A stretch of 64,000 bases of DNA from Bryobacteraceae bacterium (GCA_030041495.1 JASHNT010000103.1:1-64000); one strand, 5' to 3'. Shown: positions 1-64,000, counted from the stretch's first letter. Numbers and translations: made by a program. Notes: generated by a model from the letters alone, not told the origin.

Positions 1-1
1 G

Positions 2-304
2 GACGTGCACACCCGCACCGGCAACATTACTCTGGAACTGCCCAAGAACGCGCAGTTCGCGCTGACGGCATCGACCGGGATCGGAACGGTAATCAATGAA
101 TATGGCGCTCCGCTGGCGCTCGAAGAAACGCGCCGCAGCGCCACGCTGCGCGGTTCAAGCGGCGGACCCACCATGACCGTCCGCACCGATCGTGGGCAGA
201 TTATCGTGCGCGAGGCCGTCCCCAATGAGCCTCCCTTCGCGCCGCACACAGGCCCTCGCAGTCCGCGCGTGCTCAAAAATTTCAGCAAGAAAATCGAAGA
301 GTGA
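2..304 (+). CDS. C-terminal end of a DUF4097/adhesin-like beta-helix protein (partial)
   Basis: The reading frame is open from the first bases of the window, so the gene starts upstream. About 100 residues are visible. They show short beta-strand repeats (TRTGNITLELP, STGIGTVINEYG, TDRGQIIVRE) of the kind found in DUF4097 putative adhesins, which fold as a right-handed beta-helix. A proline-rich and then lysine-rich tail follows (ending FSKKIEE). Such proteins are usually secreted or membrane-anchored, but the N-terminus that would show this is missing. The call is by repeat style only. The gene is convergent with the glycerate kinase gene, eight bases away. Confidence 0.6.
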   Translation, partial: DVHTRTGNITLELPKNAQFALTASTGIGTVINEYGAPLALEETRRSATLRGSSGGPTMTVRTDRGQIIVREAVPNEPPFAPHTGPRSPRVLKNFSKKIEE

Positions 305-312
305 ACCCCCGC

Positions 313-1596
313 TCAGGCGGAAATCAAGAAAATCCGCACGTCGGCGACGTTGGTTCCCGTGGGACCGGTCTTGAGCAGAGCGTTCAGCGGTTTAAAAAAA
401 TGATAGGAGTCGTTATTGCCAAGATACGCCCGGGGGTTCAGGCCGAGCGCTTCAGCTCGGTTCAAGGTGGAGGAATCCGCGATGGCTCCCGCGGCGTCGG
501 TGGGACCGTCGATGCCGTCGGTGCCCGCGCTAAGGACCGTCACCGGCCCAGCCGAGCCTAGCGCCAGAATCGCCGCCAGCACGAACTCCTGATTGCGCCC
601 ACCCAATCCCTTGCCGCGAACAGTCACCGTGGTTTCGCCGCCTGAAAGCAGACACGCGGGGCGCCACCCCCGCTTCAGAATCCGCCGCGCGAGCTCCGCA
701 TGTTGAGCGGCCACATCGCGAGTCTCGCCTTCGACGCTGGTCGAAAACACGCGCGTGCGATAACCGAGCTCGCGCGCGCGTTCCGCCGCGGCAGCGATGG
801 CTTGCTGGTTGCTCGCGACGATGCGGTAGCGAGCATGCGCGAATACCGGATCGCCGGGCTTGGGCGTTTCATGCAGCGCTGCTGCAACGCCCGGCGCGGT
901 CAATCCGTATTTCTTGAGGATCCTTTTGGCATCCGCTGCACTCGATGGATCGGGCATGGTTGGCCCGGACCCGATTACTTCCGGGTCGTCGCCCACCACG
1001 TCCGAAATCATCAAGGTATGAATCCGCGCGGGAAACGCCGCTTGCGTGAGTCGCCCGCCCTTGATCAGGCTCAGGTGCTTGCGCACCGTGTTCATCTCAT
1101 GAATGGCCGCGCCGCAGGCGAGCAACGCTCGCGTCAATTGCTGCTTCGCTTTGAGCGTCAGCGGAGGCGCGGGCGCGGGCAGCATCGCTGACGCGCCTCC
1201 GGAGATCAAAGCGATCACCAGGTCGCGAGCGCCCGCGGCGTGGGCGATCTCCAGCATCCTCCGCGCACCCTGTGCTCCGCGCTCATCCGGAATCGGATGG
1301 CCGCACGGTTGAAGCTCGATCCGGCGCAGGCGTGTTTCGATGCCGTCGGGAACGTTGATCAGTCCGCCGGTGATGCGCCGCCCGAGCACGCGCTCGATGG
1401 CGTGCGCCATGGCCGCGCTCGCCTTCCCCGCTCCCATGACGAAGACGCGATCGAAATTCTGCAAGCGGTAGCGGCTGGCTCCGATCCTCAGAATCTGTCC
1501 ATCGAAGTTGATGCAACTCAGCACCGCCTGATACGGGTCGGCGGCGCGCAGAGCGGCCCGGAAGATCTGGAGCGCGTGCTGCCGCTGGCGGGACAT
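313..1596 (-). CDS. gckA: glycerate 2-kinase (DUF4147/MOFRL family)
   Basis: This 427-residue protein has the two-domain layout of GckA/TtuD-type glycerate kinases. It would phosphorylate D-glycerate with ATP to 2-phosphoglycerate, feeding lower glycolysis or the serine pathway. The N-terminal domain carries GAGKAS at residues 55-60 and ISGGASAMLP at about 131-140. The C-terminal MOFRL domain (from about 320) shows LSGGETTV, GKGLGGRNQE and GTDGIDGPTD. Length matches the family. The shikimate kinase gene lies eight bases upstream on the same strand, so the two are probably co-transcribed. I see no sign of damage. Confidence 0.93.
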   Translation of the reverse strand: MSRQRQHALQIFRAALRAADPYQAVLSCINFDGQILRIGASRYRLQNFDRVFVMGAGKASAAMAHAIERVLGRRITGGLINVPDGIETRLRRIELQPCGHPIPDERGAQGARRMLEIAHAAGARDLVIALISGGASAMLPAPAPPLTLKAKQQLTRALLACGAAIHEMNTVRKHLSLIKGGRLTQAAFPARIHTLMISDVVGDDPEVIGSGPTMPDPSSAADAKRILKKYGLTAPGVAAALHETPKPGDPVFAHARYRIVASNQQAIAAAAERARELGYRTRVFSTSVEGETRDVAAQHAELARRILKRGWRPACLLSGGETTVTVRGKGLGGRNQEFVLAAILALGSAGPVTVLSAGTDGIDGPTDAAGAIADSSTLNRAEALGLNPRAYLGNNDSYHFFKPLNALLKTGPTGTNVADVRIFLISA

Positions 1597-1604
1597 GAAT
1601 AAAT

Positions 1605-2132
1605 TCAGAACAGCGGCAAAGCCAGGATGCGGGCAACTGTGGCCGCGGCCTCTTCATCGTCCGTTTCGATGCGATAATCGGCCCGCGCGTAACCTTCGCG
1701 GCGCACTTCATAAAGATGCCGGAGATGGTTCGGGTCGCGCGCCAAAGGCCGGTGCGTGAAGACCGCGATGCGCCGCTCGATCACTGGCAGCGGGCAATCC
1801 AGCCACACGCTGACGCCGTTATTCGAGACCAGGTCCAGATTCTCGTGCTCGAGAAAAGCTCCCCCACCCAGCGAAATCACCCGCGGATGGCCGGATTGCA
1901 CGGTGCGCACGCAGCGGCGGAGAGCGTCGGTTTCCAGAAGCCGGAACTCCGCCTCGCCGCGCTGATCGAAGATCGAAGCGATGCTGCTTCCTTGTTCGCG
2001 CTCGATCTCCTCGTCCAAATCCACAAAGTTCCAGCCCAACTCCTCGGCCAGGGCGCGCCCCACCGTCGACTTGCCGCTGCCCATGAAGCCGACCAGATAG
2101 ATGCCGGGCGTGCGCTTGAGCTTGAGAATCAT
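1605..2132 (-). CDS. aroK: shikimate kinase
   Basis: The 175-residue cytoplasmic kinase phosphorylates shikimate to shikimate-3-phosphate in the aromatic amino acid pathway. The P-loop GFMGSGKST is at residues 15-23, the VDLDEEIE metal and substrate acidic motif at about 37-44, the substrate-binding SLGGGAF further on, and the lid arginine in THRPLARD. The open frame extends about 45 residues upstream, but that part has no family similarity and would run into the divergent LON-domain gene. The ATG at 2132 gives the usual family length. It is divergent from the LON-domain gene, with 61 bases between the two starts. Confidence 0.95.
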   Translation of the reverse strand: MILKLKRTPGIYLVGFMGSGKSTVGRALAEELGWNFVDLDEEIEREQGSSIASIFDQRGEAEFRLLETDALRRCVRTVQSGHPRVISLGGGAFLEHENLDLVSNNGVSVWLDCPLPVIERRIAVFTHRPLARDPNHLRHLYEVRREGYARADYRIETDDEEAAATVARILALPLF

Positions 2133-2193
2133 CGGAATCGGAAGCTGCCCACGCCGAGCTGAAAGCGCGGCTGGCGAAAGTGATAATAGTAGC

Positions 2194-2823
2194 ATGCATG
2201 AGGGATTGCTGCCGCTGTTTCCTCTCCAGGTGGTTCTGTTTCCGGGAGCGGACCTGCCGCTGCACATCTTCGAAGAACGCTACAAGGAAATGATCGGCGA
2301 GGTGCTGCGCGACCGCCAGGAGTTCGGCGTGATCCTGGCCAGCGAGAAGGGAGTGGTCAACACCGGCTGCACCGCGACGGTCGATAAAGTTTTGCGCCGC
2401 TATCCCGACGGGCGGCTGGATATTCTCACCCGCGGGCGGCGCCGCTTCGAAATCCTGCTGCTCAATGACGAACGGCAATTCCTCCGCGGCGCGGTGGAAT
2501 TCTTCGACGACGAAAAATCCGAACCGCCTCCGCCCGAGATTCTTAAGCTGGCCGTGGACGGCTACAACGAGATGCAACAACTGCTGTCTGAAGCGGGGCT
2601 TCCCGCGGGGGAAACCACGAATCCCCAGCTCAGCTTCCGGCTGGCGCAGGACATCCCTGACCTGGCGCTGCGGCAACTGCTTCTTTCCACGCGCAGCGAA
2701 GCGGAACGCCTCCGCCATCTGGCCGGCTTCTTTCCCGGATATCTTCAAAAGCAGCGCCGCGTCCAACGCGTCCGGAACCTGGCGCCGCGCAACGGCCACG
2801 GAGGATTTCCGGAGCAAGCTTGA
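2194..2823 (+). CDS. LON substrate-binding domain protein
   Basis: The 209-residue protein consists of the N-terminal substrate-binding (LON/PUA-like) domain found in Lon proteases, without the ATPase and peptidase parts. The diagnostic start LPLFPLQVVLFPG...LHIFEERYKEM is at residues 5-35. Stand-alone LON-domain proteins are common, and their role is not settled; binding of misfolded or regulatory substrates is likely. The ATG at 2194 puts this motif at the usual distance from the start; earlier in-frame codons lie inside the aroK promoter region. Its stop is directly followed by the ATG of the HAD gene, so the two are translationally linked. Confidence 0.88.
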   Translation: MHEGLLPLFPLQVVLFPGADLPLHIFEERYKEMIGEVLRDRQEFGVILASEKGVVNTGCTATVDKVLRRYPDGRLDILTRGRRRFEILLLNDERQFLRGAVEFFDDEKSEPPPPEILKLAVDGYNEMQQLLSEAGLPAGETTNPQLSFRLAQDIPDLALRQLLLSTRSEAERLRHLAGFFPGYLQKQRRVQRVRNLAPRNGHGGFPEQA

Positions 2824-3507
2824 ATGAACTACCTGCTGATCGACGCGGATGACACCCTGTGGGAAAATAACATCTATTTCGAAGATGCTTTTGACGATTT
2901 CGTGGATTTTCTGGATCATTCTTCCCTGAACGCGGCGCAAATCCGCGAAGTGTTGAATGAAATCGAGCGGGTGAACGCCCGCGTGCACGGCTACGGCGCC
3001 CGTAACTTCGGCCGCAACCTCCAGCAAGCCTACCGGCACCTGGCGGAGCGCAAGATCGCCGAGCAGGATCTGGCGCACGTCATGAGCCTAGCCGAACGAA
3101 TTCTGGAGCAGCCCATGGAGCTGATCGCGGATGTCGAGGCAACCCTCGCCGCTCTCGCCACCCGGCACGATCTGACGTTATTCACTAAAGGCCATCCGGA
3201 GGAACAAAAGCTGAAGGTCGACCGCTCCGGTCTCCGGCATTATTTCGCTCATACGGCGATCGTCAAGGAAAAGGATGCGGGCGCGTACCAGAAAATCGTC
3301 GCGCAACGGGGGCTCGATCCGGAACGAACATGGATGATCGGGAATTCGCCGAAGTCTGACATCAATCCGGCGCTTGAAGCCGGGCTCGGCGCGGTGCTGG
3401 TGCCTCACGCGCGGACCTGGGTGCTGGAGCGCGAAGAACTGCGCCGCCCGGAAGGCTCGCGCTTCCTCGAAGTGGAAACGTTCGCCGGCTTGACCGAACT
3501 CTTCTAA
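2824..3507 (+). CDS. HAD-family hydrolase
   Basis: The 227-residue protein has the haloacid dehalogenase signature motifs. Motif I is DADDTLW at residues 7-13 with nucleophile Asp7 and acid/base Asp9. Motif II is the threonine in LFTKGHP, motif III is the lysine region around KEKDAG, and motif IV is GNSPKSDINPA. An alpha-helical cap lies between motifs I and II. The likely activity is phosphatase on a small phosphorylated metabolite; the substrate cannot be read from the sequence. The ATG begins on the base after the upstream stop codon, so it is in an operon with the LON-domain gene. Confidence 0.87.
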   Translation: MNYLLIDADDTLWENNIYFEDAFDDFVDFLDHSSLNAAQIREVLNEIERVNARVHGYGARNFGRNLQQAYRHLAERKIAEQDLAHVMSLAERILEQPMELIADVEATLAALATRHDLTLFTKGHPEEQKLKVDRSGLRHYFAHTAIVKEKDAGAYQKIVAQRGLDPERTWMIGNSPKSDINPALEAGLGAVLVPHARTWVLEREELRRPEGSRFLEVETFAGLTELF

Positions 3508-3510
3508 ATA

Positions 3511-3667
3511 ACGCGCGCAAAACGGAGCGCGGCGAAATACTTGTTGCCTCTTCTGGCGGTTTGCGCCGCGCCCTTTGCGCTTCTAGGACGCGCGCAAAAC
3601 GGAGCGCGGCGCGAAATACTTGTTGCCTCTTCTGGCGGTTTGCGCCGCGCCCTTTGCGCTTCTTAGG
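3511..3667. repeat. two tandem copies of a palindromic element of about 77-80 bp
   Basis: Copy 1 is 3511-3587 and copy 2 is 3588-3667. They differ only by a two-base insertion (GCGCGAAAT versus GCGAAAT) and one extra T near the end. Each unit begins with GCGCAAAACGGAGCGCGGCG and ends with a near inverted complement (CCGCGCCCTTTGCGC), so each could form a long hairpin. It lies just downstream of the HAD gene and could act as a transcription stop or be a REP-like element. No coding function is evident. Confidence 0.8.
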
Positions 3668-3702
3668 ACAAGCACTGCGCCTGAAGCGGCGCAGTGTCGG
3701 AC

Positions 3703-4029
3703 CTATGCGGTCGCCCGGCGGGAGCCAGTGATCCCAGAACCAGTGATCTTGGAGCTGGCTTCCCTCAGCGCCGCATCGAGGCTCACGCGATGCCGTGCGT
3801 CAACCATGGAGCCTTTGCGGAACGGCCCGGCCGTGTTCATCAGCCTGACGTTCCAGCCTGGGTTTGCGCCCTCCAATACACGTTGGGCCGAGTATAAAAT
3901 CCAGCCCTCCGGTATGTGAGGCGATCGAACAACCGGATCGTGGAGAGACCTTCCTCCACGATGTTGTTCCATGTGATGGTCAGCGGATTCGAGCATACGC
4001 TCGATAGCGTCTGTGTGGGTACTTTGCAT
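3703..4029 (-). CDS. hypothetical small protein (uncertain)
   Basis: This 108-residue ORF has no family I recognise. The second half looks protein-like (IPEGWILYSAQ, PGWNVRLMN, LDAALREASSKI), a pattern of short strands and a final helix seen in small single-domain alpha/beta proteins. The stretch is slightly less GC-rich than its neighbours. Other ORFs of similar length exist in other frames here, so it may be non-coding or a gene remnant. It faces the HAD gene across the tandem repeat. Confidence 0.3.
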   Translation of the reverse strand: MQSTHTDAIERMLESADHHMEQHRGGRSLHDPVVRSPHIPEGWILYSAQRVLEGANPGWNVRLMNTAGPFRKGSMVDARHRVSLDAALREASSKITGSGITGSRRATA

Positions 4030-4122
4030 GTCGACTTGGACCTGCGCTTTCTAGTAGTACAGGCGTACGTGGCCTGTCCGACCAACAGGGTAACATGCAG
4101 GAGCTCGCCCCACGGGCGCGGG

Positions 4123-4434
4123 TCAGTTTGAGCCGATAGTAGGGCAATTCGAAACGTGCAGCGGCCGAAGGCGCCGCCGGACCGCCTCAACCATTAACCC
4201 GATTAGAGCGTACGTAGCAGCATTCGTAACGGCAACCCAAGTAAGACCCAGCGGGGAAGCCGGATGTAGATATAAGGCAACCGCGGCGCTTGGCTCACTT
4301 AACCGGGCGAGAAAGTATACAATCGGCCCGATTGGAATAGCCTTGTTCGCGGTCGCAAAATACAATCCCCAACCGATCGAAACAAAAAAGCCCGCACTCG
4401 TCCAGGCAGCAATTCGGATCAAGACGCTTTTCAT
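4123..4434 (-). CDS. small membrane protein of unknown function
   Basis: A 103-residue protein with an N-terminal hydrophobic helix (about residues 7-27), a second weakly hydrophobic stretch (about 34-58) and a third (about 63-83), followed by a basic tail (VRRRLRPLH). It is likely an inner-membrane protein with basic cytoplasmic ends. The ATG at 4434 (MKSVLIRIAAW) is chosen because the longer open frame adds a non-hydrophobic, low-quality extension. No domain is recognised. It lies between the 3.5 kb repeat and the complex I operon, on the same strand as the operon but about 90 bases downstream of it. Confidence 0.55.
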   Translation of the reverse strand: MKSVLIRIAAWTSAGFFVSIGWGLYFATANKAIPIGPIVYFLARLSEPSAAVALYLHPASPLGLTWVAVTNAATYALIGLMVEAVRRRLRPLHVSNCPTIGSN

Positions 4435-4524
4435 GGCTTTCGCCTCCACGCGACTGCTTGCAGTATAACGCTTGGACCTGGCCGCGCAGCCCGTCACCCC
4501 GGGGCGAGGCCACGGGAGGCAGCC

Positions 4525-5982
4525 TCATCGTAAAGCGGCTTTGCTGGCGAAATCCAGCACCCAGCCCGGGAAGATGCCGAGCAGCAAGGTGCCAACGGCC
4601 GAAGCGTACACCGCGACGCGCAGAGCCGCGCCGGGATTCGGCAGGTTCTCCGCCGCCTCGCCTGGCTCCTTGAAGTACATGACCACCAGAAGGCGCAGGT
4701 AGTAGTATGCGGCGGCCGCGCTATTCAACAGGCCCAGCACCGTCAGCCACACCAAGTGCGCATCCAGCGCGGCTTTGAAGATGTAGAATTTGCCGAAAAA
4801 GCCTCCCGTCAAAGGCACACCGATCAGGCTGAGCAGGAAAATGGTCAGCATCGCGGCCATGCCCGGCTGCCGTTGCGCGAGGCCGGCGAAATCGTCGACG
4901 GCGACGAACTGCTCGCCCTTGCGCGAAAAATACGCGACTACGCTGAATGCGCCGATGTTGGTCAGCGCGTAAGCGGCCAGATAGAACATCGCCGCGGCGG
5001 AGCCGTCGCCGGAATGCGCGGTCACCGCGACCAGCACGTAGCCGGCATGAGCAATGGAGCTGTACGCCAACAGACGCTTGACGTTGGATTGCAGAATCGC
5101 CGCGAAGTTGCCGACCGTCATGGTCGCCAGCGCGACGCCCCACACCAGAGGCATCCAGGCCGCGGTGATCGGAGCGAAGGCGGTGAGGAACACGCGCAGC
5201 AAAATCGCGAACGCCGCGGCCTTGGGTCCGACCGTAAGAAATGCCGTGACGGGAGCCGGCGCGCCTTGATAGACGTCGGGCGCCCAGGTCTGGAATGGCA
5301 CCGCGGAAATCTTGAAGGCGAATCCGACGAACAGCAGCGCCGCCGCTGCCGTCGCCAGTGCGGTGGAACCGCTCGCCGAAGCCAGTGACTGATGGATCAG
5401 GCTCAGATTCGTCGAGCCGGTGATCCCGTAGATCCACGCGACTCCGTACAGCAGGAACGCCGTGGCGAAGGATCCCAGCAGGAAATACTTGAGAGCGCTT
5501 TCGTTGTTGCGCGAATCCGTGCGCAGGTAACCGGCCAGGATGTAGGAAGCGATGGAGGAAATCTCCAGGCCGATGAAGATCATGATCAACTCATTCGCCG
5601 ACGCCATGATGGACTGGCCCGCGATGCTGAACAGGATCAGCGCGTAGTATTCGCCGCCGGGAGAGCCTTCGCGCCTCAAATAATCCGCCGAGCTGAAGAT
5701 CACCAGGATTCCCACGCCGATCACCAGCAGGCGGAAAAACGTGGCGAAGCCGTCGATCGTCAGCATGTTCTGAAACGCCGGACCGGGATCGCCCCAGGCG
5801 ATCAGCGCGCCTGCACCTGCGCCAACCAGTCCCACAATCGATAGTCCCGGGAAGAAGCCTTTTTGATTGTCCTTGAGCACGGCTTCTAAAAACATGATGA
5901 GCACGGCCACCAGGGTGAGAATGATTTCCGGCAGGATGCGAACGTATTCAGCGGAAGAAGGGAGGAAGTTGGCGATATTCAT
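4525..5982 (-). CDS. nuoN: NADH-quinone oxidoreductase subunit N
   Basis: The 485-residue membrane subunit is one of the three antiporter-like proton channels of complex I. It is almost entirely transmembrane helices, with the conserved proton-channel region around YFLLGSFATAFLLYG, the SAVPFQTWAPDVYQGAP motif and KRLLAYSSIAHAGY. It starts at ATG 5982, where its first base is also the last base of the nuoM stop codon, so translation is coupled. The longer open frame upstream lies inside nuoM and is ignored. It is the last gene of the operon. Confidence 0.96.
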   Translation of the reverse strand: MNIANFLPSSAEYVRILPEIILTLVAVLIMFLEAVLKDNQKGFFPGLSIVGLVGAGAGALIAWGDPGPAFQNMLTIDGFATFFRLLVIGVGILVIFSSADYLRREGSPGGEYYALILFSIAGQSIMASANELIMIFIGLEISSIASYILAGYLRTDSRNNESALKYFLLGSFATAFLLYGVAWIYGITGSTNLSLIHQSLASASGSTALATAAAALLFVGFAFKISAVPFQTWAPDVYQGAPAPVTAFLTVGPKAAAFAILLRVFLTAFAPITAAWMPLVWGVALATMTVGNFAAILQSNVKRLLAYSSIAHAGYVLVAVTAHSGDGSAAAMFYLAAYALTNIGAFSVVAYFSRKGEQFVAVDDFAGLAQRQPGMAAMLTIFLLSLIGVPLTGGFFGKFYIFKAALDAHLVWLTVLGLLNSAAAAYYYLRLLVVMYFKEPGEAAENLPNPGAALRVAVYASAVGTLLLGIFPGWVLDFASKAALR

Positions 5983-7514
5983 TAGCGCTTCACCTCGCTT
6001 CCCGGCTCGGTGCCGTGGAGTCCCGCGGCCAAGGCGTTCGGCGTCGCCTGCCGTAGGATTTGCGCGTTCTGCGCGCTGATGGAAGGCAGGAAGGTCTGCG
6101 TGAAGGTTCCCATCCAGACCATCAGCAGAAGCAGCGGCAGAATCGCCGCCCATTCGCGAGCGCCTAGATCGAACATGTGATGGCTCACGGATTCGGAAGC
6201 CTTTCCATAGAATGTGCGCTGGTACAGCCACAGCATGTAGCACGCCGATAAGATCACGCCCAGCGCCGCGAATACCGTCCAGGTGAAGTTGGCTTGCGCG
6301 GAGCCCTGCAGCACTAGATACTCGCCGATGAAATTGTTCAACGTCGGCAGGCCAATGGAGGCAAGCGTCGTAATCAGGAACACCGCGGCCAGATTCGGCG
6401 CGGGCGTCGAGACGCCGCCGTACGCCGCAATCTCGAGAGAATGCCGCCGCTCATACAGGAACCCGACCAGAATGAAGAGCGCTCCGGTGGAAACGCCGTG
6501 ATTGAGCATCTGGTACACCGCGCCATCCAGCCCCTGCTGCGTGAAAGAGAAGATGCCCAGCACCACGAAGCCCAGGTGGCTGACTGAAGAATAGGCCACC
6601 AGCTTTTTCATGTTGGGCTGCATAAGCGCCACCAGCGCTCCGTAAACGATGCCCACGATCGCCAGCCCGGCGACCCACGGCGCGGAGGCTCGCGCCGCGG
6701 AGGGGAAAAGTCCCACGCAGAAGCGCAGCAGTCCGTAGGTGCCCATTTTCAACATGACGCTGGCCAGCATCACGGACCCGGCCGTGGGAGCTTCCACGTG
6801 AGCATCGGGCAGCCAGGTGTGCAGCGGGAACAACGGAACCTTGATCGCGAAGGCTATGAAGAACGCCAGGAAGAGCAGCATCTGCACATGCGGATCCAGC
6901 GCCAGGCGCCCGGCTTGCATCTGGTTGGTGATGTCGACAACGTCGAAACTTCCTGCCTTGTTGTACAGGTAGATGATCGCGGCCAGCATCAGCGCCGACC
7001 CGGCCATGGTGTACAGGAAAAATTTCACCGCGGCATAGATGCGCCGTTCGTGGCCCCAGATGCCGATCAGGAAGTACATGGGCACCAGCGAGACTTCCCA
7101 GAAGGTGAAGAACAGGAACAGATCCAGCGCGACGAACACGCCGAGCATTCCAAATTCCAGCAGCATCATGAACGCGAAGAATTCCTTGACCCGGTGATCG
7201 ATGTATTTCCAGGAAACCAGCACTGAGATGGGCGTCAGCAACGTGGTCAGCAGGACCAGCCAGAGACTCAGGCCGTCGATGCCGACGTGATAGCGGATAG
7301 GCGGATAGTTGATCCAGGAAACGTTGGTGGAAATCGTGTAGCCGGTGGGCGCGGCCTGCCAATAGGGCGCGAGCAAACCCAGTGAGACGATAAAGATCGC
7401 CAGCGAGATGATCAGAGCGCCCATGCGCGACGCGCCGGGATTACTCTTGGGCACCAGCAGCAGCGCCAGGAAGCCGATCAGCGGAAGGAACAGGACCAGG
7501 TCGAGGATGGTCAT
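5982..7514 (-). CDS. nuoM: NADH-quinone oxidoreductase subunit M
   Basis: The 510-residue antiporter-like subunit carries about 14 membrane helices. Diagnostic stretches are FTFWEVSLVPMYFLIGIWG (with the conserved Glu of the proton path), the KVPLFPLHTWLPDAHVEAPT motif with its lysine and histidine, and KKLVAYSSVSHLGF. The start at ATG 7514 overlaps the nuoL stop by one base. It works with NuoL and NuoN to pump protons in the membrane arm. Confidence 0.97.
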   Translation of the reverse strand: MTILDLVLFLPLIGFLALLLVPKSNPGASRMGALIISLAIFIVSLGLLAPYWQAAPTGYTISTNVSWINYPPIRYHVGIDGLSLWLVLLTTLLTPISVLVSWKYIDHRVKEFFAFMMLLEFGMLGVFVALDLFLFFTFWEVSLVPMYFLIGIWGHERRIYAAVKFFLYTMAGSALMLAAIIYLYNKAGSFDVVDITNQMQAGRLALDPHVQMLLFLAFFIAFAIKVPLFPLHTWLPDAHVEAPTAGSVMLASVMLKMGTYGLLRFCVGLFPSAARASAPWVAGLAIVGIVYGALVALMQPNMKKLVAYSSVSHLGFVVLGIFSFTQQGLDGAVYQMLNHGVSTGALFILVGFLYERRHSLEIAAYGGVSTPAPNLAAVFLITTLASIGLPTLNNFIGEYLVLQGSAQANFTWTVFAALGVILSACYMLWLYQRTFYGKASESVSHHMFDLGAREWAAILPLLLLMVWMGTFTQTFLPSISAQNAQILRQATPNALAAGLHGTEPGSEVKR

Positions 7515-9457
7515 CAGAAGCCTCCGCCCCAGCCCATGTAGGCCCAACCCATGCAGACGATGACCAGAATCGACCCTCCGACCACCCATGCCGCGTAACT
7601 CCGGATGTAGCCGGATTGGGCGCGCCTCAAAAGGTTGCCGGCGCCTCGCGCCAAGGCTCCGGTCCCATTCACCGCGCCGTCGATCACGCGAACATCGGCG
7701 ATCTGCCAGAGCAGCTCGCGCGAGCCGTCCAGCACCGGCTCGACCACGACGTTGTCGTAAAGCTCATCGACGAAGTACTTGTTGAGCATCCAGTTGTAGG
7801 GGACGCTGAAGGCTTTGGCCAGCGCCTCGGGCAAAGCCGGAGAAACGACGTAGAACAGGAAGGCGATGAAGATGCCGAGCAGGCCGGATGCGACCGATAC
7901 ATACATCAGCCAGGCTGCGCCTTCATGCGGCTCGCCGAAAATCGGCGCGAGGAACTTGGGAATGTCGATAAATCCGCCCGCCAGACTCAGCACGGCGAGT
8001 ATCGCCAAGGGAATCCACATCGCCGCGGGCGATTCGTGAATGCCGTGACCGTGCCCATGCGCGTCTTCCTGAGCATGGCCACCGTGACCGTCCGGCGCGT
8101 GACCGTGCGCGCTCGCCTCCAGCTTGCCACGATATTCGCCGAAGAAGCACATAAACAGAGCGCGGAACACATAGAACGCGGTCAACCCGGCGGTAAACAC
8201 GCCCAGCCAATAAATCCACGGTGCGTATTCGTAAGCCGCGGAAAGAATCGCGTCCTTGCTATAGAATCCGGAGAACGGAGGCACTCCGGAAATTGCCACG
8301 CCCGCGCACAGCAATGTCACGAACGTGATCGGAATCTTCTTCGAAAGACCGCCCATGTTGCGCAAGTCCTGCTCGCCGGAAAGAGCGTGAATCACGCTGC
8401 CCGCGCCCAGGAACAGCAGAGCCTTGAAGAAGGCGTGCGTCATCACGTGGAACACTCCGGCGGAGAACGCTCCCACGCCCAGGCCGACGAACATGTAGCC
8501 CAACTGCGAAACCGTCGAATACGCGAAGACCTTCTTGATGTCGTTCTGCACCAGGCCGATGGTCGCGGAGAAGAATGCGGTGGCGATGCCGATGATCGCC
8601 ACGATCCCCAGAGCCGAGGTCGAATGCAGGAACAGAGGCGCGCTCCTCGCAATCATGTAGATGCCCGCGGTGACCATGGTGGCCGCGTGGATCAGCGCGC
8701 TGACCGGAGTGGGACCGGCCATGGCGTCCGGCAGCCAGACGTACAGAGGAAGCTGCGCGGATTTGCCGGTCGCGCCCACCAGCAACAGCAGGCAGATCGC
8801 CGTGACCCAGCCCCAGGTCGGCTCAACCGCCATGTTCTGCACTTTCGAAAACACGGTGCCGAAATCGAGCGAGCCGAAGTGGCTGGCGATTAGGAACACG
8901 GCCAGCGAAAATCCGTAATCGCCGATGCGATTCACAATGAATGCTTTGTTGCCCGCGTCGGTACAGTATTTTTCCAGGAAGTAGAAACCGATCAGCAGGT
9001 AGCTGCACAGACCGACTCCCTCCCAACCGACGAACATCAGCAGGTAATTGCCGCCCAGCACCAGAACCAGCATGAAGAACATGAACAGGTTCAGGTATGC
9101 GAAGAAGCGGTAATATCCGCCTTCGTGGGCCATGTAGCCGACCGAATAAATATGGATCAGCAGGCCCACGCCCGTCACGATCATCAGCCACACCGCCGTC
9201 AAGCGGTCGACGGCGAAATCGATGCTGATATTCAGCGGGCCGGATTGAATCCAGGTGTAGTAGTGCTCGAGATAAGTTTTTTCGAGGCCGCCGCTGAACG
9301 CACCCAAAGCGCTCAGCGCCTTGAGCACCCACAGGAACGACAGCAGTACGCTGCCGACCGCGACCGTATTGATGACGGCTTTCGACAGCCGCTTGCCAAG
9401 CAGTCCGTTCACGGCGAATCCGGCCAGCGGAAGGATGGGAATGAGCCAAAGTTGCAT
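7514..9457 (-). CDS. nuoL: NADH-quinone oxidoreductase subunit L
   Basis: The 647-residue distal proton-pumping subunit shows FVGWEGVGLCSYLLIGFY, KSAQLPLYVWLPDAM and KKVFAYSTVSQLGYM. The C-terminus carries the long lateral helix region seen in NuoL. Between two late membrane helices (about residues 440-468) is a histidine- and glycine-rich loop with repeated HGH and GHGH, also common in other bacterial NuoL proteins and perhaps metal-binding. The N-terminus MQLWLIPILPLAG is typical. It lies 17 bases after nuoK. Confidence 0.97.
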   Translation of the reverse strand: MQLWLIPILPLAGFAVNGLLGKRLSKAVINTVAVGSVLLSFLWVLKALSALGAFSGGLEKTYLEHYYTWIQSGPLNISIDFAVDRLTAVWLMIVTGVGLLIHIYSVGYMAHEGGYYRFFAYLNLFMFFMLVLVLGGNYLLMFVGWEGVGLCSYLLIGFYFLEKYCTDAGNKAFIVNRIGDYGFSLAVFLIASHFGSLDFGTVFSKVQNMAVEPTWGWVTAICLLLLVGATGKSAQLPLYVWLPDAMAGPTPVSALIHAATMVTAGIYMIARSAPLFLHSTSALGIVAIIGIATAFFSATIGLVQNDIKKVFAYSTVSQLGYMFVGLGVGAFSAGVFHVMTHAFFKALLFLGAGSVIHALSGEQDLRNMGGLSKKIPITFVTLLCAGVAISGVPPFSGFYSKDAILSAAYEYAPWIYWLGVFTAGLTAFYVFRALFMCFFGEYRGKLEASAHGHAPDGHGGHAQEDAHGHGHGIHESPAAMWIPLAILAVLSLAGGFIDIPKFLAPIFGEPHEGAAWLMYVSVASGLLGIFIAFLFYVVSPALPEALAKAFSVPYNWMLNKYFVDELYDNVVVEPVLDGSRELLWQIADVRVIDGAVNGTGALARGAGNLLRRAQSGYIRSYAAWVVGGSILVIVCMGWAYMGWGGGF

Positions 9458-9474
9458 CGTTTAGTTTGGTGAGC

Positions 9475-9801
9475 CTAGTTCTTGAGCGAACTGACTTCGT
9501 CGATCTCCAGCGTTTGGCGGTTCTTGAATACCGTGAGAATAATCGCCAGGCCGACCGCGGCCTCCGCCGCCGCCACCACCATGACGAAGAAACTGAAAAT
9601 GTGTCCGTCGTTCTGCCCCAGCTTGTAAGAAAACGCCACAAAGCTCAGGTTCACCGCATTCAGCATCAGCTCAATGGACATGAACACGGTAATGATGTTG
9701 CGGCGGAACAGGAATCCCGCTACGCCCAGCGTGAACAATACGGCGCTCAGGATCAGATACCACGAAAACGGGACGCCCGTGATCCAGAAGGGGAACGGCA
9801 T
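9475..9801 (-). CDS. nuoK: NADH-quinone oxidoreductase subunit K
   Basis: A 108-residue protein with three membrane helices. The core [20 protein letters not shown] holds the conserved glutamate of the membrane proton path (SIELM), with a second in [11 protein letters not shown]. The ATG at 9801 overlaps the nuoJ stop by one base. The longer open frame upstream is nuoJ sequence read in another frame and was rejected. Length agrees with the family (about 100 residues). Confidence 0.96.
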
Positions 9802-10301
9802 CAGTCGATCTCCTTTCGCGCCAGAACGATGGCGCCGACAATCGCAATCAGGATCAGCACGCTGGTGACTTCGAAGGGCAGCAGGTAAGCCGTAAACAAC
9901 TTGGTTCCGATGGACTGTGCGTCGCCGCTGGTGAACGCTCCGAATTTCACGCTCTGTTGCGCGGGCAGCACGCGCTGGACGATGAAAGCCATCAGCGCGA
10001 TGAACAGCGCCAGCAGCGGCAGGCCGGCCCAGCGCACCCACAGCCGCATTTTCACCTTACGCTCCTTGCCTTCGTTCAGCAGCATGATGACGAAGACGAA
10101 CAGCACCATGATGGCGCCCGCGTAAACCACCAGTTGCGCGGCGGCGATGAACTGGCCTCCCAGTTGGAGGTAGACGAACGCCAGCGATCCCATCACTCCG
10201 ATCAATGACAGCGCACTGGCGATGGGGTGGGTCTGAATCACCAGGTTGACGGCGCAGACCACCGCGATCGCCGCGAAAACCAGAAATAAGACGGCGTCCA
10301 T
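9801..10301 (-). CDS. nuoJ: NADH-quinone oxidoreductase subunit J
   Basis: This 166-residue protein has five predicted membrane helices and the conserved [17 protein letters not shown] helix that takes part in coupling quinone reduction to proton pumping. It begins four bases after the nuoH stop. In most bacteria nuoI lies between nuoH and nuoJ; here there is no room for it. Confidence 0.95.
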
Positions 10302-10305
10302 AGCG

Positions 10306-11493
10306 TTAGCTCACGGCCACCAGAAGGCCCGTGATGAACAGGTTGATCAGCGCAGCCGGGAACATGAAGGTCCAGGCGAAGCGCATCAGTTGGTCGTAGC
10401 GGAAGCGCGGCAGAGTCGCGCGCACCCAAATGAACACGAACAGAATCCCGCCGACCTTGGCTCCGAACCAGAACAGCGGAATCAGAATCTGCTGCACCGG
10501 CGGAATCAGGAACACCCCGGCGATGATCAGAAACAGCACGCCGAACACCGGCAGCGTAATCCGGTCGAACGGACGCGCCGGACGCGCCGCGTGCAGAAAA
10601 CAAATCACCGCGCTGGCCAGGAAAATCAGCGACGGCAGGAAGCTGGATCCGTACTCGGCCGGCCACAGCGGCTGCCACCCTCCCAGGAACAACAGGGTCG
10701 CCACGCAGGAGACCGTCACCATGTTGGCGTACTCCGCCATGAAGAACGCCGCGAAGCTCATGCTCGAATACTCGGTGTGGAATCCGGCAACCAGTTCGTT
10801 TTCCGCTTCGGGAAGATCGAACGGGACGCGATTGGTCTCCGCGAATCCGGCGATCGAAAACAGGATGAAGCTGAAGATCTGCGGAAAGGGACCCTGGAAG
10901 ATCGCCCACTTCGGCAGGAAGCCGAAATAAAATCCCGTCTGCGCGTCCACCATGTGGCGAAAGCTGAGCGTGTTCAGCATCAGCAGCGGAGCGGCGATCG
11001 CCAAGGCCATCGGCAATTCGTAGCTGATCATCTGCGCCGAGCTGCGCAATCCGCCCATCAGCGAATACTTGTTGTTCGATGCCCACCCCGCCAGCGCTAC
11101 CCCGTACACGCCCATCCCGGACAACCCCAGCACCAGCAGCACGCCGATACTGACATCGGTCACCTGCATGGTGGTGTGGATGCCGAACAAGTTGATGTCG
11201 CCGCCGTAGGGGATCAGGCACATCGGGATCAGCGCGAACAGCACGGCGATGAACGGCGCGAGAAAATAGAACGGCGTGTTGACGTGGGAGGGAATCATGC
11301 CCTCCTTGGTCACCAGCTTGATCACGTCGGCCAGCGGCTGCAGCAATCCGTGCGGACCCACGCGGCGCGGGCCCACGCGCAATTGCACGTGCGCAATCAC
11401 CTTGCGCTCCACCCACTGCAAATACGCCAGCGTGTGCATCAGCACAAGAACCACGATCAGCGTCTTGATGAGACTCAAAACGATATAGGGCAT
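10306..11493 (-). CDS. nuoH: NADH-quinone oxidoreductase subunit H
   Basis: The 395-residue membrane subunit forms the quinone channel at the junction of the two arms. It shows WVERKVIAHVQLRVGPRRVGPHG near the N-terminus, the acidic channel loop AETNRVPFDLPEAENELVAGFHTEYSSM, and the late FVWVRATLPRFRYDQLM equivalent (FIWVRATLPRFRYDQL). It is slightly longer than E. coli NuoH (325), mainly in loops. It starts three bases after nuoG. Confidence 0.96.
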   Translation of the reverse strand: MPYIVLSLIKTLIVVLVLMHTLAYLQWVERKVIAHVQLRVGPRRVGPHGLLQPLADVIKLVTKEGMIPSHVNTPFYFLAPFIAVLFALIPMCLIPYGGDINLFGIHTTMQVTDVSIGVLLVLGLSGMGVYGVALAGWASNNKYSLMGGLRSSAQMISYELPMALAIAAPLLMLNTLSFRHMVDAQTGFYFGFLPKWAIFQGPFPQIFSFILFSIAGFAETNRVPFDLPEAENELVAGFHTEYSSMSFAAFFMAEYANMVTVSCVATLLFLGGWQPLWPAEYGSSFLPSLIFLASAVICFLHAARPARPFDRITLPVFGVLFLIIAGVFLIPPVQQILIPLFWFGAKVGGILFVFIWVRATLPRFRYDQLMRFAWTFMFPAALINLFITGLLVAVS

Positions 11494-11496
11494 GGG

Positions 11497-13569
11497 TTAG
11501 CTGTGGCGCCCCTTCTCTTCGTACAGGGCGCCGGGAGATTCCATCACCGAATTCAGCACCTTCGAATAACGGCCCAGCGTTCCGGAGGTAAACAACGTGT
11601 CGCCGGCCGAGGAGATCGAGCCCGGCAGCGCCGCGACCCTTCCGTTCAAAGGCATGGTGGGAGCCGCGCCGCCGGTGGCGACCACCGGCATCGGCACGTC
11701 ATAGCCGTGCACGGTCTTGCGAATCTCTTCGAAAACTTTATCAGGCAGCCACATCCCCAAGGTCCTCACCGCGGCCGGCCCCATCTCGCGGGCGATCAAA
11801 CCCATGATTTCGAGATCGGCCTTAGGGCCCATCACATTGATCGCGGCTTTCAACTTCTGCACTTCGCCGCACACGTTGGTGACAGTGCCGGTCTTCTCGT
11901 AAGCGGATGCCGCGGGAAGCACGATGTCGGCCCGTTGAGCGGTCTCGGTCAGGAACAAATCCTGCACCACCAGGAAACCGGCTTTGCTTTCGCCCCGGAC
12001 CTCCTTCAGCGGATTGGCGCCCACCACCCACAGCACATCCAGGTCTCGCGCCAGCATTTGCTCGCGCGAAAGTCCGCCGTCGCGAGGGATCAATCCCATA
12101 TCGAACGCGCCGCGTGAATTGGAGTAATCCACCAGGCAGATGTACTTCACCGCAAGCCCCAGCGAATCGCCGAACGCGATCAGCTTGCGCAGACTCTCAC
12201 CTTGGATCGCATCGCCGAACACGATGGTCAGATCGGATTCGGCTTTGAGCTTGTCGCGCAGGCTTTCGATGCCCGCCAGTTCCCCGCCCTTCTGAACCCG
12301 CACGCTGGCTACGGCATTTTTGTCTTCGCGCACCGGGCCGGGCGTGACCGTGTACACGCGCGCGCCGCGCAACCGCCGGCTGGCGCGGATCTGATTGGCG
12401 AGCATGGGATGCTGCTGCGCAAGATCGCTCGCCACTACCAGAACCGCTTTGGCGTTGGCTAGATCCTCCACCGTCGCCAGCACCTTGCCGCGGTCGGTGA
12501 GGGCGTCAAAGAGCGTGGCCAGATCGCCGCTGCGGTGATGATCGACATTCTTGGTTCCCAGCACCTGGCGCGCGAATTTTTGCAGGTAGAAATTCTCTTC
12601 GTTGGTGGTGTGGCAGGAGCCGATGACGCCGAAGTGTCCGCTGCCCTGCTTCACTTCAATGAATTTCTTCGCCACCGCCTCCAGCGCTTGCGACCAGGAG
12701 ACCGGCTCCAGCCTGCCTCCGGCGCGCATCAGCGGCGATTGCAGGCGCTCCGGATGCTCCGTGAAGTCGAACGCGTAGCGGCCCTTGACGCACAGGAACT
12801 CGCCGTTGATGCCGCTGCTGTCGCGGTTATTGCCGCGAATGATCTTTTCGTTGCGGACGCCCAACGTGGTGCGGCAGCCGTCGGCGCAATGCGTGCAAAT
12901 GGTGCCGACGTGATGCATCTCCCAGGGCCGCGTTTTATAGCGGTAAGCGCCGCTGGTGAGCGCGCCCACCGGACAGATGTCGATGCAGGCGCCGCACTCG
13001 TCGCACTCCAGGTGATCGTGAAAATTGGGCAGAATCTGGGAAACCACGCCGCGATTGCCCACGCCCAGCGCGGTGACGTCCAGACCCTCATTGCACACAC
13101 GCACGCAACGGTAGCACATGATGCAGCGCGGACGATCGAAATACACCACCGGAGACCACTGCTCCTCGTCCACGTGCTGCTTGCGCTCGACGAAGCGGCT
13201 CTCGCCCAGGCCGTAGCGGAAGGTCATGTCCTGCAGCTCGCACTCGCCGCCTTTGTCGCACACCGGGCAATCCAGCGGATGATTGGTGAGCAGCAGTTCC
13301 ACCATCCCCTTGCGGGACTGGCGCACGACCTCCGAATCCGTGTGCACCACCATCCCCTCCGCCACCGGCAGAGTGCATCCCACTTGCAGCTTGGGGGTCT
13401 TCTCCACTTCCACCAGGCACATCCGGCAAGCAGCCTGAAGCGATAGATTCTGGTAATAACAGAACGCTGGAATTTCGATCCCGTTTTGGCGGGCGACTTC
13501 GATCAGCAGTGTGCCCTTCTCCGCCTCGATCTGTTTCCCGTTGATAGTGAGCTTTACCGTTTCCGCCAT
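11497..13569 (-). CDS. nuoG: NADH-quinone oxidoreductase subunit G
   Basis: The 690-residue peripheral-arm subunit starts with a ferredoxin-like [2Fe-2S] domain (cysteines in PAFCYY and AACRMCLVEV), then the HxxxCxxC...C binding site (NHPLDCPVCDKGGECELQD). Two [4Fe-4S] sites follow (CIMCYRCVRVCNEG and CDECGACIDICPVGAL), then a molybdopterin-oxidoreductase-like domain with CTHCADGCRT. It passes electrons from NuoF towards the quinone. The C-terminal region is shorter than in E. coli (908 residues), as in many other phyla. Confidence 0.96.
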   Translation of the reverse strand: MAETVKLTINGKQIEAEKGTLLIEVARQNGIEIPAFCYYQNLSLQAACRMCLVEVEKTPKLQVGCTLPVAEGMVVHTDSEVVRQSRKGMVELLLTNHPLDCPVCDKGGECELQDMTFRYGLGESRFVERKQHVDEEQWSPVVYFDRPRCIMCYRCVRVCNEGLDVTALGVGNRGVVSQILPNFHDHLECDECGACIDICPVGALTSGAYRYKTRPWEMHHVGTICTHCADGCRTTLGVRNEKIIRGNNRDSSGINGEFLCVKGRYAFDFTEHPERLQSPLMRAGGRLEPVSWSQALEAVAKKFIEVKQGSGHFGVIGSCHTTNEENFYLQKFARQVLGTKNVDHHRSGDLATLFDALTDRGKVLATVEDLANAKAVLVVASDLAQQHPMLANQIRASRRLRGARVYTVTPGPVREDKNAVASVRVQKGGELAGIESLRDKLKAESDLTIVFGDAIQGESLRKLIAFGDSLGLAVKYICLVDYSNSRGAFDMGLIPRDGGLSREQMLARDLDVLWVVGANPLKEVRGESKAGFLVVQDLFLTETAQRADIVLPAASAYEKTGTVTNVCGEVQKLKAAINVMGPKADLEIMGLIAREMGPAAVRTLGMWLPDKVFEEIRKTVHGYDVPMPVVATGGAAPTMPLNGRVAALPGSISSAGDTLFTSGTLGRYSKVLNSVMESPGALYEEKGRHS

Positions 13570-13577
13570 AGAATGTT

Positions 13578-14885
13578 TTAGACCGTGACCAGTTCGCTCG
13601 CTCTAGACGCGCCCGCCAGGCGCTTCTCGAAATCCTCCCGGAACTTTTCGACGATGGAGATGGTGGGCATGGCCGCGGCGTCGCCCAGCGCACAAAAGGT
13701 GCGGCCCAGCATGTTTTTCGAAACCTCGCCCAGCACCGGAATATCTTCCTTGCGCCCTCCGCCGTCATCGAAGCGCTGCAGGATCTTTCTCAGCCAGGTT
13801 GTGCCTTCGCGGCACGGGATGCACCACCCGCAGCTCTCGTGCGCGTAGAAGCGCATGATGCGCAGCGCGAATTTAACCATGTCCGTGGTCTCATCCAGCA
13901 CCACCATGCCGCCCGAGCCGAGCATGCTGCCCGCTTTGGCCAGCGTGTCGTAATCCATCGGAATGTCGCACTCCTCGGCTTTGAGCAGCGGGCACGATGA
14001 TCCGCCCGGAACCACCGCCTTCAGTTTCTTGCCTCCGGGAATCCCGCCCGCGACCTCGTAAATCGCCTTGAGCATCGGATAACCGAGCGGCAATTCGTAC
14101 ACCCCCGGTTTGTTCACATGTCCCGAGATGCACACCAGCCGCGTGCCGCCGTTCTTGGGCGTGCCCAGCGCCGCGAACGCCGCTCCGCCGTCGCGAATAA
14201 TATTCGGCACCGCGCTGAACGTCTCAACATTATTTAGCAGCGTCGGCGACGCCCACGCGCCGGCCACAGCCGGGAACGGAGGCTTCATCCGCGGAATCCC
14301 GCGCTTGCCTTCCAGCGAATCCAGCAGCGCGGTCTCCTCGCCGCATTCGTACGCGCCCGCTCCGGAATGCGTGTAGAGATCGAAATCGAAGCCCGTGCCC
14401 GCGATGTTTTTGCCCAAGTAGCCTTTTGAATACGCCTCCCCAATCGCCCGATCCGTGTGATCGATCAGGTAGCGGTACTCGCCGCGTATATATAGGTAGC
14501 CCTTGTGCGCGTCCATCGCCAGACCGGCGATCAGAATGCCTTCGATCAACTGGTGCGGATCGTACTCCATCAGCAGCCGGTCCTTGCAGGTGCCCGGTTC
14601 GCTCTCATCCGCGTTGATTACGATGTATTTCGGCTTGGGCGAGGTGCGCGGAACGAAGCTCCACTTCAAGCCGGTCGGAAATCCCGCGCCTCCGCGGCCA
14701 CGCAGCGCGGAGGTTTTCACTTCTTCGACAATTTGCTCCGGCGTCATCTGGCGGGCTTTCAAGAACGCCTTGAAGCCGTCATGCGCCAGGTAAGTGTCCA
14801 GGCGGTGCGAATTCTCCAGTCCGAAGCGTTTGCTCAGGACCTTGGTTTCCAGCGGACTGGGTTCGTTGTAGAGCGTGGTCGGCAT
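13578..14885 (-). CDS. nuoF: NADH-quinone oxidoreductase subunit F
   Basis: The 435-residue flavoprotein is the NADH-binding entry point of complex I. The NADH and FMN site is visible as RGRGGAGFPTGLKWSF and NADESEPGT, with AYECGEETALLDSLEG after it. The [4Fe-4S] cluster N3 ligands are in ESCGWCIPCREGT plus a later cysteine in TFCALGDAA. The ATG at 14885 overlaps the last base of the nuoE stop. Longer in-frame sequence upstream lies inside nuoE and is not family-like. Confidence 0.97.
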   Translation of the reverse strand: MPTTLYNEPSPLETKVLSKRFGLENSHRLDTYLAHDGFKAFLKARQMTPEQIVEEVKTSALRGRGGAGFPTGLKWSFVPRTSPKPKYIVINADESEPGTCKDRLLMEYDPHQLIEGILIAGLAMDAHKGYLYIRGEYRYLIDHTDRAIGEAYSKGYLGKNIAGTGFDFDLYTHSGAGAYECGEETALLDSLEGKRGIPRMKPPFPAVAGAWASPTLLNNVETFSAVPNIIRDGGAAFAALGTPKNGGTRLVCISGHVNKPGVYELPLGYPMLKAIYEVAGGIPGGKKLKAVVPGGSSCPLLKAEECDIPMDYDTLAKAGSMLGSGGMVVLDETTDMVKFALRIMRFYAHESCGWCIPCREGTTWLRKILQRFDDGGGRKEDIPVLGEVSKNMLGRTFCALGDAAAMPTISIVEKFREDFEKRLAGASRASELVTV

Positions 14886-15367
14886 TAGTTTGCTTTCCTT
14901 AAGGCATCGATCAATTGATCCAACCGCTCCGGTGTTACGTAGTGATGAAAATCGTAGTTGATCTCGACCGCGGGAGCCCAGGAACAGGCGCCCATGCACT
15001 CCACCTCTTCCAGAGAGAACTGCCCGTCGGCGGTCACCTGCTTGTTCCCGATGCCCAGCTTCTTTTTGGCGTGCTCATACAACTCCTCGCCGCCCACCAG
15101 CAGGCAACTGATGTTGGTGCACACCTGGACGTGATACTTGCCCAGAGGCTTGCGGTGCAGCATGGAATAGTAGCCGACCACTTCGTCCACCTGCAAGGGC
15201 TCGACCTCGCATCTCTTGGCAACTTCGGCAATCAGCTCCGGCGTCACCGCGCCGGTTTCATCCTGCGCGTAGATCAGCATGGGCACCACGGCGGAGCGCT
15301 TGCGGCCCTCCGGGTAAGCCGCCAGCATTTTGGCAAAGCGTTCTTCAAGTTGTGGAGAGAAAGTCAT
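14885..15367 (-). CDS. nuoE: NADH-quinone oxidoreductase subunit E
   Basis: The 160-residue thioredoxin-like subunit carries the [2Fe-2S] cluster N1a, with ligands in VQVCTNISCLLVGG and VECMGACSWAP. It forms the NADH dehydrogenase module with NuoF and NuoG. There is a 52-base gap to nuoD upstream, the largest gap within the operon apart from the missing nuoB, but I see no promoter or terminator in it. Confidence 0.96.
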   Translation of the reverse strand: MTFSPQLEERFAKMLAAYPEGRKRSAVVPMLIYAQDETGAVTPELIAEVAKRCEVEPLQVDEVVGYYSMLHRKPLGKYHVQVCTNISCLLVGGEELYEHAKKKLGIGNKQVTADGQFSLEEVECMGACSWAPAVEINYDFHHYVTPERLDQLIDALRKAN

Positions 15368-15419
15368 TGAAGTTGTCCATCGCGCACCGCGCCCGCCTTA
15401 TCGGAAGCAGGTCGTGCGC

Positions 15420-16661
15420 TCATCGGTCCGTGTCTCCCAGCACGAAGTCCATGCTGCCCAGCGCCGCGATCGAATCCGCCAGAAGAATCCCCTTGAGCAT
15501 GGTCGGCAGCGCTTGCAGATTCCCGAAGCTGGGCGTGCGCATGTGCACACGGTAGGGCTTCGACGTCCCGTCGCTGACGATGTAATAGCCGATTTCGCCC
15601 CTCGGCGATTCGATGCACTGATACACTTCGCCGGCCGGCACGCGGAACCCTTCGGTGACGATCTTGAAGTGGTAGATCAGCGCCTCCATCTGGGTCTTCA
15701 TCTTTTCGCGGTCCGGCAGAACCACGTGCGGAGCGTCGGCGTGCCACGATCCATCCGGCATGCCTTCCAGAGCCTGGGTGATGATCTTGGCGCTCTCGCG
15801 CATCTCTTGCAACCGCACCCGGTATCGGGCGTAAACGTCGTTCTCCGTCCGCGTCGCGACTTTGAAATTGAACTTGTCGTAACTGGAATACGGCTCGGTT
15901 TTGCGGCAATCCAGCGGCACACCGGCCGCGCGTATCATGGGACCGGTCACGCCCTGGTCCAGCATGTCCGCGAGCGAAATGAAGCCCACGCCCTTGGTTC
16001 GGCGCGTCCAAATCGGATTCGAATCGAGCAGGTCCTCGTACTCATCCACCTTGCTCGGAAACGCGCGAATGAACTTTCCCAGCGCGTGCTGCCAGCCGCG
16101 CGGATGGTCCAGAGCCAGCCCGCCGATGCGGATGTAGCTGGTCATCATGCGCTGGCCGGAGAACATTTCCAGAATGCGCAGGATGTCTTCGCGCTCCCGG
16201 AAGCAGTAGAAGAACATGCTCATCGCGCCGATGTCGAGGGCGTGCGTCCCCAGCCACACCAGGTGGCTATTGAGCCGCGACAGCTCCGCCATCATCACGC
16301 GCGACCACTGCGCCTTGGGCGGAATTTCCAGTTGCAGCAGCTTCTCCACCGTCAGCGCGTAGACCAGATTATTGGACAAGTTCGAAAGATAGTCCACCCG
16401 GTCGGTCAGCGTCACCACCTGCTGCCAGTGCTTCTGCTCGCACTCCTTCTCGATGCCGGTGTGCAGGAAACCGATGTCCGGCTCCGCCGAGATGATGGTC
16501 TCGCCTTCCAGCTCCAGCACGATGCGCAATACGCCGTGCGTGGACGGATGCTGCGGACCCATGTTCAGTGTCATCCGCCGCGGCGCCGAGGGAGTTGACG
16601 GAACTTCCTGCTCCGCGGGGACGGTCGCTACGTGCTCTTCGAAGAGTGGATGCTTACTCAT
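15420..16661 (-). CDS. nuoD: NADH-quinone oxidoreductase subunit D
   Basis: This 413-residue 49-kDa-type subunit lines the quinone-binding cavity. It contains MGPQHPSTHGVLRIVLELEGE (quinone-site histidines), GFLHTGIEKECEQK, the RGEIGYYIVSDGTSKPYR region and the conserved ending FVLGDTDR. NuoC and NuoD are separate proteins here, not fused as in E. coli. The start overlaps the end of nuoC by eight bases. In the complex it packs against NuoB, whose gene is absent from this operon. Confidence 0.97.
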   Translation of the reverse strand: MSKHPLFEEHVATVPAEQEVPSTPSAPRRMTLNMGPQHPSTHGVLRIVLELEGETIISAEPDIGFLHTGIEKECEQKHWQQVVTLTDRVDYLSNLSNNLVYALTVEKLLQLEIPPKAQWSRVMMAELSRLNSHLVWLGTHALDIGAMSMFFYCFREREDILRILEMFSGQRMMTSYIRIGGLALDHPRGWQHALGKFIRAFPSKVDEYEDLLDSNPIWTRRTKGVGFISLADMLDQGVTGPMIRAAGVPLDCRKTEPYSSYDKFNFKVATRTENDVYARYRVRLQEMRESAKIITQALEGMPDGSWHADAPHVVLPDREKMKTQMEALIYHFKIVTEGFRVPAGEVYQCIESPRGEIGYYIVSDGTSKPYRVHMRTPSFGNLQALPTMLKGILLADSIAALGSMDFVLGDTDR

Positions 16662-17091
16662 TGCTGTAACCGTACTTGTACCCGTGCACCGGATAATCTT
16701 TGCGCAGCGGGTAGCCTTCCCAATCCGTCGGGTTCAAAATGCGGACCAGATTGGGGTGATTGCGGAAGGTGATGCCGAACATGTCGTACACTTCCCGCTC
16801 ATACCAGTTCGCCCCGCTCCACACCGCGGTCATCGAATCGATCTCCGGACTCTTCCCGGAAAGCCGCGCCTTCACGCGCAGGCGCTTGTTCCCTGCGACG
16901 GAATGCAGATGATAGACCACCTCGAAGCGCGGCTCCGCCGGATACCAATCGACCGCGGTTACCGCGCTTAGCCGCTCGAATTTTTCCTGGTCCTTCAAGA
17001 ACCGGCACAACTCGACGACCCGCGCGGGCTCGACACGCAGAGTGGTTTCGCCCAACGCCTCGATCGTCTCCACAATCGCCGGATGGGTCAC
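16654..17091 (-). CDS. nuoC: NADH-quinone oxidoreductase subunit C
   Basis: The 145-residue 30-kDa-type subunit has the family signature WYEREVYDMFGITFRNHPN and the ending LRKDYPVHG. I chose the GTG at 17091 because it overlaps the nuoA stop as GTGA, giving tight coupling. Codons further upstream belong to nuoA read in another frame. In most operons nuoB lies between nuoA and nuoC; here the two genes overlap and leave no room for it. Confidence 0.94.
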   Translation of the reverse strand: MTHPAIVETIEALGETTLRVEPARVVELCRFLKDQEKFERLSAVTAVDWYPAEPRFEVVYHLHSVAGNKRLRVKARLSGKSPEIDSMTAVWSGANWYEREVYDMFGITFRNHPNLVRILNPTDWEGYPLRKDYPVHGYKYGYSNE

Positions 17092-17480
17092 TTGCCCTCC
17101 TCGTCCCGGTGCGGCGCCCAATCCAGAGCGCCCTTCTTCCACACGTAAAAGAATCCGATCAACACCAGCGCCACGAAGATGAACATCTCGATGAAGCCGA
17201 ACAGCCGAAGCTGGCGATACACCACCGCCCACGGATACAGGAACACGGCTTCGATATCGAAGAGGATGAAAATCATCCCCACCAGATAGAACTTGACGCT
17301 GAACCGCTCCCTCGCCGAGCCCACCGGAGCCATGCCCGACTCATACGGCGTGTCCTTCAACGGGCTGCGCCCGCGCTTGCCCAGCGCGACCGAGACGAAG
17401 ATCAATCCGCCCGCCAGCGCGGCCGCGATCAGCATCTGGACCAGGACAGGGAAGTAGATTTCAGGGTATGTTGTGGGCAT
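17088..17480 (-). CDS. nuoA: NADH-quinone oxidoreductase subunit A
   Basis: The 130-residue membrane subunit has three membrane helices and the conserved loop KDTPYESGMAPVGSARERF followed by FDIEAVFLYPWA, whose acidic residues are part of the quinone-coupling machinery. It is the first gene of the operon, about 70 bases downstream of a good sigma-70-like promoter. Start codon ATG, reading MPTTYPEIYFPVLVQ. Confidence 0.95.
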   Translation of the reverse strand: MPTTYPEIYFPVLVQMLIAAALAGGLIFVSVALGKRGRSPLKDTPYESGMAPVGSARERFSVKFYLVGMIFILFDIEAVFLYPWAVVYRQLRLFGFIEMFIFVALVLIGFFYVWKKGALDWAPHRDEEGK

Positions 17481-17550
17481 TTGGTCACTCGCCGTTGCGG
17501 CTCACGGCTTAATCCGCCGGCGTCAGCTCAAGTCTTAAGCTTAACTATTG

Positions 17551-17580
17551 AATATAATGATCCTCGAAACGAGGTGTCAA
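17551..17580 (-). promoter_or_regulatory. sigma-70-like promoter of the nuo operon with a spacer palindrome
   Basis: On the minus strand there is a perfect -35 TTGACA (17580-17575), an 18-base spacer and a -10 TATATT (17556-17551), ending about 70 bases before the nuoA ATG. The spacer holds an inverted repeat CCTCG-TTT-CGAGG (17562-17574), a possible operator. A plus-strand TATAAT at 17553-17558 overlaps the -10 and could serve thiS, so the two divergent promoters would compete. Confidence 0.6.
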
Positions 17581-17816
17581 ACTCCCCCGTGGAAACCGCT
17601 GAAACAAAATCGATCGAAGTTGTGCTGAACGGCGATCCGCGCCGCGTCCCTCAGGGGTTTCACGTTGAGGCTCTGCTCCAGCACCTGGCCATCGACCCGG
17701 CCAAAGTGGCCGTGGAGCTGAACCGCTCCATCGTGCGCAAACAGGATTGGCGCTCGACTCCGGTCGAGGATGGCGCGCTCATCGAAGTGGTGTGGTTCGT
17801 CGGCGGGGGAAGTTAG
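17574..17816 (+). CDS. thiS: ThiS-like sulfur carrier protein
   Basis: About 80 residues with the ubiquitin-like beta-grasp pattern: IEVVLNGDPRRVPQG at the start, LLQHLAI, VAVELNRSIVRKQDW, then DGALIEVVWFVGGG. ThiS donates sulfur for the thiazole ring of thiamine through a thiocarboxylate on its terminal glycine. Here the glycines are followed by one extra serine before the stop, which is unusual. GTG at 17574 or GTG at 17589 could be the start; neither has a well-spaced ribosome site. No other thi gene is adjacent. Confidence 0.8.
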   Translation: MSNSPVETAETKSIEVVLNGDPRRVPQGFHVEALLQHLAIDPAKVAVELNRSIVRKQDWRSTPVEDGALIEVVWFVGGGS

Positions 17817-17908
17817 AATCGCAAAGACACCAGTTCGGCGGGAGCGCGATACTGACGGCTTATCCTCACCCTTCACATGCCGCTCCAGAGGGCAAGTAGA
17901 CACCGGCT

Positions 17909-18334
17909 TTGATTGACTCCGTTGTTGTTGACACGAACGTGCTCGTTTCCGCGCTCCGGTCCCGCCGGGGAGCGTCTTTTGCGGTTCTCAGCAAGATTGG
18001 CGAGGCGGGGATGCCGCTGATCTCCGGGCCCCTGATTCTCGAATATGAATCCGTAGGCCTTCGGGAGGCGGAACTGTTGAATATTCCCACGGCATCTGTC
18101 CATGCGATCATCCACGCGTTCTGTTACTTCGGCCGGGAGATACCGGTCTACTTCCGGCTGCGGCCGTCACTGCCCGATCCAAACGATGAGTTCCTGCTCG
18201 AAGTCGCCGCCGCCGGCCGGGCAAATGCCCTCGTAACCCACAACGTGAGGCAGTTCTTCGAAGCCGCGCGGTTTGGCATCCCGGCGATGACACCGCGCGA
18301 GTTTTTGAAGAGAATAGAGGAAGAGGGAAGATGA
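17909..18334 (+). CDS. PIN-domain toxin (VapC-like, putative toxin of a TA pair)
   Basis: A 141-residue PIN-domain protein, a Mg-dependent ribonuclease fold. Acidic residues expected in the active site are Asp8 in VVVDTNVLVSA, Glu45 in LILEYESV and Asp90/Asp93 in LPDPNDEF; the final ALVTHNVRQF strand fits the PIN_3 (COG1569-like) group. The start is TTG at 17909, the only start that includes the first catalytic aspartate. Its stop overlaps the ATG of the next gene (ATGA), whose product is the likely antitoxin. The toxin-first order is the reverse of most VapBC pairs. Confidence 0.82.
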   Translation: MIDSVVVDTNVLVSALRSRRGASFAVLSKIGEAGMPLISGPLILEYESVGLREAELLNIPTASVHAIIHAFCYFGREIPVYFRLRPSLPDPNDEFLLEVAAAGRANALVTHNVRQFFEAARFGIPAMTPREFLKRIEEEGR

Positions 18335-18555
18335 GCAGGACCATCGCTCTGACTGAGGATCTGTACAACAGGGCAGCGGAACTCGCCGCAAGAGACCACC
18401 TTTCGGTAGAAGAATTCGTGTCCGTGCTGCTCGCGAATCGCGTGGCGAACCGCCAGTTTGTCGATTCGCGCGCCCAACTCTTCACGCGCGCGGATTTTGA
18501 TCAGGCTCTGAATCGCGTCCCCGACGTGGAACCCGAGGAACGCGACCGCCCATAG
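18331..18555 (+). CDS. probable antitoxin partner of the PIN toxin
   Basis: A 74-residue protein overlapping the PIN gene by four bases. The first part resembles a ribbon-helix-helix DNA-binding fold (MSRTIALTEDLYNRAAELAARDHLSVEEFVS split as a strand and two helices). The acidic C-terminal tail (LNRVPDVEPEERDRP) would bind the toxin. The family is not certain; the assignment rests on size, position and the RHH-like start. Confidence 0.6.
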   Translation: MSRTIALTEDLYNRAAELAARDHLSVEEFVSVLLANRVANRQFVDSRAQLFTRADFDQALNRVPDVEPEERDRP

Positions 18556-18569
18556 TCAGAGGAGATCCC

Positions 18570-18779
18570 GTGAGAAGATCACAATTCCGTCGATCGTCAG
18601 CCGGGCCTAGAAGGTCCGCGCGACGGACCGCTCCGGGCGCAGCCAGGCGGGAAAGAACCGGGACAAGGGCTTTGCTGACCTTGCTAAAGCGTCTCAAAGC
18701 CACGGAGGGCCCCGAAGGGATCCGGCGGCTCTCCGGCCAGATTGAACAAGCGATCTTTCACCGCCAGTTCAACCCTTGA
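18570..18779 (+). CDS. hypothetical small basic protein (uncertain)
   Basis: A 69-residue ORF with a GTG start 15 bases after the antitoxin gene. The N-terminal half is arginine-rich and low in information. The C-terminal half (LLTLLKRLKATEGPEG, RRLSGQIEQAIFHRQF) looks like a genuine helical segment, so the true gene may be only part of this ORF. No function can be given. It could also be the tail of a decayed gene. Confidence 0.3.
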   Translation: MRRSQFRRSSAGPRRSARRTAPGAARRERTGTRALLTLLKRLKATEGPEGIRRLSGQIEQAIFHRQFNP

Positions 18780-18925
18780 TCGGCTGGCTCGGCGAGCATG
18801 AAGATCAAGAGACCGCGCCGCCCGGAATACGAAACCATTGAGTAATCGCGAATGCGGCCACGTGCCACCGTAGAATCGCCCAGGGCTTTCAGTGTAGAAT
18901 CGCAAAATATCCGAGGAGGACTCTT

Positions 18926-19465
18926 TTGAAGATGGAACGTCGTAAAGCTGTGGGATCGATCCTGATGGGTGCGGCTGCCGCCGCGGTCACCGCGCCACTG
19001 GCGCGCGCCGCCGACAAGGAAATTGAGATTCTCACCGAGCACTGGAAGAAGTCCAAGGCTCTGACTCTGAAGATGGCCGAAGCCATGCCCGCCGAAAACT
19101 ACGACTACAAGCCCTTCCCCGAGGCTCGCGCCTTTGGAGCCGAGCTGCAGCACCTGGGCGAGGCCGAAGGCTTTTATCTCGGCCGCCTGGGCAAAAATGG
19201 CCGCGCTCCCGCCGCACCCCAGGGCGATATCACCAAAGCCACAACCATCCAATATCTGACCGCCCTGTACGATTGGTCCATCGGCGCGGTGGGCCAGCTC
19301 ACTGCCGCGGATTTGACTGCAAACTTCGGCGCCGGCGGCAGAGGCGCGCCGGCCGCGGGCCTGGAACTTCTGTACCAGGCGATGATCCACACGGCCCATA
19401 CGCGCGGCTATGGAGAGATGTATCTGCGCAACAAGGGCGTCACTCCGCCCACCTACGACGTCTAA
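18926..19465 (+). CDS. secreted DinB-like protein
   Basis: The 179-residue protein begins with a twin-arginine-like signal (ERRKAVG, hydrophobic alanine-rich core, cleavage near ARAAD). A DinB/YfiT-type four-helix bundle follows, with metal-ligand candidates in LQHLGEAEGFYLG and the late IHTAHTRGYGEMYLR. DinB-fold proteins are often thiol transferases; many in this phylum are secreted and uncharacterised. The TTG at 18926 is preferred because AGGAGG lies six bases before it; the ATG at 18932 would be 12 bases away. Confidence 0.8.
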   Translation: MKMERRKAVGSILMGAAAAAVTAPLARAADKEIEILTEHWKKSKALTLKMAEAMPAENYDYKPFPEARAFGAELQHLGEAEGFYLGRLGKNGRAPAAPQGDITKATTIQYLTALYDWSIGAVGQLTAADLTANFGAGGRGAPAAGLELLYQAMIHTAHTRGYGEMYLRNKGVTPPTYDV

Positions 19466-19544
19466 TGTTTTGGCGGCCTGGTGTTGCGCGGCGCGCGAAA
19501 TTGCCGCTCGGGAGGGCCCTCGCAAGAAACAGGCACCACCCCTA

Positions 19545-19601
19545 TTGACACCACCCCCCAGTCGAGTACAATCGGTAAGTCGAGTTTAAATCCGATTAAA
19601 C
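19545..19601 (+). promoter_or_regulatory. promoter and candidate operator of the MerR-family gene
   Basis: A perfect -35 TTGACA (19545-19550), a 16-base spacer and a -10 TACAAT (19567-19572) lie 44 bases before the merR-like ATG. Directly downstream is an inverted repeat GTTTAA-N6-TTAAAC (19584-19601). A direct repeat AGTCGAGT occurs at 19560-19567 and 19578-19585. The placement over the expected transcription start suggests autoregulation. Confidence 0.6.
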
Positions 19602-19615
19602 GAAAAACACGCATC

Positions 19616-20128
19616 ATGTTTAAAGCCCGCACCAAGAATCGCCCCGAACCTCAGGTCCCAGAGCGGACCTATTCTTCTAGTGAAGTGGCGCAGGTGGCCA
19701 GCGTGAGCCTGCGGCAGTTGCAGTGGTGGGATGAGCGGAAGGTCGTTTCACCACGTCACGAAGGGCACCGCCGGGTGTATGGGCGGGGCGAGGTGATCGA
19801 AATCACCGTCATCGCGGAACTGCGCCGCAAGGGATTCTCGCTCCAAAAAATCCGGCGCGTTCTGCGCTTCCTCCAGCGCGAGATGGGCAAGCGCCTGGCG
19901 GAGTTGATGCAGCCCGGCTCGGAGTTGCATCTGGTCACCGACGGAAGGTCCATCTTCCTGGAGGACCATCATGAGCGCATCATCGACATCCTGAAGAACG
20001 CGCGCCAGCCGATGTTCCTGGTGTGCGTCAGCGATCAGGCCCGCCGCCTCTCCGAGACGGAGCGCAAGCCTGCCCGTATCGAGCCCGGGGTGATCGCGCC
20101 GCAGGTGCGCCGCGCCCGCGTGGGATAA
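19616..20128 (+). CDS. MerR-family transcriptional regulator
   Basis: The 170-residue regulator has an N-terminal MerR winged helix (YSSSEVAQVASVSLRQLQWW, then DERKVVSP and GHRRVYGRGEVIEI) at about residues 20-75. A helical linker with RRKGFSLQKIRRVLRFLQ follows. The C-terminal part (about 100-170) has no metal-binding cysteines and no recognised effector domain. The ATG at 19616 is chosen because the in-frame upstream sequence overlaps the promoter. It is probably self-regulated. Confidence 0.87.
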   Translation: MFKARTKNRPEPQVPERTYSSSEVAQVASVSLRQLQWWDERKVVSPRHEGHRRVYGRGEVIEITVIAELRRKGFSLQKIRRVLRFLQREMGKRLAELMQPGSELHLVTDGRSIFLEDHHERIIDILKNARQPMFLVCVSDQARRLSETERKPARIEPGVIAPQVRRARVG

Positions 20129-20231
20129 AACCGGGCTTCCCCGGCGCCGCCCGGCCTTCCCAGCCCTGCCAAACGGGCGTCCGCAAAGGCCTTTCGCGGT
20201 TGGTATACTGGAAGCGCCTGGAGGCCCATCG

Positions 20232-21911
20232 ATGCCGTCTCGTCGCCGTCCTTATTTTCTCGTCCCGCTATGCGTGGTTGTGTGCGCCGCCGCCGCGGGG
20301 TTTCTGAACCAACGCGCGGTTTCCGCCGCCAACCCGTCGGAGGACACCGATCGCGATCAAAGCGTCAAGAGTTTCACCAGTGTCTACAGCGCCGTGGAGC
20401 AGAACTTCGCGGATCAGGTGGACCCCGATAAAGCCATCTACGACGGCGCCATTCCGGGCATGCTGCACACGCTCGATCCGCACTCCAATTTCTTCGACCC
20501 CAAAGAGTACAGCAAGCTGCGCGAAGACCAGAGCGGACGCTACTACGGCATCGGCATGATGGTGGGCCAGCGCCACTTTGACGGCGAGGACTTCATGCGC
20601 ACCATCGTGAAGTTCCCCTTCTCCGGCTCGCCCGCGTTTAAGGCCGGCCTGCGCCCCGGCGACACCATCATGGAGGTCAACGATAAGAAGACCGACACGC
20701 TGGCCATGTCCGACGTCGCGGACTTGCTCAAAGGGCCGCGCGGCACCAAAGTGCAGGTGGTAGTGCGGCGCGAGGGCGTCGACCATCCCATCACGTTTAA
20801 TATCGTCCGCGATGAGATTCCCCGCTCCAGCGTTCCCTACGCGATGATGCTGCGCGACGGCATCGCCTACGCCACCATCACCGCCTTCAATGAGAATACC
20901 GGCAAGGAATTCGATGAGAAGATGCAGCGCCTGGGCGAGAAGAACCTCAAAGGCCTGGTGCTGGATCTGCGCGAGAATCCCGGCGGCCTGCTCAACGAAG
21001 GCATCGACGTAGCCGGCCACTTCCTCAAGAAGAATGAGATCGTGGTCAGCCACCATGGCCGCATCCAGGGATCGAACAAGGAATACCGTACCCGTTTTGA
21101 AGGTACCGGCAAGGATTATCCGGTGGTGGTGCTGGTGAACCGCCGCACCGCTTCCGCGGCCGAGATCGTCAGCGGCGCGCTGCAGGATCATGACCGCGCC
21201 TGGATCCTGGGCGAGCCCACCTTCGGCAAGGGCCTGGTGCAGACCGTCTTCCCGCTGAGCGACAATACCGGCCTGGCGCTGACCACCGCGCAATACCTGA
21301 CCCCCAGCGGCCGCTTCATCCAGCGCGATTACTCGGCCATCTCGTTCCTCGATTACTACAACCATTCCCAGCTCGAGCAGCGCAACACCAAGGACGTGAA
21401 GATGACCGATGGCGGACGCACCGTCTATGGCGGCGGCGGCATCACTCCGGATGAACACTTCCAGTGCAGCCCGGTCGACTATCCCACATCGCCTTATTGC
21501 TCCACCTCCACCAAGTGGGACAAGTTCCAGACCGAGATCTACCGCAAGTCCGGATTCTTCACCTTTGCCGTCGCCTACTTTGGACCCAAAACCGATGTCT
21601 CCCTTCCCAAGGGCTGGGAGCCGGATGACACCGTCATCCAGCAGTTCCACGATTACATCGTGAAGAACAAGTTTGACTTCAACGAAGCCGACTTCACCGC
21701 GGACCGTGACTGGATCAAGCGCGAGCTGAAACGCGAGATGTACGTCACCGCGTTCAGCTACGAGGATTCCCAGCGGATCGCGATTGAGCAGGATCCGGCG
21801 GTGGCCAAGGCCATCGAGGCTATGCCCAACGCCAAGAAGCTGCTGGAGAACGCCAAGAAGCTGCTGGTGGAGCGCATCTCCCAGCAGCCCACGGTCGCCG
21901 ACGCCCAATAA
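20232..21911 (+). CDS. C-terminal processing protease (S41 family)
   Basis: A 559-residue exported serine protease. An N-terminal hydrophobic signal or anchor (residues about 8-32) is followed by an S41 N-terminal helical part, a PDZ domain (about 105-190, with AGLRPGDTIMEVN) and the catalytic core. The nucleophile is Ser308 in RTASAAEIVSGAL and the general base Lys333 in PTFGKGLVQT. It would trim periplasmic or envelope proteins from the C-terminus. About 180 residues follow the core, longer than in classical CtpA. The next gene is guaA, 18 bases on. Confidence 0.92.
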   Translation: MPSRRRPYFLVPLCVVVCAAAAGFLNQRAVSAANPSEDTDRDQSVKSFTSVYSAVEQNFADQVDPDKAIYDGAIPGMLHTLDPHSNFFDPKEYSKLREDQSGRYYGIGMMVGQRHFDGEDFMRTIVKFPFSGSPAFKAGLRPGDTIMEVNDKKTDTLAMSDVADLLKGPRGTKVQVVVRREGVDHPITFNIVRDEIPRSSVPYAMMLRDGIAYATITAFNENTGKEFDEKMQRLGEKNLKGLVLDLRENPGGLLNEGIDVAGHFLKKNEIVVSHHGRIQGSNKEYRTRFEGTGKDYPVVVLVNRRTASAAEIVSGALQDHDRAWILGEPTFGKGLVQTVFPLSDNTGLALTTAQYLTPSGRFIQRDYSAISFLDYYNHSQLEQRNTKDVKMTDGGRTVYGGGGITPDEHFQCSPVDYPTSPYCSTSTKWDKFQTEIYRKSGFFTFAVAYFGPKTDVSLPKGWEPDDTVIQQFHDYIVKNKFDFNEADFTADRDWIKRELKREMYVTAFSYEDSQRIAIEQDPAVAKAIEAMPNAKKLLENAKKLLVERISQQPTVADAQ

Positions 21912-21929
21912 GCCGGATCTGAACCGAAT

Positions 21930-23696
21930 TTGCACGCACAAATCGCCGTTCTTGATGCAGGCGGCCAATACTGCCACCTGATCGCCCGAAAGGTGCGCGA
22001 CCTGGGTGTCTTCGCCGAAGTCGCGCCCAGCGAAACTCCCGCCTCCCAGCTCGCTTCCGCCAAGGGCGTCATCATCTCCGGCGGCCCCGCCAGCGTCTAC
22101 GATCCCGGAAGTCCGCACATCGATCCCCGGCTGCTCCGGTTAGGCGCGCCCGTGCTCGGCATCTGTTACGGCCAGCAGTTGATGGCGCACCTGCTTGGCG
22201 GACAGGTCGAGAAGGGCGAGCGCGGCGAATACGGTTTCGCCCAGCTCGACCTGCGCGCCCGGGATTTACAGGCCGAAGATTCCCTCTTCCGCGGCATCGC
22301 CGGACCACAGCAAGTTTGGATGAGCCATCGCGACTTGGTTGCCGCGCCGCCCCCCGGATTTCAAGTCGTGGCCAGCACGCCCACTTGCCGTGTGGCCGCG
22401 ATGTCCGCCCCGGACCGCCGGCTCTACGGCGTGCAATTTCATCCCGAGGTGGTGCACACGCCCTCCGGCCGCGAGATCTTGTCGAATTTCGTCTTTGGCA
22501 TCTGCGGGTGCGTGCGCGATTGGAACCCCGCCGGCCAGATCGAATCCCTCGAAGCCCAGATTCGCGAAACTGCCGCCGGGCGCAACGTGTTTTTCTTCGT
22601 CAGCGGCGGCGTCGATTCCACCGTCGCCTTCACTCTGTGCCTTAAGAGCCTCGGCTCGCAGCGCGTTCACGGAGCCTACGTCGACACCGGCCTCATGCGC
22701 CAGGGCGAAACCGATTTCGTCCGCGCCAATTTCGCCGCGCTCGGCGCCAGCGGATTTCAGGTGGTCGATGCCGCGCCGCAATTCCTGCCCGCGCTGGAGC
22801 AGGCGATCGAACCAGAGCACAAGCGCCGGGTCATCGGCGAGGAGTTCGTCCGCGTGCAGCAGCGCATCCTGGAAACCGAGCACTTCCTGGATGGCAACTG
22901 GATCCTGGGCCAGGGCACCATCTATCCCGACACGATCGAATCGGGAGGGACGGCCAAAGCCGATTTGATCAAGACGCACCACAATCGAGTCGCGGGGATT
23001 CAGAAAATAATCGACGAAGGCCGCTTGATCGAGCCGCTCTCTTCCTTTTATAAAGACGAAGTCCGCGCCCTGGGCCGCCAGTTGGGAATCTCCAGCGCTC
23101 TGCTGGACCGCCATCCCTTTCCGGGCCCCGGACTCGCCATCCGCTGCCTGTGCGGCGCGGTGGAGGCTCCGCCGGTGAAATCGAAGGACGGTTGGGAGCT
23201 GCCCATCCGCTCGGTCGGAGTGCAAGGCGATTCGCGCACGTATCGCGCCGTGCTGGCCATCGACGATTTTCCATCGAGCATGGAAGAAGCCGCGCTCCTG
23301 GTCAATCGCAACGAGGGAGTGAATCGCGTGGTGGTCGCGGTTCGCGCGGCTGCGCGGATTTCGGAGATGCGCGCGCATCCCGCACGCCTCACGCGGCAAC
23401 GCCTGGCGCGTCTGCGCCACGCCGACGCCGTGGTCCGGCGTCTGTCGCACGACTCAGGATTCGACTCTCAGGTGTGGCAATTCCCCGTGGTGCTGATTCC
23501 CTTCGGAACCGCGGATTGTCCGGATTCCGTGGTGCTTCGGCCGATCGATTCAGTGGACGGAATGACGGCCAGCGTGGTCCGCGCGCCGGAGGAACTGCTC
23601 CAGCGCACGGCCGCCGAGCTGTGCCGGTTGGAAGGTGTGGCGGGCGTGTTCTACGACGTCACCAACAAACCGCCCGCCACGATTGAGTGGGAATGA
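21930..23696 (+). CDS. guaA: GMP synthase (glutamine-hydrolysing)
   Basis: The enzyme converts XMP to GMP with glutamine and ATP. The class I amidotransferase domain has the nucleophile Cys79 in GICYGQQLM and the His171/Glu173 pair in VQFHPEVVH. The ATP-pyrophosphatase domain has the P-loop SGGVDST at 225-231, then ILGQGTIYPDTIESGG and the HPFPGPGLAIR motif. The C-terminal dimerisation domain is present. At 588 residues it is about 60 longer than E. coli GuaA. The start is TTG at 21930; it places LDAGGQY at the usual position. Confidence 0.95.
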   Translation: MHAQIAVLDAGGQYCHLIARKVRDLGVFAEVAPSETPASQLASAKGVIISGGPASVYDPGSPHIDPRLLRLGAPVLGICYGQQLMAHLLGGQVEKGERGEYGFAQLDLRARDLQAEDSLFRGIAGPQQVWMSHRDLVAAPPPGFQVVASTPTCRVAAMSAPDRRLYGVQFHPEVVHTPSGREILSNFVFGICGCVRDWNPAGQIESLEAQIRETAAGRNVFFFVSGGVDSTVAFTLCLKSLGSQRVHGAYVDTGLMRQGETDFVRANFAALGASGFQVVDAAPQFLPALEQAIEPEHKRRVIGEEFVRVQQRILETEHFLDGNWILGQGTIYPDTIESGGTAKADLIKTHHNRVAGIQKIIDEGRLIEPLSSFYKDEVRALGRQLGISSALLDRHPFPGPGLAIRCLCGAVEAPPVKSKDGWELPIRSVGVQGDSRTYRAVLAIDDFPSSMEEAALLVNRNEGVNRVVVAVRAAARISEMRAHPARLTRQRLARLRHADAVVRRLSHDSGFDSQVWQFPVVLIPFGTADCPDSVVLRPIDSVDGMTASVVRAPEELLQRTAAELCRLEGVAGVFYDVTNKPPATIEWE

Positions 23697-23703
23697 TTCG
23701 CGC

Positions 23704-24273
23704 CTATTCCTTCGGCGCGCCGCCGCCACGCCCGCCGCGGCCGCGGCCCCGGCCCATGTTTGCGGTCGACGGAGGCGTCAGCTTCTGCAGTCGCATGTAC
23801 ACGCCCATCGCGCCGTAGCATTCGTTGGAATGTACAACCACCCCGTACAGCGCCGCCGCGCGAGGCTGCATGCCCATGAATCCGGCGTTCACCATCTCTG
23901 TTGCGTTAGCGTCGGTAAGGGCGTCGAACGCCGCGTCGCAGGCATCGAACGACTTCTTGAGTGCCGCCACCAGATCGGCTTTGGTGGTCATCTGCGACGC
24001 GCCCAGATTCAACTGCGTTCCGGTCAAGCCGGCGCAGGTTCTGGCCTGCGCGTCGGCCACGTGCCCCACCCAGCCGGCGAAGCTGCGCGGCTCGTTTTCC
24101 GGCATGAAACCGTAGCCCGATTCCGGCATCTCGTCGGCGGCCTGAGTAATATTGTTCTTGATTTGTGCGTATGCTCCTTTGACGGCGGAAGCCATTGTCT
24201 GCGGCCCCCGTCCCCGTCCCTGTCCGTAGACCGTAAGTGCTAATGCGGCGGTCATGAGAATGTAGCGAGTCAT
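23704..24273 (-). CDS. secreted DinB-like protein with Arg/Gly-rich tail
   Basis: The 189-residue protein has a short signal peptide (MTRYILMTAALALTVYG) and a DinB-type helical bundle. Candidate metal ligands are in GWVGHVADAQART and in YGVVVHSNECYGAMGVYMR. The tail MGRGRGRGGRGGG is Arg-Gly-rich and probably disordered; a similar GRGRG patch follows the signal peptide. Function unknown. It is convergent with guaA, with only seven bases between stops. Confidence 0.78.
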   Translation of the reverse strand: MTRYILMTAALALTVYGQGRGRGPQTMASAVKGAYAQIKNNITQAADEMPESGYGFMPENEPRSFAGWVGHVADAQARTCAGLTGTQLNLGASQMTTKADLVAALKKSFDACDAAFDALTDANATEMVNAGFMGMQPRAAALYGVVVHSNECYGAMGVYMRLQKLTPPSTANMGRGRGRGGRGGGAPKE

Positions 24274-24384
24274 CTTGAGTTAGACCTCCCGTGAAATGAT
24301 TAAATCCATCTCATTCTATCCAACGGCCGCCGCCCATCGCACCTGAAGAGGCCTCTAGAATGGTGAAGAAAGGTTAAGGAAAAA

Positions 24385-25014
24385 ATGCGAATCGGAATTC
24401 TTGGAGCCGGCAATGTCGGCGGATCCCTCGGCGCGGCGTGGGCCCGCCACGGTCACGAAGTTTTCTTCGGAGTCCGCAATCCCAGCTCGACCGATGTGCA
24501 CGCGCTGCTCGACCGTTGCGGTCCGCGCGCACGTGCGGAGAGCCCCTCGGACGCCGTGCACTCCGGCGAAGTCATCGTCAATGCGCTGCCCTGGCCGGCC
24601 ACGCGTTCAGTCTTGGAGCACCTCTCCATCGGCGACAAGCCTCTGCTCGATTGCACCAATCCCCTCAAGCCCGACTTATCGGGTCTGGAGATCGGAACCA
24701 CAACCTCCGGCGCAGAGCTGGTGGCGCAATGGGTGCGCAGTTCCAAGGTCGTGAAGATTTTCAACACCACCGGCTACAACAACATGATGGATCCGGTCAT
24801 CCGCGGCGAACACTTGACCATGTTCTATTGCGGCGACGATGCGCAGGCCAAGCACACCGCCGCGACGCTCGCGCACGACATCGGCTTTCACCCCATCGAC
24901 GCCGGTCCGCTTTCCAACGCGCGCCTGCTGGAGCCGGCAGCGATGCTGTGGATCTGGCTCGCGATCAAAGGCGGCATGGGCCGCGACTTCGCGTTCCAGC
25001 TCGTGAAGCGCTAA
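24385..25014 (+). CDS. NAD(P)-binding oxidoreductase, F420-dependent NADP reductase-like
   Basis: A 209-residue Rossmann protein. The dinucleotide site GILGAGNVGGSLG is at residues 4-16, followed by FFGVRNPSS, which suits NADP phosphate binding by Arg. ALPWPATRSVL and LLDCTNPL fit the coenzyme-F420-dependent NADP oxidoreductase-like group (COG2085), which includes enzymes with other substrates. The substrate is unknown. It stands alone between two minus-strand genes. Confidence 0.85.
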   Translation: MRIGILGAGNVGGSLGAAWARHGHEVFFGVRNPSSTDVHALLDRCGPRARAESPSDAVHSGEVIVNALPWPATRSVLEHLSIGDKPLLDCTNPLKPDLSGLEIGTTTSGAELVAQWVRSSKVVKIFNTTGYNNMMDPVIRGEHLTMFYCGDDAQAKHTAATLAHDIGFHPIDAGPLSNARLLEPAAMLWIWLAIKGGMGRDFAFQLVKR

Positions 25015-25074
25015 CGCGGCTCCGTGCAGGCGCACAGGCCGCCGGCGGCCGTTGTGCGCGACCCAAGAAAGACG

Positions 25075-25608
25075 CTACTTCTTGCCGCGTCCGTTCGGAT
25101 TCGGCGGCGGAATGGTCTGCGGATCCCAATGCTCGTCCGCCTTGCCGTCCACGAAGCGCCACTGGTCGAACCAGGTGGTGTAGTAGCTCTTACTGGGATC
25201 GCGCGGATCGGGCGTGGGCCCGCGCGGCGTCACCACAATCACGTAATCGCCCATCGCCACCACGGAAACAATCTTGGTCTTGACGAACTTCGGAGGCACT
25301 GGCGTGGGCTGCACGCCGCGCGCCTTGAAGAACGCCACCACGCCCGCGCGGCCGGAAGCCGCCAGCGGATTGTGTTGATGATACGCCTCAGTCAGCCACT
25401 TGCCGGACTCGTCCCAGTGGTTGCACTCCAGCAGATCCAGCATGATGTGATACGCCGACTGGAGATTGCGGTCCAGCTTCTTATCCTTGCTATGGAACAA
25501 GGCATCCGGATTCTCGACGCCCACCACCGGTTCCTGCGCGAACACCGGCACGGCTAGACTGAACAGAAAAGGGGCAGCCAGGGCCAATAAAGCGGTTCTC
25601 ATTTTCAT
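25075..25608 (-). CDS. secreted SnoaL/NTF2-like protein
   Basis: A 177-residue protein with a clear signal peptide (MKMRTALLALAAPFLFS to VFAQ) and an NTF2-like alpha/beta barrel: a helical start, then LTEAYHQHNPLAASGRAGVVAFFKARG, which is typical of SnoaL-type polyketide-cyclase-like proteins. Strands KIVSVVAMGDYVIVVTP and WFDQWRFVDGKADEHWD follow. Catalysis is not predictable. The ATG at 25608 is chosen because it begins the signal peptide. It lies 65 bases downstream of the caspase-like gene. Confidence 0.82.
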   Translation of the reverse strand: MKMRTALLALAAPFLFSLAVPVFAQEPVVGVENPDALFHSKDKKLDRNLQSAYHIMLDLLECNHWDESGKWLTEAYHQHNPLAASGRAGVVAFFKARGVQPTPVPPKFVKTKIVSVVAMGDYVIVVTPRGPTPDPRDPSKSYYTTWFDQWRFVDGKADEHWDPQTIPPPNPNGRGKK

Positions 25609-25673
25609 GCGTACTATGGTCAAACAGGCGGCGTTGTCTGTCAAGCCCGCTTGCATGCAGCGCGGCGCGCGCT

Positions 25674-27722
25674 CTATCGCGCCGCCAGCGCCATATCGAT
25701 GCTCCGCAGGTCCGCCTTGGCGAACTTCGCCTCTTCCAGATCCGGATTGATTTCGATCATCTTCTGGAAGTGCTCTTGCGCGGCGGAGAGCGTCTCGTAA
25801 CTGCCGCTCGACTGCGCCTGGTGCATGTAGCACAGACCCAACGCGTAGTGCGTGTAGGGATCGGTCTTGTCGTACGCCAGCGACTTCTGGCAATAACCGA
25901 TTGCATCCGGGTAGTGCATCATGTTGCGCTCCGAATCGCACAAGCCGAAATACGCCAGACTCCGCAGGTCGCGCCACGTATCGGTCTGCGCGGCGCGCTT
26001 CTTATGCCCCACTCCGAACAAATACCCCAGCACGTAATAATTCATCTGCCCGCCCACTCCGCTATCGAAATTGCTCAGGCGCAGATAATTCATGTACTCG
26101 CCGGTCGATTCCTGATATTTGCCGCTCAAACGCAAACTGTCGGCCAGCCACATGTGCGGCTCGGCCACCTGCGGCGTCAGCTTGATGGCCGCGTTCGCCG
26201 ATTCGATCGCTTGCGCGTACAGCCCCTTCATGCGATACGCCTGCGCCTGCATATATAGCGCTGTCGCGTCGCGCTTATCGCGCTGCGTCACCGTGTTCAA
26301 TTGGCGAATCGCCTCATCCACGCCACCGGTATCCAGCAGCACTCCGGCGTAGCTCACGCGCGCTTCCAGATAATCGGGATCGATCTCGATCGCCTGCCTC
26401 ATCGCGGCTTGCGCCTTGTCCTCGTCAAACAGCGAATAGTAGGCGCGGCCCAGGTACAAGGCCGCCTGGCTGTATTTCGGATCGATGCTCAACGCTTTTT
26501 CGAAATGCTCTACGGCCTTCTTGTAATTCTCTGCCGACCCTTTGTTAAAAGCCGCCAGGCCCTCGTTCAACTCATCGATCGCGGCCTTGTTGCGCCGCCG
26601 GGCAATCAAAATCTTGATCGAGACTGTCGATTCCTGCCCCGGATAAACCGTCTCATCCCGCGGGCCATCCGGCTCGTAGCCCATCTTCACGCCTTGAATC
26701 GTGTGCGCGCCGGGACGCAGACCGGGCAGGCGCAGCGGCGCGGATTTGTTCACGATCCCGTGCGAAACTCCGTCCACGAAAACCTCCACGCCGTCCATGT
26801 TGGTTTCGAAGATCAGCGTTCCCTCCTTTGCCTCGGGAGCCTTGGCCGCTCGCAACCCCGCCGGAAGATACGCCAGCAGCATGTTGGGGTCGAAACTGCC
26901 ACGATCGCTGGTCGGATTCTGTTGGCCCTTAGTGGCTTCGCGCACGTTGCGATAAGTGTAATCGGCCAGCTCATCCGCGGTCACGATGCCGTCGCCGTTT
27001 TCGTCCGCCTCGCCTTCCAGCCCCTTCACAACGTAGTAAGTAAAGATGCCGTGGCCTCCGCCCCACTGCGCGCTTTCGAACGATCGCTCGCGGTCGCGGC
27101 TAGCGGTCAGTGAAAACATCGATTTCGACAAATCCAGCAATCGCTTGTTGTACGCCTGCGCATCGGCATCCGGCGTAATCGCGCCGCTATGGCACGAATC
27201 CGTGATCAGAACCTTATTCTTCGCCTGGATCTTCGACCCCGCCACCATCCCCAGCGTGTCCATCGGATACCCGGTGCCGGCAATGTTGGACGGATCGAAA
27301 TCGTACGGAGCCAGATACGCTCGCCCGTCTTTGATGAATCCGTGACCGGCGAAATAAATCACCACGCGGTCATCTTCCTTCGCTACCGACGGCAGCCACA
27401 CTTCCAGCTCTTGTTTCAGGTTCGCGAGCGTCGCCTTCGCGCCGGTCAGCCGGTGCACGTTCTCGGCGTGAAAATTTCCACCCTCCGGACTGATGAGGAC
27501 CGAATACATCGCATCCGCGTCGCGCTCCGGAAATTCGAGCTGCGATTTTGCCGGCAGGTTTTTGTAATTGGAGATGCCGACAATCAGCGCGTAGCCGCGC
27601 GGCACATTCACCGAAGCGTTAGCGGGCGCGTTCTCCTCATACTTGAGGTCGCGCGTCTTACCCTGCCCGAATGCCAACCCGGCAACGGCGACAAAACTAG
27701 CGATGCGATAGGCGCAGTTCAT
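25674..27722 (-). CDS. secreted caspase-like (C14) protein with PEGA and TPR domains
   Basis: The 682-residue protein starts with a signal peptide (about residues 1-20) and a caspase p20-like domain. The catalytic His127 is in VIYFAGHGF and Cys177 in ITDSCHSG. An EF-hand-like loop DENGDGIVTADE is at about 240-251. A PEGA domain (FETNMDGVEVFVDG, about 310-360) and at least six tetratricopeptide repeats (about 395-675) follow. Such proteins cleave other proteins after basic or acidic residues, but this target is unknown. ATG 27722 is preferred over GTG 27737 since it begins the signal peptide. It overlaps the upstream DUF4384 gene by 26 bases. Confidence 0.88.
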   Translation of the reverse strand: MNCAYRIASFVAVAGLAFGQGKTRDLKYEENAPANASVNVPRGYALIVGISNYKNLPAKSQLEFPERDADAMYSVLISPEGGNFHAENVHRLTGAKATLANLKQELEVWLPSVAKEDDRVVIYFAGHGFIKDGRAYLAPYDFDPSNIAGTGYPMDTLGMVAGSKIQAKNKVLITDSCHSGAITPDADAQAYNKRLLDLSKSMFSLTASRDRERSFESAQWGGGHGIFTYYVVKGLEGEADENGDGIVTADELADYTYRNVREATKGQQNPTSDRGSFDPNMLLAYLPAGLRAAKAPEAKEGTLIFETNMDGVEVFVDGVSHGIVNKSAPLRLPGLRPGAHTIQGVKMGYEPDGPRDETVYPGQESTVSIKILIARRRNKAAIDELNEGLAAFNKGSAENYKKAVEHFEKALSIDPKYSQAALYLGRAYYSLFDEDKAQAAMRQAIEIDPDYLEARVSYAGVLLDTGGVDEAIRQLNTVTQRDKRDATALYMQAQAYRMKGLYAQAIESANAAIKLTPQVAEPHMWLADSLRLSGKYQESTGEYMNYLRLSNFDSGVGGQMNYYVLGYLFGVGHKKRAAQTDTWRDLRSLAYFGLCDSERNMMHYPDAIGYCQKSLAYDKTDPYTHYALGLCYMHQAQSSGSYETLSAAQEHFQKMIEINPDLEEAKFAKADLRSIDMALAAR

Positions 27723-28362
27723 AGACCACCGGTCCACCCAAGGGCTCGGGCGAGCTCAGCACCGTTCCGCCCTGCTCCTGCATAAAGAGTAACTCGCGCG
27801 GCGTCGCTCCCGCGATTCCCGCCAGATTCTCCGGCAGCTCTTCACCGGGCTTTACCGGCTTCACGCCGGCCGAATCGTCGATGCATTCGCCGCGAGCTTT
27901 GAAGACCGAATCGTCGCAGCGCGGGTGCATCGAACTGGGCGGTTCCGGATTCACGGGAGGCGGCGGCAACGGCCGGTAGGTTCTCGCCAGTTCCACCGGA
28001 CTCACTAGCCAATAAATCACATCCTGCCCCGGAGGGCCGCTCACTTTGAACCAGCCCTGCGACGCCGGCACAACGTATTCCTTCAACGCCTCGATGCGGT
28101 TGTCAGAGCCCGTATCCGATCGGGGAAATAACAGCTCATACCCGCCCGTGGTCCCGTGATTCATCACGTACAGGAATCCGGAGAAATTCGCCGAAACGCG
28201 GAAGCGCACCCGATCTCCGGGGTTGAACACCGTCGCCGCGTTCACTTCCTTCCAGATTCCATCCTGCCGTTCGACGTTGAGCTTGATCCGCTGAGGATCT
28301 TGCCCGGAAACCCGCGCGGCAATGGCGCCCGCGAAGCACGCAATGAGAATCGCCGCGCGCAT
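27697..28362 (-). CDS. secreted DUF4384-domain protein
   Basis: A 221-residue protein with a signal peptide (MRAAILIACFAGAIAARVSG) and a DUF4384-like beta domain: FNPGDRVRFRVSANFSGFLYVMNHG, then YELLFPRSDTGSDNRI. A proline-rich linker and a cysteine pair (PRCDDSVF, GECIDDSAG) follow. In other bacteria DUF4384 often sits beside caspase-like or protein kinase domains, as here. It overlaps the caspase gene and starts two bases before the end of the next DUF4384 gene, so the three are one operon. Confidence 0.8.
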   Translation of the reverse strand: MRAAILIACFAGAIAARVSGQDPQRIKLNVERQDGIWKEVNAATVFNPGDRVRFRVSANFSGFLYVMNHGTTGGYELLFPRSDTGSDNRIEALKEYVVPASQGWFKVSGPPGQDVIYWLVSPVELARTYRPLPPPPVNPEPPSSMHPRCDDSVFKARGECIDDSAGVKPVKPGEELPENLAGIAGATPRELLFMQEQGGTVLSSPEPLGGPVVYELRLSHR

Positions 28363-28363
28363 A

Positions 28364-29266
28364 TTACTGGTGCTTCAGGTCGACGTCCACCACCAGCCGG
28401 GCGTCCGGCGCGGTGCTGGGGTTCACCACGTAGGCCGCCGGCTCTACCTTGCCGTCGACCTCGGGATCCGTTTCAAACACCAGATCGCGGCTGGCGACCT
28501 GCGAGCGCAGGCGCTCGATCACATCGTTGGTCACTGAGGCTTTCGCTATCAACATGCGGGAGCCCCCCGGAGCGGCCGGAGCCGCGCCCCCCACCGCGTA
28601 GATCAGCTTGTCCAAATCCGGCTCGGCTTGCCGCGACAGCACCAGGAAAAGTTTTTCCGTGCCGCCTTGATCGTCGAACACGAATTGCCCGCGGCCGCCC
28701 GAAGGAATTTGCCGCGCGTCGCCCGGCTCCAGCCGGTTACTCCCGCCGGCCACGTCGGAAGAAGGAAACAGCACTTGCCAAGTCCCGCTCGATCCCTGCG
28801 CCACCACGTAAAGATAGCCCGTCGTATTCGCCTTCACCTGGAGCCGGATGCGGTCGCCCGAATGAAACGTGGTGTCAGGCGCTACTTCAACAAACTCACC
28901 CGCCGTATTCCGTTTCAGCACGCTGTAGCGCACGCCCAGCGGCACCGCCGCGACGGCTACCGTGTGTGCGGAAACTGGCGTCACGGCAGGAGTGGAAGCG
29001 GCAGTAGGAGCAGGAGCCGGGGCAGGCGCAGCCGCCGCCGGAGCTTTCGCTTGGCTCGTGCTCGCCTCGTTTGTGCTCGATTTCTGCTGCACCGCAGCGG
29101 GAGCGCGCTTCGCCGAGGTTTTGGGCGCCGCAGGTTTGGTGGGCGCGGCGTCCGGAGGCGGGGTATAAAACAGCTCCCGCGCGTGCAAACCTGAGTTATC
29201 CTGCGCCCACGCGGCCCCGGCCAACGCCACCGCGCCGAAAATCCCCAATCGAGACAAGCACTTCAT
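28364..29266 (-). CDS. secreted DUF4384-domain protein with Ala/Pro-rich linker
   Basis: A 300-residue protein, the first gene of the caspase operon. It has a signal peptide (MKCLSRLGIFGAVALAGAAWA) and a long Ala/Pro/Thr-rich linker (about residues 35-110). A DUF4384-type domain follows, with FHSGDRIRLQVKANTTGYLYVVAQG and WQVLFPSSDVAGGSNRL. GGAG-type ribosome site GGAGAAAAG precedes the ATG at 29266. The core repeats the layout of the neighbouring gene, so the two probably arose by duplication. Confidence 0.8.
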   Translation of the reverse strand: MKCLSRLGIFGAVALAGAAWAQDNSGLHARELFYTPPPDAAPTKPAAPKTSAKRAPAAVQQKSSTNEASTSQAKAPAAAAPAPAPAPTAASTPAVTPVSAHTVAVAAVPLGVRYSVLKRNTAGEFVEVAPDTTFHSGDRIRLQVKANTTGYLYVVAQGSSGTWQVLFPSSDVAGGSNRLEPGDARQIPSGGRGQFVFDDQGGTEKLFLVLSRQAEPDLDKLIYAVGGAAPAAPGGSRMLIAKASVTNDVIERLRSQVASRDLVFETDPEVDGKVEPAAYVVNPSTAPDARLVVDVDLKHQ

Positions 29267-29403
29267 GACAGCTTTTCTCCTGGCTCCCAGTCTAACGCTC
29301 ATTCCATCTGGATACGCGAAGAATCGGCGGAATTAGGCTCAAAGTCCATAGCCGCGAAGGCTTGCACGTTCGGGCTAGGGCGCTCGTCATCCTCGACAGA
29401 AGC

Positions 29404-30141
29404 ATGCGTCTAGCCTCCGGTCTCCTGCTGATGGCCGCATTTCTCCCGGCGCAAGCCCCGCAGGCGCGGTTTGAAGCCGCCTCCATCCGCCTTAGCCAGG
29501 GCGACGAACTCGACGCTCCGTCGGGTTGCCCAACTGACGCCATCCTGGTCCGATGCACCAACGTGACGCTCAAGCGCGCCATTGTGGGCGCTTACGACGT
29601 CATCCCGGATCGCGTCCTCGGAGGTCCGGATTGGATCGATTCCGACCGCTTCCAGATCACGGCCAAGTCTGCTCAGCCGGTGCGCGGGGAGGAACTCGAC
29701 AAAATGCTTCAAGCGCTCCTGGCGGACCGGTTCCATTTGAAGTTTCATCGCGAGATGCGCAACCTTCCGGCCTTCGTGCTCGGGATCGCGAAGAACGGCC
29801 CAAAGCTCCAGCCGGCCACGGGCGCCCCCCGCTCGTACAACAACGCGCACGGGCACATGGAAGCCAGCGGCGTGACCATGAGCCTGTTCGCGGAGGTGCT
29901 CTCGCGCCAGTTGGGCCTGCCGGTGATGGATCGCACTGGGCTCACCGGAGCATTCAACTTCCGATTGGTGTGGAATCCCGATGCCCCGCTCACGACGGAG
30001 CTGGGAACGGGCGCAGCATCCGACGCCGGCGTGGACTTCTTCAACTCGATCAAGCAGCAGCTCGGCTTGACCCTCAAGTCGCGGCGGATGCGCGTCGAGG
30101 TGTTGATGGTCGATCACGCCGAGAGGCCTGCGGCGGATTGA
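29404..30141 (+). CDS. TIGR03435 family protein
   Basis: This 245-residue secreted protein has the family layout: signal peptide (MRLASGLLLMAAFLPAQA), FEAASIRLS near the N-terminus, LKRAIVGAYDV, the middle motif LLADRFHLKFHREMRNLPAFVL, the late MDRTGLTGAFNFRLVW and the C-terminal VLMVDHAERP. The family is expanded in Solibacter-like Acidobacteria and has no known function. The ATG at 29404 begins the signal peptide. A long antisense ORF covers this gene; see the next entry. Confidence 0.88.
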   Translation: MRLASGLLLMAAFLPAQAPQARFEAASIRLSQGDELDAPSGCPTDAILVRCTNVTLKRAIVGAYDVIPDRVLGGPDWIDSDRFQITAKSAQPVRGEELDKMLQALLADRFHLKFHREMRNLPAFVLGIAKNGPKLQPATGAPRSYNNAHGHMEASGVTMSLFAEVLSRQLGLPVMDRTGLTGAFNFRLVWNPDAPLTTELGTGAASDAGVDFFNSIKQQLGLTLKSRRMRVEVLMVDHAERPAAD

Positions 30142-30930
30142 GCGCCTCACGGCTGCCGGCGGGCGAGCCGGGGGCAGCGGGTACCCTCCACGGCACGCCT
30201 GGCCGACGGCAAAATCCGCCGTGCTCCGCTGCTTGACAGCCGCGGTTCCGTAACGAATCGATCGTGCTGAACCGCGCGCAGCGGCGGGAGCTTCAACGGG
30301 TTCCCGGGTTCGTTTCGCTAAGGAATTTTCGGGCGGTTGGGCGGGCGCGGGGGCAGGCGGCGGGATGGGGGCGGGCTGAGGGCTCTGGTCGCTCCAGGTG
30401 CGTCCGCCGGGGGAATCGGGGTGGTAAGCAAGCCCGGTACGGGCAAGTTTGCGGGGCTCGGGTTGAGATTGGAGGGCGAGGAGGCGGTGGAGGGCGCGGG
30501 TGAACTGGCGGTCAAAGGCGATCTCATAACGAAGAAGAAGCTCAGCGGGATGGGCGTTACCGTCGGAGGAGGGGCGGAAAGCGGAGATGGCGCGGACGGA
30601 GGGCGGTCCGAGGGATGGGTCCTGAAGGGCGATTTCGCGATCCAGGGCGGAGGACTGGATTCCCCAGACGCGCCAGAGACGCCAGCGGGCGACGGCCATG
30701 GTCTCAACCAGCAGGTTTTGGGCTGCGGTGGAGGGTTGGAACTCCTCGATGAGGGAGGCGTGAAGTTCGTGGAAGCGTTCGGCCGATTCGGCCTGAAGGA
30801 CGACGGTTTGCGCGAGGAGGCCGTGGCGGGTGGCGTTGCGGGAGGAGTTGAGTTTGCCTTGCGGGGTGACGGGGCCCTTGGATTTTGCGCCGTTAGCGCG
30901 GGAGGCTTGGATTTGTTTGTCGGTTGGCAT
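29410..30930 (-). CDS. conserved acidobacterial hypothetical protein (C-terminal end uncertain)
   Basis: The first 210 or so residues look real: MPTDKQIQASRANGAKS, TPQGKLNSSRNATRHGLLAQ, a glutamine-rich middle and WRLWRVWGIQSSALDREIA. This start, with a TPQGK...RNA.RHG motif, recurs in a family of unknown function in Acidobacteria. The ORF then continues without a stop for about 300 residues antisense to the TIGR03435 gene, which is unlikely to be real. A frame change around 30300 (another frame ends at 30318) may have removed the natural stop. The trustworthy part is about 30250-30930. Confidence 0.5.
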   Translation of the reverse strand: MPTDKQIQASRANGAKSKGPVTPQGKLNSSRNATRHGLLAQTVVLQAESAERFHELHASLIEEFQPSTAAQNLLVETMAVARWRLWRVWGIQSSALDREIALQDPSLGPPSVRAISAFRPSSDGNAHPAELLLRYEIAFDRQFTRALHRLLALQSQPEPRKLARTGLAYHPDSPGGRTWSDQSPQPAPIPPPAPAPAQPPENSLAKRTREPVEAPAAARGSARSIRYGTAAVKQRSTADFAVGQACRGGYPLPPARPPAAVRRSIRRRPLGVIDHQHLDAHPPRLEGQAELLLDRVEEVHAGVGCCARSQLRRERGIGIPHQSEVECSGEPSAIHHRQAQLAREHLREQAHGHAAGFHVPVRVVVRAGGARGRLELWAVLRDPEHEGRKVAHLAMKLQMEPVRQERLKHFVEFLPAHRLSRLGRDLEAVGIDPIRTSEDAIRDDVVSAHNGALERHVGASDQDGVSWATRRSVEFVALAKADGGGFKPRLRGLRREKCGHQQETGG

Positions 30931-31076
30931 GGTTGTACCCTCGGGGTCAGGGTAGCCTGGGTGTGTTTGGGGTGGAGGGTTTTGGAGACGGGGAGCGGCT
31001 GAAGGGGAGGGGGTTAGGGGTTTGGAGGGAGGGGGGATGGGGTTTTGCTCGCGGTCAGGCCGTATGGTATGAGAGG

Positions 31077-31294
31077 GTGGTGAATGGGCGGCCGTATCGG
31101 TTCGAGTGGGATGAGGGTAAGGCCGCCGCCAACGAACGAAAGCATGGTATTCCATCGGCATCGCCCGGAGCGGCGCGTTGCTGTCCTTGGTGTACCTTTG
31201 GCTGGAAGCCGATCCAGCGATGGTCAAGGTCCGGCTGATATCGGCCCGCAAAGCGACTCCGGCCGAGCGCCGGCAGTACGAGGGAGGGTTATGA
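31077..31294 (+). pseudogene. brnT: decayed BrnT toxin gene
   Basis: The N-terminal BrnT start YRFEWDEGKAAANERKHGI is read from GTG at 31077 or 31080. The C-terminal end IARSG, LVYLW and VRLISARKATPAERRQYEGG is read in another frame (codons from about 31157). Between them the usual central part of about 28 residues is missing and the frame changes near 31150. No full BrnT can be made; normal BrnT is about 90 residues. Its remaining stop overlaps the brnA ATG as ATGA, the normal operon junction. Confidence 0.75.
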
Positions 31295-31515
31295 AGAGCG
31301 AGAAGAACGACATGCCGGCCGACATCGACTTCAGCAAAGGGGTTCGAGGGCTTCACCATATCCCGCCCGGCGCGAAGGTGCTGATGCCGGTTTCCATCGA
31401 GAAGGGCGTGTGGGAGTACTTCTCCGGGAAGGCCGAGCAGCGAGGAGTGGAACTGTCGGAACTCGTGACCGAGGTGCTGAAGCGCGATATGGAGATCAAC
31501 GAGGCGCTGAAGTAA
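31291..31515 (+). CDS. brnA: BrnA-like antitoxin
   Basis: A 74-residue protein with the BrnA pattern: acidic N-terminal part (DIDFSKGVRG), then a ribbon-helix-helix DNA-binding domain with VLMPVSIEKGVWEYF, KAEQRGVELSELVTEVLKRD. A strong ribosome site GAGGGAGG precedes ATG 31291. BrnA represses its own operon and binds the BrnT RNase; here BrnT is broken, so BrnA would be an orphan. Confidence 0.8.
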   Translation: MKSEKNDMPADIDFSKGVRGLHHIPPGAKVLMPVSIEKGVWEYFSGKAEQRGVELSELVTEVLKRDMEINEALK

Positions 31516-31630
31516 GACCGAGGGAGTGGCGGAGTGACGGGCCCTAGCGCCGTTGGCGCGGGAGAGTGAAGAGGAGGCGTATTGTCATAACGCTCATTAT
31601 CGGCGGACGAGATTGGGTGCGAGTACGGGC

Positions 31631-31679
31631 TTGACTTCGACAACCAACCGGATTGATAATCGTTCATCGATATATCGAT
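31631..31679 (+). promoter_or_regulatory. promoter and palindromic operator of the PadR operon
   Basis: A -35 TTGACT (31631-31636), 18-base spacer and -10 GATAAT (31655-31660) precede the padR-like gene. A perfect 14-bp palindrome ATCGATATATCGAT (31666-31679) sits at the expected transcription start, only seven bases before the ATG at 31687. PadR proteins usually repress their own promoter, so this palindrome is the likely operator. No Shine-Dalgarno sequence is visible. Confidence 0.65.
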
Positions 31680-31686
31680 CTTCGCT

Positions 31687-32037
31687 ATGCCAAAACGGAA
31701 GCTCGACCCGCTACCTTCTGCCGCCTTCCATATTCTTCTCGCCCTGGCCGGCGAAGACCTTCACGGTTACGCGATTATGCGCCAAGTGGAGCAACAAACG
31801 GGCGGGCGCATGCGTTTGGGGCCTGGAACGCTGTACGGCTCTCTCAAGACCCTGTTGGAAGCCGGGCTCATTCAGGAACTTGAGGATCGACCAGAGGTCG
31901 ACGAGTCCGGGGAGCGCCGCCGTTACTATCGCCTGACATCGGTCGGCCTGAAAACCTTGCGATCGGAGGCTGAGGCCCTCGCCGATACGCTCCGCGTCGC
32001 GCGAGCCAGACGCGTCCTGAGAGGCTCGCATGTCTGA
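31687..32037 (+). CDS. PadR-family transcriptional regulator
   Basis: A 116-residue repressor with the PadR winged helix: FHILLALAGEDLHGYAIMRQVE, GGRMRLGPGTLYGSLKTLLEAG, LIQELED and RRRYYRLTSVGLKTL. The C-terminal dimerisation helix is short (PadR-s2 type). It is the first gene of a three-gene operon; its stop is inside the next gene (eight-base overlap). In Acidobacteria such regulators are often followed by secreted or membrane proteins of unknown role, as here. Confidence 0.93.
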   Translation: MPKRKLDPLPSAAFHILLALAGEDLHGYAIMRQVEQQTGGRMRLGPGTLYGSLKTLLEAGLIQELEDRPEVDESGERRRYYRLTSVGLKTLRSEAEALADTLRVARARRVLRGSHV

Positions 32038-32905
32038 AAGGGTCTATAGCTGGCTGCTGAAACTGTATCCCGAGCGCTTTCGCCGGGACTACGGATCACC
32101 TGCGATACAGCTCTTTCGCGATCGCCTTAAGGCCGAACGCGGCATCCCGCAGCAATGCCGACTCTGGGTTGACGTGATTTCCGATCTTGCCGTCTCGGTG
32201 CCGAAGGAGCACTTGCGCCGAAGCGCTACCGATCCAAAACCAAATAACCGTGAATACGCGATTGGCGTACCGATGTTTCTTGTCCTCGACGATGATCCCA
32301 GACTCACCGGCGGCCAATGGGTGAGCGGAGTGGCGCTTTCGCTTCTGGTCTTCGCGACAGTAGGCTTCTTGATCGCCCACGGCGGAAATCACTCTCGGCT
32401 TGTGATCGGCTCTCACGCGAGCAGCCGGTCGGGTGTTGGGGTTCAGAGCACCGCGGGAGTATCAGGTCTCACTACCGAGGTGACGATGGACGACGCTGAC
32501 GCTACGGGGGCCGCTCGCCAACTGGTCGCCTGGTATTTTCAAGACATCCGCGTGCTTAGCGCGCTGGACCTGAATCACGACCTGGTCATTTCGTCAGAAG
32601 AGATCGCAAACGCGCCGCGAGCGCTTCGATCTCTCGACGCAAATGGTGATGGCGCGCTGGACGCCGACGAGTGCGGAAAGGTGTTCACCGGGAATTTCAT
32701 GCGTATCAACCCGGTGCTTGCCGCGCTCGACGCGGATCACGATGGTCTGATTTCAGGAAGTGAGATTCATAGTGCTCCAGCCGCGCTCAAGCTGCTGGAT
32801 AAAAGCGGGGCCGGAAGGCTGAGCGCTGAAGAGCTTCTTCCCGATCCTTTGTTGAAGAGGCTGCATGTGTTGCTAAAGGAGAAGGGAATTAACCATGAAC
32901 AATAG
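32030..32905 (+). CDS. membrane-anchored EF-hand protein
   Basis: A 291-residue protein. The N-terminus (SERVYSWLLKLYPERFRRDYG) is a conserved start seen after PadR genes in this phylum. A single membrane helix (about residues 100-118) is followed by a linker and four EF-hand calcium loops: DLNHDLVISSEE, DANGDGALDADE, DADHDGLISGSE and DKSGAGRLSAEE, at roughly 180-275. The C-terminal domain is probably periplasmic and could bind Ca2+. The end overlaps the next gene by 11 bases. Confidence 0.85.
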   Translation: MSERVYSWLLKLYPERFRRDYGSPAIQLFRDRLKAERGIPQQCRLWVDVISDLAVSVPKEHLRRSATDPKPNNREYAIGVPMFLVLDDDPRLTGGQWVSGVALSLLVFATVGFLIAHGGNHSRLVIGSHASSRSGVGVQSTAGVSGLTTEVTMDDADATGAARQLVAWYFQDIRVLSALDLNHDLVISSEEIANAPRALRSLDANGDGALDADECGKVFTGNFMRINPVLAALDADHDGLISGSEIHSAPAALKLLDKSGAGRLSAEELLPDPLLKRLHVLLKEKGINHEQ

Positions 32906-33992
32906 TGCGCAAGGTCGCGGCCAGAGACTGTTGCTCGCAGGCGTCTGGACATTGGGGTGTTGGGTGAATGCGCCTTCCGCTGCTGCGCAGCCCGCTTCAG
33001 CACCAAGACCAAAATTTGAAGTCGCCACCATACGGCCGGCACGGCCAACAGCGCCAACGCCCCCACGCGGCGTTGACCAAAGCAAAGGCGCCGTTGTCCC
33101 AAGCAGAGGCGGCGCTGGTGTGAATGCGCCGGCACCACCGCCATCGCCTCCAGGCTCGAACTGCTTCGGGAGAACGGCCATGGATGCGGGTCGCATCGAT
33201 CGTTACTGCGTGTCCCTGAGAGAGCTGCTGCTGGAAGTGTTTGCGGTTGCTCCTGCCAGACTTGTCGCTCCGGATTGGGCCGAAACTCAGGTGTTCGACA
33301 TCTCAGCGAAACTGCCCGAGGGTGCGACCCAGCAGCAACTTCCTCAGATGTTCCAATCTCTACTGGAGGACCGGTTTGGGCTCGCCTTCCATCGTGAATC
33401 TAAGGAGGGACCAATTAATGCCTTGGTGGTGGCCAAGGGCGGGCTGAAGGTGAAAGCGGCTGCACCAGAGTCGGCACAGCCAGCCTGGGTCGCTGCGGCC
33501 GCAGCCGTGAGCGGGCCCTACGGGAACGGGTTCATCGGCGGCATACGGTTCCGTTCCATTGATGTTCCGAATCCCGATGGCGAGCCGATGTTCATCATGC
33601 AGACTCCCAGCATGGGCTTTGTGCGAAGGTCGGACACCGGCGGGGGGCGCGGGGGTGGGATCATCCATTTCGAAGCCCCAAGTATCACGTTTGAGGGGCT
33701 AGCCGATCTTGCGGTGATTGCCGGAGATGGGTTGGACCCTGCAGTAGTGGATATGACTGGACTGAAGAGCCGATATCAGGTGAACTTGGATATCTCCACG
33801 GCTTCCAGGGCGGACGTTGTCGCGGCGATTCTTGAGGGCGACAGAGACCTCGCGACATTGCAAAAAGCCAAAGCGGACTTGAAGGCCGTGCAAGACGGGC
33901 TCAAGAAGCTTGGTCTTGAGTTGGAACCACGCAAGGGGCCGGTTGGTACAGTCGTCATCGATCATCTGGAGAAGACGCCGACGGCGAACTGA
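32895..33992 (+). CDS. TIGR03435 family protein
   Basis: The 365-residue protein has the family features: signal peptide ending near AAAQPA, FEVATIRPARP, LRELLLEVFAVAPARLV, the LLEDRFGLAFHRESKEGPINALVVAKGG segment, VVDMTGLKSRYQVNLD and the C-terminal GTVVIDHLEKTP. It is longer than the copy at 29.4 kb because of a proline/glycine-rich insert after the N-terminal motif and another near 33600. It is co-transcribed with the PadR and EF-hand genes. Function unknown. Confidence 0.87.
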   Translation: MNNSAQGRGQRLLLAGVWTLGCWVNAPSAAAQPASAPRPKFEVATIRPARPTAPTPPRGVDQSKGAVVPSRGGAGVNAPAPPPSPPGSNCFGRTAMDAGRIDRYCVSLRELLLEVFAVAPARLVAPDWAETQVFDISAKLPEGATQQQLPQMFQSLLEDRFGLAFHRESKEGPINALVVAKGGLKVKAAAPESAQPAWVAAAAAVSGPYGNGFIGGIRFRSIDVPNPDGEPMFIMQTPSMGFVRRSDTGGGRGGGIIHFEAPSITFEGLADLAVIAGDGLDPAVVDMTGLKSRYQVNLDISTASRADVVAAILEGDRDLATLQKAKADLKAVQDGLKKLGLELEPRKGPVGTVVIDHLEKTPTAN

Positions 33993-34054
33993 GCGCTCCA
34001 CAACGAGGATCGGAAGCGAGATTTCTGCGAAAGGCCCGCCCCGGATGGCCGCAC

Positions 34055-34064
34055 ATAAAGGACG
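34055..34064. repeat. ATAAAGGACG motif, copy 1
   Basis: ATAAAGGACG followed by TTA lies directly next to the stop codon of the nuclease-like gene. The same decamer occurs at 34805-34814 and 37416-37425, but in this copy the flanking arms of the other two are not conserved. It may mark an edge of the accessory island. Confidence 0.4.
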
Positions 34065-34724
34065 TTAGGTCGTACTATCCGGGCCGCGGGCTAACCTTTT
34101 CTGGGCCACCTGCGCAAGGAAGTAGATGAACGCCATAATGCCATTCGTGTCGGCCTTGCCATTGTGAAGGATACGCGTGATGGGCGGCGTTCCGGTGTGG
34201 CTCTGTAACCAGTTCGGGGAAGGCCTGCGCTCATCGTTAAACAGTGGCTCCGGGTCGTCATCATTGGCGAGCACGCCCAGCACAAAGTCCATCGCCGACA
34301 TTGTCGGCATCAGGCCGAGACGCTCTTTCAACTGGTCGGCAAGCAGTGCCCTTGCTTTCTTGCAACCAGTTCTCTTCACTTCGATGATCGCTCGAACGGA
34401 ATGAAAGGGTACCAAAGCAAACTCCCCACATTCGAAGATTGCAGGCAATTCGGATGGGTCCCACACGATCACATCGCACTGAGGAATGCTGCGTAATACT
34501 CGGGTCTTGTCCAACGGACGAATAACCGCACCAGTTGATATCCGAAAACGATGTCCGAGGATCTTTTTGATCATCGATCGTGTGTACGCCTCGGCGAAGG
34601 CACCGGTCACGGTCGGGTTGGCAACGAACTCCGAGAGCAAGCCATTGCTCTCAAACGGCTGCACAAAGGCCCGGGCATACAAATCCCAAAAGGCATCGAA
34701 AGTAGCCGCGGTGGCCTCGGTCAT
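34065..34724 (-). CDS. PD-(D/E)XK nuclease-like protein (DUF6602-like)
   Basis: A 219-residue cytoplasmic protein. The core HRFRISTGAVIRP, then PQCDVIVWDPSELPAIFE and VRAIIEVKRT gives the D...ExK pattern of PD-(D/E)XK nucleases, in the order seen in DUF6602 proteins. The aspartate in CDVIVWD and the Glu and Lys in IIEVKR are the candidate catalytic residues. DUF6602 is often near defence genes. ATG 34724 is chosen over TTG 34748. It lies in the accessory island downstream of the HNH-like gene. The family match is by pattern only. Confidence 0.55.
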   Translation of the reverse strand: MTEATAATFDAFWDLYARAFVQPFESNGLLSEFVANPTVTGAFAEAYTRSMIKKILGHRFRISTGAVIRPLDKTRVLRSIPQCDVIVWDPSELPAIFECGEFALVPFHSVRAIIEVKRTGCKKARALLADQLKERLGLMPTMSAMDFVLGVLANDDDPEPLFNDERRPSPNWLQSHTGTPPITRILHNGKADTNGIMAFIYFLAQVAQKRLARGPDSTT

Positions 34725-34753
34725 CCGAAAAGATGATACCGCAGCCAATTTCC

Positions 34754-34824
34754 ATCAACGGAGAGGGACCAAAACAATTCCTCTCATCCCCGTTGATACG
34801 TATGATAAAGGACGTTTTCATACG
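34754..34824 (-). promoter_or_regulatory. hairpin and palindromic motif between the HNH-like and nuclease-like genes
   Basis: ATCAACGG (34754-34761) pairs with CCGTTGAT (34790-34797), and AGAGG with CCTCT inside it, giving an interrupted stem. Directly beside it, arms CGTATGA (34799-34805) and TCATACG (34818-34824) enclose the ATAAAGGACG motif. On the minus strand this is the leader region of the nuclease-like gene, whose ATG is at 34724. There is no T-run, so it does not look like a simple terminator. Confidence 0.5.
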
Positions 34825-34870
34825 GTCGGCCCGAAGGACCCCGCCGCTTCCGTCGGAAACGCCAGGCGGG

Positions 34871-35698
34871 TTACGAGGACGCCCCTCGGATTGAGTTGAC
34901 CAGAGCTCTCTTTAGATCATCGCCACGGGCTTCGAGCGTCTTTTGAGCAGCGATGAATGGTCCAAGAAACCGGGCGCCGTCCAGGCCATCCTCATACGCG
35001 CGCTTATGTTCGCTTGCTATGCGATTCATAGCGGTTCGAGCCCCAATAAGGCTTTCGTAGGCCGCGCGCAAAGAAGAAAAATCTAGATCGATCAAAAGTT
35101 CAATCCGAGAAAAGTCGAAATCTCGCTCTTGCTTCCCATCTTCGATCTCGAGGTCAAGGAATTGGTTATAGGTAAGCTTGCCCTGCATCACAGAATTGAG
35201 ACGAATGCAGTAACCGGCAATAGCGTTGAGCCACCTGTCGAGGTGACGATATAGTTCTTCGCCCCGCTCTCGCAAGGCCTCATGTTTGCGGGGCGGCGCA
35301 TTGTCACCACCGATTACGTCCCCATAGACTTGCACTGTGCCGGCGGTCCCGAAGTTCATCCCCCCACTCTGATTAATCGACGGGGCATTCTTCCCGCTGC
35401 TGGCTAGCCCTTGACCCTGCATCGTTTGAGCGTACAGAGAGTTTCGTGCGGCTACGACCTCGTGCTTGGTGAAGTTTTTGTGCTGGCTGGTTTTTGAATC
35501 GTATTCGGTGTGATGGTCCAAACAAAGGAATACGAGGTTGTCTTCGGAACTGTTGGATGGATCGTGGTCCACATGAGCCAGTTGGCCGTTCTTTATTTCG
35601 AAGTCATGGTGAAGGTGTACACACAAACAACACCGGCGGCGGCTTTTTAAAAGAACTTGCGTTTCCACAGCAGGTTCAATCGGCTTCCGTTTCGACAT
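34871..35698 (-). CDS. HNH-like zinc-site protein with GGD linker
   Basis: A 275-residue protein in three parts. Residues about 20-70 form an HNH-like zinc site (CCLC at 23-26, AHVDHD at 41-46, FLCLDHHTEYD at 57-67). Residues about 105-132 form a glycine-rich linker with INQSGGMNFG and VYGDVIGGDN; that style of linker is common in bacterial conflict and STAND-type NTPase proteins. A charged helical domain (about 140-270) has no recognised family. It may be a nuclease or a DNA-binding effector. It lies between the integrase and the nuclease-like gene on the same strand. Confidence 0.55.
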   Translation of the reverse strand: MSKRKPIEPAVETQVLLKSRRRCCLCVHLHHDFEIKNGQLAHVDHDPSNSSEDNLVFLCLDHHTEYDSKTSQHKNFTKHEVVAARNSLYAQTMQGQGLASSGKNAPSINQSGGMNFGTAGTVQVYGDVIGGDNAPPRKHEALRERGEELYRHLDRWLNAIAGYCIRLNSVMQGKLTYNQFLDLEIEDGKQERDFDFSRIELLIDLDFSSLRAAYESLIGARTAMNRIASEHKRAYEDGLDGARFLGPFIAAQKTLEARGDDLKRALVNSIRGASS

Positions 35699-35759
35699 GT
35701 GTTAAACGAGGTCTTCTGTATCGTAACCTGCCATCCGCTCGTTCGGTCTTCTCTCTCTC

Positions 35760-36689
35760 TCAAATCCCCACGCGCTCGACTTCGTCGAGCGTGATCTCGT
35801 CGCCGCGTCGGTCGTAGAGGCCGGTGGTGCGGCTGCTTTCGTGGTTCGCCATCTGCTGCGCGATTTCCAGGCGGCCGCCGTTCTTTAGATACGCCGTGAT
35901 GCCGGTGGCCCGGAAGCTATGGTTCCCAATTCTCGTCTTCATCCCGGCCTTTGCCGCGCGGCGCTGGATCATGCGATGGGCGTCCTGCTGCCACATCGAA
36001 TTGCCGGTGAGCGCGTTGATTTTTCCGGCCGCCGTTCGGAAGAGCGGCCCTTCGAGATCGCCGGCGATGCCGGCCGCCGCGATGTACTCGTCTAAAAGCT
36101 GCTCCAGATTGTGGTGGCAAGGGACTTCGTGTTCCTTCCCGCCTTTTTCGTGCAACCGGACCCAGCCGCGACGGCCCTGCACGAAATAGTCACGCACCTT
36201 CGTCTGGAGCACGGCATTGATGCGGGCGAATGTGTACACCATCACGCCGATCAACGCGCGATCGCGCAAGCCGATCAGCCGGTCGGTTTCGATGGCATCG
36301 AGCAGCGCGCGCGCTTCCTCGGCGGTGAGCACCGGCGTCTTGCCCTTCCTGACGACGTACTTGGGGCCGCGCACGGCGTGGGCGGGGTTGACATCGAGGA
36401 CATGGCCGACCACCAGCCAATCGAACAGCATGCGCAGCGCGGCCAAGTGCTGTTTCACCGTCGGCGCGGTGAACTCAGTTTGCAGGGAAGGCTGCGACGT
36501 GGATGGCTTGAACGTCCGCGAGCTGGCCGATGCCGTGGCGTTCATGTACGCCTTGCGCGTGTTGTCGTTGTTGATCTGCGCGGTGAAGAATTCCAGCACA
36601 CGCTTGGACGCCTTCGGCGTCGGCGCGAACAGCGCCGGAAGAAGCACGGGCGGGGCGGGGATCAGTTCGGCCGCTACGGTTCTTGCCAT
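35760..36689 (-). CDS. tyrosine recombinase/integrase with disrupted N-terminal domain
   Basis: A 309-residue site-specific recombinase. All catalytic residues are visible: Arg156 in FARINAVLQ, Lys182 in HEKGGKEHEVP, His257 and Arg260 in NHSFRATG, His283 in MANHESS and the nucleophile Tyr292 in TGLYDRRGD. The N-terminal core-binding domain is damaged: residues 51-70 are not family-like, but the +1 frame of the same DNA reads QLADVQAIHVAAF, which is. Two compensating frameshifts, and probably a small deletion, are therefore likely. The end of the next gene upstream (VapC) overlaps its start by 16 bases. Confidence 0.88.
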   Translation of the reverse strand: MARTVAAELIPAPPVLLPALFAPTPKASKRVLEFFTAQINNDNTRKAYMNATASASSRTFKPSTSQPSLQTEFTAPTVKQHLAALRMLFDWLVVGHVLDVNPAHAVRGPKYVVRKGKTPVLTAEEARALLDAIETDRLIGLRDRALIGVMVYTFARINAVLQTKVRDYFVQGRRGWVRLHEKGGKEHEVPCHHNLEQLLDEYIAAAGIAGDLEGPLFRTAAGKINALTGNSMWQQDAHRMIQRRAAKAGMKTRIGNHSFRATGITAYLKNGGRLEIAQQMANHESSRTTGLYDRRGDEITLDEVERVGI

Positions 36690-37105
36690 GGATTGATCAG
36701 ATCAACGCCAAGCGTTGCAAAATCCTTCGTGTTTCGTGTGACCAGCGTCAAACGGTGCGCCAGTGCAGTGGCCATCAGCAACGAGTCGATTGTGGGGAGT
36801 GGCCTCCCCTGTTTCAGAAGGGCCGCTACGAATCGCGCCCACTGCGAAGCCACCGCCTCGTCGAGAGGGAGAATGCGCCCGGAAAACCGTGCCTTCAATT
36901 CGCTCTCAAACCATTGCTGGGGATCCCGGCGCTTCTTTCCCTCGTCGAGAATCAAGATGCCCTTTTCGATTTCCGCGAGGGTAAGTACGCTGATATGGAA
37001 CTGAGCCTCCGAGGTTCTCTCGAACCACTGCACAACTCGTGGGTGGGGCATTTGTGCCCGGTTGAACTCCGAGACCACGTTGGTATCGAGCAAATATCCA
37101 TTCAT
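36674..37105 (-). CDS. vapC: VapC-like PIN-domain toxin
   Basis: The 143-residue PIN ribonuclease shows all expected acidic positions: Asp7 in YLLDTNVVSEF, Glu in LAEIEKGI, Asp in LPTIDSLLMATAL and the NTKDF motif near the C-terminus. This arrangement is of the FitB/VapC type, which cleaves tRNA or rRNA. The ATG overlaps the antitoxin stop by four bases (ATGA), and its end overlaps the integrase start. It probably stabilises the island. Confidence 0.9.
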   Translation of the reverse strand: MNGYLLDTNVVSEFNRAQMPHPRVVQWFERTSEAQFHISVLTLAEIEKGILILDEGKKRRDPQQWFESELKARFSGRILPLDEAVASQWARFVAALLKQGRPLPTIDSLLMATALAHRLTLVTRNTKDFATLGVDLINPWQEP

Positions 37106-37347
37106 CCAAGATCAATCGTGCGCGGGTAATCTTGGACTCGCTCCAGATTGAGATTGGCGCCCCACAGCGGCGAGCGCCGGAAGAAATCAACCAGACTGTC
37201 CTTGGGGCCTGCTGGCGATAGTTCCGCTAAAGGGGGTTCCGCGATACTCCCTACAATCTGTGCCAGGCAGCTTTCGAGCGACAGGTGCCGGGCGTCAGCG
37301 ATAGCGCGGAGGCGGGCTTCGGTTTGAGGGTCGAGGGCGATGTTCAT
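37102..37347 (-). CDS. vapB: VapB-like antitoxin
   Basis: An 81-residue protein upstream of VapC. The N-terminal half (MNIALDPQTEARLRAIADARHLSLESCLAQIV) is a ribbon-helix-helix domain, described here as one strand plus two helices. The C-terminal part (VDFFRRSPLWGANLNLERVQDYPR) is typical of antitoxins that pair with FitB/VapC toxins. The ATG at 37347 has the good ribosome site AAAGGAG eight bases before it; in-frame sequence further upstream is not family-like. The ATAAAGGACG element lies about 70 bases upstream and may be its control site. Confidence 0.82.
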   Translation of the reverse strand: MNIALDPQTEARLRAIADARHLSLESCLAQIVGSIAEPPLAELSPAGPKDSLVDFFRRSPLWGANLNLERVQDYPRTIDLG

Positions 37348-37410
37348 CAAAAGGGCTCCTTTGGGGTTGCTGGATGACTCCAGGGTACGTAGCCGAGCGG
37401 TTGGAATCAA

Positions 37411-37434
37411 GTGTTATAAAGGACGCTATCACAC
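37411..37434 (-). promoter_or_regulatory. ATAAAGGACG palindromic motif upstream of the VapB-like gene
   Basis: Arms GTGT and ACAC enclose ATAAAGGACG and a CTAT; the 24-base element is 19/24 identical with the copy at 34800-34823, which also lies 70-80 bases upstream of a minus-strand start. On the minus strand it reads GTCCTTTATAAC, where TATAAC could be a -10 box. It may be a promoter/operator element or a recombination site. Confidence 0.5.
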
Positions 37435-37726
37435 GCGGCAGGCAGAGGCGGCAGGGCTGTGTTGGGGCGCGCTTCTGGATCGCCTCCGGGTCCTGGCTGG
37501 AGATGCGTATGTTCACGCGGCGGTCCTTGCGGAAAGCCGCCCGCGCGTCCGGCGTACCGGCTACGTCCCCGCTGGCCGGCCGTGGGTCGCCATTCGCCGC
37601 GCGGCGAACGACGAGGATCCGCTGGTTGCCGTATCGCTCCCGGTTCTGGTGATCCAGGATATCCAGCAGGCCGCCTCTCGCAATGTGGAACAGGATGTCC
37701 TCAGGCCCGATGCCCGTGCTCCGCCT
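37430..37726 (-). pseudogene. relic of a toxin-antitoxin pair (BrnT-like toxin plus CopG-like antitoxin fragments)
   Basis: One open minus-strand frame reads ILFHIARGGLLDILDHQN, RYGNQRILVV, then ARAAFRKDRRVNIRISSQD and EAIQKRA. The first part resembles the middle of a BrnT-like toxin, the second the start of a CopG/RHH antitoxin (VNIRIS..D...I..RA). They are joined in frame without a stop between them, there is no start codon, and the RHH domain breaks off before its second helix. This is a fused and truncated remnant. Both partners are named by pattern only. Confidence 0.5.
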
Positions 37727-38012
37727 TTAGCAGGCTGCGGAGTAAGGCTGTTCCGATCCGCTTGCTAACGCGCGCGGTTCTTTAGGTGACGTGCCATCAG
37801 TACCCGTTTCGGAACCACGCCGGCATTGAGCACGGTGCACCGGCCGGCACCGCGGCTACAGTCCGGAGCGGTGGCCTCGACCGGTGGTGTGCGCGGGGCG
37901 CATGTTGCGCACGCCACCATGTGAGGGAATAGCGCGAAAGGCAACAACATAGCGTTTCACGCGGTGGGGGGCGCGCGGAGAGCGCGGGGAGAATGCGGAT
38001 GGGAGAGGGGAG
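37727..38012. other. stretch without a recognisable gene
   Basis: About 290 bases of GC-rich DNA between the relic toxin-antitoxin fragment and the phage-like genes. The ORFs in it overlap one another in several frames and none has protein-like composition. No promoter, terminator or repeat was recognised. Confidence 0.5.
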
Positions 38013-38246
38013 ATGAAGCTCGATCGAAGCAGGATGAAGAGGAGCGAGTTTGCGATTCCGGAGACGCGCAGCTATCCGATCCCGGACCGGCTGCACGCGA
38101 GGCCGGCGCTGGATGACGCGAATCGGGATGCGAATCCGGGGACGAGGGCGCGGGTGCGGAGGGCAGTGAGCCAGAAGTTCCCCGAGCTGGCGATCGACGC
38201 GGCGCACGATCATTTGCGCGAAGTCAGCGACCGGCGCGGGCGGTGA
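38013..38246 (+). CDS. small conserved protein next to terminase genes
   Basis: A 77-residue basic protein with the pattern MKRSEFAIPETRSYPIPD, HARPALDDANRD and RRAVSQKFPEL. A similar short protein (KS.FA.P..R.YPI.D..HARNAL) is found next to phage portal and terminase genes in many genomes, where its role is unknown. The start ATG is preceded by AGAGGGGAG. Its stop overlaps the GTG of the terminase ATPase gene (GTGA). Confidence 0.65.
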   Translation: MKLDRSRMKRSEFAIPETRSYPIPDRLHARPALDDANRDANPGTRARVRRAVSQKFPELAIDAAHDHLREVSDRRGR

Positions 38247-39049
38247 GAGAGTTGGCCGCTGAACGATTGACGTTTGAAGAATGCGAGGGGCCAATCGCGA
38301 GGAGGACGCGGCGGGCGGCGGGGGAGAGGCCGGGGGTGGCGGAGTTCGCGCGGTCGCGGTTGGGGTTCTTTCCGGATGAGAGACAAGAGGAGCTGCTGCG
38401 GGCCCGGGTGAGGAGGGGCATGGTGAATTGCACGCGGCAGTGGGGGAAATCCACGGTGGCGGCGGTGATGGCCGTGCACCGGGCGTATTTTCACCAGAGG
38501 ACCTTAGTCGTGGTGGCGTGTCCGACGGAGAAGCAGAGCGCGGAGCTGGTATGGAAGGCTCGGGACTTCGCGGTGAAGGCGGGGGTGAAGCTGAAGGGCG
38601 ACGGGAGCAACCGGATCAGCCTGCGGTTTCCGAACGGGTCGAGGATCATCGGGATTCCGGGGAAGGAAGCGACGTTGCGGGGATATTCGGCGGTGTCGCT
38701 GCTGATTATCGACGAGGCGGCGCGGGTGGACGATGCCGTGTACAAGGCTCTGCGGCCGATGCTGGCGGTGGGGGATGGGGATTTGTGGCTGCTGAGCACT
38801 CCGTTCGGGAAGCGAGGGTTTTTCTATGAAACTTGGATGGACGGGGACGAGGAGTGGGTGAGAGTGACGGCGCCGGCGACGGAGTGCGCGCGGATTTCGA
38901 GGGAGTTTCTGGAGGAGCAGCGGAGGGCGATGGGGGACGCGTGGTTCCGGCAGGAACACATGTGCGAATTCGTGGACGACGACAGGCAGATGTTCGGGAG
39001 GGATGTGCTGATGGGGGCGTTGGAGGACGGGGAAAAGCTGAGATTTTAG
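38243..39049 (+). CDS. terminase large subunit, ATPase part
   Basis: A 268-residue protein with the ATPase domain of a phage-type large terminase: a Walker A-like CTRQWGKST at 63-71, Walker B LLIIDEAA at 153-160 and the coupling motif LLSTPFGKRG. In phages this powers DNA packaging and is fused to an RNase H-like nuclease. Here the nuclease is a separate ORF 35 bases on. No portal, capsid or tail gene is near. The GTG start at 38243 overlaps the previous gene by four bases. Confidence 0.78.
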   Translation: MRELAAERLTFEECEGPIARRTRRAAGERPGVAEFARSRLGFFPDERQEELLRARVRRGMVNCTRQWGKSTVAAVMAVHRAYFHQRTLVVVACPTEKQSAELVWKARDFAVKAGVKLKGDGSNRISLRFPNGSRIIGIPGKEATLRGYSAVSLLIIDEAARVDDAVYKALRPMLAVGDGDLWLLSTPFGKRGFFYETWMDGDEEWVRVTAPATECARISREFLEEQRRAMGDAWFRQEHMCEFVDDDRQMFGRDVLMGALEDGEKLRF

Positions 39050-39050
39050 C

Positions 39051-39080
39051 CACAGATTAACACAGATGAACACAGATTAA
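39051..39080. repeat. three tandem decamers (CACAGATTAA type)
   Basis: CACAGATTAA, CACAGATGAA and CACAGATTAA follow each other directly after the stop codon of the terminase ATPase gene and just before the ATG of the nuclease gene. They are AT-rich in a GC-rich setting. Similar decamers occur between genes in many bacteria; a related AT-rich element is at 40640-40675. Confidence 0.8.
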
Positions 39081-39083
39081 AGC

Positions 39084-39710
39084 ATGTACTTTATAGGATT
39101 GGACCTCGGACAGAGGCAGGATTACAGCGCGGTGGCGGTGGTGGAGCGCGATGAGAGGGCACGGAGCATGCATGTACGGCATCTGGAGAGGCTCGCGCTG
39201 GGGACGCCGTATACGAAGGTGGTGGAAAGGGTGGGCGAGGTGGCGTGGAATCCTCGATTGGCGCGGGATTGCAGGCTGGTGGTGGATGCGACGGGAGTGG
39301 GGGCTCCAGTGGTGGAGATGTTGAGGTCGGCGAGGCTGCCGTGCAGCCTGACGGCGGTGACGATCACGGGAGGGGAGCATGCGCACGGGCGGGGGGAGGA
39401 TTGGCACGTGCCGAAGAGGGATCTGCTGGCGAGCGTGCAGGTGCTGCTGGAGGATGGGCGATTGAAGATCCAGAAGACGTTGAGCGAAGCGGCGGCGCTG
39501 GTGCGGGAGCTGACGGATATCCGGATACATCAGCGGGTTGGCGGAAGGGTGTCGATGGGGGCGGAGGGGCACGGCGAACATGACGACCTGGCGCTCGCGG
39601 TGGCGCTGGCGTGCTGGAGGGCCCGGCGGCCGGAGGTTCTTGGGGCACACAGAGGCTGCCGGGGATCTGATGATCTTACTTCGTCTTACTTGCCGCGCAG
39701 CGTCGCGTAG
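39084..39710 (+). CDS. terminase large subunit, RNase H-like nuclease part
   Basis: A 208-residue protein with the RNase H-fold layout of terminase nucleases: FIGLDLGQRQDYSAV at the start with catalytic Asp7, LVVDATGVGAPVVEML in the middle, and EHDDLALAVALACW near the end, with acids at the expected places. It begins directly after the decamer repeats. Together with the ATPase ORF it would make one full terminase, split by the repeat. The last 20 residues overlap the next gene on the other strand and may not be original. Confidence 0.72.
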   Translation: MYFIGLDLGQRQDYSAVAVVERDERARSMHVRHLERLALGTPYTKVVERVGEVAWNPRLARDCRLVVDATGVGAPVVEMLRSARLPCSLTAVTITGGEHAHGRGEDWHVPKRDLLASVQVLLEDGRLKIQKTLSEAAALVRELTDIRIHQRVGGRVSMGAEGHGEHDDLALAVALACWRARRPEVLGAHRGCRGSDDLTSSYLPRSVA

Positions 39711-40678
39711 CCGATCTGCCCGTGAATGTTCGCCACCGGATTCGGCACGTCCCCTCCGCCGAACCACACGCGCACGGTGTCGCCGTCGACGAGCACCGTC
39801 GGATCGCAGACGACCATTTTGTCCCAGGCTTGCTCGCCGCCGACCGCAGTGAAGCCTGGCTCGCGCTCCCAATGCACTCCATCGTTCGACCGCGCCAACC
39901 CGAGCCTTCGGTGCTCCGCGCGGTCGCGCCCGGTGTACAGCATCCAATAGGACCCCCCCGAGCTCCACACCGCCGGCTCGCCCAATCCGTTTTCGTCGAA
40001 GGAATCCCTCCCGCCCAGCTCCAGCACCGGATTCGTCCGCAGCTTTTCCCACGTGACTCCGTCACGCGACCGCGCCACTCCCAGCGTCTGCCTTCGTGCT
40101 CGGTCCTGCCCCAGAAAGAACAGGTAGAAGTACTCGCCGCGCCGGATCACATAAGGATCGGCCGCGCCGCGCTCATCAAAGCTCCCGCGAGGCCCAGGGG
40201 ACACAGCCAACTTCGGCGACTCCTCAAATGTGAGCCCATCCTTCGACCGCGCCAGCGCGATCCCCGGAGGGTCCCCCGCGACGTACCAATATAATATCTC
40301 GCCATTCTCCACCAGCGCGGAGCCATTGCTTCCCTGCCCGGCTTCGCCCGCTCCCGAAAGCACCCGCCCGAGCTTCTTCCAAGTCGACCCGTCCGTCGAT
40401 GTCGCAGCTCCCGTGCCCCAATTCTTCCCATCGAAGCCCGAATACAAATTCCAAAGCGAATCTTTGAAGCGGAAGACCGAAGGATTCAGAACATCCACCG
40501 AGTCCCACATCCCCGGGTCAGCGCCCAGCACCGGCTGCGCAGCCGCCTGCCAGACGAACGGCACGCGCGGCCCGCCCGCATCGGGCGCAGGCAACGTAAA
40601 ATCCGCATACCTCCCGCACCCCGTCAGCGCCAGGCAGGCTAATAATAATCTTTGTTTATTTGCGTTTATTAGCGGCAA
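39686..40678 (-). CDS. lipoprotein with GH43/GH32-type beta-propeller
   Basis: A 330-residue lipoprotein: TTG start, a short signal with lipobox LTGC, then a five-bladed propeller. Blade motifs repeat as NPSVFRFKDSLWNLYSGFDG, ADPYVIRRGEYFYLFFLGQD, EPAVWSSGGSYWMLYTGRD and CDPTVLVDGDTVRVWFGGG, each with the Asp or Asn seen in GH32/43/62/68 folds. It may bind or cleave a polysaccharide at the outer membrane; catalytic acids are not certain. The first codons come from an AT-rich decamer-like repeat. Its end overlaps the nuclease gene by 25 bases. Confidence 0.75.
   Translation of the reverse strand: MPLINANKQRLLLACLALTGCGRYADFTLPAPDAGGPRVPFVWQAAAQPVLGADPGMWDSVDVLNPSVFRFKDSLWNLYSGFDGKNWGTGAATSTDGSTWKKLGRVLSGAGEAGQGSNGSALVENGEILYWYVAGDPPGIALARSKDGLTFEESPKLAVSPGPRGSFDERGAADPYVIRRGEYFYLFFLGQDRARRQTLGVARSRDGVTWEKLRTNPVLELGGRDSFDENGLGEPAVWSSGGSYWMLYTGRDRAEHRRLGLARSNDGVHWEREPGFTAVGGEQAWDKMVVCDPTVLVDGDTVRVWFGGGDVPNPVANIHGQIGYATLRGK
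40640..40675. repeat. AT-rich decamer-like element (CTAATAAACG type)
   Basis: On the minus strand it reads CTAATAAACG, CAAATAAACA and AAGATTATTA followed by TTAGCC. These decamers resemble those at 39051-39080 and are as AT-rich. The element codes for part of the lipoprotein signal peptide (ANKQRLLLA), so either it was captured or the true start is further downstream. Confidence 0.55.
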
Positions 40679-40685
40679 AGTCTAT

Positions 40686-41813
40686 TCACACCGGCAACCG
40701 CAGCTCGATCTTCGATCCTTCGCCCGGCTTCGATTCGATCACCAGCTCGCCTCCCAGCATCCGCACCCTCCGCCGGATGCTGATGGGTCCCAGCCGCAGA
40801 GCCTCTAACTCCTCCAGAGTGAATCGCCCGCTGAAGGGAAATCCTTTGCCGTTGTCTTCCACCGTGACTTCCAGCTTCTGGCCCACGCGCCGGGCGGTCA
40901 CGGCTACTCGCGTCGCGCCGGAATGCTTCTGGATGTTGTTGAGCGTTTCGCGCACAATCTGTAAAATCTCCAGCGCGACCTCGGTTGCCGAAGGATCGTG
41001 AAACTCTTCCGCGCTGAACGTCGAAAAAATTCCGGCGTCGCGCTGGAACGATTCCACCATGCGGCTCAGCGACGTGCTCAGGCTCATGCCTTCGTCCGCC
41101 GGACGCATGCTGCGCACGAAGCTGCGCAGGTCGGCGACCTGCCCGCGGCACAGATCCTGAAGCTGGCGCAGTTCCTCTTCCGCCGCCGCCGGGTCGCGCG
41201 CCATCAATTTCTTGATCACCTCCAGCCGCATCTGGAAGCTGATGAAGCTTTGCAGCGGGCCGTCATGAAAATCCGCGGCGATCCTTTGGCGCTCCGCTTC
41301 GCGCGCCCCTTCGGCTTGGGAGCGGATGATCAGGTTGTTGCGCAGCAGCAAGGACATGCGCTCATCCAGATACTTTTTGTAGAGCGCAAGGCTGACCGCA
41401 GCGGCGCCCGCCGCAAGCACCGTCCAGATCAGAGCCGGCGTCGAGGGAGACGGCAGCATCACCGCCAGCACCAAGACCACCGCCGCGGCGGAAACCGTGC
41501 GCGCCAGATCCTGCAACAGGCATACCGAGGCGAGCAGATAGCCGGCGGCCATCGCCGGCATCCACGCTCCCGGCGCAACTGCGCTCCACAATCCGAAGTA
41601 CAGCGTGTCGGCCAGGATACCCACCGGCGACCGCATGGCTTTGTCGAAGCGCACTTCCGCCAGCGCGCCCAGCGAGTACGCGAAGTAGGCCGCCAGCAGC
41701 AGTGTCATCCAGGTGACGTGCAGACCCGCGGTGAGTCCGTACCAGCCGAGGCAGGCGGCGGCCAGCACCGAGCGCGCGATCCGAAGGCTCAACCGCCCCC
41801 GATAAGGAATCAT
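40686..41813 (-). CDS. NarL-type sensor histidine kinase
   Basis: A 375-residue membrane sensor kinase. The N-terminal 130 residues form about five hydrophobic helices with no recognised ligand domain. A helical linker follows, then the HisKA_3 dimerisation region with RIAADFHDGPLQSFISF and the HATPase_c domain (LNNIQKHSGATRVAVT, EDNGKGFPF). It would autophosphorylate on the histidine of DFHDGP and pass it to a NarL/FixJ regulator, but none is adjacent. ATG 41813 begins four bases after the upstream stop; the longer frame overlaps the methyltransferase gene. Confidence 0.9.
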   Translation of the reverse strand: MIPYRGRLSLRIARSVLAAACLGWYGLTAGLHVTWMTLLLAAYFAYSLGALAEVRFDKAMRSPVGILADTLYFGLWSAVAPGAWMPAMAAGYLLASVCLLQDLARTVSAAAVVLVLAVMLPSPSTPALIWTVLAAGAAAVSLALYKKYLDERMSLLLRNNLIIRSQAEGAREAERQRIAADFHDGPLQSFISFQMRLEVIKKLMARDPAAAEEELRQLQDLCRGQVADLRSFVRSMRPADEGMSLSTSLSRMVESFQRDAGIFSTFSAEEFHDPSATEVALEILQIVRETLNNIQKHSGATRVAVTARRVGQKLEVTVEDNGKGFPFSGRFTLEELEALRLGPISIRRRVRMLGGELVIESKPGEGSKIELRLPV

Positions 41814-41814
41814 G

Positions 41815-42396
41815 TCACCGGCGGTATAAGTACAATTCGTGCGCCCGTCCTTCGCCGTCGTCATCTATGTCGACGGTCCGTTCGGGCTTCCAGGCAGCGA
41901 ACTGGAAATCGTGGGCGACGATGCGGGCGCCCCTCCTGAGCTGTCTCTCCAGGATCGGCGTAACCATCTCCGTGGCCACGGGCAGCAAATACACGGTCAG
42001 TAGATCGGCGGACGAATAATCCTGCTTCAGAAGATCTCCATGAATAATGTACGCCGTGTTGGACAACCCCAGGCTCTTGATCCGCTCCATGCTTTGCTTG
42101 TACAGCGAATCGTCCAACTCGACGCCGATGGCCTTTGCCTTATACTTCCGCGCCGCGTCGATCACGATCCGCCCGTCGCCCGAGCCCAGGTCGAACATCG
42201 TCTCACCGGCCTTTAGCTCGCCCAGCTTCAGCATCTGGTCGACAATCGTTTCCGGAGTCGGGAAATAGGGCGCCAGCTTCTCGCCCTTGTCCTGCTTGGA
42301 AGATGCGGGTTTGGAAGAATCCTGCTGCGCCGGAAGGAAAGCCGCGCCGAGAAACGCCACCAACGCAACGGGAACGATGGCAACCAAAGCGCGCAT
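41815..42396 (-). CDS. secreted SAM-dependent methyltransferase-like protein
   Basis: A 193-residue protein with a hydrophobic signal or anchor (residues 1-22) followed by a class I methyltransferase fold: TMFDLGSGDGRIVIDAARKY (SAM motif I), GVELDDSLY and HGDLLKQDYSSADLLTVYLLP. A methyltransferase carrying an export signal is unusual, but similar acidobacterial proteins exist. The ATG at 42396 overlaps the TGA of the upstream gene. It is followed by the histidine kinase gene, one base on. Confidence 0.82.
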   Translation of the reverse strand: MRALVAIVPVALVAFLGAAFLPAQQDSSKPASSKQDKGEKLAPYFPTPETIVDQMLKLGELKAGETMFDLGSGDGRIVIDAARKYKAKAIGVELDDSLYKQSMERIKSLGLSNTAYIIHGDLLKQDYSSADLLTVYLLPVATEMVTPILERQLRRGARIVAHDFQFAAWKPERTVDIDDDGEGRAHELYLYRR

Positions 42397-44333
42397 CAAG
42401 GTTCAATATATACCCGCACGGGATTGCTCGCGTGGCCTCCCGCCACGATACTCAACTCCGCGGGCCCGTAGTTAACCAGCTTCGGCAGCTCGACTTCCAC
42501 CAGGTAAATTCCGGTGTAGCCCGGCGCCAGCACCTGCCGGGTCACTGCGAGCGGGTTGCCGTTCAGATACGCGGTCACGGGCGCGGCAACAGCCGGCGGA
42601 TCGTCGGCTGGCGCAGGCTTTCCGGCCGGCCAATCCGGAATGACGCGGCCCAATCCGGTAGCCAGAATTTGCATGCGCCCCCGCGAATGCGCCGGATTCG
42701 ACGCGTCCAGCATCGTGCCGGTGGTCGCATCCACCAGCATGGGAGTGCCGTCCGGAGCCACCAGGATTCCGGGCGAGGTCGCGGCCAAGGGCAGCAGCGT
42801 TCCGATTTGCCTGCCCTCCGCCGGCACCAGGGACAGCGCCAGCGTGTCTCCTGTCGCTCCGTACGGAATCTGGATCTGGGATTCGGCGTCGGTGGTGGCC
42901 AGCACCGGCACCAGCAAATCGCCCGCCTGCGCCGATGTCACTCTTGCCCCGCGCACACTCATCAGCGACCCCGGCGCCGCCGCGCGGGCAATAAGGTCGG
43001 CCGTGCTCACCACTTTCGGATCGCCCAGACGGTGCGGCGCAAGCGTCGAATACACCCCGAAGCCTTCCACCGCGGCCCAAAGCTGGTTGTCGCCGGAATC
43101 CAGCCGGACATCGGTCACCGGCGCTTGCGGCAGACCGGTCATCGGCTGCCATTGCCCGGGAAATCGGAGTTGCGTCACGTCAGTGCGGGTGAAGAAAACT
43201 CCAGCATCGCTGGCAACGTAGATCGCCCCGCTTTCCAGCGACACCGCCACTCCGTGCACCGCCGCATCGGGAAGATTGTTGGTGATGGGGTCCCAATTCG
43301 CGCCGCCGTTGACCGTGTGCAGCACATGCTGAACCGTCATCCCGGCGGGCGCGTTTTGCGGCCGCGCGCCCAGCACCGCAACCGCGATCCGCGCATCGTT
43401 GGGATCTACCCAGAACCGCTCCACCTTTCCGGCGTTTTGCACCGAAGTCTGCAACGGCGCGTTGCTCCCGTCGGAGACGATGATGCGGCCGTCTTGTGTG
43501 CCCTGGTAGATGGTCGAGCCGCTCTGCGCGAAAGCCGTCACATTCAGAGCCCGGCGGATTTGCGCCTCGCGCACGGATTCTTGATTCACCACCGGCCGCC
43601 ACGCCTGTTTTTCTCCCGGCTCCCATTCGAGCGTCAAATTCCCCGCAACCTCAATCTCAGTTCCGCGATCTCCCGCGGGCAGAGCCCACAGCCGCAGCGC
43701 TTGAAGATTGGGCAAGCCGTCGTTCAATCCGCTCCAGGTCTTGCCGCCGTCCAGCGACCGGAACACTCCGGCCGAGGTCGCCGCCGTCACTTCATTCGGA
43801 TCGCGAGGCGAAACCGCCAGGTCCCGCACCCCTTCGCCAATGATCGACCGGCCCTGATAACCGGTGACGTTATCCCAGTTCGCGCCCCCATCCTGGGATT
43901 GGTAGACGAACGTTCCGAACGCGTACATAGTCGACCGCTCGCCATTGAATCCCTGCAAGTGCGCGGCCGGTTCCGGCAAATTGGTCCCTTCGCTGGAGAG
44001 ATCGGAGGAGGCCGGAACCTCGGCTCCGGATCCGGCCCACTTCTCGAAGTCACTGGTCTCAAACGTTTTACTTGCCGCGCTGGCGTACAGAATCGAGCCG
44101 TCGGCCGAATACCACACGCGATCCACCGCGCCCGTCGCCAAACCCGCCAGCGACAGATCCTCCAGCGAATTCCCAACGTGGTACCAATCCGGGGCTGTCG
44201 CAGGCGCGGATGCCTGGGCCCAAGCGCCTTCCGAGCCAGCCACCAGCATGCCGAGTGTGACGCCCACGACTGTGACGCAGTGGACCAGTACTGTGGCCAG
44301 CCTACTCATCGATTGAGTCCATTGTACCCTCAT
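42396..44333 (-). CDS. secreted BNR/propeller protein with TIGR03437 C-terminal domain
   Basis: A 645-residue exported protein. After a long signal region (about residues 9-40) come repeated BNR-type segments (VYQSQDGGANWDNV, VFRSLDGGKTWSGL, VLHTVNGGANWDPI, with other blades between), which form a beta-propeller. From about residue 430 a TIGR03437 domain typical of Solibacter follows (APGSLMSVRG, IQIPYGATG, MQILATGLGRV, YLVEVELP). Such domains occur at the ends of exported acidobacterial proteins. Function is probably adhesion or carbohydrate binding; no catalytic residues are seen. Probably co-transcribed with the methyltransferase. Confidence 0.85.
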   Translation of the reverse strand: MRVQWTQSMSRLATVLVHCVTVVGVTLGMLVAGSEGAWAQASAPATAPDWYHVGNSLEDLSLAGLATGAVDRVWYSADGSILYASAASKTFETSDFEKWAGSGAEVPASSDLSSEGTNLPEPAAHLQGFNGERSTMYAFGTFVYQSQDGGANWDNVTGYQGRSIIGEGVRDLAVSPRDPNEVTAATSAGVFRSLDGGKTWSGLNDGLPNLQALRLWALPAGDRGTEIEVAGNLTLEWEPGEKQAWRPVVNQESVREAQIRRALNVTAFAQSGSTIYQGTQDGRIIVSDGSNAPLQTSVQNAGKVERFWVDPNDARIAVAVLGARPQNAPAGMTVQHVLHTVNGGANWDPITNNLPDAAVHGVAVSLESGAIYVASDAGVFFTRTDVTQLRFPGQWQPMTGLPQAPVTDVRLDSGDNQLWAAVEGFGVYSTLAPHRLGDPKVVSTADLIARAAAPGSLMSVRGARVTSAQAGDLLVPVLATTDAESQIQIPYGATGDTLALSLVPAEGRQIGTLLPLAATSPGILVAPDGTPMLVDATTGTMLDASNPAHSRGRMQILATGLGRVIPDWPAGKPAPADDPPAVAAPVTAYLNGNPLAVTRQVLAPGYTGIYLVEVELPKLVNYGPAELSIVAGGHASNPVRVYIEP

Positions 44334-44472
44334 CTATCGGCATTTCCGCTCCGAAACTGCTGATTCCAGTAATCCTTGGGAAAGAATCTTGCACCGGAAA
44401 TGCAATTGCAGCGCGCCACTTATGTTAGACTGAGCTTTTCTTGTCGGGTTCACCAGTTTTACGAACCCAGGG

Positions 44473-45324
44473 ATGCGTTTATCCATGCGGCGCCCTTACA
44501 GCACGCGGACGGTGGAGCTGTCGCTCTTGCTGGCAGTTACAGCCTCTCTGTGTCTGGCCCAGTACCCTTATATCCCCTCCAACGCCGGTAATTACTCGGC
44601 GCACGTCATCAGCGCGTCCGGCCAAATCTCGCTGTACAAGAATTCCCAACTGATCGCTCTGTCCACCGGCGACACCGTGCAGGTCACCCAGACCATCATC
44701 GCCGGAAACGACGGCCATGCAACCTTGCAGGTCTCCGACGGCAGCACCATTGAAATTTATCCCAACTCCGAGCTCGTGTTCCGTAAGAACACCGGCGATT
44801 GGAAGGATCTCCTCGACGTCATCATCGGACGGATCCGCGTGCACATCGAACACTTCGGCAACGTCCCCAATCCCAACCGCATCATGACCCCGACCGCCGT
44901 GATCTCCGTGCGCGGAACAACCTTCGACGTCAGCGTGGATGAGGATGACGAGACCACCGAAGTCGACGTCGAAGAAGGCACCGTCGTGGTGCAGCACGCT
45001 CTGTTGCCCAGCGACCGCGTCGCCACGCTGCACACCGGTGAATCGATCAAGGTCTACAAGAACGTGCCGATCGCTTCGTCCGCCCTGGATAAGAACACCA
45101 TCGCCCGGTACGTGATCCAGTTCCTGCGCGATGCCGCCCTGACCATGGGAGGGCGCGCGCCCAAGCTGAATATTCCCGTGGGAGGCAGCGCCGGCGACGG
45201 CTGCAAGCCCGGTCTGCCAGGATGCGGAGGAACCAGCGGAACGGGCGGCAGCGGGTCTTCGCCCGGAACAGTGCCGGTGCCTCCACCCCCGCCCCCACCC
45301 CCGCCGCCGCCTCCGGCCAATTGA
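44473..45324 (+). CDS. FecR-domain protein with polyproline tail
   Basis: A 283-residue secreted protein with a signal peptide (about residues 12-29). A FecR domain follows: HVISASGQISLYKNSQL, GDTVQVTQTIIAGNDGHATLQV and the core VISVRGTTFDVSVDEDDETTEVDVEEGTVVVQ. Stand-alone FecR domains are often peptidoglycan- or carbohydrate-linked, without an iron role. The C-terminus is a Gly/Ser-rich linker, two cysteines, and a run of more than ten prolines ending PAN. The rest of the function is unknown. Confidence 0.85.
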   Translation: MRLSMRRPYSTRTVELSLLLAVTASLCLAQYPYIPSNAGNYSAHVISASGQISLYKNSQLIALSTGDTVQVTQTIIAGNDGHATLQVSDGSTIEIYPNSELVFRKNTGDWKDLLDVIIGRIRVHIEHFGNVPNPNRIMTPTAVISVRGTTFDVSVDEDDETTEVDVEEGTVVVQHALLPSDRVATLHTGESIKVYKNVPIASSALDKNTIARYVIQFLRDAALTMGGRAPKLNIPVGGSAGDGCKPGLPGCGGTSGTGGSGSSPGTVPVPPPPPPPPPPPPAN

Positions 45325-45339
45325 GGGAGCCGTCCCGCT

Positions 45340-45367
45340 GCTGAACCCTGAAGGCTGACCGCTGAAA
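45340..45367. repeat. four tandem heptamers (GCTGAAC type)
   Basis: GCTGAAC, CCTGAAG, GCTGACC and GCTGAAA follow one another between the convergent FecR and STAS genes. AAGGCT and AGCCTT nearby could form a small stem, which may help end transcription, but no T-run is present. Short tandem heptamers of this form are seen between genes in related genomes. Confidence 0.55.
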
Positions 45368-45373
45368 GCCTTC

Positions 45374-45733
45374 CTACGCGCTCGCCGCGCGAAAACTCCG
45401 GCAAGCCGAATCCACATCGGGATGCATTTGCACGATACGGTCCAGGTGCACCGTCTCGAACACCTTTAGCACGGTGCCCTGCGCCCCGGCCACGCGCATC
45501 TGGCCGCCGGCCTGCTCCATATGCGCGTGACAGGTCACCAGCATGCCGATGCCGGAGCTGTCGATGGCGTTCAATCCGGCAAGATCCACAATCAAACGCC
45601 GCGAGCCTTCGTCGATCAGCCGCTTGATCGTGTTCTCGATCGACAGCAGAGTGTTGCCGAGGTTCAAGCGCCCGGCGATTTCCAGCACGGTGATGTCCGG
45701 CTCGATGTGACGGGTTTTGGTTTCGGTGATCAT
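45374..45733 (-). CDS. STAS-domain anti-sigma factor antagonist
   Basis: A 119-residue single-domain STAS protein (SpoIIAA-like). The phosphorylatable serine is in LNAIDSSGIGMLV, preceded by RRLIVDLAGL. It would be controlled by a serine kinase/phosphatase pair and release a sigma factor from its anti-sigma partner. Neither partner is near. ATG 45733 is chosen because the longer frame overlaps the divergent gene and has no STAS similarity. Confidence 0.9.
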   Translation of the reverse strand: MITETKTRHIEPDITVLEIAGRLNLGNTLLSIENTIKRLIDEGSRRLIVDLAGLNAIDSSGIGMLVTCHAHMEQAGGQMRVAGAQGTVLKVFETVHLDRIVQMHPDVDSACRSFRAASA

Positions 45734-45782
45734 CGGTGAGGCGATTGTAGCAGATGTTTTATGCAACACTGGCGGTAGGACC

Positions 45783-46388
45783 ATGCGAACTCCTCCAGTG
45801 TTTCCTGCGTTCCTCCTCCTGGCCTTGGCAGCCGGCGCGCAAGCCCAGCCGCCGGCCGCAGCACCCGCCGCCCAGCAGCCCAGCACGGCTCCGGTCTGGG
45901 ACACCTCCAAAGTGGTGGCCGCGTTCTCCAATCAAGCCGCGCGGCTCAAGCCCATCCTGGACCAGTTGACTCCGCGGGAATGGGTTTCCAAGGGCGCGCC
46001 CCAAGCCTACGTCGCGCAGTGGGAGTCCATTCGTAAGGAGCTTGAATACGTCACCCAGTCCGCCCAGTCCTTCGAAAACGACCCGGAGCGTCTCACCCTG
46101 GCGCTCGATACCTACTTTCGCTGGCAGCGCCTGGCTTCGGATCTGTCGTCGCTGGTCGAAGGCGTGCGGCATTATCAGAACCCCGCGGTCGGCGACCTGA
46201 TGGTAGCCGTGCTGGGGGAGAACTCCACCAACCGCGATCTGCTCCAGCAGCACATCACCGATCTGGCGGCGCAAAAGGAACAGGAGTTCGCAGTGGTCGA
46301 TGAGGAAGCGCAGCGCTGCCGCGGCATAGTCACGCGCCCGCAGTCGCGCCCGGCTTCGCCCAAGCCCCCGCCCGCCAAACCACAATGA
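45783..46388 (+). CDS. secreted hypothetical protein
   Basis: A 201-residue protein with a signal peptide (FPAFLLLALAAGAQAQ), a proline/alanine-rich linker, then a helical domain with WDTSKVVAAFSNQAARLKPILDQLTPREWVSKGAP and LSSLVEGVRHYQNPAVGDLM. The C-terminal end is proline-rich (RPASPKPPPAKP). No family is recognised. It starts 50 bases from the divergent STAS gene and its stop overlaps the next ATG by four bases. Confidence 0.7.
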   Translation: MRTPPVFPAFLLLALAAGAQAQPPAAAPAAQQPSTAPVWDTSKVVAAFSNQAARLKPILDQLTPREWVSKGAPQAYVAQWESIRKELEYVTQSAQSFENDPERLTLALDTYFRWQRLASDLSSLVEGVRHYQNPAVGDLMVAVLGENSTNRDLLQQHITDLAAQKEQEFAVVDEEAQRCRGIVTRPQSRPASPKPPPAKPQ

Positions 46389-46570
46389 GTGAGACGCCGA
46401 AAATGACCGAAAGCAGTAATACGACAACCTTTGCCTGCAGCATCTGCGGGGAGCCCGCCACCGAAATCTGCGTCTATTGCACCAAGGATTGCTGTCCCAA
46501 TCACCGTTGCGAGAAATGCCAGCGCTGCAGCGATTGCTGCCAGTGCGAGTTCCGCCGGAATATCGACTGA
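46385..46570 (+). CDS. small cysteine-rich zinc-binding protein
   Basis: A 61-residue protein with 11 cysteines and one histidine in a B-box/AN1-like arrangement: CSICGEPATEICVYC, KDCCPNHRCEKC and RCSDCCQCEF. It probably holds two zinc ions. The ATG overlaps the previous stop codon (ATGA), so its product is likely made with the secreted protein. Function unknown; it could be a small adaptor. Confidence 0.75.
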   Translation: MSETPKMTESSNTTTFACSICGEPATEICVYCTKDCCPNHRCEKCQRCSDCCQCEFRRNID

Positions 46571-46604
46571 TATGGCGCGGCGTGTCCGCGCCATGGTAAC
46601 CGGC

Positions 46605-47657
46605 CTACCTGCTGGACAGTTTCTTGGCGGCTTGCGCGATGATCGTCTCGCGGTCCCCGCGCGCCCAGGCGTCGCGCAACTGCTGCTCCGGAATGCCCGC
46701 CACGCGCCCCAGCAACAGGTAGGCCGGCAGAGCGTGCTCCAGCGTCTTCCAGCGCGACATCTCTTCGAGCGACGGCAACGCCCGCATCCGGAGCTGGTCC
46801 AGCACCGCCGGATCGCGGGAATCGGTCAGGATCTGCAGCACTCCCAAAGCCCGCGTGCGGTCCGTCCAGGAAAGCGAGTTCAGCATCTCGATGAACCAGG
46901 TCGCCTCCACTTTGACGCCTGCAATCGCGAACGCCAGCAGGCTGCGCGCGGCGTTGACCCGCACTCCCTGATCGGCGTCGCGCAAGGCGTACTGCAGGTC
47001 GTTGACCACGCTGCTGGGGTCCGGCGCATACCCGATGACATACGCCGCCGTGGCCCTCTCGCCTTCATCCTCGGAATTCCGCAGCACCGCGCGGATCATC
47101 GGCAGATACTCCTTCACCAGCGAGGGAAACATGTCCTCGATCGCGCGCACGTCCGGATCTTCGGAACGGGCATAGCCCTTGGTCAGATCCTCGCGCATCC
47201 GGCCCTGCCGCGATGCGTTGTCGGACGCTTCGATGAAACGCTTGTAAGTCAGCTCAATCTCGTCCGGCAGCATTTCGTCGCCGTCGGGGATGTCGTGCAG
47301 CTCAAAATGAGTCGCTCCGCGCTCCTCGATGCCCACGTACAGAGTCACTTTTGAGCCCTCGCAGCAGACCGCCTCCAGATGCGACTCGACCACGCCGGGA
47401 ATTTCATCCAAGCGCTGCTCGACATCGCCTTTGGCGAGCGGCAAAGGCTCGCCGACGTGAACGTTCAACCCCTTTTCCACCGTAACCAGCGGCACCTTGC
47501 GCAGTCCATAGTAATCGATGGTTCCGATCAGCGGCCCCCGGCTGATATTAGAGGGCAGCTCCGGATCGGGGCGAGCCGGAGTCCTCTGGGCCCACGCCGG
47601 CAAAACCAATGCGACGGCCGCCAGGAAGACGCGCATGCTGGTACCAACGCAGCTCAT
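46605..47657 (-). CDS. secreted protein with POTRA-like and HEAT-like repeats
   Basis: A 350-residue exported protein. After the signal peptide (VFLAAVALVLPAWAQ) comes a POTRA-like segment (GTIDYYGLRKVPLVTVEKGL, VEQRLDEIPGVVESHLEAVC, KVTLYVGIEERG), as in BamA/FtsQ-type proteins. Helical HEAT-like repeats follow (RATAAYVIGYAPD, GVRVNAARSLLAFA, DRTRALGVLQILTDSRD). There is no barrel. It may be a periplasmic scaffold. ATG 47657 is favoured by the ribosome site GGAG five bases before it; the ATG at 47636 would also give the signal peptide. Confidence 0.7.
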   Translation of the reverse strand: MSCVGTSMRVFLAAVALVLPAWAQRTPARPDPELPSNISRGPLIGTIDYYGLRKVPLVTVEKGLNVHVGEPLPLAKGDVEQRLDEIPGVVESHLEAVCCEGSKVTLYVGIEERGATHFELHDIPDGDEMLPDEIELTYKRFIEASDNASRQGRMREDLTKGYARSEDPDVRAIEDMFPSLVKEYLPMIRAVLRNSEDEGERATAAYVIGYAPDPSSVVNDLQYALRDADQGVRVNAARSLLAFAIAGVKVEATWFIEMLNSLSWTDRTRALGVLQILTDSRDPAVLDQLRMRALPSLEEMSRWKTLEHALPAYLLLGRVAGIPEQQLRDAWARGDRETIIAQAAKKLSSR

Positions 47658-47682
47658 CGGTTCTCCGTTACACCAAACTCGA

Positions 47683-48171
47683 TCACGCAAGCTTTTGCGC
47701 CATTTCTCCCACCACCGGCAGCACCCACTGCTGCCGCATGTAGGCACGGTACATCAACAGCAGCCACAGAGCCAGCACGCCCAAACGGAACACCGTCCAG
47801 ATCAGGTGGAACAGCCCATACGAGCCAAACCCTCCCAGAACGTCTCCGAAGACAATGTCGATAACCGCGTCTGCGACGAACACGCCGATCCAGAACAGAA
47901 TCGCCTGAAACGCGTGAAAGCGGACCGTCTTGCTGCGATTGTGCGGCTCGATGAACAGGAACAAGACCCCGGTCAGGATCGGGATCAGATAGCACAGCGC
48001 ACACGCGACGTTTTCCTGTAACCCCGGCATCGCCATCCCCGGCGGCTGGGCCATTGGCGAGGATGGCGGCGGAGGCGCAGCCCCGCCGGGTGCGTCCGGC
48101 GCCGGCGCGCCGCATTTGGCGCAAAATTTCCCTTCGAGCTGGGTACCGCAATGCGAGCAATAAGCAGCCAC
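47683..48171 (-). CDS. zinc-ribbon membrane protein (DUF4870-like)
   Basis: A 162-residue protein. The N-terminus is a zinc ribbon (YCSHCGTQLEGKFCAKCG), followed by a proline-rich linker. Then come three or four membrane helices with the DUF4870-like pattern ACALCYLIPILTGVLFLF and RFHAFQAILFWIGVFV. It is a common membrane protein of unknown role. GTG 48171 is chosen because GGAGGAG lies five to six bases before it; the longer frame starts in the divergent gene's region. Confidence 0.8.
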   Translation of the reverse strand: MAAYCSHCGTQLEGKFCAKCGAPAPDAPGGAAPPPPSSPMAQPPGMAMPGLQENVACALCYLIPILTGVLFLFIEPHNRSKTVRFHAFQAILFWIGVFVADAVIDIVFGDVLGGFGSYGLFHLIWTVFRLGVLALWLLLMYRAYMRQQWVLPVVGEMAQKLA

Positions 48172-48294
48172 GCTTCTCCTCCGCTTCCAGCCTAGCATCC
48201 CGGCAACTTCGTGGATCGGCTCAAACGTTTGAGCCGCCCTTCTCAGAACGCCGTCCGGGCCAATCCGTGATAGAGTCAATCCCTGAAGTCAGAA

Positions 48295-49080
48295 ATGCTG
48301 AAGATCGCATTGACGGCGCTGGCTCTGACGGCAGGCACGATCTGCGCGCAGTTCGAAGGGTTTGAAGTCGCCACCATCAAGCCCAGCCCACCCGATGCAC
48401 GCGGCAGGTACACCCGGATGCAGAGCGGGCGCCAGTTCGTTGCCAAGAACTGTAGCATTAAATTTCTCGTCGGCGCCGCTTACAATCTCAACCCCCGCAT
48501 GATTTCCGGCGGACCCTCCTGGATTGAATCCGACCACTACGACATTCTGGCCGTTACGCCGGGCGAAAAGCAGCCCAGCGTCGCCCAGCAGATGCTCATG
48601 CTGCAGGGGCTTTTGGCCGATCGGGTGAAACTCACCTTTCATCGCGAACCGAAAACAATGCCGATCTACGCGTTGACGGTCGCCAAAACTGGCTCAAAAC
48701 TGAAAGCCAGCACTGCGCCGCCTGACGATCAGCCCAACGTCCTCAGCACCGTCTACCCCGCCGCATCGGGTGGAATCGATCATATCCTGATGCCGGCGCA
48801 TAACGCGACCATGACCTTGTTCGCTTCCGTGCTACAGCGCGGCATCCTCGACCGGCCGGTGGTGGATAACACCGGCCTCACCGGCAGATATGATTTCGAT
48901 CTGGAGTGGACGCCCGACGAAACCCAATTCGGCGGGGAACTCTCCCCGGGTGTGCCCGACCACCCCGAGCCCGATCTCTTTGCCGCGCTGGAGAACCAAC
49001 TCGGTCTCAGACTTCAGAAAACCAGAGGTTCGGTCCAGGCGCTGGTTATAGATCACGTGGAGCGCCCATCGGCAAATTAA
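48295..49080 (+). CDS. TIGR03435 family protein
   Basis: The third family member in this window, 261 residues. Signal peptide (MLKIALTALALTAGTICAQ), FEVATIKPSPPDARG, NCSIKFLVGAAYNLNPRMISGGPSWIESDHYDI, LQGLLADRVKLTFHREPKTMPIYALTVAKTG, VVDNTGLTGRYDFDLEWTPDE and ALVIDHVERP match the family layout. It stands alone between a minus-strand gene and a two-component system. Function unknown; the histidine and acidic residues of the last motif are conserved. Confidence 0.9.
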   Translation: MLKIALTALALTAGTICAQFEGFEVATIKPSPPDARGRYTRMQSGRQFVAKNCSIKFLVGAAYNLNPRMISGGPSWIESDHYDILAVTPGEKQPSVAQQMLMLQGLLADRVKLTFHREPKTMPIYALTVAKTGSKLKASTAPPDDQPNVLSTVYPAASGGIDHILMPAHNATMTLFASVLQRGILDRPVVDNTGLTGRYDFDLEWTPDETQFGGELSPGVPDHPEPDLFAALENQLGLRLQKTRGSVQALVIDHVERPSAN

Positions 49081-49137
49081 GACCGGTGCGAGCTCGGGGC
49101 GCGAAAACTTCCCGGAGCGGCGTGTTTGATAACCGCC

Positions 49138-49806
49138 TTAGCTGATGATCCCCTTCCGCACGGCGTACAGGATCAGCTCCGGCACACTGTGCAGGTTCAG
49201 CTTTTGCAGGATGTGGGTGCGGTGCGTTTCCACCGTGTACAGGCTCAAGTTGAGCAGATTGGCGACCTCTTTGTTGCTCTTGCCCTCGGCCACCAGTTGC
49301 AGCACTTCCCGCTCGCGGTTGGTGAGCAGCTCGTAGGTGTCCTCGGCATCCATCTTGCCGAGCTGCCGCACATAGTCTTCTTTCAAAATCCGGCTCACGG
49401 CAGGACTAAAAAAGCTCTTGCCCCCGCAGATGGCGTGGATCGCCTCGATCAAATCCGCCTCCGCCGAATCTTTCAGCAGGTAGGCGCGCGCGCCCGCCTT
49501 CAGCGACCGGATCACGTAGCTTTCGTCGCTATGCATGCTGAGGATCACCACCGCGACGCGCGAGTTATGAGAGACGATCTGGCGCGCCGCTTCGACCCCA
49601 TTCAGATGCGGCATGGCGATATCCATCACCACCACGTCTGGGTCCTCGGCCGCGGCCATGGTGACCGCCTCGCGCCCATCCGCGGCTTCGCCGATCACTT
49701 TGAGGTTCGGCTGGCGCTCCAGCAACAGGCGTAAGCCAGTGCGCATCACCGTGTGGTCATCCGCCAGAAGAATACGAATCGGAGTGTTGGTCATCGCCGC
49801 TGTCAT
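49138..49806 (-). CDS. NarL/FixJ-type response regulator
   Basis: A 222-residue regulator. The receiver domain has the acidic pair in LLADDHTVM, phosphoacceptor Asp62 in VVMDIAMPHLNG and Lys in YLLKDSAEA. The LuxR-type HTH at the C-terminus reads LTNREREVLQLVAEG, SNKEVANLLNLSLYTVETHRT. It is the partner of the CHASE3-like kinase just upstream. Start codon choices are ATG 49806 or ATG 49794; the first is used here. Confidence 0.92.
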   Translation of the reverse strand: MTAAMTNTPIRILLADDHTVMRTGLRLLLERQPNLKVIGEAADGREAVTMAAAEDPDVVVMDIAMPHLNGVEAARQIVSHNSRVAVVILSMHSDESYVIRSLKAGARAYLLKDSAEADLIEAIHAICGGKSFFSPAVSRILKEDYVRQLGKMDAEDTYELLTNREREVLQLVAEGKSNKEVANLLNLSLYTVETHRTHILQKLNLHSVPELILYAVRKGIIS

Positions 49807-49811
49807 AATTA

Positions 49812-51149
49812 TCAACTCGCCAGCGGAAGCTCTACCGCGACCCTGGTCCCTGTTCCCGGCGTCGACCGAATCGAAAAACTTCCACCCAGATGTGTTACCC
49901 GTTCCTCCATGCCCACCAGTCCCAGACCGCGCACGCGGCGCGCATCGAAACCGGCCCCGTCGTCCTCCACCGTCAGCATAATCCTGCGCTCGCCTTGTTC
50001 CACCACCACTTTAACGGAGCGCGCATGGGCGTGCCGCGCGCAATTGTGCAGAGCCTCCTGCACCACGCGGTAGATGCACGTCTTCAACGCGTCGGGTAGC
50101 TCCCCCGCCGTGTCATCGGCCGCGACCTGTACGCGCAGGCCGGTGCGTTTGGAAACCTCGCGCGCCTGCCATTCGAGCGCGGGCACCAATCCGAAATCGT
50201 CCAGCATGGAAGGCCGCAGCAGCAAAGTCATGTTGCGGATCACGTTCACGCTGGCCTCGGCCAGCCGTTTGATCGAATCCACGTGGCGCCGCACCTCGGC
50301 CGAGTTGGGAGGTACGTGCGCGGCAGCGTTGCCCGCTTCCATGAGCAGCGCCGACAGCGACTGCCCGACCTCGTCGTGCAACTCGCGCGAGATCGCCCGC
50401 CGCTCTTCTTCCTGCGCCGAAAGCAGCCGCGCGGAAAGCTCCTGCAGCTCGCGCCGCGTGCGTGCGCCTTCCTGAAAGCGCCGTTCCAGCTCTTCTTCCA
50501 AGCGCAATGTACGGCGAACCGTGAACGCCGCCAGCACCATTCCCAGCGCCACTGTCGCCGCCAGCATCAGAATCAGGCGCAGGCGCAGAAGATCGAAGGT
50601 GCGGTTCAAGGCGGCATCGCCGGCTTTCATCTGCCGGGCGTTCATCTGGTCGATGCGGTCCACCAGATCTAGGGTCGCGCCGCGCCGCCGCACTACCTCC
50701 CGGTTCAGATAGTCGCCGCCGAGCACTTGCCGGTCTTTTTCCGGAATGGTCCCCAGGAAATCCAGCAAGCGCCAATATTCCTGAACCTCGGCCCGGAGGC
50801 TGGCCAGTTGCGGTCCGTCGGCCGGATCCAGTACGTTGGCAGACTCCTGGAGAGCCCTATCCGTGTCGCGGCGCACGCCGGCCCATAGTCCCATCTGTTC
50901 GCCCGCGTCGCGCGCGTTCCGGGCGAGCAAATAGGCCCGCATCACGATCGCAGACTGGTAGATGCCCGTGCGCACCTGGTCCAGGGCCGTGGTCCGCTGG
51001 AGGTACCGGTCGCGCTCCTGGGTGTCCTTGGCCCGAACGTCGCGCAGGACCCATACCGCGTCGACGCCCGCAATCAGCATCAACAGCAATAATCCCCCGA
51101 ACCCGGCAAACAGCAGCCGGCGGCCGCTAACCTGAAGGTCCATCTGCAT
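49812..51149 (-). CDS. sensor histidine kinase with CHASE3-like input domain
   Basis: A 445-residue membrane kinase. One membrane helix (about 12-35) is followed by a periplasmic four-helix CHASE3-like domain (about 40-185), a second helix (about 190-210), a coiled-coil-like linker and the HisKA_3 region with His258 in RAISRELHDEVGQSLSALL. The ATPase domain follows (HNCARHAHARSVKVVVEQG, EDDGAGFD, GLGLVGMEERV). It should phosphorylate the adjacent NarL-type regulator. The signal sensed is unknown. Confidence 0.92.
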   Translation of the reverse strand: MQMDLQVSGRRLLFAGFGGLLLLMLIAGVDAVWVLRDVRAKDTQERDRYLQRTTALDQVRTGIYQSAIVMRAYLLARNARDAGEQMGLWAGVRRDTDRALQESANVLDPADGPQLASLRAEVQEYWRLLDFLGTIPEKDRQVLGGDYLNREVVRRRGATLDLVDRIDQMNARQMKAGDAALNRTFDLLRLRLILMLAATVALGMVLAAFTVRRTLRLEEELERRFQEGARTRRELQELSARLLSAQEEERRAISRELHDEVGQSLSALLMEAGNAAAHVPPNSAEVRRHVDSIKRLAEASVNVIRNMTLLLRPSMLDDFGLVPALEWQAREVSKRTGLRVQVAADDTAGELPDALKTCIYRVVQEALHNCARHAHARSVKVVVEQGERRIMLTVEDDGAGFDARRVRGLGLVGMEERVTHLGGSFSIRSTPGTGTRVAVELPLAS

Positions 51150-51244
51150 TAAGTCTAGCTCCCGCGAGCGCGGATTGAATACCGTCCCAACAGGATTGTT
51201 GGAAAGGGCTTGCGCGGGTTTTACTGGTAACCGCAGGTGAATTT

Positions 51245-51829
51245 ATGAAACCCTTGTTGATTGCTCTGAGTAGTTTTGCGCTTATCATGGCAGGATGCTC
51301 CAAGAAAGCTCCCGTAGCATCCACGCCGAAGGCCCCGGACACGACCCCAGTGGCAGCCGCACGGCCCTCTAACAACTCCCGGCCCGCAACCCGGTCCACC
51401 ACGTCCGCTCCGCCGCAAGTGGCGCGGACTTCCAGTCCGCGGACGATGCCGCAACAGGTTCGCAATACGCTGAACCAGGAATTGGCCAAGCTGCAGGACG
51501 CGCTGTTTGATTTCGACAAGTCCACCATCCGTCCGGACGCGACCACCGCGCTCAAGGACGACGTCGGCGTCATTCGCGATATCCTGGCCGCCTATCCTAG
51601 CCAAAAGCTTTTGATTGAAGGACATGCAGATGAACGCGGCTCTGAAGAGTACAATCTGGCCCTGGGCGACCGCCGCGCGCAATCCGTCAAAGACTTCCTA
51701 ATTTCCATGGGCATTCCGACCAACCAGTTGACCTTGATCAGCTACGGCAAGGACCGGCCGGTCTGCTCCGATGCGACCGAGGCGTGCTGGCAGCGGAATC
51801 GCCGCGCCAACATCGTTGCGGCCCAGTAA
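51245..51829 (+). CDS. pal: peptidoglycan-associated lipoprotein
   Basis: A 194-residue outer-membrane lipoprotein with lipobox LIMAGC (Cys18) and a Ser/Thr/Pro-rich linker (about 25-75). The OmpA-like domain (FDFDKSTIRPDA, LLIEGHADERGSEEYNLALGDRRAQSV, LISYGKDRP) binds peptidoglycan. It links the outer membrane to the wall and in most bacteria works with TolB; no tol gene is near. It is divergent from the histidine kinase and ends at a strong terminator. Confidence 0.93.
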   Translation: MKPLLIALSSFALIMAGCSKKAPVASTPKAPDTTPVAAARPSNNSRPATRSTTSAPPQVARTSSPRTMPQQVRNTLNQELAKLQDALFDFDKSTIRPDATTALKDDVGVIRDILAAYPSQKLLIEGHADERGSEEYNLALGDRRAQSVKDFLISMGIPTNQLTLISYGKDRPVCSDATEACWQRNRRANIVAAQ

Positions 51830-51894
51830 CTCGCCCGTATAGGGTGCTCCAGGCGAGGATCATTTAGAGTTTCCTCCTACACAGAGCACCAACA

Positions 51895-51948
51895 AGGCCT
51901 CCACCGATCCGTCTAAAAAGCGGTGATCGTGGAGGCCTATTTTTTTTC
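51895..51948 (+). terminator. strong intrinsic terminator downstream of pal
   Basis: A stem with arms AGGCCTCCAC (51895-51904) and GTGGAGGCCT (51929-51938), extended inward by GATC/GATC pairs after a one-base bulge, is followed by a run of eight T (51940-51947). It is about 70 bases after the pal stop. There is no comparable terminator elsewhere in the window. Confidence 0.9.
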
Positions 51949-52019
51949 GGTGCGCCGGAAGTCGCCTGGGAGTACACTGTTTCAAGCCGTTCGACGTAAC
52001 TCCACGCCAGGAGGGTGAG

Positions 52020-52979
52020 ATGCAGTGGTACTACTTACTCCAGGGCCAGCGCCAGGGCCCTATCGATGATGCCGGTCTAGAGGCTCTGGTCCGCCAGGGA
52101 ATCGTCAAAGATGACACGTTGGTTTGGCGCGAAGGCTTGACCGAATGGCACGCTTTCGGTTCGGTCCGCCCCCACCCCGCGCCCCCACCGCGCCTGGACC
52201 CGGCTCCGGCTCGTCCCGAACCTGCTGCGCCCCGTCCAGAACCGGCTCTGCCCCGTCCAGAACCGGCTCCGCCCCGTCCAGAACCGGCTCCGCCTTGGCA
52301 ACAACCGGCTGCGCCCCGGCAACAGCCGGCTTCCCCGGGACAAGCCGCATTTGCACCGGTCTCCGCGGCTCCGGCTGCGGGCCGTACCGCATCCCACGGA
52401 GCCTTCTTCTATTACCCGGTGCTGGACGCGCTCTCCGACGGCCGCGTGATACGCAAGTTCGTGATCATATGCCTTAAGGTCGCCGCGGTATTGTTCGCGC
52501 TGGGTGGGCTGCTTTTGGCTCTCACGGCCCTGACGGCCGGATTGAAAGGCACCGGCGGAACAGCTTTGGGCGGCATCCTGTTCGCGATCATCATGCTGGG
52601 AACAGGAGCCTGCGTAGGCCAAATCTATTGGTATCGCGCTGGGTCGGTAGCGGCGCTCGAGCACCAAACCCGCAACACAGTGATCGGGATTTTTTCTATC
52701 CTCAGCCGCGCCGGCGGCGAAGCGGCGGCGACGGGCTTTGCCGGCTTCGGCTTGGGCGCGTGCCTATACCTGTGGCTCAGCCCGGAGGGATTGCTCGGCA
52801 TTCCCGCCGGCGTTCCGTTGTTGCCGCAACTCCCGGCCGAAGGAGGATTCCTCGCTGGAATCGTCGTGCTGGTGTATCTGGCGGTGCTGGGCTTCAGCGC
52901 CTTGATCCTGGGCTATCTGTGGGCCGAATGCCTCATGTTGCTGGTGGATATTGAGCGAAATACGCGCAAGAGCGCCTGA
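52020..52979 (+). CDS. GYF-domain membrane protein with heptapeptide linker
   Basis: A 319-residue protein. A GYF_2 domain (residues 3-46: WYYLLQGQRQGPIDDAGLEALV, VWREGLTEW) is followed by a linker of heptapeptide repeats (RPEPAPP and variants, about 60-100). Four or more membrane helices follow (about 140-165, 180-205, 240-265, 280-300). The GYF domain binds proline-rich peptides, probably including its own linker or a partner. Function is unknown; it sits between Pal and a TPR lipoprotein. Confidence 0.82.
   Translation: MQWYYLLQGQRQGPIDDAGLEALVRQGIVKDDTLVWREGLTEWHAFGSVRPHPAPPPRLDPAPARPEPAAPRPEPALPRPEPAPPRPEPAPPWQQPAAPRQQPASPGQAAFAPVSAAPAAGRTASHGAFFYYPVLDALSDGRVIRKFVIICLKVAAVLFALGGLLLALTALTAGLKGTGGTALGGILFAIIMLGTGACVGQIYWYRAGSVAALEHQTRNTVIGIFSILSRAGGEAAATGFAGFGLGACLYLWLSPEGLLGIPAGVPLLPQLPAEGGFLAGIVVLVYLAVLGFSALILGYLWAECLMLLVDIERNTRKSA
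52196..52350. repeat. in-frame 21-bp tandem repeat in the GYF-domain gene
   Basis: Units of 21 bases (for example CCCCGTCCAGAACCGGCTCCG) repeat several times and code for the RPEPAPP linker. The last units have diverged (WQQPAAP, RQQPASP). The number of copies may vary between strains. Confidence 0.75.
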
Positions 52980-53050
52980 AAATGGCGTGGTTCCCTCTAA
53001 GGACTTTCAGCCGTTGCAAGCCCGCCAACGAGTATGGTGAAGTGGGAATT

Positions 53051-55369
53051 ATGAAGTATCGGAGACTCTGGACAATCCTGCCGCTGTTGCTGGTGCTTGT
53101 CTTGGCCGCGTGTTCACGCGATCCCAAAGTTCGCGCGCAACGCTACGTCGAGAACGGCAATAAGTTCTTCAACAAAGGAAAGTACGCAGACGCTTCCATC
53201 ATGTACCGCCGCGCCTTGAAAGAAGATGCGCGTTTTGGAGAGGCGTGGTATCGCCTGGCGTTGACCGACACCAAACTGTACCACTATGGCGACGCCTTTA
53301 AGGCCTTCCTGAATACCGTCGAATTGCAGCCCACTAACGTGGATGCGAAATCCCGGTTAGCGGAATTGTACATCGTATCCGCGTCGCAGGATTCCAACAC
53401 CGATCATAAGGCCAAGGACCTCGACGACGCCAAGGACCTTGCCAATAAGCTCCTGCAACAGGATGCCAACTCCTTCGATGGACACCGTGTACTAGGTGAG
53501 CTGGCCTTGCTCCAGAAAGACCCCGACACAGCCGTAACGCAGCTTCAAGCCGCCAATGCCGCCAAACCCCTGCAACCGGAAGTGATCGTGCCCTACGTTC
53601 AGGCTCTAGCCACCGTCAACCGGTTTCCCGAAGCCGAAAAACTCGCCTATCAGATGATCGGCAAGGACAAGACCTACGCGACCATCTACGACGTTCTATA
53701 CAGAGAGTACGCACGCTTGAACCGGGTGGACGACGCCGAGCGCATCCTCAAGCTGAAGTCCGCCAATAATCCCAAGAACACGGGGTATATGCTCCAGTTG
53801 GCGACTTTCTACATCGCCGAAAAAAGGCGCGATCAGGCCGAGAGCGTCTTCCAAGCCATGACCGACGAGAAAGAGCACCCCGACGGTCACCTGATGGTCG
53901 GCGATTTCTTCCTCTTCCGCATGCGCGACTACACCCGCGCGCGTTCGGAGTACGAAGCCGCGATCAAGGCCTTCCCCAAGGATAAGGTTGAATATCAAAA
54001 GCGCCTGGTAGAGCTGGACGCAACCACTGGCGATTCCAACAGCGCGAATCAATTGCTCGCCACCATCCTCAAGGACAATCCGAAGGATTCCGAAGCGATC
54101 GCGATGCGCGCCGCGCTGATGCTGACCAGCGGGAACCGCGATCAAATCAACATGGCGGCCAATGATTTGCAGTCGTTAGTCTCCAAGACTCCGGATAACT
54201 ACGTACTGCGCTTCAACTACGCGCGCGCCTTGCATGCCAAGAAAGACGATGAGCAAGCGCTGCTGCAACTGGAGACCGCCATTAAACTGCGCCCGGATTT
54301 TTTGAAGGCCCGCGAGTTCGCCGCTACTCTGTACCTGACTCGTGGAGACACTTCTAAGGCGCTCAAGGCGGCCGACGATATCATCGCGCTGAGCGCCGAT
54401 GACCTGCAAGCGCACCTGATCCGTAGCGGCGCTTTACTGAGTGTTGGTGAGAAAGACCAGGCTCGCAAGGAACTGGACTACATCGTCAAGCGATTTCCGC
54501 AAAGCGTGGAAGCCCGCTACCAGGTCGGCTATCTGGACTTTTTGGACCAGGACTACAAGGCCGCCGAGGATGTTTTCGGCAAGTTGGACAAAGACTTTCC
54601 CAAGGATCACCGCGGGCTGGTGGGCGTGACCGAAACAATGGTGGCCCAAAAACATATTCCGCAAGCGATCGACGAAATGAAGCAAGCCCTGGCCGCGGAG
54701 CCGAATCGCCGCGACTTGAAGCTGTACGTGGCCAATCTGGATGTCGTAGGCGAAAGGTATGACGACGCCATCGAGATATATCAAGACCTGTTGAAAGACG
54801 ATGCCAAGGACGCGGGTCTGCTGTACCGCCTCGCCGAGACCTATCGCCGCAAGGGCGACCTGGAAAAGGCCATCGACTACTTCCGGCGGTCCAGCCAGGC
54901 GGCGCCCAATAACGCGCAGCCGCTGCTGGCGCTGGCCCTGGTCCTGGATGGAACCGGACGCTCCGACCAGGCGCAACCGATTTACGAACAAATTCTGAAG
55001 ATCCAGCCGGATCATCCCGTCGCGCTCAACAATCTGGCCTTCATCAAAGCGGAAAAGGGGAACGACCTTGAGGAGGCCCTGGGCATGGCGCAGCACGCCT
55101 TGCAAAAGCAGCCCAATTCGCCCGACATCCAGGACACGCTGGGCTGGATCTACATCCGCAAGAACCGTAGCGAAGACGCCGTCCGCCTGTTCTCAGGTCT
55201 GGTGGTGAAGGAGCCCAACAATCCCATTTACCACTACCATTACGGCATGGCCCTCCAGGAAAAAGGCGATCGGGCTTCGGCCAAGCGGGAATTGCAGAAA
55301 GCCCTGGCCGACGGTCCCTCCAAGCCGCAGGAACAGGAGATCAAGGACCTTCTGAGCAAGCTGGGTTGA
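53051..55369 (+). CDS. TPR-repeat lipoprotein
   Basis: A 772-residue lipoprotein. The lipobox LVLAAC puts the lipidated cysteine at about 21. The rest is tetratricopeptide repeats, at least 14 of them (for example YVENGNKFFNKGKYADASIMYRRAL and AETYRRKGDLEKAIDYFRRS), as in the PrsT-like proteins next to exosortase and EPS genes. ATG 53051 is chosen because it begins the lipoprotein signal. It probably forms a scaffold at the envelope. It is followed 10 bases on by the CPBP protease. Confidence 0.9.
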   Translation: MKYRRLWTILPLLLVLVLAACSRDPKVRAQRYVENGNKFFNKGKYADASIMYRRALKEDARFGEAWYRLALTDTKLYHYGDAFKAFLNTVELQPTNVDAKSRLAELYIVSASQDSNTDHKAKDLDDAKDLANKLLQQDANSFDGHRVLGELALLQKDPDTAVTQLQAANAAKPLQPEVIVPYVQALATVNRFPEAEKLAYQMIGKDKTYATIYDVLYREYARLNRVDDAERILKLKSANNPKNTGYMLQLATFYIAEKRRDQAESVFQAMTDEKEHPDGHLMVGDFFLFRMRDYTRARSEYEAAIKAFPKDKVEYQKRLVELDATTGDSNSANQLLATILKDNPKDSEAIAMRAALMLTSGNRDQINMAANDLQSLVSKTPDNYVLRFNYARALHAKKDDEQALLQLETAIKLRPDFLKAREFAATLYLTRGDTSKALKAADDIIALSADDLQAHLIRSGALLSVGEKDQARKELDYIVKRFPQSVEARYQVGYLDFLDQDYKAAEDVFGKLDKDFPKDHRGLVGVTETMVAQKHIPQAIDEMKQALAAEPNRRDLKLYVANLDVVGERYDDAIEIYQDLLKDDAKDAGLLYRLAETYRRKGDLEKAIDYFRRSSQAAPNNAQPLLALALVLDGTGRSDQAQPIYEQILKIQPDHPVALNNLAFIKAEKGNDLEEALGMAQHALQKQPNSPDIQDTLGWIYIRKNRSEDAVRLFSGLVVKEPNNPIYHYHYGMALQEKGDRASAKRELQKALADGPSKPQEQEIKDLLSKLG

Positions 55370-55379
55370 CAAGCTTGAG

Positions 55380-56081
55380 TTGAGACGCTTGGGACCAGTG
55401 CTTCGCTCGCCTTCGGCAAACTATGTCGCGCCCTTCTGCATCTTTCTGGCGCTGCTGGCGCTGTCCCGGGGAGTGTCTTTGCCCCCTGTCGCCACGCAGG
55501 CCGGATTCGTGGCGCTGATGCTGCTGGTGTTGTGGATCTTCTGCCGTCCTGTTCTGTTGGCGGCGGCGCGCGATCAAGTGCAGGTCCGCTCCTGGATCGC
55601 GACGCTCGCGGTGGGCGTAGTCATGTTCGTGCTTTGGATCGCTCCGGAGCATTTCTTTCCCGGCTATCGCCATTTCTGGTTGTTTGAGAATCCGCTGATG
55701 GGCAAGCCGGAAACCGGCTTGTCAGCCGCGGCGCGCTCCCAACCTCTGACTTTGTGGCTGCGCGCTTTCCGGGCAGTGATCATCGTTCCGGTGATCGAGG
55801 AACTGTTCTGGCGCGGCTGGTTGATGCGTTGGCTGATCGCCCCGGATTTCGAGTCCATCCCGCTGGGTACCTGGTCTGCGCAGGCGTTTTGGATTGTCGC
55901 CGTACTATTTGCCAGCGAGCATGGCGCGTTCTGGGACGTGGGCCTCGCGGCTGGCGTGCTTTACAATTGGTGGATGCTGCGCACGCGCAGCCTGGGCGAC
56001 CTCATCGTCGCCCACGCCGTCACCAACGCATGCCTCAGCGCCTACGTTGCGTGGAGCGGCAGATGGGAATATTGGCCGTAG
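55380..56081 (+). CDS. CPBP/CAAX-type intramembrane protease
   Basis: A 233-residue membrane protein with about six helices. The protease motifs are EELFWRGWLMRW (two glutamates and an arginine), FASEHGAFWDVG and HAVTNACL, as in CPBP/Abi proteins and the CAAX-related proteins found in exosortase systems. Together with the TPR lipoprotein it recalls exosortase/EPS loci, but no exosortase or PEP-CTERM gene is here. The start (TTG 55380 or GTG 55398) is not certain. Confidence 0.85.
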   Translation: MRRLGPVLRSPSANYVAPFCIFLALLALSRGVSLPPVATQAGFVALMLLVLWIFCRPVLLAAARDQVQVRSWIATLAVGVVMFVLWIAPEHFFPGYRHFWLFENPLMGKPETGLSAAARSQPLTLWLRAFRAVIIVPVIEELFWRGWLMRWLIAPDFESIPLGTWSAQAFWIVAVLFASEHGAFWDVGLAAGVLYNWWMLRTRSLGDLIVAHAVTNACLSAYVAWSGRWEYWP

Positions 56082-56086
56082 ACAGA

Positions 56087-57016
56087 ATGACAAAAACCGC
56101 TTCTAAGAAACTCGCCGGCACAACCCGCAGCGGGTTAACTACGCCTGGCCCGGGGAATAAGGCCACGGCTCCTGACCGTGTTGGGGGCCGGGCCGGCCCT
56201 GCGCCGGCTATGGAACAGGTTCGCCCCGGCGCTAGCGCCACGCGGGCCCGCGTTGCTCTTTTCGATTTTGACGGGACTCTCTCTCTGATCCGCTCCGGCT
56301 GGGTCGACGTCATGGTCCCCATGATGGTGGAGATTCTTCTCGATCTGGACACCGGCGAATCCGAGCAGGAGTTGACCTCTCTGGTTCAGGAGTTCGTCTG
56401 GCGCTTGACCGGCAAGGAGACCATCTACCAGATGATGGAGTTCGCCGCGCACGTGACCAAGCGCGGCGGCCGCGCTCTCGACCCGCTGGAGTACAAGCGC
56501 ATGTACCTGGATCGTCTGTGGACCAAGATCCGCGGCCGCGTGGAGGATTTGCGCAGCGGCCACGCCACGCCCGAACAGTATCTGGTTCCCGGCGCGCGCC
56601 AGCTTCTTGAACGTCTGAAAGCCCAGGGCTTGCGCCTGTACTTGGCCTCCGGCACCGATGAAGTCTACATGAAGGAAGAGGCTCGCCTTCTGGACGTGTC
56701 ACGCTATTTCGACGGCGGCGTCTACGGCGCGCTCGACGATTATAAGAGCTTCTCGAAGAAAATCCTGGTCCAGCGCATCCTTTCGCAAACCGACGTGCGC
56801 GGCGAAGAAATCGTCGGGTTCGGCGACGGCTACGTCGAAATTGAAGAGGTGAAGCTAGTGGGCGGTACTGCCGTCGGCGTGGCCACGCGCGAGCCGGAAT
56901 GCCGTGCCATCGACGACTGGAAACGCGAGCGCCTCATCGGCGTCGGCGCAGATTTCATCGTGCCCAACTTCCTCGGCCACGCCGAGCTGATGGAAGCCCT
57001 CTTCGCTTCCCGGTAG
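56087..57016 (+). CDS. HAD-family phosphatase
   Basis: A 309-residue protein. The first 40-50 residues are basic and low in information. The HAD part begins at VALFDFDGTLSLI (nucleophile and acid/base aspartates), followed by a helical cap, LYLASGTDEVYMKEE (motif II), KKILVQRIL (motif III lysine) and GFGDGYVEIEEVKLVGG (motif IV). The start could be ATG 56087 or ATG 56210, which would give 269 residues. The next gene is a ROK kinase, 13 bases on, suggesting a role in sugar phosphate metabolism. Confidence 0.88.
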   Translation: MTKTASKKLAGTTRSGLTTPGPGNKATAPDRVGGRAGPAPAMEQVRPGASATRARVALFDFDGTLSLIRSGWVDVMVPMMVEILLDLDTGESEQELTSLVQEFVWRLTGKETIYQMMEFAAHVTKRGGRALDPLEYKRMYLDRLWTKIRGRVEDLRSGHATPEQYLVPGARQLLERLKAQGLRLYLASGTDEVYMKEEARLLDVSRYFDGGVYGALDDYKSFSKKILVQRILSQTDVRGEEIVGFGDGYVEIEEVKLVGGTAVGVATREPECRAIDDWKRERLIGVGADFIVPNFLGHAELMEALFASR

Positions 57017-57029
57017 ACCACGCGGCTTG

Positions 57030-57881
57030 ATGAACACGCTCGCCATCGATATCGGCGGGACCAAGCTCAGCCTCGCGTTATTTGAAAAGGAACGCATCGC
57101 CGCGCGCCTCACGCGTCCCACCGATCGCGCCGGCGGGCCGGAGTGGATGCTGGGGCACATCGAGCAAGCCGTTCACGATTGGAAATTCGAAGGCTGCGGA
57201 GTGGGGTTCGGAGGGCCCGTCGATTTTGCGCGCCAGCGCATCGCTCTCTCGACCCACGTCGCCGGATGGTCCGGGTTTCCACTGGTCGAAAGGTTGAAAG
57301 CGACGCTCGGCGTGAAAGTGGTTATCGACAACGACGCCAATGCCGGCGCGCTCGGCGAGGCCCGCTACGGAGCCGGCCGCGGCAAGCTGCCGCTGTTCTA
57401 TCTGACGCTTTCGACCGGCATCGGCGGAGGCATCGTTCTCGCCGGCGGCTCCGTGTATCGCGGCGCGGATTCCTGGGCGGGTGAAGTCGGCCACATCGCT
57501 CTCGATCCCGATGGTCCCGTATGCCTGTGCGGCGCGCGCGGCTGCTTCGAGCGTTTGTGCAGCGGCCTCTGGCTGGAGCGCGATTACGGCAAGCCCGCCA
57601 GCGAACTGCTCCAAGACCCAGCCTTCGTGGTGCGCTACGTTGTCCATCTGGCGCAAGGTCTGAAAGCCGCGATCATGCTGCTCAATCCGGCTAGCATCGT
57701 CATCGGCGGCGGCATCGCCCAAGCCGGCGAGCGACTGTTTTCACCCCTCCGCGCCGAACTCCGCCGTCAAGTCACGAGCTGGTCCCAGGCCCGCCTCGAC
57801 CTAGTTCCGGCGGAACTGGGCAATGACAGCGTGCTGTGGGGCGCGCTGGCATTAGCGGGGACTACTTCGGGTGTGGGATGA
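57030..57881 (+). CDS. ROK-family sugar kinase
   Basis: A 283-residue kinase with the ROK signature: LAIDIGGTKLSLALF (ATP binding), VGFGGPVDF, the catalytic Asp in VVIDNDANAGALGEARYG, STGIGGGIVL and the zinc-binding GHIALDPDGPVCLCGARGCFE. It most likely phosphorylates glucose or a related hexose; the sugar is not certain. It follows the HAD phosphatase and its end overlaps the convergent toxin gene by 20 bases. ATG 57030 follows a TTG that could also be used. Confidence 0.92.
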   Translation: MNTLAIDIGGTKLSLALFEKERIAARLTRPTDRAGGPEWMLGHIEQAVHDWKFEGCGVGFGGPVDFARQRIALSTHVAGWSGFPLVERLKATLGVKVVIDNDANAGALGEARYGAGRGKLPLFYLTLSTGIGGGIVLAGGSVYRGADSWAGEVGHIALDPDGPVCLCGARGCFERLCSGLWLERDYGKPASELLQDPAFVVRYVVHLAQGLKAAIMLLNPASIVIGGGIAQAGERLFSPLRAELRRQVTSWSQARLDLVPAELGNDSVLWGALALAGTTSGVG

Positions 57882-58107
57882 CTTTGAGAATCCTGTACGT
57901 GTCACCAACGATCCTGAAGTAGAAGCGCCAATTGCTATTGACGCGGGCCTGCCAGATGTCGGCGGCTTCGTCATACTTCTTGGCACGAAGCGAGGGATGC
58001 CGAAGATCTCTCTCGAGTAGCCTCAGTTGCTTGAACAACGCTGTTTGGACCGAATCAGGTGCCGCTCTCAGGGCCTTGGCCACCGCCTCCCCGTATTCGG
58101 CCTTCAT
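57862..58107 (-). CDS. RelE/ParE-family toxin
   Basis: An 81-residue protein with the RelE/ParE fold: helical start (YGEAVAKALRAAPDSVQTALFKQLRLL), then RHPSLRAKKYDEAADIWQARVNSNWRFYFRI and TYRILKVIPHPK. RelE toxins cleave mRNA in the ribosome, while ParE types act on gyrase; the catalytic residues here are not decisive. Its ATG overlaps the upstream antitoxin stop by four bases. Confidence 0.85.
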   Translation of the reverse strand: MKAEYGEAVAKALRAAPDSVQTALFKQLRLLERDLRHPSLRAKKYDEAADIWQARVNSNWRFYFRIVGDTYRILKVIPHPK

Positions 58108-58418
58108 CGAGAAGCTTTGACTTTTCTCCGCCGCTTCGGGTTATCAAGCTTGCCCCGCAAGTCAGTGATCAGCTCATTCATCGTTTCGAAAGGGCCATAA
58201 AATGGACCTTTCTCGGCCTCTTTCAGTTCGGCGTCGATCGCGCGGCGCTGGGCTGGCGTGTACTCATCCTCCCCTGACGGGGGCTTCGCGCGAATTGTAA
58301 TCAGGCCACCGGAAACGCAAAACTCCAGCTCCTGCCCGTGCTTGAACCTCGCCCGCCGGCGCACCGCACCGGGCACAATCAGCGGAGCTTTGTTGTCGTT
58401 CTTGAAGGGTATCGTCAT
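58104..58418 (-). CDS. AbrB/MazE-like antitoxin
   Basis: A 104-residue antitoxin with an N-terminal SpoVT/AbrB-type swapped-hairpin domain (LIVPGAVRRRARFKHGQELEFCVSGGLITIRA). A charged, helical C-terminal half (AIDAELKEAEKGPFYGPFETMNELITDL) would wrap the toxin. It precedes the RelE-like toxin in the usual antitoxin-first order. It follows moaA by one base, so the pair may be read through from that gene. Confidence 0.8.
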   Translation of the reverse strand: MTIPFKNDNKAPLIVPGAVRRRARFKHGQELEFCVSGGLITIRAKPPSGEDEYTPAQRRAIDAELKEAEKGPFYGPFETMNELITDLRGKLDNPKRRRKVKASR

Positions 58419-58419
58419 C

Positions 58420-59412
58420 TCACCCTCCGATCGAGTACATCGGCCGGGGCGGCGGCACGAACTGTTGCGAGCCGATCTGGTGCCCGATCCATTTCCCGCT
58501 CACGCAGGTCCGGACCGCCGCGGCGATTTCCTCGTCCGGAGCGCCGCCGCGCAGCAGGCCGCGCACGTCGGTCTCCTCGATGGCGAACAAGCAATAGCGG
58601 ACGTGCCCATCCGCGGTCAGGCGCAGGCGGTTGCAATTGAGGCAGAACGGCCGCGTCACCGAAGCGATGAATCCCACGCTTCCGACGCCGTCGGTGAAGC
58701 GATACTCCGTTGCGGGAGCCCTGGGATCGCGGTCCGGAACCTCCTCCAGTGGCCCGATCTCGCGCGCCAGCATCGCCAGCATCTCGTCCGCGGAAAGCAC
58801 CTTGTCGCGCAACCACAGGCCCTGCGCGTCCAGAGGCATAAACTCGATGTAGCGGATTTCGATGCCACGCTCGCGGCCGAAGCGGGCCAAAGGCACGATA
58901 TCCGGCTCGACCAGATTCTTCACCGCAACCGCATTAATCTTGATGGGACCGTAACCGATGCGGCGGCACGCCTCGATTCCATCCAGCACCCGGTTCAAGT
59001 CGTCGCGCCGCGTGATTTGCCGGAACCGCTCCCGGTCCAGCGTGTCGAGGTGGATGTTGATGCGCCGCAGCCCCGCGGCGTACAACTCCTCGGCCTGCGC
59101 GGCCAGCAGCACGCCGTTGGTGGTCAGCGCCAGATCGTCGATGCCCGGAATCGCATTCAGCTTGCGGATCAGCCCGGCCAGGTCCTTGCGCACTAGCGGC
59201 TCGCCTCCGGTGATCCGGAGCTTGCGCACGCCCAACCCGGCCGCGATGCGCGCGAAGCGTTCGATCTCCTCGAAGCTCAGCACATGCTCGCGAGCCTCGA
59301 ACTTCACGTTCTCCTCCGGCATGCAGTAAAAGCAACGGATATTGCAGCGATCCGTTACGCTGATGCGCAGGTTATCGTGGCGGCGTCCGAAGCTGTCGAT
59401 GAGCGGAGTCAC
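58420..59412 (-). CDS. moaA: GTP 3',8-cyclase
   Basis: The 330-residue radical SAM enzyme makes the first step of molybdenum cofactor synthesis. The N-terminal [4Fe-4S] cluster ligands are Cys23, Cys27 and Cys30 (CNIRCFYC), with the SAM-binding LRITGGEPLVRKDL after. The C-terminal cluster is in FCLNCNRLRLTADG and VRYCLF. It ends in Gly-Gly (YSIGG), which is needed for activity. Other moa genes are not in the window. Confidence 0.96.
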   Translation of the reverse strand: MTPLIDSFGRRHDNLRISVTDRCNIRCFYCMPEENVKFEAREHVLSFEEIERFARIAAGLGVRKLRITGGEPLVRKDLAGLIRKLNAIPGIDDLALTTNGVLLAAQAEELYAAGLRRINIHLDTLDRERFRQITRRDDLNRVLDGIEACRRIGYGPIKINAVAVKNLVEPDIVPLARFGRERGIEIRYIEFMPLDAQGLWLRDKVLSADEMLAMLAREIGPLEEVPDRDPRAPATEYRFTDGVGSVGFIASVTRPFCLNCNRLRLTADGHVRYCLFAIEETDVRGLLRGGAPDEEIAAAVRTCVSGKWIGHQIGSQQFVPPPRPMYSIGG

Positions 59413-59433
59413 GGAGATACGGAAATGTCACTT

Positions 59434-60027
59434 TTATTGTAATTCTTCGGTCAAGCGCATCCGGTCCGCGCGGCGGATAAAGGCCCATAGCCCCAGCGCA
59501 ATCACCACCGCCAGCGCCAGCAGTTGCCAGGTGTGAGTCCTCAGCCAATCCCACGAATTCTCGCCCAGTTGCTGCCCCAGATACGCCAGCGCCAGATACC
59601 GCGGGATGCGCGCCAGCGTCAGCACCAGCAGGAAACGGACGCGGCTGACGCCCATCGCAGCCGTGCAGGCCACGAATACCTTGAAGGGCAGGATCGGCAG
59701 CGGTATCAGAGCCGAGACAAACACGGTCACTAGGCCGTAGTGCTGCGTCCAGCCGCGGAAACGGGCGCCGCGCCCGCTGGAAGTGTACTTGGCCAGCATT
59801 TTTTCTCCGCCGCGCCGCATCACTTCGAAAAAAATCACGCTGCCGATCACCGACCCTACGATCGCCAATCCCGCGCATAGCATGGCGGCCTCCGGGCGAG
59901 CCGCGGCCAGGAACAGCAGCACCCAATCCGTGCCTCCCGGCGTCGGCGGACCGGCGTTTTCGAGCGTCGCCAGAATCAGCAAGCCGGCCGGGCCCCACGA
60001 AATCAGGACGTCGCGCAGATGCCGCAT
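59434..60027 (-). CDS. VTT-domain membrane protein (DedA-like)
   Basis: A 197-residue membrane protein with about five helices. The VTT pattern is visible as GSVIGSVIFFEVMRRGG, the cytoplasmic YTSSGRGARFRGWTQHYG and the re-entrant LIPLPILPFKVFVACTAAMGVSRVRFLL, followed by RIPRYLALAYLG. DedA/VTT proteins flip or transport lipids across the membrane. It is three bases downstream of ligA on the same strand. Confidence 0.88.
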   Translation of the reverse strand: MRHLRDVLISWGPAGLLILATLENAGPPTPGGTDWVLLFLAAARPEAAMLCAGLAIVGSVIGSVIFFEVMRRGGEKMLAKYTSSGRGARFRGWTQHYGLVTVFVSALIPLPILPFKVFVACTAAMGVSRVRFLLVLTLARIPRYLALAYLGQQLGENSWDWLRTHTWQLLALAVVIALGLWAFIRRADRMRLTEELQ

Positions 60028-60030
60028 GCG

Positions 60031-62963
<2,933 letters not shown>

Positions 62964-62966
62964 CAA

Positions 62967-63953
62967 ATGGACAACCTCACGCACTCGCTCACCGGTCTGA
63001 TGCTGGCGCGGGCAGGCCTCGGCCGCACCACTGCGCGCGGCGGCACGCTGATGCTGGTGTTGGCCGCCAACGCCCCGGATCTCGACGGCCTTGCTCTGTT
63101 CCGCAACGGCTTCGCCTACATTCAGTATCATCGCGGCCTCCTTCATTCCTTCGCGATGACTCCGGTGATGGGCCTGCTCGCGCTCATGCTGGCGCATTGG
63201 ATTCGTGGAGCTTCCGTCACTCTGCGCACCTGGTTCGCGTGCATTCTCGGCGTGCTCAGTCACGTGCTGCTCGACTACACCAACGCCTATGGCATCCGGA
63301 TGTTCCTGCCGTTCTCCTCGCGCATGCCGCACCTGGACACGGTTGAACTGATCGACCTCTGGATTCTCGTTATCTTCGCGATCGCGTTGATCGCGCCGGC
63401 GCTCGCGGGCATGGTCACTTCCGAAATCCGTGGCGCAAAATCCGCCGGGCCCAAGCGCGCCTGGGCTTGCTTTGCACTTGTGGCCTTGCTTGGCTACGAG
63501 GGCTTCCGCTACGCCGCGCATCAGCGAGCCATCGCCGTGATGGCCGCGCGAATTTACGATGGCGAGCCCGCCAAGCTCATCGAGGCTTTACCCTCCGGCT
63601 CCGACCCTTTGCGCTGGCGCGGCGTCATCGAGAGCACCGCATCCGTATTCGATGTCCCCATTCTTCTGACTCAGGAGTTCGATCCGACCTCCGGCGAAGT
63701 CGACTACCCCGCCCCGGAATCCCCGGCGGTCGGCGCCGCGCGAGCCACCCAACCGTTTCAGGCATTCCTGCGCTTCAACCAGCTCCCCTTCTGGAAGGTG
63801 ACCCCGCTCGACAACGCCACGCTGGTGCAGTTGATCGACATGCGCTTCGGCACGCCGCGCCGGCCCGGCTTCGCTTCGGTGTCCGCGGTGGTGGGCCAGG
63901 ACGGACGCGTCCGCGATGCGAGCCTCGGGCTTGGTCTAGCGGGAAGGCGCTAG
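62967..63953 (+). CDS. YdjM-like membrane-bound metal-dependent hydrolase
   Basis: A 328-residue membrane protein. The N-terminus MDNLTHSLTGLMLARAG and ANAPDLDGL, then YHRGLLHSF and SHVLLDYTNAYGIRM give the histidine/aspartate pattern of the YdjM/DUF457 family, usually called membrane-bound metal-dependent hydrolases. About four to five membrane helices are predicted, followed by a soluble C-terminal domain (about 200-328). It starts three bases after the lipid kinase gene, in a likely operon. Substrate unknown. Confidence 0.87.
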   Translation: MDNLTHSLTGLMLARAGLGRTTARGGTLMLVLAANAPDLDGLALFRNGFAYIQYHRGLLHSFAMTPVMGLLALMLAHWIRGASVTLRTWFACILGVLSHVLLDYTNAYGIRMFLPFSSRMPHLDTVELIDLWILVIFAIALIAPALAGMVTSEIRGAKSAGPKRAWACFALVALLGYEGFRYAAHQRAIAVMAARIYDGEPAKLIEALPSGSDPLRWRGVIESTASVFDVPILLTQEFDPTSGEVDYPAPESPAVGAARATQPFQAFLRFNQLPFWKVTPLDNATLVQLIDMRFGTPRRPGFASVSAVVGQDGRVRDASLGLGLAGRR

Positions 63954-64000
63954 CCGTGGCTACCCCAGGAAATTGAAGAGCGATGTCCTCGGAATCAGCG

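Follow-up and report, generated by a model that had tools for sequence, protein, structure and literature searches.

An operon of three genes in a Bryobacteraceae bacterium encodes two DUF4384 proteins, D1 and D2, and a caspase-PEGA-TPR protein (P0001). We read it as an exported sensor-protease module, in which the DUF4384 proteins would act as envelope sensors or adaptors and which is sometimes tied to the kinase signaling of type VI secretion systems (T6SS), and give this reading a probability of about 0.42. The module would probably serve envelope sensing rather than act as a cytoplasmic suicide enzyme.

In the window, i.e., the whole stretch of 64,000 nucleotides that was analyzed, ORF calls place the three genes on the minus strand of 25674-29266 (Table 1), just where the initial annotation had put them, and Pfam backs each of the domains that it had named. 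D1 and D2 are separated by a gap of 1 bp, whereas the D2 and caspase genes share 26 bp. As the identical overlap is found in 11 further orthologues, the ATG at 27722 is favored as start of the caspase gene over the GTG at 27737, and the overlap suggests that translation of both genes is coupled. For D1 the ATG at 29266 is most likely the start; an alternative start further 5' in frame at 29302 would give a protein of 312 aa. Full-length identities between orthologues within the order range from 56 to 79%, and therefore the operon is not a chance arrangement. A genome search with full-length P0001 as query was swamped by TPR matches; the 38 distinct orthologues used here derive from a scan of species genomes and of relatives and belong chiefly to Bryobacterales-type Acidobacteriota.

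Both flanks of the operon carry further genes. The caspase gene is followed on the minus strand by a gene for a small secreted protein (25075-25608, about 170 aa, starting with MRTALLALAAPFLFSLA). A look-alike of this protein (cluster c32) is encoded about 3 kb from the caspase in two other loci (L005 and L137), and the small protein may be loosely associated with this neighborhood. Divergent from D1 lies a plus-strand gene (29389-30141) whose product belongs to DUF3738 (E 6e-52), a family without known function.

Table 1. Features of the D1-D2-caspase operon, with positions counted from the first letter of the window.
Feature	Position	Strand	Evidence or remark
D1, predicted secreted DUF4384 protein, 300 aa	28364..29266	-	PF14326, alignment, Ig-like model
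D1 motif ARELFY, directly after the signal peptide	29165..29182	-	candidate cleavage/docking site
DUF4384 domain of D1	28628-28870	-	PF14326
D1 motif SRDLVF, second copy, before the C-terminal strand	28475..28492	-	orthologues
D2, predicted secreted DUF4384 protein, 221 aa	27697..28362	-	PF14326, orthologue alignment
DUF4384 domain of D2	27997-28227	-	PF14326
Caspase-PEGA-TPR protein (P0001), 682 aa	25674..27722	-	Pfam, 38 orthologues, fold, conserved overlap
Catalytic His127 codon, FAGHGF	27342..27344	-	invariant in 38 orthologues
Catalytic Cys177 codon, TDSCHSG	27192..27194	-	invariant in 38 orthologues
EF-hand-like loop (residues 240-251, DENGDGIVTADE), with a predicted helix on either side	26970..27005	-	orthologues, model
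PEGA domain (PF08308), residues 301-371	26610..26822	-	Pfam E 1.3e-4, above cut-off
TPR superhelix, about residues 378-660	25743..26591	-	several Pfam TPR families; Z 25 vs TPR structures

Residues 42-274 of the caspase protein match Peptidase_C14 (PF00656) with 59.8 bits against a cut-off of 21.4 (E 4e-16), and the Pfam TPR matches span about residues 395-660. The catalytic pair had been numbered exactly in the initial annotation, which had made its proposal depend on the conservation of these two residues: His127 and Cys177 are kept in 38/38 orthologues, and so is Asp175, two residues ahead of the cysteine. In metacaspases the Asp of the motif D-[SA]-C-H-S-G is part of the S1 pocket, to which it gives its selectivity for Arg or Lys. 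Given this precedent and the invariant Asp175, the protease would be expected to cut after Arg/Lys. The structure model (mean pLDDT 77.9) was matched to Arabidopsis metacaspase-4 (6w8r) with a Z-score of 23.6 over 225 residues at 3.0 Å and to MALT1 with a Z-score of 23.3. From the three invariant residues and the fold we infer a domain of the metacaspase/orthocaspase type with every sign of activity. A sequence search of solved structures found no relative for the caspase domain or for D1, and the family model NF047832 (caspase, EACC1-associated) scored 94.4 bits, below its curated cut-off of 140.

Signal peptides were assessed by hydropathy only. A strongly hydrophobic, Sec-like N-terminus is present in 30/36 caspase, 29/30 D2 and 29/33 D1 ORFs of the orthologues, and most of the ORFs failing this test are contig-edge fragments or have wrong automatic starts. 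By hydropathy, the earlier claim of signal peptides on all three proteins holds across the orthologues. If Sec exports all three, as these N-termini predict, the protease would act in the periplasm or on the cell surface. An invariant Cys pair in the second half of D2 fits an oxidizing compartment. That a location outside the cytoplasm sets the protein apart from most bacterial caspases is true, but was already known: a 2012 survey of 398 single-domain metacaspases from bacteria had reported an N-terminal helix or signal peptide in 46 of them (PMC3501461).

The initial annotation had also proposed a calcium signal, based on the EF-hand-like loop. In all 38 orthologues D240, D244 and E251 are invariant and the third position of the loop (residue 242) is always N, S, D or T, i.e., an oxygen donor. 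Oxygen ligands thereby occupy loop positions 1, 3, 5 and 12 and helices flank the loop in the model, which is the pattern of an EF-hand motif. In addition, the search of solved structures weakly and unprompted matched the loop to a calerythrin EF-hand (E 0.75). The idea that the loop is a hallmark of the family was rejected, as strict loops are also found in 5 of about 22 other caspases. The calcium proposal is only compatible with the conserved ligands, as similar loops occur in some other bacterial caspases. The loop may render folding or activity calcium-dependent. Metacaspase-4 is calcium-dependent; however, the loop described here presumably differs from the known calcium site of metacaspases.

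D1 and D2 match DUF4384 (PF14326) with 53.5 and 48.8 bits, above the cut-off of 27, the two E-values being 7e-13 and 2.5e-14. The structure model of D1 is a predicted Ig-like beta-sandwich, for which fold searches (Foldseek, VIA) returned only generic Ig-like matches (best Z 7.5), and therefore no family can be assigned. Two short arginine motifs stand out in D1: A-R-[DEQ]-[LIM]-F is present in 31/31 orthologues with a readable N-terminus, and the second copy, [AS]-R-D-L, is kept in 34 of 35. The motif is also kept in G102, a genome of another family, where the caspase gene is not adjacent.

Conservation of DUF4384 genes next to the caspase gene had been named as a comparison for the proposed unit. 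In all 36 Bryobacterales-type orthologues with visible upstream DNA, the caspase gene is immediately preceded by a DUF4384 gene, which encodes D1 and/or D2 in 33 and a kinase-DUF4384 protein in the other three. Two far caspase orthologues in G102 have no adjacent DUF4384 gene. In the three exceptional loci (L025, L028 and L031) the place of D2 is taken by a Ser/Thr kinase that has a single predicted transmembrane (TM) helix and a C-terminal DUF4384 part, which is predicted to be extracytoplasmic, and the kinase gene is start/stop coupled to the caspase gene. This DUF4384 part scores below the Pfam cut-off, but a D1 profile matches it with E-values from 4e-15 to 6e-14. A further lineage (L018, L019, L020, L029 and L032) has only D1 and no D2, and three partner changes are needed on the tree. 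Elsewhere in the phylum, four genomes (G147, G066, G091 and G103) likewise have kinase-TM-DUF4384 genes beside caspase genes.

Published surveys point in the same direction: fusions to DUF4384 were reported for 23 of 473 cyanobacterial orthocaspases (PMC8283722), and the domain is frequently seen together with kinase domains (PMC6426788). Combined with the gene pairing and the kinase swaps, these data argue that DUF4384 and the caspase cooperate outside the cytoplasm and that DUF4384 can form the external domain of a kinase. A sensor-protease unit, as first suggested, is the best reading of the locus; its sensor half is backed by DUF4384 as predicted kinase ectodomain. The initial interpretation is thus supported in part. 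In two other loci (L126, 7059-8408; L070, 2019-3104) exported-looking trypsin-like proteases directly adjoin DUF4384 genes, which suggests that DUF4384 pairs with more than one kind of protease. A caspase homologue in G103 (C35:33116-33988, L098) has two TAG stops in frame and is probably a pseudogene.

TssK is encoded within 8 kb of the operon in 5 of the 21 loci with enough flank (L009, L012, L013, L015 and L030). TssL and TssM are also beside the operon in the first four of these, and in L030 TssK is accompanied by a sheath-like gene. By chance, T6SS adjacency would be expected in about 0.13 of 21 loci if these are independent and TssK occurs twice in 6 Mb. The five loci are scattered on the tree and do not form one clade; an ancestral T6SS linkage with later losses is possible. 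In L009-L015 the T6SS genes are convergent with the operon and not co-transcribed, and in L009 the kinase beside TssM has the architecture kinase-TM-FGE-sulfatase, which resembles PpkA plus TagR. In G102, D1, D2, TssK, TssL and TssM follow each other in a row on one strand (L111, 1774-8926), with 13 kb between caspase and D1-D2, and DUF4384 genes are found near TssK in G049 and G103. Among the relatives, TssK is present in 9/13 with the operon versus 3/28 without it (Fisher p 3e-4). Within the genus this association does not reach significance (p 0.10), and operon and T6SS may come together in larger genomes for no functional reason. In the window, no T6SS genes adjoin the operon; this genome has two TssK genes, which are located on other contigs. 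As the operon also occurs without TssK in G013 (97% complete) and G018 (96%), a T6SS is not needed for the function of the module; conversely, G009, G012 and G015 have a T6SS and no operon. The T6SS link is real as a neighborhood pattern, but it is not obligatory.

From the export signals, gene order, catalytic residues, domain swaps and neighborhood enrichment, all read from the sequences, the following mechanism can be proposed. After Sec export the caspase would be an active protease that cleaves after basic residues like metacaspases and orthocaspases, and calcium may be required in addition. The Ig-like DUF4384 domains would sense the state of the envelope and dock on or control the protease, as the gene pairing and domain swaps suggest, or else be cut by it; in some relatives this sensor would be the domain predicted to face outward on a Ser/Thr kinase that spans the membrane once and whose gene lies directly upstream of the caspase gene. 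More tentatively, in part of the family the module might feed a kinase pathway that switches on the T6SS, in analogy to the role of TagQ-TagR-PpkA in Pseudomonas (PMC10482370). The conserved arginine motifs of D1 could, speculatively, be cleavage or docking sites for a protease of the Arg-specific type. The more specific proposal that the exported caspase and DUF4384 control an acidobacterial T6SS kinase pathway, in which DUF4384 proteins or kinase ectodomains would sense an envelope attack and the caspase would set the kinase or the TssM complex by proteolysis, is unlikely. If true, it would be, as far as the literature examined shows, the first caspase-family protease in the control of type VI secretion.

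Alternatively, the caspase could be an exported processing protease, similar to the gingipain-type enzymes of clan CD, that trims large surface proteins encoded by neighboring genes, with D1 and D2 as chaperones or anchors. PEGA domains are typical of surface proteins, and in 19 of 33 distinct loci a long secreted protein with Ig-like He_PIG repeats (c3) has its gene near the operon, often in divergent orientation. Neighbor clustering found two further secreted proteins, c4 and c5, in 12 and 11 of these loci. However, in the window and its close clade the operon is intact without adjacent c3-c5, and relatives of c4 are present in 35 of 41 genomes, whether or not these have the operon, for which reason c4 was also dropped as a fixed partner. 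We regard such a maturation function as rather unlikely.

Rather improbable, too, is a stand-alone protease for envelope stress or regulated death, which D1 and D2 would hold inactive until damage or calcium frees it and lysis follows, the T6SS being incidental. The persistence of the operon in the two TssK-free genomes would agree with this, and a connection between metacaspases of bacteria and cell death has been described (PMC3501461). However, T6SS and kinase neighbors recur, and export places the caspase away from cytoplasmic death targets.

The order of genes in G102 raises the question whether D1 and D2 are the missing outer-membrane link (TssJ) of the acidobacterial T6SS, with the caspase regulating assembly. 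There, D1-D2 are located upstream of tssK-tssL-tssM, near a frequent tssJ position. Both proteins are exported by prediction, D1 is a predicted beta-sandwich, and the TssJ family (SciN, PF12790) has no match in any of 41 relatives, of which 12 encode TssK. The G102 cluster is therefore a candidate for an acidobacterial T6SS variant lacking the usual lipoprotein. Against D1 and D2 as its substitutes, no lipobox was seen and PF12790 matches nothing in the genome of the window, D1 and D2 included. A TssJ structure is absent among the listed fold matches of D1, although this does not exclude one, and operon and T6SS each exist without the other. Such a substitution is possible but not favored, and we consider it quite unlikely. 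A role in anti-phage defense is highly improbable: the PADLOC caspase model matches (E 4e-13), but it covers only the caspase domain of an exported protein, and no NLR, gasdermin or CRISPR gene was recognized in the neighbor lists that were inspected.

For the sensor-protease module preferred here, exported bacterial caspases and the association of DUF4384 with caspases were known before, whereas the literature examined did not describe the stable form with three genes, the exchange for a kinase or the neighborhood with T6SS; likewise, it gave no link between DUF4384 and T6SS and no paper linking caspases with T6SS in Acidobacteria. DUF4384 is a domain of unknown function and among the commoner ones joined to bacterial caspases. 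The locus would place it outside the cytoplasm, assign it to a fold class (the Ig-like sandwich), show it in two interchangeable forms, as a protein of its own or as the ectodomain of a kinase, and tie it repeatedly to T6SS genes. For the role of exported bacterial caspases it yields testable predictions, namely basic-specific cleavage, an effect of calcium, binding of D1/D2 and kinase signaling.

With the bacterial metacaspases/orthocaspases (Peptidase_C14, MEROPS C14B) the protein has in common the His-Cys dyad, the Asp two residues before the Cys and the metacaspase/paracaspase fold. It differs in its predicted export, the PEGA plus TPR tail and the fixed operon with two exported DUF4384 proteins. 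The fold of the catalytic domain is also that of Arabidopsis metacaspase-4 and the paracaspase MALT1 (Z 23), although the sequence identity is about 20%. The threonine phosphorylation pathway PpkA-TagQRST-Fha of the T6SS (PMC10482370) likewise combines a membrane Ser/Thr kinase, an external domain and exported partners beside T6SS genes; here, DUF4384 and the caspase would take the place of TagQ/TagR, in part of the family and not in the window. In the cyanobacterial orthocaspase-DUF4384 fusions (PMC8283722, PMC7475262) the same two domains are associated. However, there they form one polypeptide, whereas here they are predicted to be separate secreted proteins, or DUF4384 is carried by a membrane kinase.
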